Assembly (NCBI GenBank): GCA_022865965.1
Contig: JALHTS010000047.1
Location: forward strand, 1 to 12,077
Length of the DNA: 12,077 nt
Direction of reading: 5' to 3'
Source: Ignavibacteriaceae bacterium
GTDB taxonomy: Bacteria; Bacteroidota; Ignavibacteria; Ignavibacteriales; Ignavibacteriaceae
Made by a program: the position numbers and the translations under genes. This document shows positions 1-12,077 of the stretch, in pieces (position 1 is the stretch's first letter; every line of letters starts with the position of its first letter). Below the pieces are notes generated by a model. It had not been told where the DNA came from. It ran no database searches and was given only the letters and a program-made list of their open reading frames with translations.

Positions 1-333
1 GTCTTTCATTATCAAAATTTCCTGCGAATAATTTTCTCCCAGTGTCTTAAACGACCATATCTGTAGCCAGGAAAACAATAAATAAAATGCTAATCCTATA
101 TAACGAATGGTTTGATACTCTTCAGCATATTCTAAAGTGCCTATTTGAAAAACAGAAATAATCAGCAGCAATAATGTTAAAATAGAAAATAAAAGCGGCA
201 ACCATTGAAGATACGTGTTTGGTTTATCTTTAAATGCACCTATTTTAGATTTAAATCCCTTTTTAGCTCCGGAATAATTTGCACTGAAAGTAGCAATAAT
301 ATTTAATCCGATTATAATGTTTATTGGGTCCAT
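1..333 (-). CDS. ICMT-like membrane methyltransferase, N-terminal part (cut by window edge)
   Basis: This is an open frame of 111 codons from an ATG at 333 with no stop before the window edge, so the C-terminus is missing. The protein starts MDPINIIIGLNIIATFSANY and has hydrophobic stretches near residues 5-18, 47-67 and 80-98, consistent with an integral membrane protein. The last visible residues, around SFKTLGENYSQEILIMKD, match the segment that precedes the S-adenosylmethionine-binding motif in isoprenylcysteine carboxyl methyltransferase (ICMT) and phospholipid methyltransferase families. In those families the next part reads roughly H-x-L-V-x-x-G-P-Y-x-x-x-R-H-P, which would lie outside this window. 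Bacterial members are membrane methyltransferases whose substrates are mostly unknown. No Shine-Dalgarno sequence is visible. The gene lies on the same strand as the kamA operon but beyond that operon's terminator, so it is probably a separate unit. The family call rests only on the N-terminal third to half. Confidence 0.7.
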   Translation of the reverse strand, partial: MDPINIIIGLNIIATFSANYSGAKKGFKSKIGAFKDKPNTYLQWLPLLFSILTLLLLIISVFQIGTLEYAEEYQTIRYIGLAFYLLFSWLQIWSFKTLGENYSQEILIMKD

Positions 334-493
334 ATACTCAATTTGTTTCTGAATGATGCGAAATATAAGAAATATTGCAGTGAAAATTTGTTGCTCGTTA
401 TAGTCTAGACTAAAATTTGGACACTTATATAGTTATCAATAAAACTCTGAACGATACTTATAGTTTTTTCTATTGGTAAATCTTGATTAAAAA

Positions 494-532
494 TTAAAAA
501 AAAGCGCCAATCTTTTTTAAAGACAAGCGCTT
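494..532 (-). terminator. Rho-independent terminator of the kamA operon
   Basis: Read on the minus strand, the arm AAGCGC (532-527) pairs with GCGCTT (507-502). The stem continues inward through a U-G pair, one mismatch, a G-U pair and UCUUU/AAAGA, leaving a small A loop. A run of eight T residues (503-496) follows directly. It lies about 25 nt past the kamA stop codon, the expected place for the end of this operon's transcript. Confidence 0.8.
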
Positions 533-556
533 AATTATCTTAAGTAAAATTGAAAA

Positions 557-1720
557 TCAGTATTCTATTTCTTCAAGAACAGGAAGTTTAACCTTTCTTG
601 GTTTAATAACTTCCTTTTCTATTTTCTTTGCTTTTCCGTTTGATTTATTCTTTGAACCATAACCATCGGGATTGTTATGATCTGCATAGTTTTTATAAGA
701 ATAAATCTTATGCTTATAGTTTCTCAGAATTATTTTGTCTTCATCATGATGCAGAACATAATTCGGAACAAGCGGAATTTTTCCTCCTCCGCCCGGTGCA
801 TCAATAACAAATTGAGGAATTGCGAGTCCGCTTGTATGTCCTCTCAATCCTTCAAGAATTTTCAACCCTGTTTCAATTGAAGTTCTAAAATGATTTGCGC
901 CCTTTGTTTCATCAGCCATATACATATAGTAAGGACGAACTCTGATTTTAAGAAGCTTTTGAACAAGATCTTTAACTACTGCGGCATCATCATTTATCCC
1001 CTTCATGATAACCATCTGGTTACCAACCGGAATACCTGCATCAGCAAGCATTTCACATGCTTTAGAGCTTTCTGAAGTAATTTCCCACGGATGATTGAAA
1101 TGAGTATTACAGTAAATCGGATGATACTTCTTAAGCATATTACATAGTTTTGGAGTAATTCGCTGTGGAAGTACACAGGGCATTTTTGATCCGAGACGAA
1201 TAATTTCAATATGAGAAATTTCCCTTAAGCGCTTTAATATTTTTTCAAGCATCTGATCTGTAAGCATTAGAGGATCGCCGCCTGATAAAATTACATCACG
1301 GATTTCCGTATGCTGTTCAAGATACTTGAATGCACTTTCCAATCCCTTCATAGAAATTTTTTCGTGATCGCCAACTTTCCTTTTTCTTGTGCAGAAGCGG
1401 CAGTAAAGTCCGCACTGACTTGTAACAAGGAAAAGTGCACGATCCGGATAACGATGAGTAATATTCGGAACAGGGCTCATCGCATCTTCCATTAATGGAT
1501 CTTCTTCTGCCTCAAAATCTTCCAGCTCTGCTTTGTCCGGAACACATTGACGCCAGATCGGATCGCCGGGATAGCGGATCAAGCTTAAATAATATGGATT
1601 GATACGTGCCTGGAAAAATTCATCCAGATCTCCCGCAATTTTGCGGTCTATGTTGAACTTTTCCACCAGTTGATCGACAGTGTGAACACTATCTCGTATC
1701 ATTTGCTGCCAGATTTCCAT
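557..1720 (-). CDS. kamA: Lysine 2,3-aminomutase (KamA family, radical SAM, PLP-dependent)
   Basis: The predicted 387-residue enzyme interconverts L-lysine and L-beta-lysine using a [4Fe-4S] cluster, S-adenosylmethionine and pyridoxal phosphate. The radical-SAM cluster motif CGLYCRFC gives Cys103, Cys107 and Cys110, followed by TRKRK. SGGDPL at 146-151 is the SAM-contact motif. The PLP lysine is Lys314 in DAPGGGGK. Asp270 and Asp307 fall at the spacings of the two aspartates that bind the lysine side-chain amine in the clostridial enzyme, Asp293 and Asp330. Glutamate 2,3-aminomutases replace both, so lysine is the likely substrate. The tail after residue 350 is lysine-rich and looks disordered. 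The start is firm: TAAGGA overlaps the stop of the upstream GNAT gene, 6 nt before the ATG. It is the last gene of a four-gene operon and is followed by a strong terminator. The EF-P lysine-modifying paralogue EpmB is an alternative, but that protein is shorter and no efp or epmA is nearby. Confidence 0.92.
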   Translation of the reverse strand: MEIWQQMIRDSVHTVDQLVEKFNIDRKIAGDLDEFFQARINPYYLSLIRYPGDPIWRQCVPDKAELEDFEAEEDPLMEDAMSPVPNITHRYPDRALFLVTSQCGLYCRFCTRKRKVGDHEKISMKGLESAFKYLEQHTEIRDVILSGGDPLMLTDQMLEKILKRLREISHIEIIRLGSKMPCVLPQRITPKLCNMLKKYHPIYCNTHFNHPWEITSESSKACEMLADAGIPVGNQMVIMKGINDDAAVVKDLVQKLLKIRVRPYYMYMADETKGANHFRTSIETGLKILEGLRGHTSGLAIPQFVIDAPGGGGKIPLVPNYVLHHDEDKIILRNYKHKIYSYKNYADHNNPDGYGSKNKSNGKAKKIEKEVIKPRKVKLPVLEEIEY

Positions 1721-1729
1721 AACGAGTCC

Positions 1730-2212
1730 TTAATTATTCTTGTTGTTAAAATACTTCCCCAACACCAGCAAGTTGTCGCCCATTGAATAAAAATCATTTA
1801 TTTCAGAAATAATGCTGTAATTGTTCCGCAAATAAAAATTTCTTGTATCCGCATAACTTTCTTTGGATGATGTTTCCGCCAAAAGCCATCTGCCTTTATT
1901 TTCCTTAACAAAATTTTCTGCGTGCTCAATCAAACTCTTGCCGATTCCTTTTTTTCCCGAAGAGGGATCAGCAACAATCCAATAAAGATCATATACAGCA
2001 TCCGTTAATGGTCGCTTACCGGTACAATGATACCCGATTACTTTTCCTTCATCCTCATGTACAAAGATGTGATAATCTTTCTGATCAGGATTGAAAGCGG
2101 TAATATTTATCAGTTCCATGGCAATTTCTACTTCTTGCTCATTAAAAGCAGAAATTTTCTTTAACATTCCTTCAATCTGATCTACATCAGCTTGCTTTAT
2201 TCTTCTTATCAT
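1730..2212 (-). CDS. GNAT-family N-acetyltransferase
   Basis: This 160-residue single-domain protein is the usual size for a GNAT. The acetyl-CoA pyrophosphate loop is visible as GKKGIGKS at 86-93, after the beta4 strand DLYWIVADP. The C-terminal half (LLAETSS, then NFYLRNNY) is the classic beta5/alpha4 region, in which the Tyr of NFY is often the general acid. The gene overlaps the end of the upstream ATP-grasp gene by 26 nt and ends 9 nt before kamA, so translation is probably coupled to both. A GNAT next to a lysine 2,3-aminomutase recalls ablA-ablB, where AblB acetylates beta-lysine on N6 to make the osmolyte N-epsilon-acetyl-beta-lysine. AblB is clearly longer, and I do not recognise it here. 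Acetylation of beta-lysine or of a ligase product is therefore an inference from context. The fold is certain; the acceptor is unknown. Confidence 0.85.
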   Translation of the reverse strand: MIRRIKQADVDQIEGMLKKISAFNEQEVEIAMELINITAFNPDQKDYHIFVHEDEGKVIGYHCTGKRPLTDAVYDLYWIVADPSSGKKGIGKSLIEHAENFVKENKGRWLLAETSSKESYADTRNFYLRNNYSIISEINDFYSMGDNLLVLGKYFNNKNN

Positions 2213-3245
2213 TGTCTTTCCGGTTCAATGCAAAACCCGTTATAATAAATAGCAGTTCAGGATGAGAAATTCCCGCTGCCTTAGCTGCTCTTGCAAAACC
2301 CGAATCACTTGAAATATCCGGATTCGGATTAACTTCAATAACAAATGGCGTGCCTTTCTGATCTAATCTTATATCAATTCGTGCATAATCTCTGCAGTTT
2401 AGAGCCTTGAAAGATGTTAATGCCATATCTTCAACTTTCTTTTTCAATCTCTTTGTAAGATCAGCCGGGCATTTTGGTTTTGTAAAATCATAATAAACAC
2501 TTTCTTCTATCCACTTACCCTCATAAGTAACAATTTTAGGAAGATGATCCGGCAAACCTGTAAACTGAATTTCGGAAATCGGAAGCACTTTATCGCCAAG
2601 CACTGCGGCATTAAGTTCTCTTCCGTCAATATATTCTTCAACAAGAATATTTTTGTTATAAGTATCAGAAAGAAACTTATAATGCTTCTTCAACTCTTTA
2701 TAGTTTTTAACAACGGAATATTCCGAAATAGCGATACTCGCATCCTCATCGAGCAATTTCATTATAAGAGGATAATTAAGATCAATATCTTTTTCGGAAA
2801 ACCTCCGGTGCGGTTTCAATGTCAAAGAACCCGGCGTATTTATTCCAAACGAACGTAAAATACTTTTTGCTTTGTCTTTATCTAAACAATTTCCAAGCGA
2901 CGATGGAATGCTTCCGGTATAATGATAACCAAGTAATTCATACAAAGCCGCCATGCAATATTCATAAGATGTAATGCCTTCAACCGATTCTACAAAATTT
3001 ATAATTGCATCGGGATTAAAAGCCGTTATCTCGTCAATAACTCTCTGAACTCTTTTATCAACCGCTAAAGATTGAACTTCGCTGAAATAATTTTTCAGAA
3101 TGCTAATAACGCTTTCCATCTCCGTAGCAAAACCTTCTTCAGAAAGATCTTTTGTGCCCTTATCTTTATCTTCAGGTCGTCCATTATATAAAGAGAACAC
3201 GCTTACCGGCGCATTATAACAAACCAGAATTTTTGTTTCTTTCAT
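2187..3245 (-). CDS. Divergent ATP-grasp ligase, D-Ala-D-Ala-ligase-like (ligase 2)
   Basis: The 352-residue protein has the order of a D-Ala-D-Ala ligase. An N-terminal alpha/beta part runs to about residue 100, followed by YTGSIPSSLGNCLDKDKAK (109-127) with ATP-binding Lys123. A second ATP-binding lysine is Lys163 in PLIMK. LVEEYIDGREL lies at 201-211, YEGKW at 241-245, and metal ligands are Asp291, Glu304 and Asn306 in RIDIRLD and EVNPNPD. Two conserved loops differ from true Ddl. The serine-glycine loop EGSSxG after the second lysine is replaced by LDEDASIAIS, and the substrate-carboxylate loop N-x-x-PG is replaced by NPNPD. An acyl-phosphate-forming ligase with a substrate other than D-Ala is therefore likely. 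Its ATG overlaps the stop of ligase 1 as ATGA, and its own end overlaps the GNAT start, so both junctions suggest coupled translation. No signal peptide is seen; it should be cytosolic. Confidence 0.82.
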   Translation of the reverse strand: MKETKILVCYNAPVSVFSLYNGRPEDKDKGTKDLSEEGFATEMESVISILKNYFSEVQSLAVDKRVQRVIDEITAFNPDAIINFVESVEGITSYEYCMAALYELLGYHYTGSIPSSLGNCLDKDKAKSILRSFGINTPGSLTLKPHRRFSEKDIDLNYPLIMKLLDEDASIAISEYSVVKNYKELKKHYKFLSDTYNKNILVEEYIDGRELNAAVLGDKVLPISEIQFTGLPDHLPKIVTYEGKWIEESVYYDFTKPKCPADLTKRLKKKVEDMALTSFKALNCRDYARIDIRLDQKGTPFVIEVNPNPDISSDSGFARAAKAAGISHPELLFIITGFALNRKDNDKKNKAS

Positions 3246-4369
3246 TTTACCATGCTATATCTTTGTGCAGCCGCATACAAAACAGAATTAATCATATCTT
3301 CATAAGTCATACCCGCAACTCTTGCTGCCTTAGGAAAACTCGAGTTTTCTGTTGGATCAGGAATAATGCCGGGCAAAGGATTAATTTCAATAACACTTGG
3401 CTCTCCGTTCTTATCTAAACGTACATCAACTCTGCTCCAATCCTTGCAGCGAAGAATATTGTAAGTATCAAGCGCAATCCTTTTTATCTTCTCTTCAAGA
3501 ACAGGATCAATATTTGCCGGACAATCGAAAACATCGAATTCACTTTCTTTAGTATCAAGAATCCATTTTGCTTCATAAGAATATAACGGGACAATTCCTT
3601 CGGGATAACGATCGTAAACAATTTCAATTATCGGAAGTATTCTGGTATCGCTACCGTTTCCAAGAATTGCAATTGTAAATTCTCTTCCGGGAAGAAATTC
3701 TTCTATCAAGGCTGATTGATTGTATTCGTTTGTAATTCTGTTCACTTCACTATACAGTTCATGTTCGTTTCTTACGAACGATGAAGAATAAATTCCTTTA
3801 CTCGATCCTTCACAAACAGGTTTTACCATTAATGGAAAATCGAATGAAAGATTTTTTATATCATCGATGTTATCTGCAACTTTAAATTTTGCATTCTGTA
3901 TTCCGTAATAAGAAAGAATTTCTTTTGTCCGTGCTTTATCGAGACAAATTCCTAAAGTAAGTGCATCCGAACCTGTATAAGGTATCTGAAGCATATCAAG
4001 CATTGCAGGTATTTGTGTTTCACGACTAACACCGTAAGCCCCTTCTGCTATGTTGAAAACGATATCAGGCTGCAACTCTCTGAATCTGTTGAACGCATCT
4101 TCGTTTGCTTCAACCAAAGTAACGTTATGATATTGTTCTAAAGAATCTTTAAGAGCATTTATAGTTTCCCAAGTATCCCATTCAGCGTACGTATCCGTTG
4201 AAGGTTGAGTGTTCGAGATTGGATTTTTCTGATTAGGGGGTACGATTGCGGGGAAAGTTGTTTCACTTTCAGGTTTAACATTGAATGTTAACGCCACATT
4301 AAGTCTTACATTGAACAAAGGGAATAGGATAACTGGTCCTTTAAAATATTTTTTATTTTTTTTTACCAA
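3242..4369 (-). CDS. ATP-grasp ligase, D-Ala-D-Ala-ligase-like (ligase 1); start uncertain
   Basis: The frame encodes up to 375 residues and is the first gene of the kamA operon. Ddl-type motifs are well kept: NIAEGAYGVSRETQIPA (106-122), IPYTGSDALTLGICLDKARTK (129-149) with Lys145, MVKPVCEGSSKGI (181-193) with Lys183 and the ATP/serine loop, LIEEFLPGREF, YSYEAKW (263-269) with the expected tyrosine, and Asp315, Glu328 and Asn330 in RVDVRLD and EINPLPG. Such ligases join two amino acids through an acyl phosphate. Despite the usual database name, this subfamily is not proven to make D-Ala-D-Ala. A Pro/Ser/Asn-rich linker at about 34-60 separates the first beta strand from YAEWDTWETI. The longest frame begins with TTG at 4369, but that codon lies inside a probable promoter element. 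GTG at 4297 (Val25, just before ALTFNVKPE) or TTG at 4318 may be the true start. Confidence 0.83.
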   Translation of the reverse strand: MVKKNKKYFKGPVILFPLFNVRLNVALTFNVKPESETTFPAIVPPNQKNPISNTQPSTDTYAEWDTWETINALKDSLEQYHNVTLVEANEDAFNRFRELQPDIVFNIAEGAYGVSRETQIPAMLDMLQIPYTGSDALTLGICLDKARTKEILSYYGIQNAKFKVADNIDDIKNLSFDFPLMVKPVCEGSSKGIYSSSFVRNEHELYSEVNRITNEYNQSALIEEFLPGREFTIAILGNGSDTRILPIIEIVYDRYPEGIVPLYSYEAKWILDTKESEFDVFDCPANIDPVLEEKIKRIALDTYNILRCKDWSRVDVRLDKNGEPSVIEINPLPGIIPDPTENSSFPKAARVAGMTYEDMINSVLYAAAQRYSMVK

Positions 4370-4396
4370 ATATAATTATTATAAATTCATTTGCAA
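4367..4396 (-). promoter_or_regulatory. Probable Bacteroidetes-type promoter of the ligase-ligase-GNAT-kamA operon
   Basis: On the minus strand TTG (4396-4394) is followed after 19 nt by TATATTTG (4374-4367). This fits the -33 TTG and -7 TAnnTTTG pattern used by the primary sigma factor of Bacteroidetes. Transcription would start a few bases below 4367, which would exclude the TTG codon at 4369 as a start. Use of this consensus in the organism is assumed, not shown. Confidence 0.45.
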
Positions 4397-4684
4397 GTTG
4401 TTTGCGACTTCAATGAAAATAAATTTTCGGTGGTTATTTTAAAATATTTCATGAAAATATTTCAAACGAGGTTTTTATTAATCTTGAATCAAGAAATTTT
4501 TGTTGAAATAAAAATAAAATATAATTCAACAACATGAATATATGTTGCATGTTTGCATGAGTAATTGATTGGTTAGTTGACAAGCCGATGGAAGACAAGT
4601 TGGATAATTGAAAGGACTCTGAATAAAATGTGGCGCGTGAAATTTTTTGTACTATGCTCTATGCGCATTGCCAATAGCCTTCAA
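4370..4684. other. Gene-free region between recG and the kamA operon, with degenerate short repeats
   Basis: I find no credible gene in these 315 bases. The stretch holds the operon promoter at its left end and several short repeats. AAAATATTTCA occurs twice in tandem (4441-4451 and 4454-4464). CTTGA-A-TCAAG is a perfect dyad at 4483-4493. CAACAT and ATGTTG form an inverted pair at 4530-4547. A patch at about 4565-4612 is rich in GTTGACAAG/GACAAGTTGG-like words. A degenerate heptamer, CTATGCT-CTATGCG-CATTGCC, lies at 4652-4672 just past the recG stop. No convincing rho-independent terminator for recG was found. Confidence 0.5.
4652..4672. repeat. Degenerate tandem heptamer (CTATGCG-like, three units)
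   Basis: Three consecutive 7-bp units read CTATGCT, CTATGCG and CATTGCC. They are more GC-rich than the surroundings and begin about 12 nt past the recG stop codon. The array is short and could be chance. Its look resembles intergenic CTATGCGC-type repeats that I recall from related genomes, but I cannot verify that here. Confidence 0.35.
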
Positions 4685-6889
4685 TCAAGCTATCGTTGCG
4701 TACTTCAAACTTTCACTGTAGCGATTAAGGAGGTTTTGTTTTATGATTTGATTTTCAGGAAACTTGAAGCTTGGATCTTTTTCAACAATGGAAAAAGCTT
4801 TTTGCTTTGCATCGATTATAATTTGAGTATCATTAATAATATCAGCATACTTCAGTTCCGGGAAACCGCTTTGCAAAGTTCCGAAGATATCTCCCGGACC
4901 TCTAAGCTTTAAATCTATTTCAGCAATTTTAAAACCATCGGTGTATTTCGCCATAGTCTGAAGCCGGACAGTTGATTTATATTTTTCAATTTGAACCGGC
5001 GAAAGATATTCTAATTCAAGTTCCCTCTGATTTGTTCTTGACACAACAGAATCTTTCGCAACAAGAATACAGTAAGCTTGTTTGTTGCTTCTTCCAACTC
5101 TGCCTCTTAACTGATGAAGCTGTGATAAACCAAAACGCTGCGCATCATTAATTAAAATAATGTTTGCGTCCGGTATGTCTATCCCTACTTCAATCACTGT
5201 TGTTGATACAAGAGCATCAAATTCTTTTTTAAGGAAACGGCGCATCACTTCTTCTTTATCCTGCCACGACATTCTACCATGAATAAGTCCGAGCTTTAAT
5301 TCTCTCAAATGAGAATTACTTAACTCCTCAAACAAAGTTGTGGCAGCTTTAAGTTCAAGCTTCTCTGATTCTTCAACTAACGGATAAACTAAAAACGACT
5401 GATAACCTTCTTTTCTTTTATCAATTATGAATTTATAAATCTCAGGCAGCTTGTTTTCTCCGCGCAAAACAGTTTTGATTGGCTTTCTGTTCTTTGGCAT
5501 TTCATCAATTACTGAAATATCAAGATCACCGTAAATCGTCATTGATAAAGTTCTTGGGATAGGAGTTGCACTCATAACCAGAACATCGGGAGTTTTTCCT
5601 TTACTTTGAAGCTGCGATCTTTGCCTCACACCGAAACGATGCTGTTCATCAATTACAACTAACCCAAGATTATTAAATTTTACTTTTTCTTCAAAAAGTG
5701 CATGAGTGCCTACAATAATATCTGCTTCCTGAAGTTCTATAGCTTCCAGATTTTTATCACGTACAGATTTTTTTTGTCCGCCAAGTAATAAGCTTACTTT
5801 TATTTTTTTGTCATTGTGAATTTCAAAAAGCTTATTCATCATTACAGAAATATTTTTTGCGTGTTGATCGGCTAAAATTTCTGTTGGAGCCATAATCGCA
5901 GCCTGGAAACCGTTATCTACTGCAATTAACATTGCAATAAGCGAAACAATTGTTTTACCGCTTCCAACATCTCCCTGGAGCAACCGATTCATTGGTTTAT
6001 CTGACATCATATCTTTTTTTATTTCACTCAAAACTTTTAACTGAGCTTTTGTAAGTTCAAACGGAAGTGTTTTAAGCATATCGGATATAAGTTTTGTTTT
6101 TATGGTCAGTGCATTGCCGGAAAGTTTTGTTCCGTAATTATGTTTACGGAGAGCGACAAGAGTTTCTATATAAAACATTTCCTCAAACTTGAACCGCTTC
6201 TTTGCTCTTTCAAAAAGTTCTTTTGATTCTGGGAAGTGATAATTTCTTACTGCTGATATTATATCAATAAGATTTTCATCTTTAATTATATCTGGGGGCA
6301 ATGTTTCATCAAGATGATCGACATAATTTTCAACTGCATAGCTTATTATTCTGCGTAAAGATAGATCACCTATGTTTCTTGCTTTTAATTCTTTTGGAAT
6401 GCGGTAAAAAGGAATGATCTTCCCGGTGTTAATGAAGTTTTGAGATTCTTCCTCAGTTATTCGGTCAAAATCCGGATGAATAAACTGCAATTTGTTATAA
6501 TTTATTTCGGGTTTAGATGAGATTGCAAAAATATCTCCTGTGTTAAAAACTTTTTCAAAATATTTTACTCCCTGGAACCAGACACATTCAAAAAATCCCG
6601 TTGCATCACGGAAGTGAACTTTGAGTAATTCTTTTCTTAATCTTATCCTTTCCACATCTTCTACTGTACCAATAATTGTAACTTCGCCCTGATATCCATT
6701 TATAACATAGCCATATGCGCTTGCAGCATTGATAACTGTTGTGCGGTCGAGGTGACGTGAAGGAAAATAAAACAGCAGATCGCGGATAGTTTTTATTCCA
6801 ATTTTATAAAAAGATTCTGCACGTTTCGGTCCAACCGACTTAATGTATTGAACCGAACTGTCGAGTATTTTCTCTTTTGAAGAAATCAT
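4685..6889 (-). CDS. recG: ATP-dependent DNA helicase RecG
   Basis: The 734-residue protein is a complete RecG, the double-strand DNA translocase that remodels stalled replication forks and branch-migrates Holliday junctions. The N-terminal part has the SVGPKRAESFYKIGI helix-hairpin-like segment (18-32) and DLLFYFPSRHLDR (37-49). The wedge/OB domain follows at about 60-150. Helicase motifs are all present: GDVGSGKT (306-313, Walker A), DEQH (414-417, Walker B), SATPIPRT (440-447), STTVIEVGIDIP (562-573) and QLRGRVGRS (593-601). The RecG-specific motif DGFKIAEIDLKLRGPGDIFG at 651-670 couples ATP hydrolysis to translocation. It is about 40 residues longer than the E. coli enzyme, partly through an extra stretch near 621-641. 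The ATG at 6889 is the only plausible start. The gene is divergent from dgt across 112 nt. Function is secure. Confidence 0.96.
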   Translation of the reverse strand: MISSKEKILDSSVQYIKSVGPKRAESFYKIGIKTIRDLLFYFPSRHLDRTTVINAASAYGYVINGYQGEVTIIGTVEDVERIRLRKELLKVHFRDATGFFECVWFQGVKYFEKVFNTGDIFAISSKPEINYNKLQFIHPDFDRITEEESQNFINTGKIIPFYRIPKELKARNIGDLSLRRIISYAVENYVDHLDETLPPDIIKDENLIDIISAVRNYHFPESKELFERAKKRFKFEEMFYIETLVALRKHNYGTKLSGNALTIKTKLISDMLKTLPFELTKAQLKVLSEIKKDMMSDKPMNRLLQGDVGSGKTIVSLIAMLIAVDNGFQAAIMAPTEILADQHAKNISVMMNKLFEIHNDKKIKVSLLLGGQKKSVRDKNLEAIELQEADIIVGTHALFEEKVKFNNLGLVVIDEQHRFGVRQRSQLQSKGKTPDVLVMSATPIPRTLSMTIYGDLDISVIDEMPKNRKPIKTVLRGENKLPEIYKFIIDKRKEGYQSFLVYPLVEESEKLELKAATTLFEELSNSHLRELKLGLIHGRMSWQDKEEVMRRFLKKEFDALVSTTVIEVGIDIPDANIILINDAQRFGLSQLHQLRGRVGRSNKQAYCILVAKDSVVSRTNQRELELEYLSPVQIEKYKSTVRLQTMAKYTDGFKIAEIDLKLRGPGDIFGTLQSGFPELKYADIINDTQIIIDAKQKAFSIVEKDPSFKFPENQIIKQNLLNRYSESLKYATIA

Positions 6890-6988
6890 TGATTGAAAAA
6901 TAGTTTAAGTGATGAGCAAACTCAATAAGCAATTAGCTTTCAGAGATGGATAATGAATTATTTTTAATTAAATTTTAAATCATTTATT

Positions 6989-6994
6989 AAAGGA
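6989..6994 (+). promoter_or_regulatory. Shine-Dalgarno AAAGGA that supports a TTG start for dgt
   Basis: AAAGGA lies 7 nt before the TTG at 7002. The same motif and the same 7-nt spacing occur before the ATG of plsY (10783-10778 on the minus strand), which supports reading TTG as a real start here. Confidence 0.7.
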
Positions 6995-7001
6995 TTTTAA
7001 A

Positions 7002-8375
7002 TTGAATTGGCAAAAACTCTTATCAGATATTCAACTCGGAACAGAAGACAACTTACAAACAGGCAAACCGGACGGTCGAAGTCAGTTTCAAAAAGATTTC
7101 GACAGGATAGTTTTTTCTCCCGCTTTCAGAAGATTGCAGGATAAAACACAGGTCTTCCCTCTTCCGGAAAGTGATTTTGTTCACACAAGGTTAACTCACA
7201 GTCTTGAAGTTTCTGTTGTAGGAAGATCGCTTGGCAATCTTGTCGGTGAAAAAATTATTGAGCGCCATTCTTCATTAAAAAATGATTTTACAAAATTTCA
7301 TTTTGGTGAAATAGTTGCCGCCGCTTGCCTTGCTCACGATATCGGCAATCCGCCGTTTGGTCATTCCGGTGAAGATGCAATATCTGAATACTTTAGAAGT
7401 GGAAACGGAAAAAGATTTGAGAGTATCATTACGGATAAAAAAAAATGGAGCGACCTGACAAAGTTTGAAGGTAATGCTCAGGGATTCAGAATTATAACTA
7501 AGCTTCAGAATCCAAAAGTAAATGGCGGACTACGATTAACTCACGCTACTTTAGCTGCATTAACAAAATATCCAAAAGAATCTTTAACAAACTCTGATAC
7601 AAATAAATCATTACAAAAAAAAATTTATAAAAAATTCGGATTCTTTCAGGCAGAGAAAGAAATATTTCAGAACATTGCTGAACACACCAAACTTATAAAA
7701 TTCAACACCGATGAAAATTTCTGGTGCCGTCATCCTTTAAGTTTTCTTGTTGAAGCCGCAGATGATATCTGTTACAGGATAATGGATCTTGAAGATGGTT
7801 TTCGTCTTGGGCTCGTTTCTTTCAAAGAAACCGAAGAGCTGCTAAAAAATCTTATCCGTGTTGATATTGTTTCGGATTATAATGAAAGAGATGAATCTGA
7901 CAAGATAGGCTATCTCCGTGCAAAATCTATAAACGAACTTATCAAAGAACTCGCGGAAGTTTTTCTTGATAATGAAGATGATATTCTTTCAGCGAAGCTT
8001 GAGGAAGAACTTATTTTACTCATTCCCGGCGCAAAAGGTCTGGAAGAAATTGAACATCTTTCAATTGAGAAAATTTATCGTCACAGAAGTGTTGTTGAAA
8101 GAGAAGCGGCAGGATATGAAGTCCTCAACGGATTGCTTGATTCATTCATAACCGCATTTAATGAATGGCTTGATGGAAATCTAAGTCTCAAAAACCGAAC
8201 AACGGTTAACCTCCTTCCTAAAAGAATATTGCTGTCCTCAAATAAGGAAACAGAAATCTATGAGCGACTGTTAATGATAATTGATTTTGTTTCGGGAATG
8301 ACTGATTCGTTTGCTATATCTTTATTCAGAAAAATTAAAGGCATCTCGCTTCCTGGATCTAAAATCACAGAATAA
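7002..8375 (+). CDS. dgt: dGTPase-like dNTP triphosphohydrolase (HD superfamily)
   Basis: The 457-residue protein belongs to the Dgt family, which splits dGTP, and in many members other dNTPs, into the deoxynucleoside and tripolyphosphate. The N-terminal signature is FSPAFRRLQDKTQVF (38-52), then VHTRLTHSLEVS (60-71). The HD metal site is visible as His66, His112-Asp113 in AHDIGNPPFGHSGE (111-124), and Asp254 or Asp255 in EAADDICYRI. His121 matches the catalytic histidine. FEGNAQGFRI at 155-164 and YRHRSVVEREAAGYE at 359-373 are further family marks. The length is near that of E. coli Dgt (505 residues). It begins with TTG, supported by AAAGGA 7 nt upstream. The gene stands alone, divergent from recG. 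Exact dNTP preference and allosteric behaviour cannot be read from the sequence. A housekeeping role in dNTP-pool control is likely. Defence roles are known for some relatives, but nothing in the neighbourhood suggests one. Confidence 0.9.
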   Translation: MNWQKLLSDIQLGTEDNLQTGKPDGRSQFQKDFDRIVFSPAFRRLQDKTQVFPLPESDFVHTRLTHSLEVSVVGRSLGNLVGEKIIERHSSLKNDFTKFHFGEIVAAACLAHDIGNPPFGHSGEDAISEYFRSGNGKRFESIITDKKKWSDLTKFEGNAQGFRIITKLQNPKVNGGLRLTHATLAALTKYPKESLTNSDTNKSLQKKIYKKFGFFQAEKEIFQNIAEHTKLIKFNTDENFWCRHPLSFLVEAADDICYRIMDLEDGFRLGLVSFKETEELLKNLIRVDIVSDYNERDESDKIGYLRAKSINELIKELAEVFLDNEDDILSAKLEEELILLIPGAKGLEEIEHLSIEKIYRHRSVVEREAAGYEVLNGLLDSFITAFNEWLDGNLSLKNRTTVNLLPKRILLSSNKETEIYERLLMIIDFVSGMTDSFAISLFRKIKGISLPGSKITE

Positions 8376-8381
8376 AAAATA

Positions 8382-8409
8382 GAACGCGGATAACGCTAAT
8401 TACACAGAT
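8382..8409 (+). repeat. Degenerate CGGAT/ACGCT intergenic repeat, copy 1
   Basis: Beginning 7 nt past the dgt stop, this element reads GAACGCGGATAACGCTAATT and then ACACAGAT. It matches the minus-strand element at 9047-9076. Across the core the two share about 20 of 24 aligned positions, with three mismatches and one gap. It is internally repetitive, with CGGAT-type units spaced about 11 bp apart. Confidence 0.6.
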
Positions 8410-8430
8410 ATGTTTTTTAAAAAAATTATT

Positions 8431-8460
8431 CGTCAGTTGGCGAGCAGAGGTCATTCCACT
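8431..8460. other. GC-richer island in the 137-nt dgt-to-8512 spacer
   Basis: The sequence CGTCAGTTGGCGAGCAGAGG, then TCATTCCACT, is less AT-rich than the surrounding spacer and encodes nothing convincing. It loosely resembles dispersed GTCATTGCGAGC-type bacterial intergenic repeats. With one copy visible, its nature is open. Confidence 0.25.
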
Positions 8461-8530
8461 TTTAAAATTTGTCTCATAGCAACTGATAGCTTAACAAAAT
8501 ACCACTAAACTTTTGAAAGGTTTAACGCTT

Positions 8531-8953
8531 ATGAACAGGTTTCTTATCAAACTATTTTTAATTGTTGTTTGTTTTTCTTCTATTTTACAATCTCAATCCA
8601 CTTCTCACAATTCAATGACAGGGAAAAATTGGAAAGAGTTTAATCATTTAACTAAATGCACTTATTTGATAGGCATAGATAATGGTTTGAGCTGGGCATT
8701 AACACTAATTTCACATAAAGTCGATAACAAAGAATATCTGGAAAAAACTAAATCGATTATCTTCGGCAACATTTTGGCTGAAATTGATTATGACGATTTA
8801 GTAAAAGAAGTAAACGAATTTTATAAATTGGGTCCAAACTTAAATATTCCGGTATTATTTGCATTTGATTATACCAAGCGAAGGTATTTAGGTGAAACAG
8901 AATCAGAGTTAGAGGAGCTATTAAGTAGTTGGCGTAAAGTTTTTAATAAATAG
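8531..8953 (+). CDS. Small exported protein of unknown function
   Basis: From the ATG at 8531 the product has 140 residues. An earlier TTG at 8513 would add six residues ahead of the signal peptide and has no ribosome site. The ATG has AAAGG 10 nt upstream. MNRFLIKLFLIVVCFSSILQ is a typical signal peptide (basic start, hydrophobic core), with cleavage likely near residues 21-23, so the mature protein of about 118 residues should be periplasmic or surface-exposed. The mature part reads GKNWKEFNHLTKCTYLIGID, later EVNEFYKLGPNLNIPVLFAF, then ESELEELLSSWRK. This W...K..YL.G.(D)NG...FY...N..IPV...A pattern matches small secreted helical proteins I have seen in many genomes without a known function. 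There is one Cys in the mature part, so no disulphide within the chain is possible. The gene is monocistronic, flanked by two inverted repeat copies, and converges with gpsA. Confidence 0.72.
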   Translation: MNRFLIKLFLIVVCFSSILQSQSTSHNSMTGKNWKEFNHLTKCTYLIGIDNGLSWALTLISHKVDNKEYLEKTKSIIFGNILAEIDYDDLVKEVNEFYKLGPNLNIPVLFAFDYTKRRYLGETESELEELLSSWRKVFNK

Positions 8954-8979
8954 TAAATTTTATTTATCTATAAAATTTA
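8954..8979. terminator. AT-only 10-bp perfect inverted repeat, possible terminator hairpin
   Basis: TAAATTTTAT (8954-8963), a 6-nt loop and ATAAAATTTA (8970-8979) form a perfect hairpin. It begins at the base after the stop codon of the small exported protein. It has no G-C pairs and no T run on the plus strand, so as an intrinsic terminator it would be weak. It lies between convergent genes and may act from either side. Confidence 0.35.
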
Positions 8980-9046
8980 AAGGGTAATGGATAATTTTAG
9001 AAGTCGTTTTGTATTATAGTTGTGAAAAGTTTTTCGAATGAAAGAA

Positions 9047-9076
9047 AATCCGTGTAAATAAGCGTAATCCGTGAAA
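9047..9076 (-). repeat. Degenerate CGGAT/ACGCT intergenic repeat, copy 2
   Basis: On the minus strand this reads ATTTCACGGATTACGCTTAT, then TTACACGGAT. It starts 18 nt past the gpsA stop. The two CACGGAT words (CACGGATTACG and CACGGATTTTC, the latter running just past the element) show the internal repeat. Relative to its upstream gene it has the same orientation as copy 1 after dgt. Confidence 0.6.
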
Positions 9077-9093
9077 TTCTTGCTCTATTGTGA

Positions 9094-10098
9094 TTAAATA
9101 TCGCCTTCGGTTTTCATATCACGCGCCATAAGATCTGTAGTAGCTTTGACGGGGTCTTTCTCTTCAAAGAGGATTTTATATACTTCTGTTGTAATTGGTG
9201 TTTCAATTTCAAACTTCTTTGCAAGTTGAGATGCGGATCGACTTGTTTCAACACCTTCGGCAACCATTTCCATAGATTTTAAAACTTGCTTAAGTGTTTT
9301 ACCTTTCCCGATTTGTTCACCAACATATCTGTTTCTGCTATGCTTGCTCATGCAAGTAACAATAAGATCTCCCATTCCTGAAAGTCCCGCAAAAGTTTTC
9401 GGTCTTGCACCCATTGCCAGACCAAGTCTTGATATTTCCGCAACACCGCGAGTCATAATAGCTGCTTTAGTATTATCACCAAATCCGGCACCGTCAATAA
9501 TTCCCGCACCAATAGCAATTACATTTTTAAATGCACCGCCAAGCTCAACACCTAAAATATCTGTTGAAGAATAAACTCTAAAGTAAGAATTCATAAAAGC
9601 AGATTGAACAGATGCGGCAGTTTCATAATCACTTGAAGCGGCAACAACGGCGGTAGGAATTCTTCGGCTAACTTCCTCTGCATGGCTTGGTCCTGATAGA
9701 GCTGCGATCTGCGAATCGTTTAAATAAGGATCAACATCTTTTAACATTTGAGACATTGTCATCAATGAGTTGTTTTCGATTCCTTTTGATACACTTACAA
9801 GAATTGAATTTCTTATTCCGAAATGCTTAATCTTCTCAACTACACCGCGTAAAAACTGGGAGGGAACTGCTAACACTATTAAATTTTTATTGTCTGTTGC
9901 TTCTTCAAGATCATGCGTAATGATCATTTCTTTAGGAATGCTAACACCTGGCAGATATTGGGAGTTTATTCTTTTCTTATTTAACTCTTTGGCATATCCG
10001 CGATGATATTCCCAAAGTGTAACCTGATGTCCGTTGAAATGAAGAAGAATAGCAAGAGTGGTGCCCCACCCGCCGGCGCCAAGTACAGAAATTTTCAT
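9094..10098 (-). CDS. gpsA: NAD(P)-dependent glycerol-3-phosphate dehydrogenase
   Basis: This cytosolic enzyme of 334 residues reduces dihydroxyacetone phosphate to sn-glycerol 3-phosphate, the backbone precursor of phospholipids. The Rossmann dinucleotide loop is GAGGWGTT (7-14). Further family marks are LAVPSQFLR (76-84), SVSKGIE with Lys105 (102-108), ALSGPSHAEEV (133-143), GGAFKNVIAIGAGI with catalytic Lys191 (187-200), GDNTKAA (207-213) and GLSGMGDLIVTC with Asp244 (238-249), followed by SRNR (254-257). The length is normal for the family and nothing is missing. The ATG at 10098 lies 6 nt after the plsY stop, so the two genes form an operon and translation is probably coupled. PlsY consumes the product of this enzyme. 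Downstream lie a degenerate repeat and the convergent exported-protein gene. Confidence 0.96.
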   Translation of the reverse strand: MKISVLGAGGWGTTLAILLHFNGHQVTLWEYHRGYAKELNKKRINSQYLPGVSIPKEMIITHDLEEATDNKNLIVLAVPSQFLRGVVEKIKHFGIRNSILVSVSKGIENNSLMTMSQMLKDVDPYLNDSQIAALSGPSHAEEVSRRIPTAVVAASSDYETAASVQSAFMNSYFRVYSSTDILGVELGGAFKNVIAIGAGIIDGAGFGDNTKAAIMTRGVAEISRLGLAMGARPKTFAGLSGMGDLIVTCMSKHSRNRYVGEQIGKGKTLKQVLKSMEMVAEGVETSRSASQLAKKFEIETPITTEVYKILFEEKDPVKATTDLMARDMKTEGDI

Positions 10099-10104
10099 TT
10101 TGAA

Positions 10105-10770
10105 TTAAGAAAGTTTCTTTTTGAATGAAAGTTTGTTTTCAGTTCCATTAAGGAGACGGATCACATTTTTCCTGTGCGTCAATATAACCAGAACAGAAAC
10201 AGCTATAACAAATGGAAGCAATGTATTATATCCAACAATGTGTTCATGAAAAACATTTTCTCTGAGAACCATCGCAACAGGAACAGAAACAGCAGCGAAT
10301 ATTGATCCAAGTGAGATGTAGCGCGAGAACATAACAACTAATGCAAAAACTCCAAGTGCTATAAGCATATCAACAGTTACAATTACAATCATAATTCCAA
10401 GTGCTGTTGCAATTCCTTTACCGCCTTTAAACCCGGCAAATACAGTCCATATATGTCCAGCCACAGCAGCAATACCGGCTATAATCTGAACCAAGGTGAA
10501 ATCATCAAAAGGAGAAATGTTGGCAAATGGAAGCCCGCCGTAATGAAGTCTGGCAACAACAACAACAGCAAGCACACCTTTAAGTGCATCAAGAATGATA
10601 ACCATAAGACCATGTTTCCAGCCGAGCACACGCATAACGTTACTTCCGCCTGCATTACCGCTTCCGTGTTCACGAATATCAATTCCTTTTACCGCTTTGC
10701 TTACAATAATACTTGTCGGGATTGACCCTACCAGGTATGAAAGTATTACAATTATTGCCAGTAAAAACAT
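10105..10770 (-). CDS. plsY: Acyl-phosphate:glycerol-3-phosphate acyltransferase PlsY
   Basis: PlsY is an integral membrane enzyme that transfers an acyl group from acyl-phosphate to glycerol 3-phosphate, giving lysophosphatidate. With the ATG at 10770 it has 221 residues. All three conserved motifs are present: HGSGNAGGSNVMR (35-47), GHIWTVFAGFKGGKGIAT (105-122) and HRKNVIRLLNGTENK (199-213). Membrane segments are evident near 2-22, 54-74, 92-112, 124-147, 152-168 and 180-197. The TTG one codon earlier (10773) is less likely, because AAAGGA (10783-10778) is 7 nt from the ATG and only 4 nt from the TTG. The acyl-phosphate supplier PlsX is not in the window. The gene is directly followed by gpsA, so the pair couples substrate supply to the first acylation. 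The aldo/keto reductase upstream is separated by 97 nt, so a separate promoter is possible. Confidence 0.96.
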   Translation of the reverse strand: MFLLAIIVILSYLVGSIPTSIIVSKAVKGIDIREHGSGNAGGSNVMRVLGWKHGLMVIILDALKGVLAVVVVARLHYGGLPFANISPFDDFTLVQIIAGIAAVAGHIWTVFAGFKGGKGIATALGIMIVIVTVDMLIALGVFALVVMFSRYISLGSIFAAVSVPVAMVLRENVFHEHIVGYNTLLPFVIAVSVLVILTHRKNVIRLLNGTENKLSFKKKLS

Positions 10771-10867
10771 CAAAATATCCTTTTTAAGTTCGATTAACCT
10801 AACTATTTATTATCTAAGAAACAATAATAAAATCACAAGCTATTAGATTCACTATTTATAAATCGAT

Positions 10868-12077
10868 TCAGCTATTAATAAAATCCTTTTCCCAGAATTT
10901 GGAAGGATCTCCAACAAAATCCGATTTAATTGAGCCAATAACATCATCAACATATAGTTCGCTTCGCATACCAACCAAAGTGGAAGTTACACTCAGTAAA
11001 GAGTTGATCATCAAAACTGATTTTTGAGAAAGTGATAATTTTTTTTGATTTTCACTCAAATAAGCATCTAATTTTTGATGAATATATCTGTTCTTCTCAT
11101 TTTGCTTTTTTGCCAGATTGCTGTAAATGGAATCTAGTAAAATGTTTGTTGTTACGGCATAATTTCTTAATGCTCGCACAGTATTATTATCATCAAAGAA
11201 TTGGCCAATCTGATTTATTGCATAATTAGCACGCGGTATTAAATGATTGCCTTTTATTTCCCTAAAATTACCGGGACTGGTAAAACTTTCTCTGTTTGAT
11301 TTTAATATATGTGCTAATGAAAGACAAGTAGATATTTTTTTTTGTTCTGATTTTGATATGCTCATAAAGTTAACATACTTATCAACCAAGGTTTTTTCTT
11401 GCTCAGCCAAATCTTCAATCAACTCTGAAATTTCATTCTCGCTTCTATCCTCTGTAACAGGATAATCTGCCAATCTTATTAATTGATTTTTAACAATGGC
11501 ATTCAAAGGACGGTTAACTAACACTCCAAGATTTGCTTCTTCTGCATACTGTAAGAATGTTACTTCATCATTATTTTGATTTTTATTTATTGCCCCGCCC
11601 TGCTCGAAAAGATTCAGGGGAAACTGCACAACAGCAAAATGATTTTTATCCGAAATACCATTTGCAATCTCAATGATTTTCTCTAACGAAGTAAAGTTTG
11701 ACTTAGCTGAAGGCAATCCGAAAGTATTTGAGGAAATACCATAATAATTAATTCGTCCGGTGTTTACTTCTTTTTCAAGATGAATAAATGCCTGTTCAAT
11801 CCTGCGGTAATATTCTTTCTCTCTTCTTTCCTTATCAGATATCTGAGAATACGTCAAGTAATATTCGGGATTATGAAGAAGATAAACATCTATTTTTTCA
11901 AGATTCAATCTTTCTATGGAAAGTGTGATTTGATTCTCTAAAAACTCGGGATGAATGCAGTGCCATAAATCCGGTGAACATTTTGTTACTTCGGGAAATG
12001 GTTTGCCGTTGCTTTCTCTTTCACAGGCTAATTCAAAATTATTTCCCTGAATGTATCCGCCTTTAGAAACAATAACA
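10868..12077 (-). CDS. Aldo/keto reductase with large helical insertion (5' end cut by window)
   Basis: The reading frame stays open from the stop at 10868 to the window end, giving at least 402 residues; the true start lies outside. A TTG at 11908 is only an internal leucine, because upstream codons continue the family sequence: VIVSKGGYIQGNNFELA, then CSPDLWHCIHPEFLENQITL. LSIERLNLEKIDVYLLHNPE is the strand-4 region of aldo/keto reductases, with the histidine of the catalytic tetrad. The Asp, Tyr and Lys of the tetrad would lie upstream, beyond or near the window edge. In the 346 residues counted from 11908, VLVNRPLNA at 129-137 marks strand 7 and LSVTSTLVGMRSELYVDDVI near 309-328 is the usual C-terminal NADP-binding end. 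Between them lie about 170 mostly helical, charged residues that a standard 300-330-residue member lacks. The substrate is unknown; a sugar or aldehyde oxidoreductase is the most one can say. Confidence 0.8.
   Translation of the reverse strand, partial: VIVSKGGYIQGNNFELACERESNGKPFPEVTKCSPDLWHCIHPEFLENQITLSIERLNLEKIDVYLLHNPEYYLTYSQISDKERREKEYYRRIEQAFIHLEKEVNTGRINYYGISSNTFGLPSAKSNFTSLEKIIEIANGISDKNHFAVVQFPLNLFEQGGAINKNQNNDEVTFLQYAEEANLGVLVNRPLNAIVKNQLIRLADYPVTEDRSENEISELIEDLAEQEKTLVDKYVNFMSISKSEQKKISTCLSLAHILKSNRESFTSPGNFREIKGNHLIPRANYAINQIGQFFDDNNTVRALRNYAVTTNILLDSIYSNLAKKQNEKNRYIHQKLDAYLSENQKKLSLSQKSVLMINSLLSVTSTLVGMRSELYVDDVIGSIKSDFVGDPSKFWEKDFINS

Follow-up and report, generated by a model that had tools for sequence, protein, structure and literature searches.

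We identified a four-gene operon, LigA-LigB-GNAT-KamA, that is conserved more than by chance through the order Ignavibacteriales. On balance, with modest confidence, it is best explained as a dedicated biosynthetic pathway in which an aminomutase (KamA), ATP-grasp ligases and an acetyltransferase (GNAT) would make a beta-lysyl peptide, together with a third ligase (LigC) and a turnover peptidase. The window, that is, the whole 12,077-nt stretch of Ignavibacteriaceae DNA that was analyzed, holds the four genes as a single unit on the minus strand, with the following features.

557..1720, minus strand: KamA, 387 aa, a lysine 2,3-aminomutase type radical-SAM/PLP enzyme
1730..2212, minus strand: GNAT acetyltransferase, 160 aa, Pfam PF13508/PF00583, not AblB by profile
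2187..3245, minus strand: LigB, 352 aa, the second Ddl-fold ATP-grasp ligase
3242..4297, minus strand: LigA, 351 aa with the probable GTG start at 4297, a Ddl-fold ATP-grasp ligase
4367..4396, minus strand: operon promoter, TTG-N19-TATATTTG, of the Bacteroidota type
495..532, minus strand: intrinsic terminator, hairpin and T tract 3' of kamA, -15.4 kcal/mol, z -3.4

LigA and LigB overlap by 4 nt (3242-3245) and LigB and GNAT by 26 nt (2187-2212), and a gap of 9 nt (1721-1729) separates GNAT from KamA. The four open reading frames of the original prediction were re-found in position, strand and junctions, and profile matches agreed with the family names it had given to the four proteins. The promoter and terminator that it had placed on either side of the operon were also borne out. 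Upstream of LigA, 14 of 19 loci had a match to the promoter element, classified by what we take to be the Bacteroidota consensus, where shuffles would give 0.93; the pattern was picked after reading the window, and the start points are approximate for several loci. In the background, the pattern occurred in 108 of 4348 280-nt windows. A generic sigma-70 scan gave 12 matches where 16.4 were expected, no more than chance. Only 3 of 200 shuffles folded as well as the terminator. The LigA start had been put at TTG 4369. This TTG is the end of the promoter -7 element, and in several relatives the reading frame is closed by stops immediately 5' of the conserved LigA N-terminus. Both observations make this start doubtful, and it was corrected to GTG 4297, probably the likelier start.

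LigB was present in 51 of the 59 genomes of the order that were searched, and the operon was not found in 8. KamA lay downstream of LigB on the same strand at 51 of 53 LigB loci, in genomes of three families, with a LigB-to-KamA distance of 466-631 nt that leaves room for GNAT; at the two loci without KamA (G011 and G045), LigB sits at, or apparently at, the contig end. The order RecG-LigA-LigB-GNAT-KamA was found at all 18 order-level loci, which had been fetched for having LigB. Among the named loci brought in by LigA (the best 80 of 562 relatives), 76 had all four genes in order, with three of the misses (L168, L175 and L194) running out of sequence and the fourth (L180) counted as a miss because its GNAT was below threshold. 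These best 80 relatives were titled Ignavibacteria, Melioribacter, Kryptonia, Stygiobacter, Chlorobiaceae, and unplaced bacteria and Bacteroidetes. The conserved co-occurrence that the original prediction had proposed to look for was therefore found, and the scattering of homologous genes that it had named as evidence against itself did not hold. Of 20 loci outside the order that were selected by GNAT matches, 10 had labels for all four genes, 4 for some of the genes and 6 for GNAT alone.

LigA and LigB share the predicted fold of D-Ala-D-Ala ligase (Ddl) over nearly their whole length but not its substrate signature or curated score. In both, the GGTSxERE loop is not recognisable and Trp stands at the Tyr216 position; the Ser150 and Gly276 positions are changed in LigB, and LigA retains the GSS serine despite its altered signature. 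Their NF002378 scores were 199 and 148, respectively, against a cut-off of 243, and both were below the curated cut-off in all 25 families listed (of the 40 and 37 matched). The genome encodes its own separate Ddl on contig 429 with the complete signature (GGTSxERE, SSVG, ECKY and NTLPGMTSxSL), which rules out LigA as the sole Ddl of the cell, the second finding that the original prediction had named as counting against it.

The best subfamily model for KamA was TIGR03820 (AblA), although its score of 465.2 was below the curated cut-off of 525.4. When KamA was aligned to LAM 2a5h, D293, D330, K337 and R134 were kept as D270, D307, K314 and R112, and C103, C107, C110, K314, D270 and D307 were invariant in 17 of 17 aligned KamA sequences, an alignment that left out L046 (cut short) and L048. 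We take CxxxCxxC to be the cluster motif, the lysine to be the PLP lysine and the two aspartates to bind the lysine side amine; KamA has all of these lysine 2,3-aminomutase residues, and its original assignment to that type is upheld at the level of sequence. The Asp pair was also present in a Bacillus AblA. Two arginine aminomutases labelled BlsG do not keep it, their second position being Thr. The pair is no proof of lysine as the substrate, since KamA-family proteins of Thioflavicoccus and Leptospira with no assigned substrate share it. With a TIGR03821 (EpmB) score of 236 against a cut-off of 369 and a LAM_C domain, KamA is not EpmB, judging by its profile matches. PADLOC and PHROGs returned weak viperin-type matches to KamA via the radical-SAM domain.

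A profile search with GNAT gave no TIGR03827 (AblB) match, and the nearest solved structure was 2r7h (112 bits), from Desulfovibrio. In 4 of the 6 GNAT-alone loci, the GNAT gene adjoins that of an Asp/Glu racemase or lies one gene away from it, so GNAT could act in D-amino acid metabolism instead. Generic acetyltransferase matches to GNAT were returned by PADLOC and PHROGs.

At another locus, unlinked to the operon, we identified an adjacent pair, LigC, which matches the Ddl family, and a C39-like cysteine peptidase; this pair is an addition to the original account. The peptidase was present in 48 of 51 operon genomes against 1 of 8 without the operon (p 2.7e-6, a value that ignores shared ancestry). 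It is not obligatory: in the phylum sample, 10 of the 37 genomes with the operon do not have it.

In the proposed pathway, KamA would convert L-lysine to L-beta-lysine, as its conserved residues suggest. LigA and LigB, with their changed substrate pockets, would spend ATP on linking beta-lysine with one or two further amino acids, and GNAT would acetylate a free amine on the amino acid or peptide. From their co-occurrence with the operon, LigC may extend or vary the product and the C39-like peptidase may trim or recycle it. No exporter or NRPS is encoded within the four-gene unit, so the product is probably an acetylated beta-lysyl di- or tripeptide that stays in the cytoplasm, where it would be accumulated and turned over as NAGGN (N-acetylglutaminylglutamine amide) is. 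The NAGGN pathway combines N-acetylation with ligation, and a neighbouring dipeptidase is considered to keep the pool in balance (PMC5563000). In that pathway Ngg performs both the acetylation and the dipeptide steps and AsnO the amidation. The best reading is that the operon would work like this osmolyte system but from unrelated parts: N-acetylation, dipeptide formation and a peptidase would be common to both, whereas the operon has separate Ddl-type ligases, a GNAT and an aminomutase, with no AsnO in the unit and a peptidase that is C39-like and at another locus. We also put forward, tentatively and with more doubt than belief, a pathway of six genes at two loci, encoding KamA, GNAT, the three ligases derived from Ddl and the C39-like peptidase, that would make and turn over an undescribed acetylated beta-lysyl oligopeptide. 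In most Ignavibacteriales this oligopeptide would be a core metabolite of the cytoplasm, as glutathione or NAGGN is elsewhere.

An AblA-like KamA next to a GNAT also recalls the N-epsilon-acetyl-beta-lysine osmolyte route (AblA-AblB), which pairs an AblA-like lysine 2,3-aminomutase with an acetyltransferase according to PMC12776343. A non-homologous acetyltransferase would then complete this route and the ligases, merely co-resident in the operon, would do a separate job. AblB (TIGR03827) was over the cut-off in 0 of 57 genomes (3 of 14 controls), leaving no competing AblB elsewhere, but the same absence, along with the GNAT that does not match this profile and the KamA score under the AblA cut-off, sets the operon apart from AblA-AblB. 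The genes overlap and the two tightly linked ligases are retained together with KamA, which makes this osmolyte route unlikely; some record titles (titles alone) give fen and groundwater as the source. We likewise give little credence to a cell-envelope precursor, in which the ligases would make a di- or tripeptide unit for incorporation into peptidoglycan or some other polymer of the envelope. The Ddl fold of LigA and LigB, the Ddl-family match of LigC and the racemase genes near the GNAT family in 4 loci outside the class fit this explanation, but the unit has no Mur ligase, flippase or transferase, and the failure to find the operon in 8 of 59 genomes of the order would be odd for a wall component.

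Attachment of beta-lysine by a ligase to a protein such as EF-P, replacing EpmA, would share a KamA-family enzyme and beta-lysine with the EpmB/EpmA system. The lysine-bearing loop KPGKGGAF was found in 5 of 5 operon genomes inspected, and none of 31 genomes had EpmA (TIGR00462) over the cut-off; every one of the 31 gave matches beneath it, and 2 of 14 controls exceeded it. However, of the 8 genomes without the operon, 6 carry the same loop (G027 differs and G024 was missed by the pattern), and KamA is not EpmB by the score and domain given above. EF-P was rejected as the target because the loop does not track the operon, and we regard this explanation as very improbable. KamA opens a beta-lysine catabolic pathway in lysine fermenters, which was counted in favor of lysine catabolism via beta-lysine, but this genome (95.9% complete) has no match to lysine 5,6-aminomutase (PF09043, for which 3 of 57 genomes and none of 14 controls scored over the cut-off) and catabolism would have no place for ATP-consuming ligases, so that it seems extremely unlikely. 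A role of KamA on EF-P or in catabolism, which would speak against the original prediction, is thus disfavored, with no EpmA, AblB or lysine 5,6-aminomutase over the cut-off here. As a whole, that prediction is partly supported: it gained a dedicated operon, a lysine-type KamA and ligases that are not the Ddl of the cell, and the beta-lysyl peptide, its acetylation and its role as osmolyte, wall component or secreted metabolite are the parts of it that we still infer.

Free beta-lysine is acetylated, used on EF-P, fermented or built into certain antibiotics. If the beta-lysyl peptide pathway is real, it would be a further fate, made by ligases sharing a fold with the cell-wall enzyme Ddl, and would give a joint role to four to six genes masked by their family names (D-Ala-D-Ala ligase, acetyltransferase, aminomutase and peptidase). 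The carrier bacteria are known largely from metagenome-assembled genomes, according to record titles. The named strain Stygiobacter electus (L179) has all four genes, whose enzymes seem to be small and soluble, so the product should be open to direct mass spectrometry. A MAG named Melioribacter roseus (L160) likewise has the four genes, and both organisms are cultivable.

The gene set of the operon was not found in the literature searched, judged by title or the start of the abstract. A 2009 survey of amidoligase neighbourhoods by Iyer and Aravind may already include this one. The single aminomutase in PMC9318685 is a different enzyme. A blasticidin-type cluster was likened to the operon by annotation, with BlsG, a 2,3-aminomutase, encoded two genes away from an ATP-dependent carboxylate-amine ligase; it differs in acting on arginine, again by annotation, and in being a nucleoside antibiotic cluster. 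Of 11 plasmid aminomutase genes inspected, 4 had an ATP-grasp or carboxylate-amine ligase annotated nearby, and the neighbourhoods of the other 7 had no such ligase annotated within flanks of 2.5-7 kb with incomplete gene tables. An aminomutase was annotated near 2 of 7 plasmid ligase genes inspected, and the plasmid search with GNAT listed 8 weak records. Plasmid clusters of Bradyrhizobium and Mesorhizobium carry an aminomutase without the lysine-type residues.

The 12,077-nt window is the whole of contig 236 of the source draft genome (3.03 Mb, 741 contigs, 95.9% complete) and carries LigA, LigB, GNAT and KamA, all on the minus strand and transcribed from 4.4 kb toward 0.5 kb, with the following features:

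4396-4367, minus strand, promoter element TTG-N19-TATATTTG in front of LigA
4297-3242, minus strand, LigA from its likelier GTG start, Ddl-fold ATP-grasp ligase
3245-2187, minus strand, LigB, Ddl-fold ATP-grasp ligase
2212-1730, minus strand, GNAT acetyltransferase
1720-557, minus strand, KamA, lysine 2,3-aminomutase type
behind kamA, minus strand, terminator, hairpin and T run (-15.4 kcal/mol, z -3.4 against shuffles)

LigA and LigB overlap by 4 nt (ATGA), LigB and GNAT overlap by 26 nt, and GNAT and KamA are 9 nt apart, exactly as given in the original prediction; its family names for the four genes agree with Pfam and NCBIfam, and the strong terminator it placed after the operon was recovered as the hairpin 3' of kamA. 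Consistent with the promoter it considered likely, the element fits the Bacteroidota promoter consensus, and 14 of 19 loci have a match 5' of LigA versus 0.93 expected from shuffles (background, 108 of 4,348 windows of 280 nt), with a pattern picked after the window had been read and with approximate start points for several loci. Among relatives, this element is very uniform, often TTGAC...TATATTTG, and no match was found 5' of LigA in L052, L055, L056, L057, and L058. The TTG start predicted for LigA is doubtful: it coincides with the last three bases of the promoter -7 element, and in several relatives the reading frame is closed by stops just 5' of the conserved N-terminus. Our guess is that GTG at 4297 is the likelier start, giving 351 aa, near the 352 aa of LigB. 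Elsewhere in the window, a 146-aa plus-strand ORF (8513-8953) without a Pfam or PHROG match begins with a hydrophobic region that, by eye, resembles a signal peptide.

We identified LigB matches in 58 of the 59 genomes searched, with other ligases among these matches, and the best match was below 1e-70 in 51 genomes. Counting as LigB loci the 53 matches down to 2.7e-76 and excluding three LigC-type matches (4.2e-75 to 3.3e-72), KamA followed LigB on the same strand at a gap of 466-631 nt in 51 loci from 49 genomes, including two KamA matches broken off by the contig end (G036 and one G014 copy). The LigB loci with no following KamA, in G011 and G045, are both at or apparently at contig ends, and two genomes (G014 and G046) hold two copies. 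The order RecG-LigA-LigB-GNAT-KamA was found in all 18 order-level loci, which were fetched on LigB presence, with KamA cut in L046 and RecG cut in L044. Co-occurrence in the same order, the check proposed with the original prediction, extended to 76 of the 80 named loci retrieved through LigA; three of the others run out of sequence (L168, L175, and L194), and in L180 GNAT is sub-threshold. By title, the best 80 of 562 LigA relatives belong to Ignavibacteria, Melioribacter, Kryptonia, Stygiobacter, a Chlorobiaceae MAG, and unplaced MAGs. Outside the order Ignavibacteriales, 20 loci chosen by GNAT match had all four genes labelled in 10, some of them in 4, where our simple ORF caller apparently lost the others to ORFs on the opposite strand, and GNAT alone in 6.

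Nearly the full length of the AlphaFold models of LigB (pLDDT 90) and LigA (pLDDT 82, poor at residues 11-38) could be matched to Ddl structures, and neither protein reached the cut-off of any of the 25 ligase families shown, LigA having been scored with the longer ORF. Aligned with the genome's own Ddl, neither has a recognizable GGTSPERE loop, and both have Trp at the ECKY tyrosine position, Tyr216 of E. coli DdlB; in LigB, the Ser150 position is Ala and the Gly276 position is Asp. That separate Ddl, encoded on contig 429, has the signature in full, and we therefore rejected LigA or LigB as the cell's sole Ddl. LigA E39 is invariant in 19 of 19 sequences, and LigB E36 is invariant in 18 order-level sequences and variable in a wider set. 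By our count, both lie about one residue off the place of Ddl E15, so amino-group binding there may persist.

KamA scored best against AblA (TIGR03820; 465 bits, below the cut-off of 525), followed by glutamate 2,3-aminomutase (430) and arginine 2,3-aminomutase (364), and we rejected EpmB (236 versus a cut-off of 369). In alignment with lysine 2,3-aminomutase 2a5h, D270 and D307 correspond to D293 and D330, the aspartates holding the lysine side amine, K314 is the PLP lysine, and R112 is the carboxylate arginine; all four residues are invariant in 17 aligned operon KamA proteins (L046 and L048 excluded). Both aspartates are kept in Bacillus AblA and also in uncharacterized KamA-family proteins of Thioflavicoccus and Leptospira. 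The second aspartate place holds Thr in two BlsG-labelled arginine aminomutases and Cys in two rhizobial KamA proteins, and Bradyrhizobium barranii and Mesorhizobium KamA have neither aspartate. From these kept residues and comparison enzymes, lysine is our best guess for the substrate. In searches for alternative beta-lysine routes, AblB was over cut-off in none of 57 genomes and EpmA in none of 31, where strong sub-threshold matches in frames of about 500 residues are probably lysyl-tRNA synthetase. Lysine 5,6-aminomutase had no match in the source genome and was over cut-off in 3 of 57 genomes, with no control over cut-off. The EF-P KPGKGGAF loop was present in all 5 operon genomes looked at and also in 6 of 8 genomes lacking the operon.

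A contig end truncates a third paralogue, LigC, in the source genome, where the remaining part shares 45% identity with LigB. At all 20 loci fetched from relatives (L059-L078), LigC adjoins and diverges from a gene for a C39-like cysteine peptidase, in which Cys (YxCGPFALK), His, and Asp positions are conserved. The peptidase has a weak domain match (25 bits against cut-offs of 22 and 24) and no hydrophobic leader seen by eye; among more distant peptidase loci, LigC adjoins 4 of 9. Genes for an isochorismatase-family hydrolase, a HAD hydrolase, and DUF6580 are often near the L059-L078 loci. The peptidase was found in 48 of 51 operon genomes and, among 8 genomes lacking the operon, in G027 alone (Fisher p 2.7e-6), a test that, like the others here, ignores shared ancestry; it was not found in the operon genomes G000 (locus cut), G005 (82% complete), and G020. 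Across 247 genomes sampled from the phylum, with operon status taken from the GNAT match (from LigB for G045) and G237 outside the inspected set, 27 of the 28 genomes with a strong peptidase match were operon carriers, and 10 of 37 carriers had no strong match, G140 and G277 having weak ones. Among the 20 listed within-class relatives lacking the operon, 1 had the peptidase.

We rate the set as putative peptide synthesis by ATP-grasp ligases that would use a beta-amino acid made by a mutase; no description of LigA-LigB-GNAT-KamA was found in the literature searched, where longer result lists were partly covered. For NAGGN, published accounts describe a glutamine that is acetylated and joined to another, with a peptidase thought to balance the pool (PMC5563000), and mutants with reduced growth under salt (PMC12442406). 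The set here pairs an enzyme that would make the amino acid with two or three ligases that would link it, plus an acetyltransferase and a peptidase, and by analogy it may work like the NAGGN system. No exporter belongs to it, and we read the putative product as a cytoplasmic beta-lysyl di- or tripeptide carrying an N-acetyl group. The nearest solved relative of GNAT is 2r7h, named a putative D-alanine N-acetyltransferase, and four GNAT homologues outside the class (L121, L122, L123, and L125) have an Asp/Glu racemase gene (PF01177) as immediate neighbour or one gene away, which hints at D-amino acid metabolism; because of this name and these neighbours, a D-amino acid is a possible partner.

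Plasmid neighbourhoods, picked off search lists and thus an uneven sample, had an ATP-grasp or carboxylate-amine ligase annotated near 4 of 11 aminomutases from the KamA search and none annotated near the other 7. The four aminomutases with such neighbours were:

Rhizobium NLR16a, plasmid aminomutase with an annotated ligase nearby
Sinorhizobium americanum, plasmid aminomutase with a biotin-carboxylase-like protein nearby
Thioflavicoccus mobilis, plasmid aminomutase with a ligase and diamino-acid biosynthesis genes
blasticidin-type cluster, BlsG aminomutase with an annotated ligase nearby

Conversely, an aminomutase lay near 2 of 7 plasmid ligases (Bradyrhizobium barranii and Mesorhizobium AR10), one of the seven neighbourhoods being without annotation. 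On the rhizobial plasmids L219 and L227, an aminomutase gene without the lysine-type residues lies near an ATP-grasp ligase gene. The Thioflavicoccus plasmid locus L225 clusters KamA, Ddl-like ligase, SbnA-like, and diaminobutyrate aminotransferase genes and is perhaps a diamino-acid peptide cluster.
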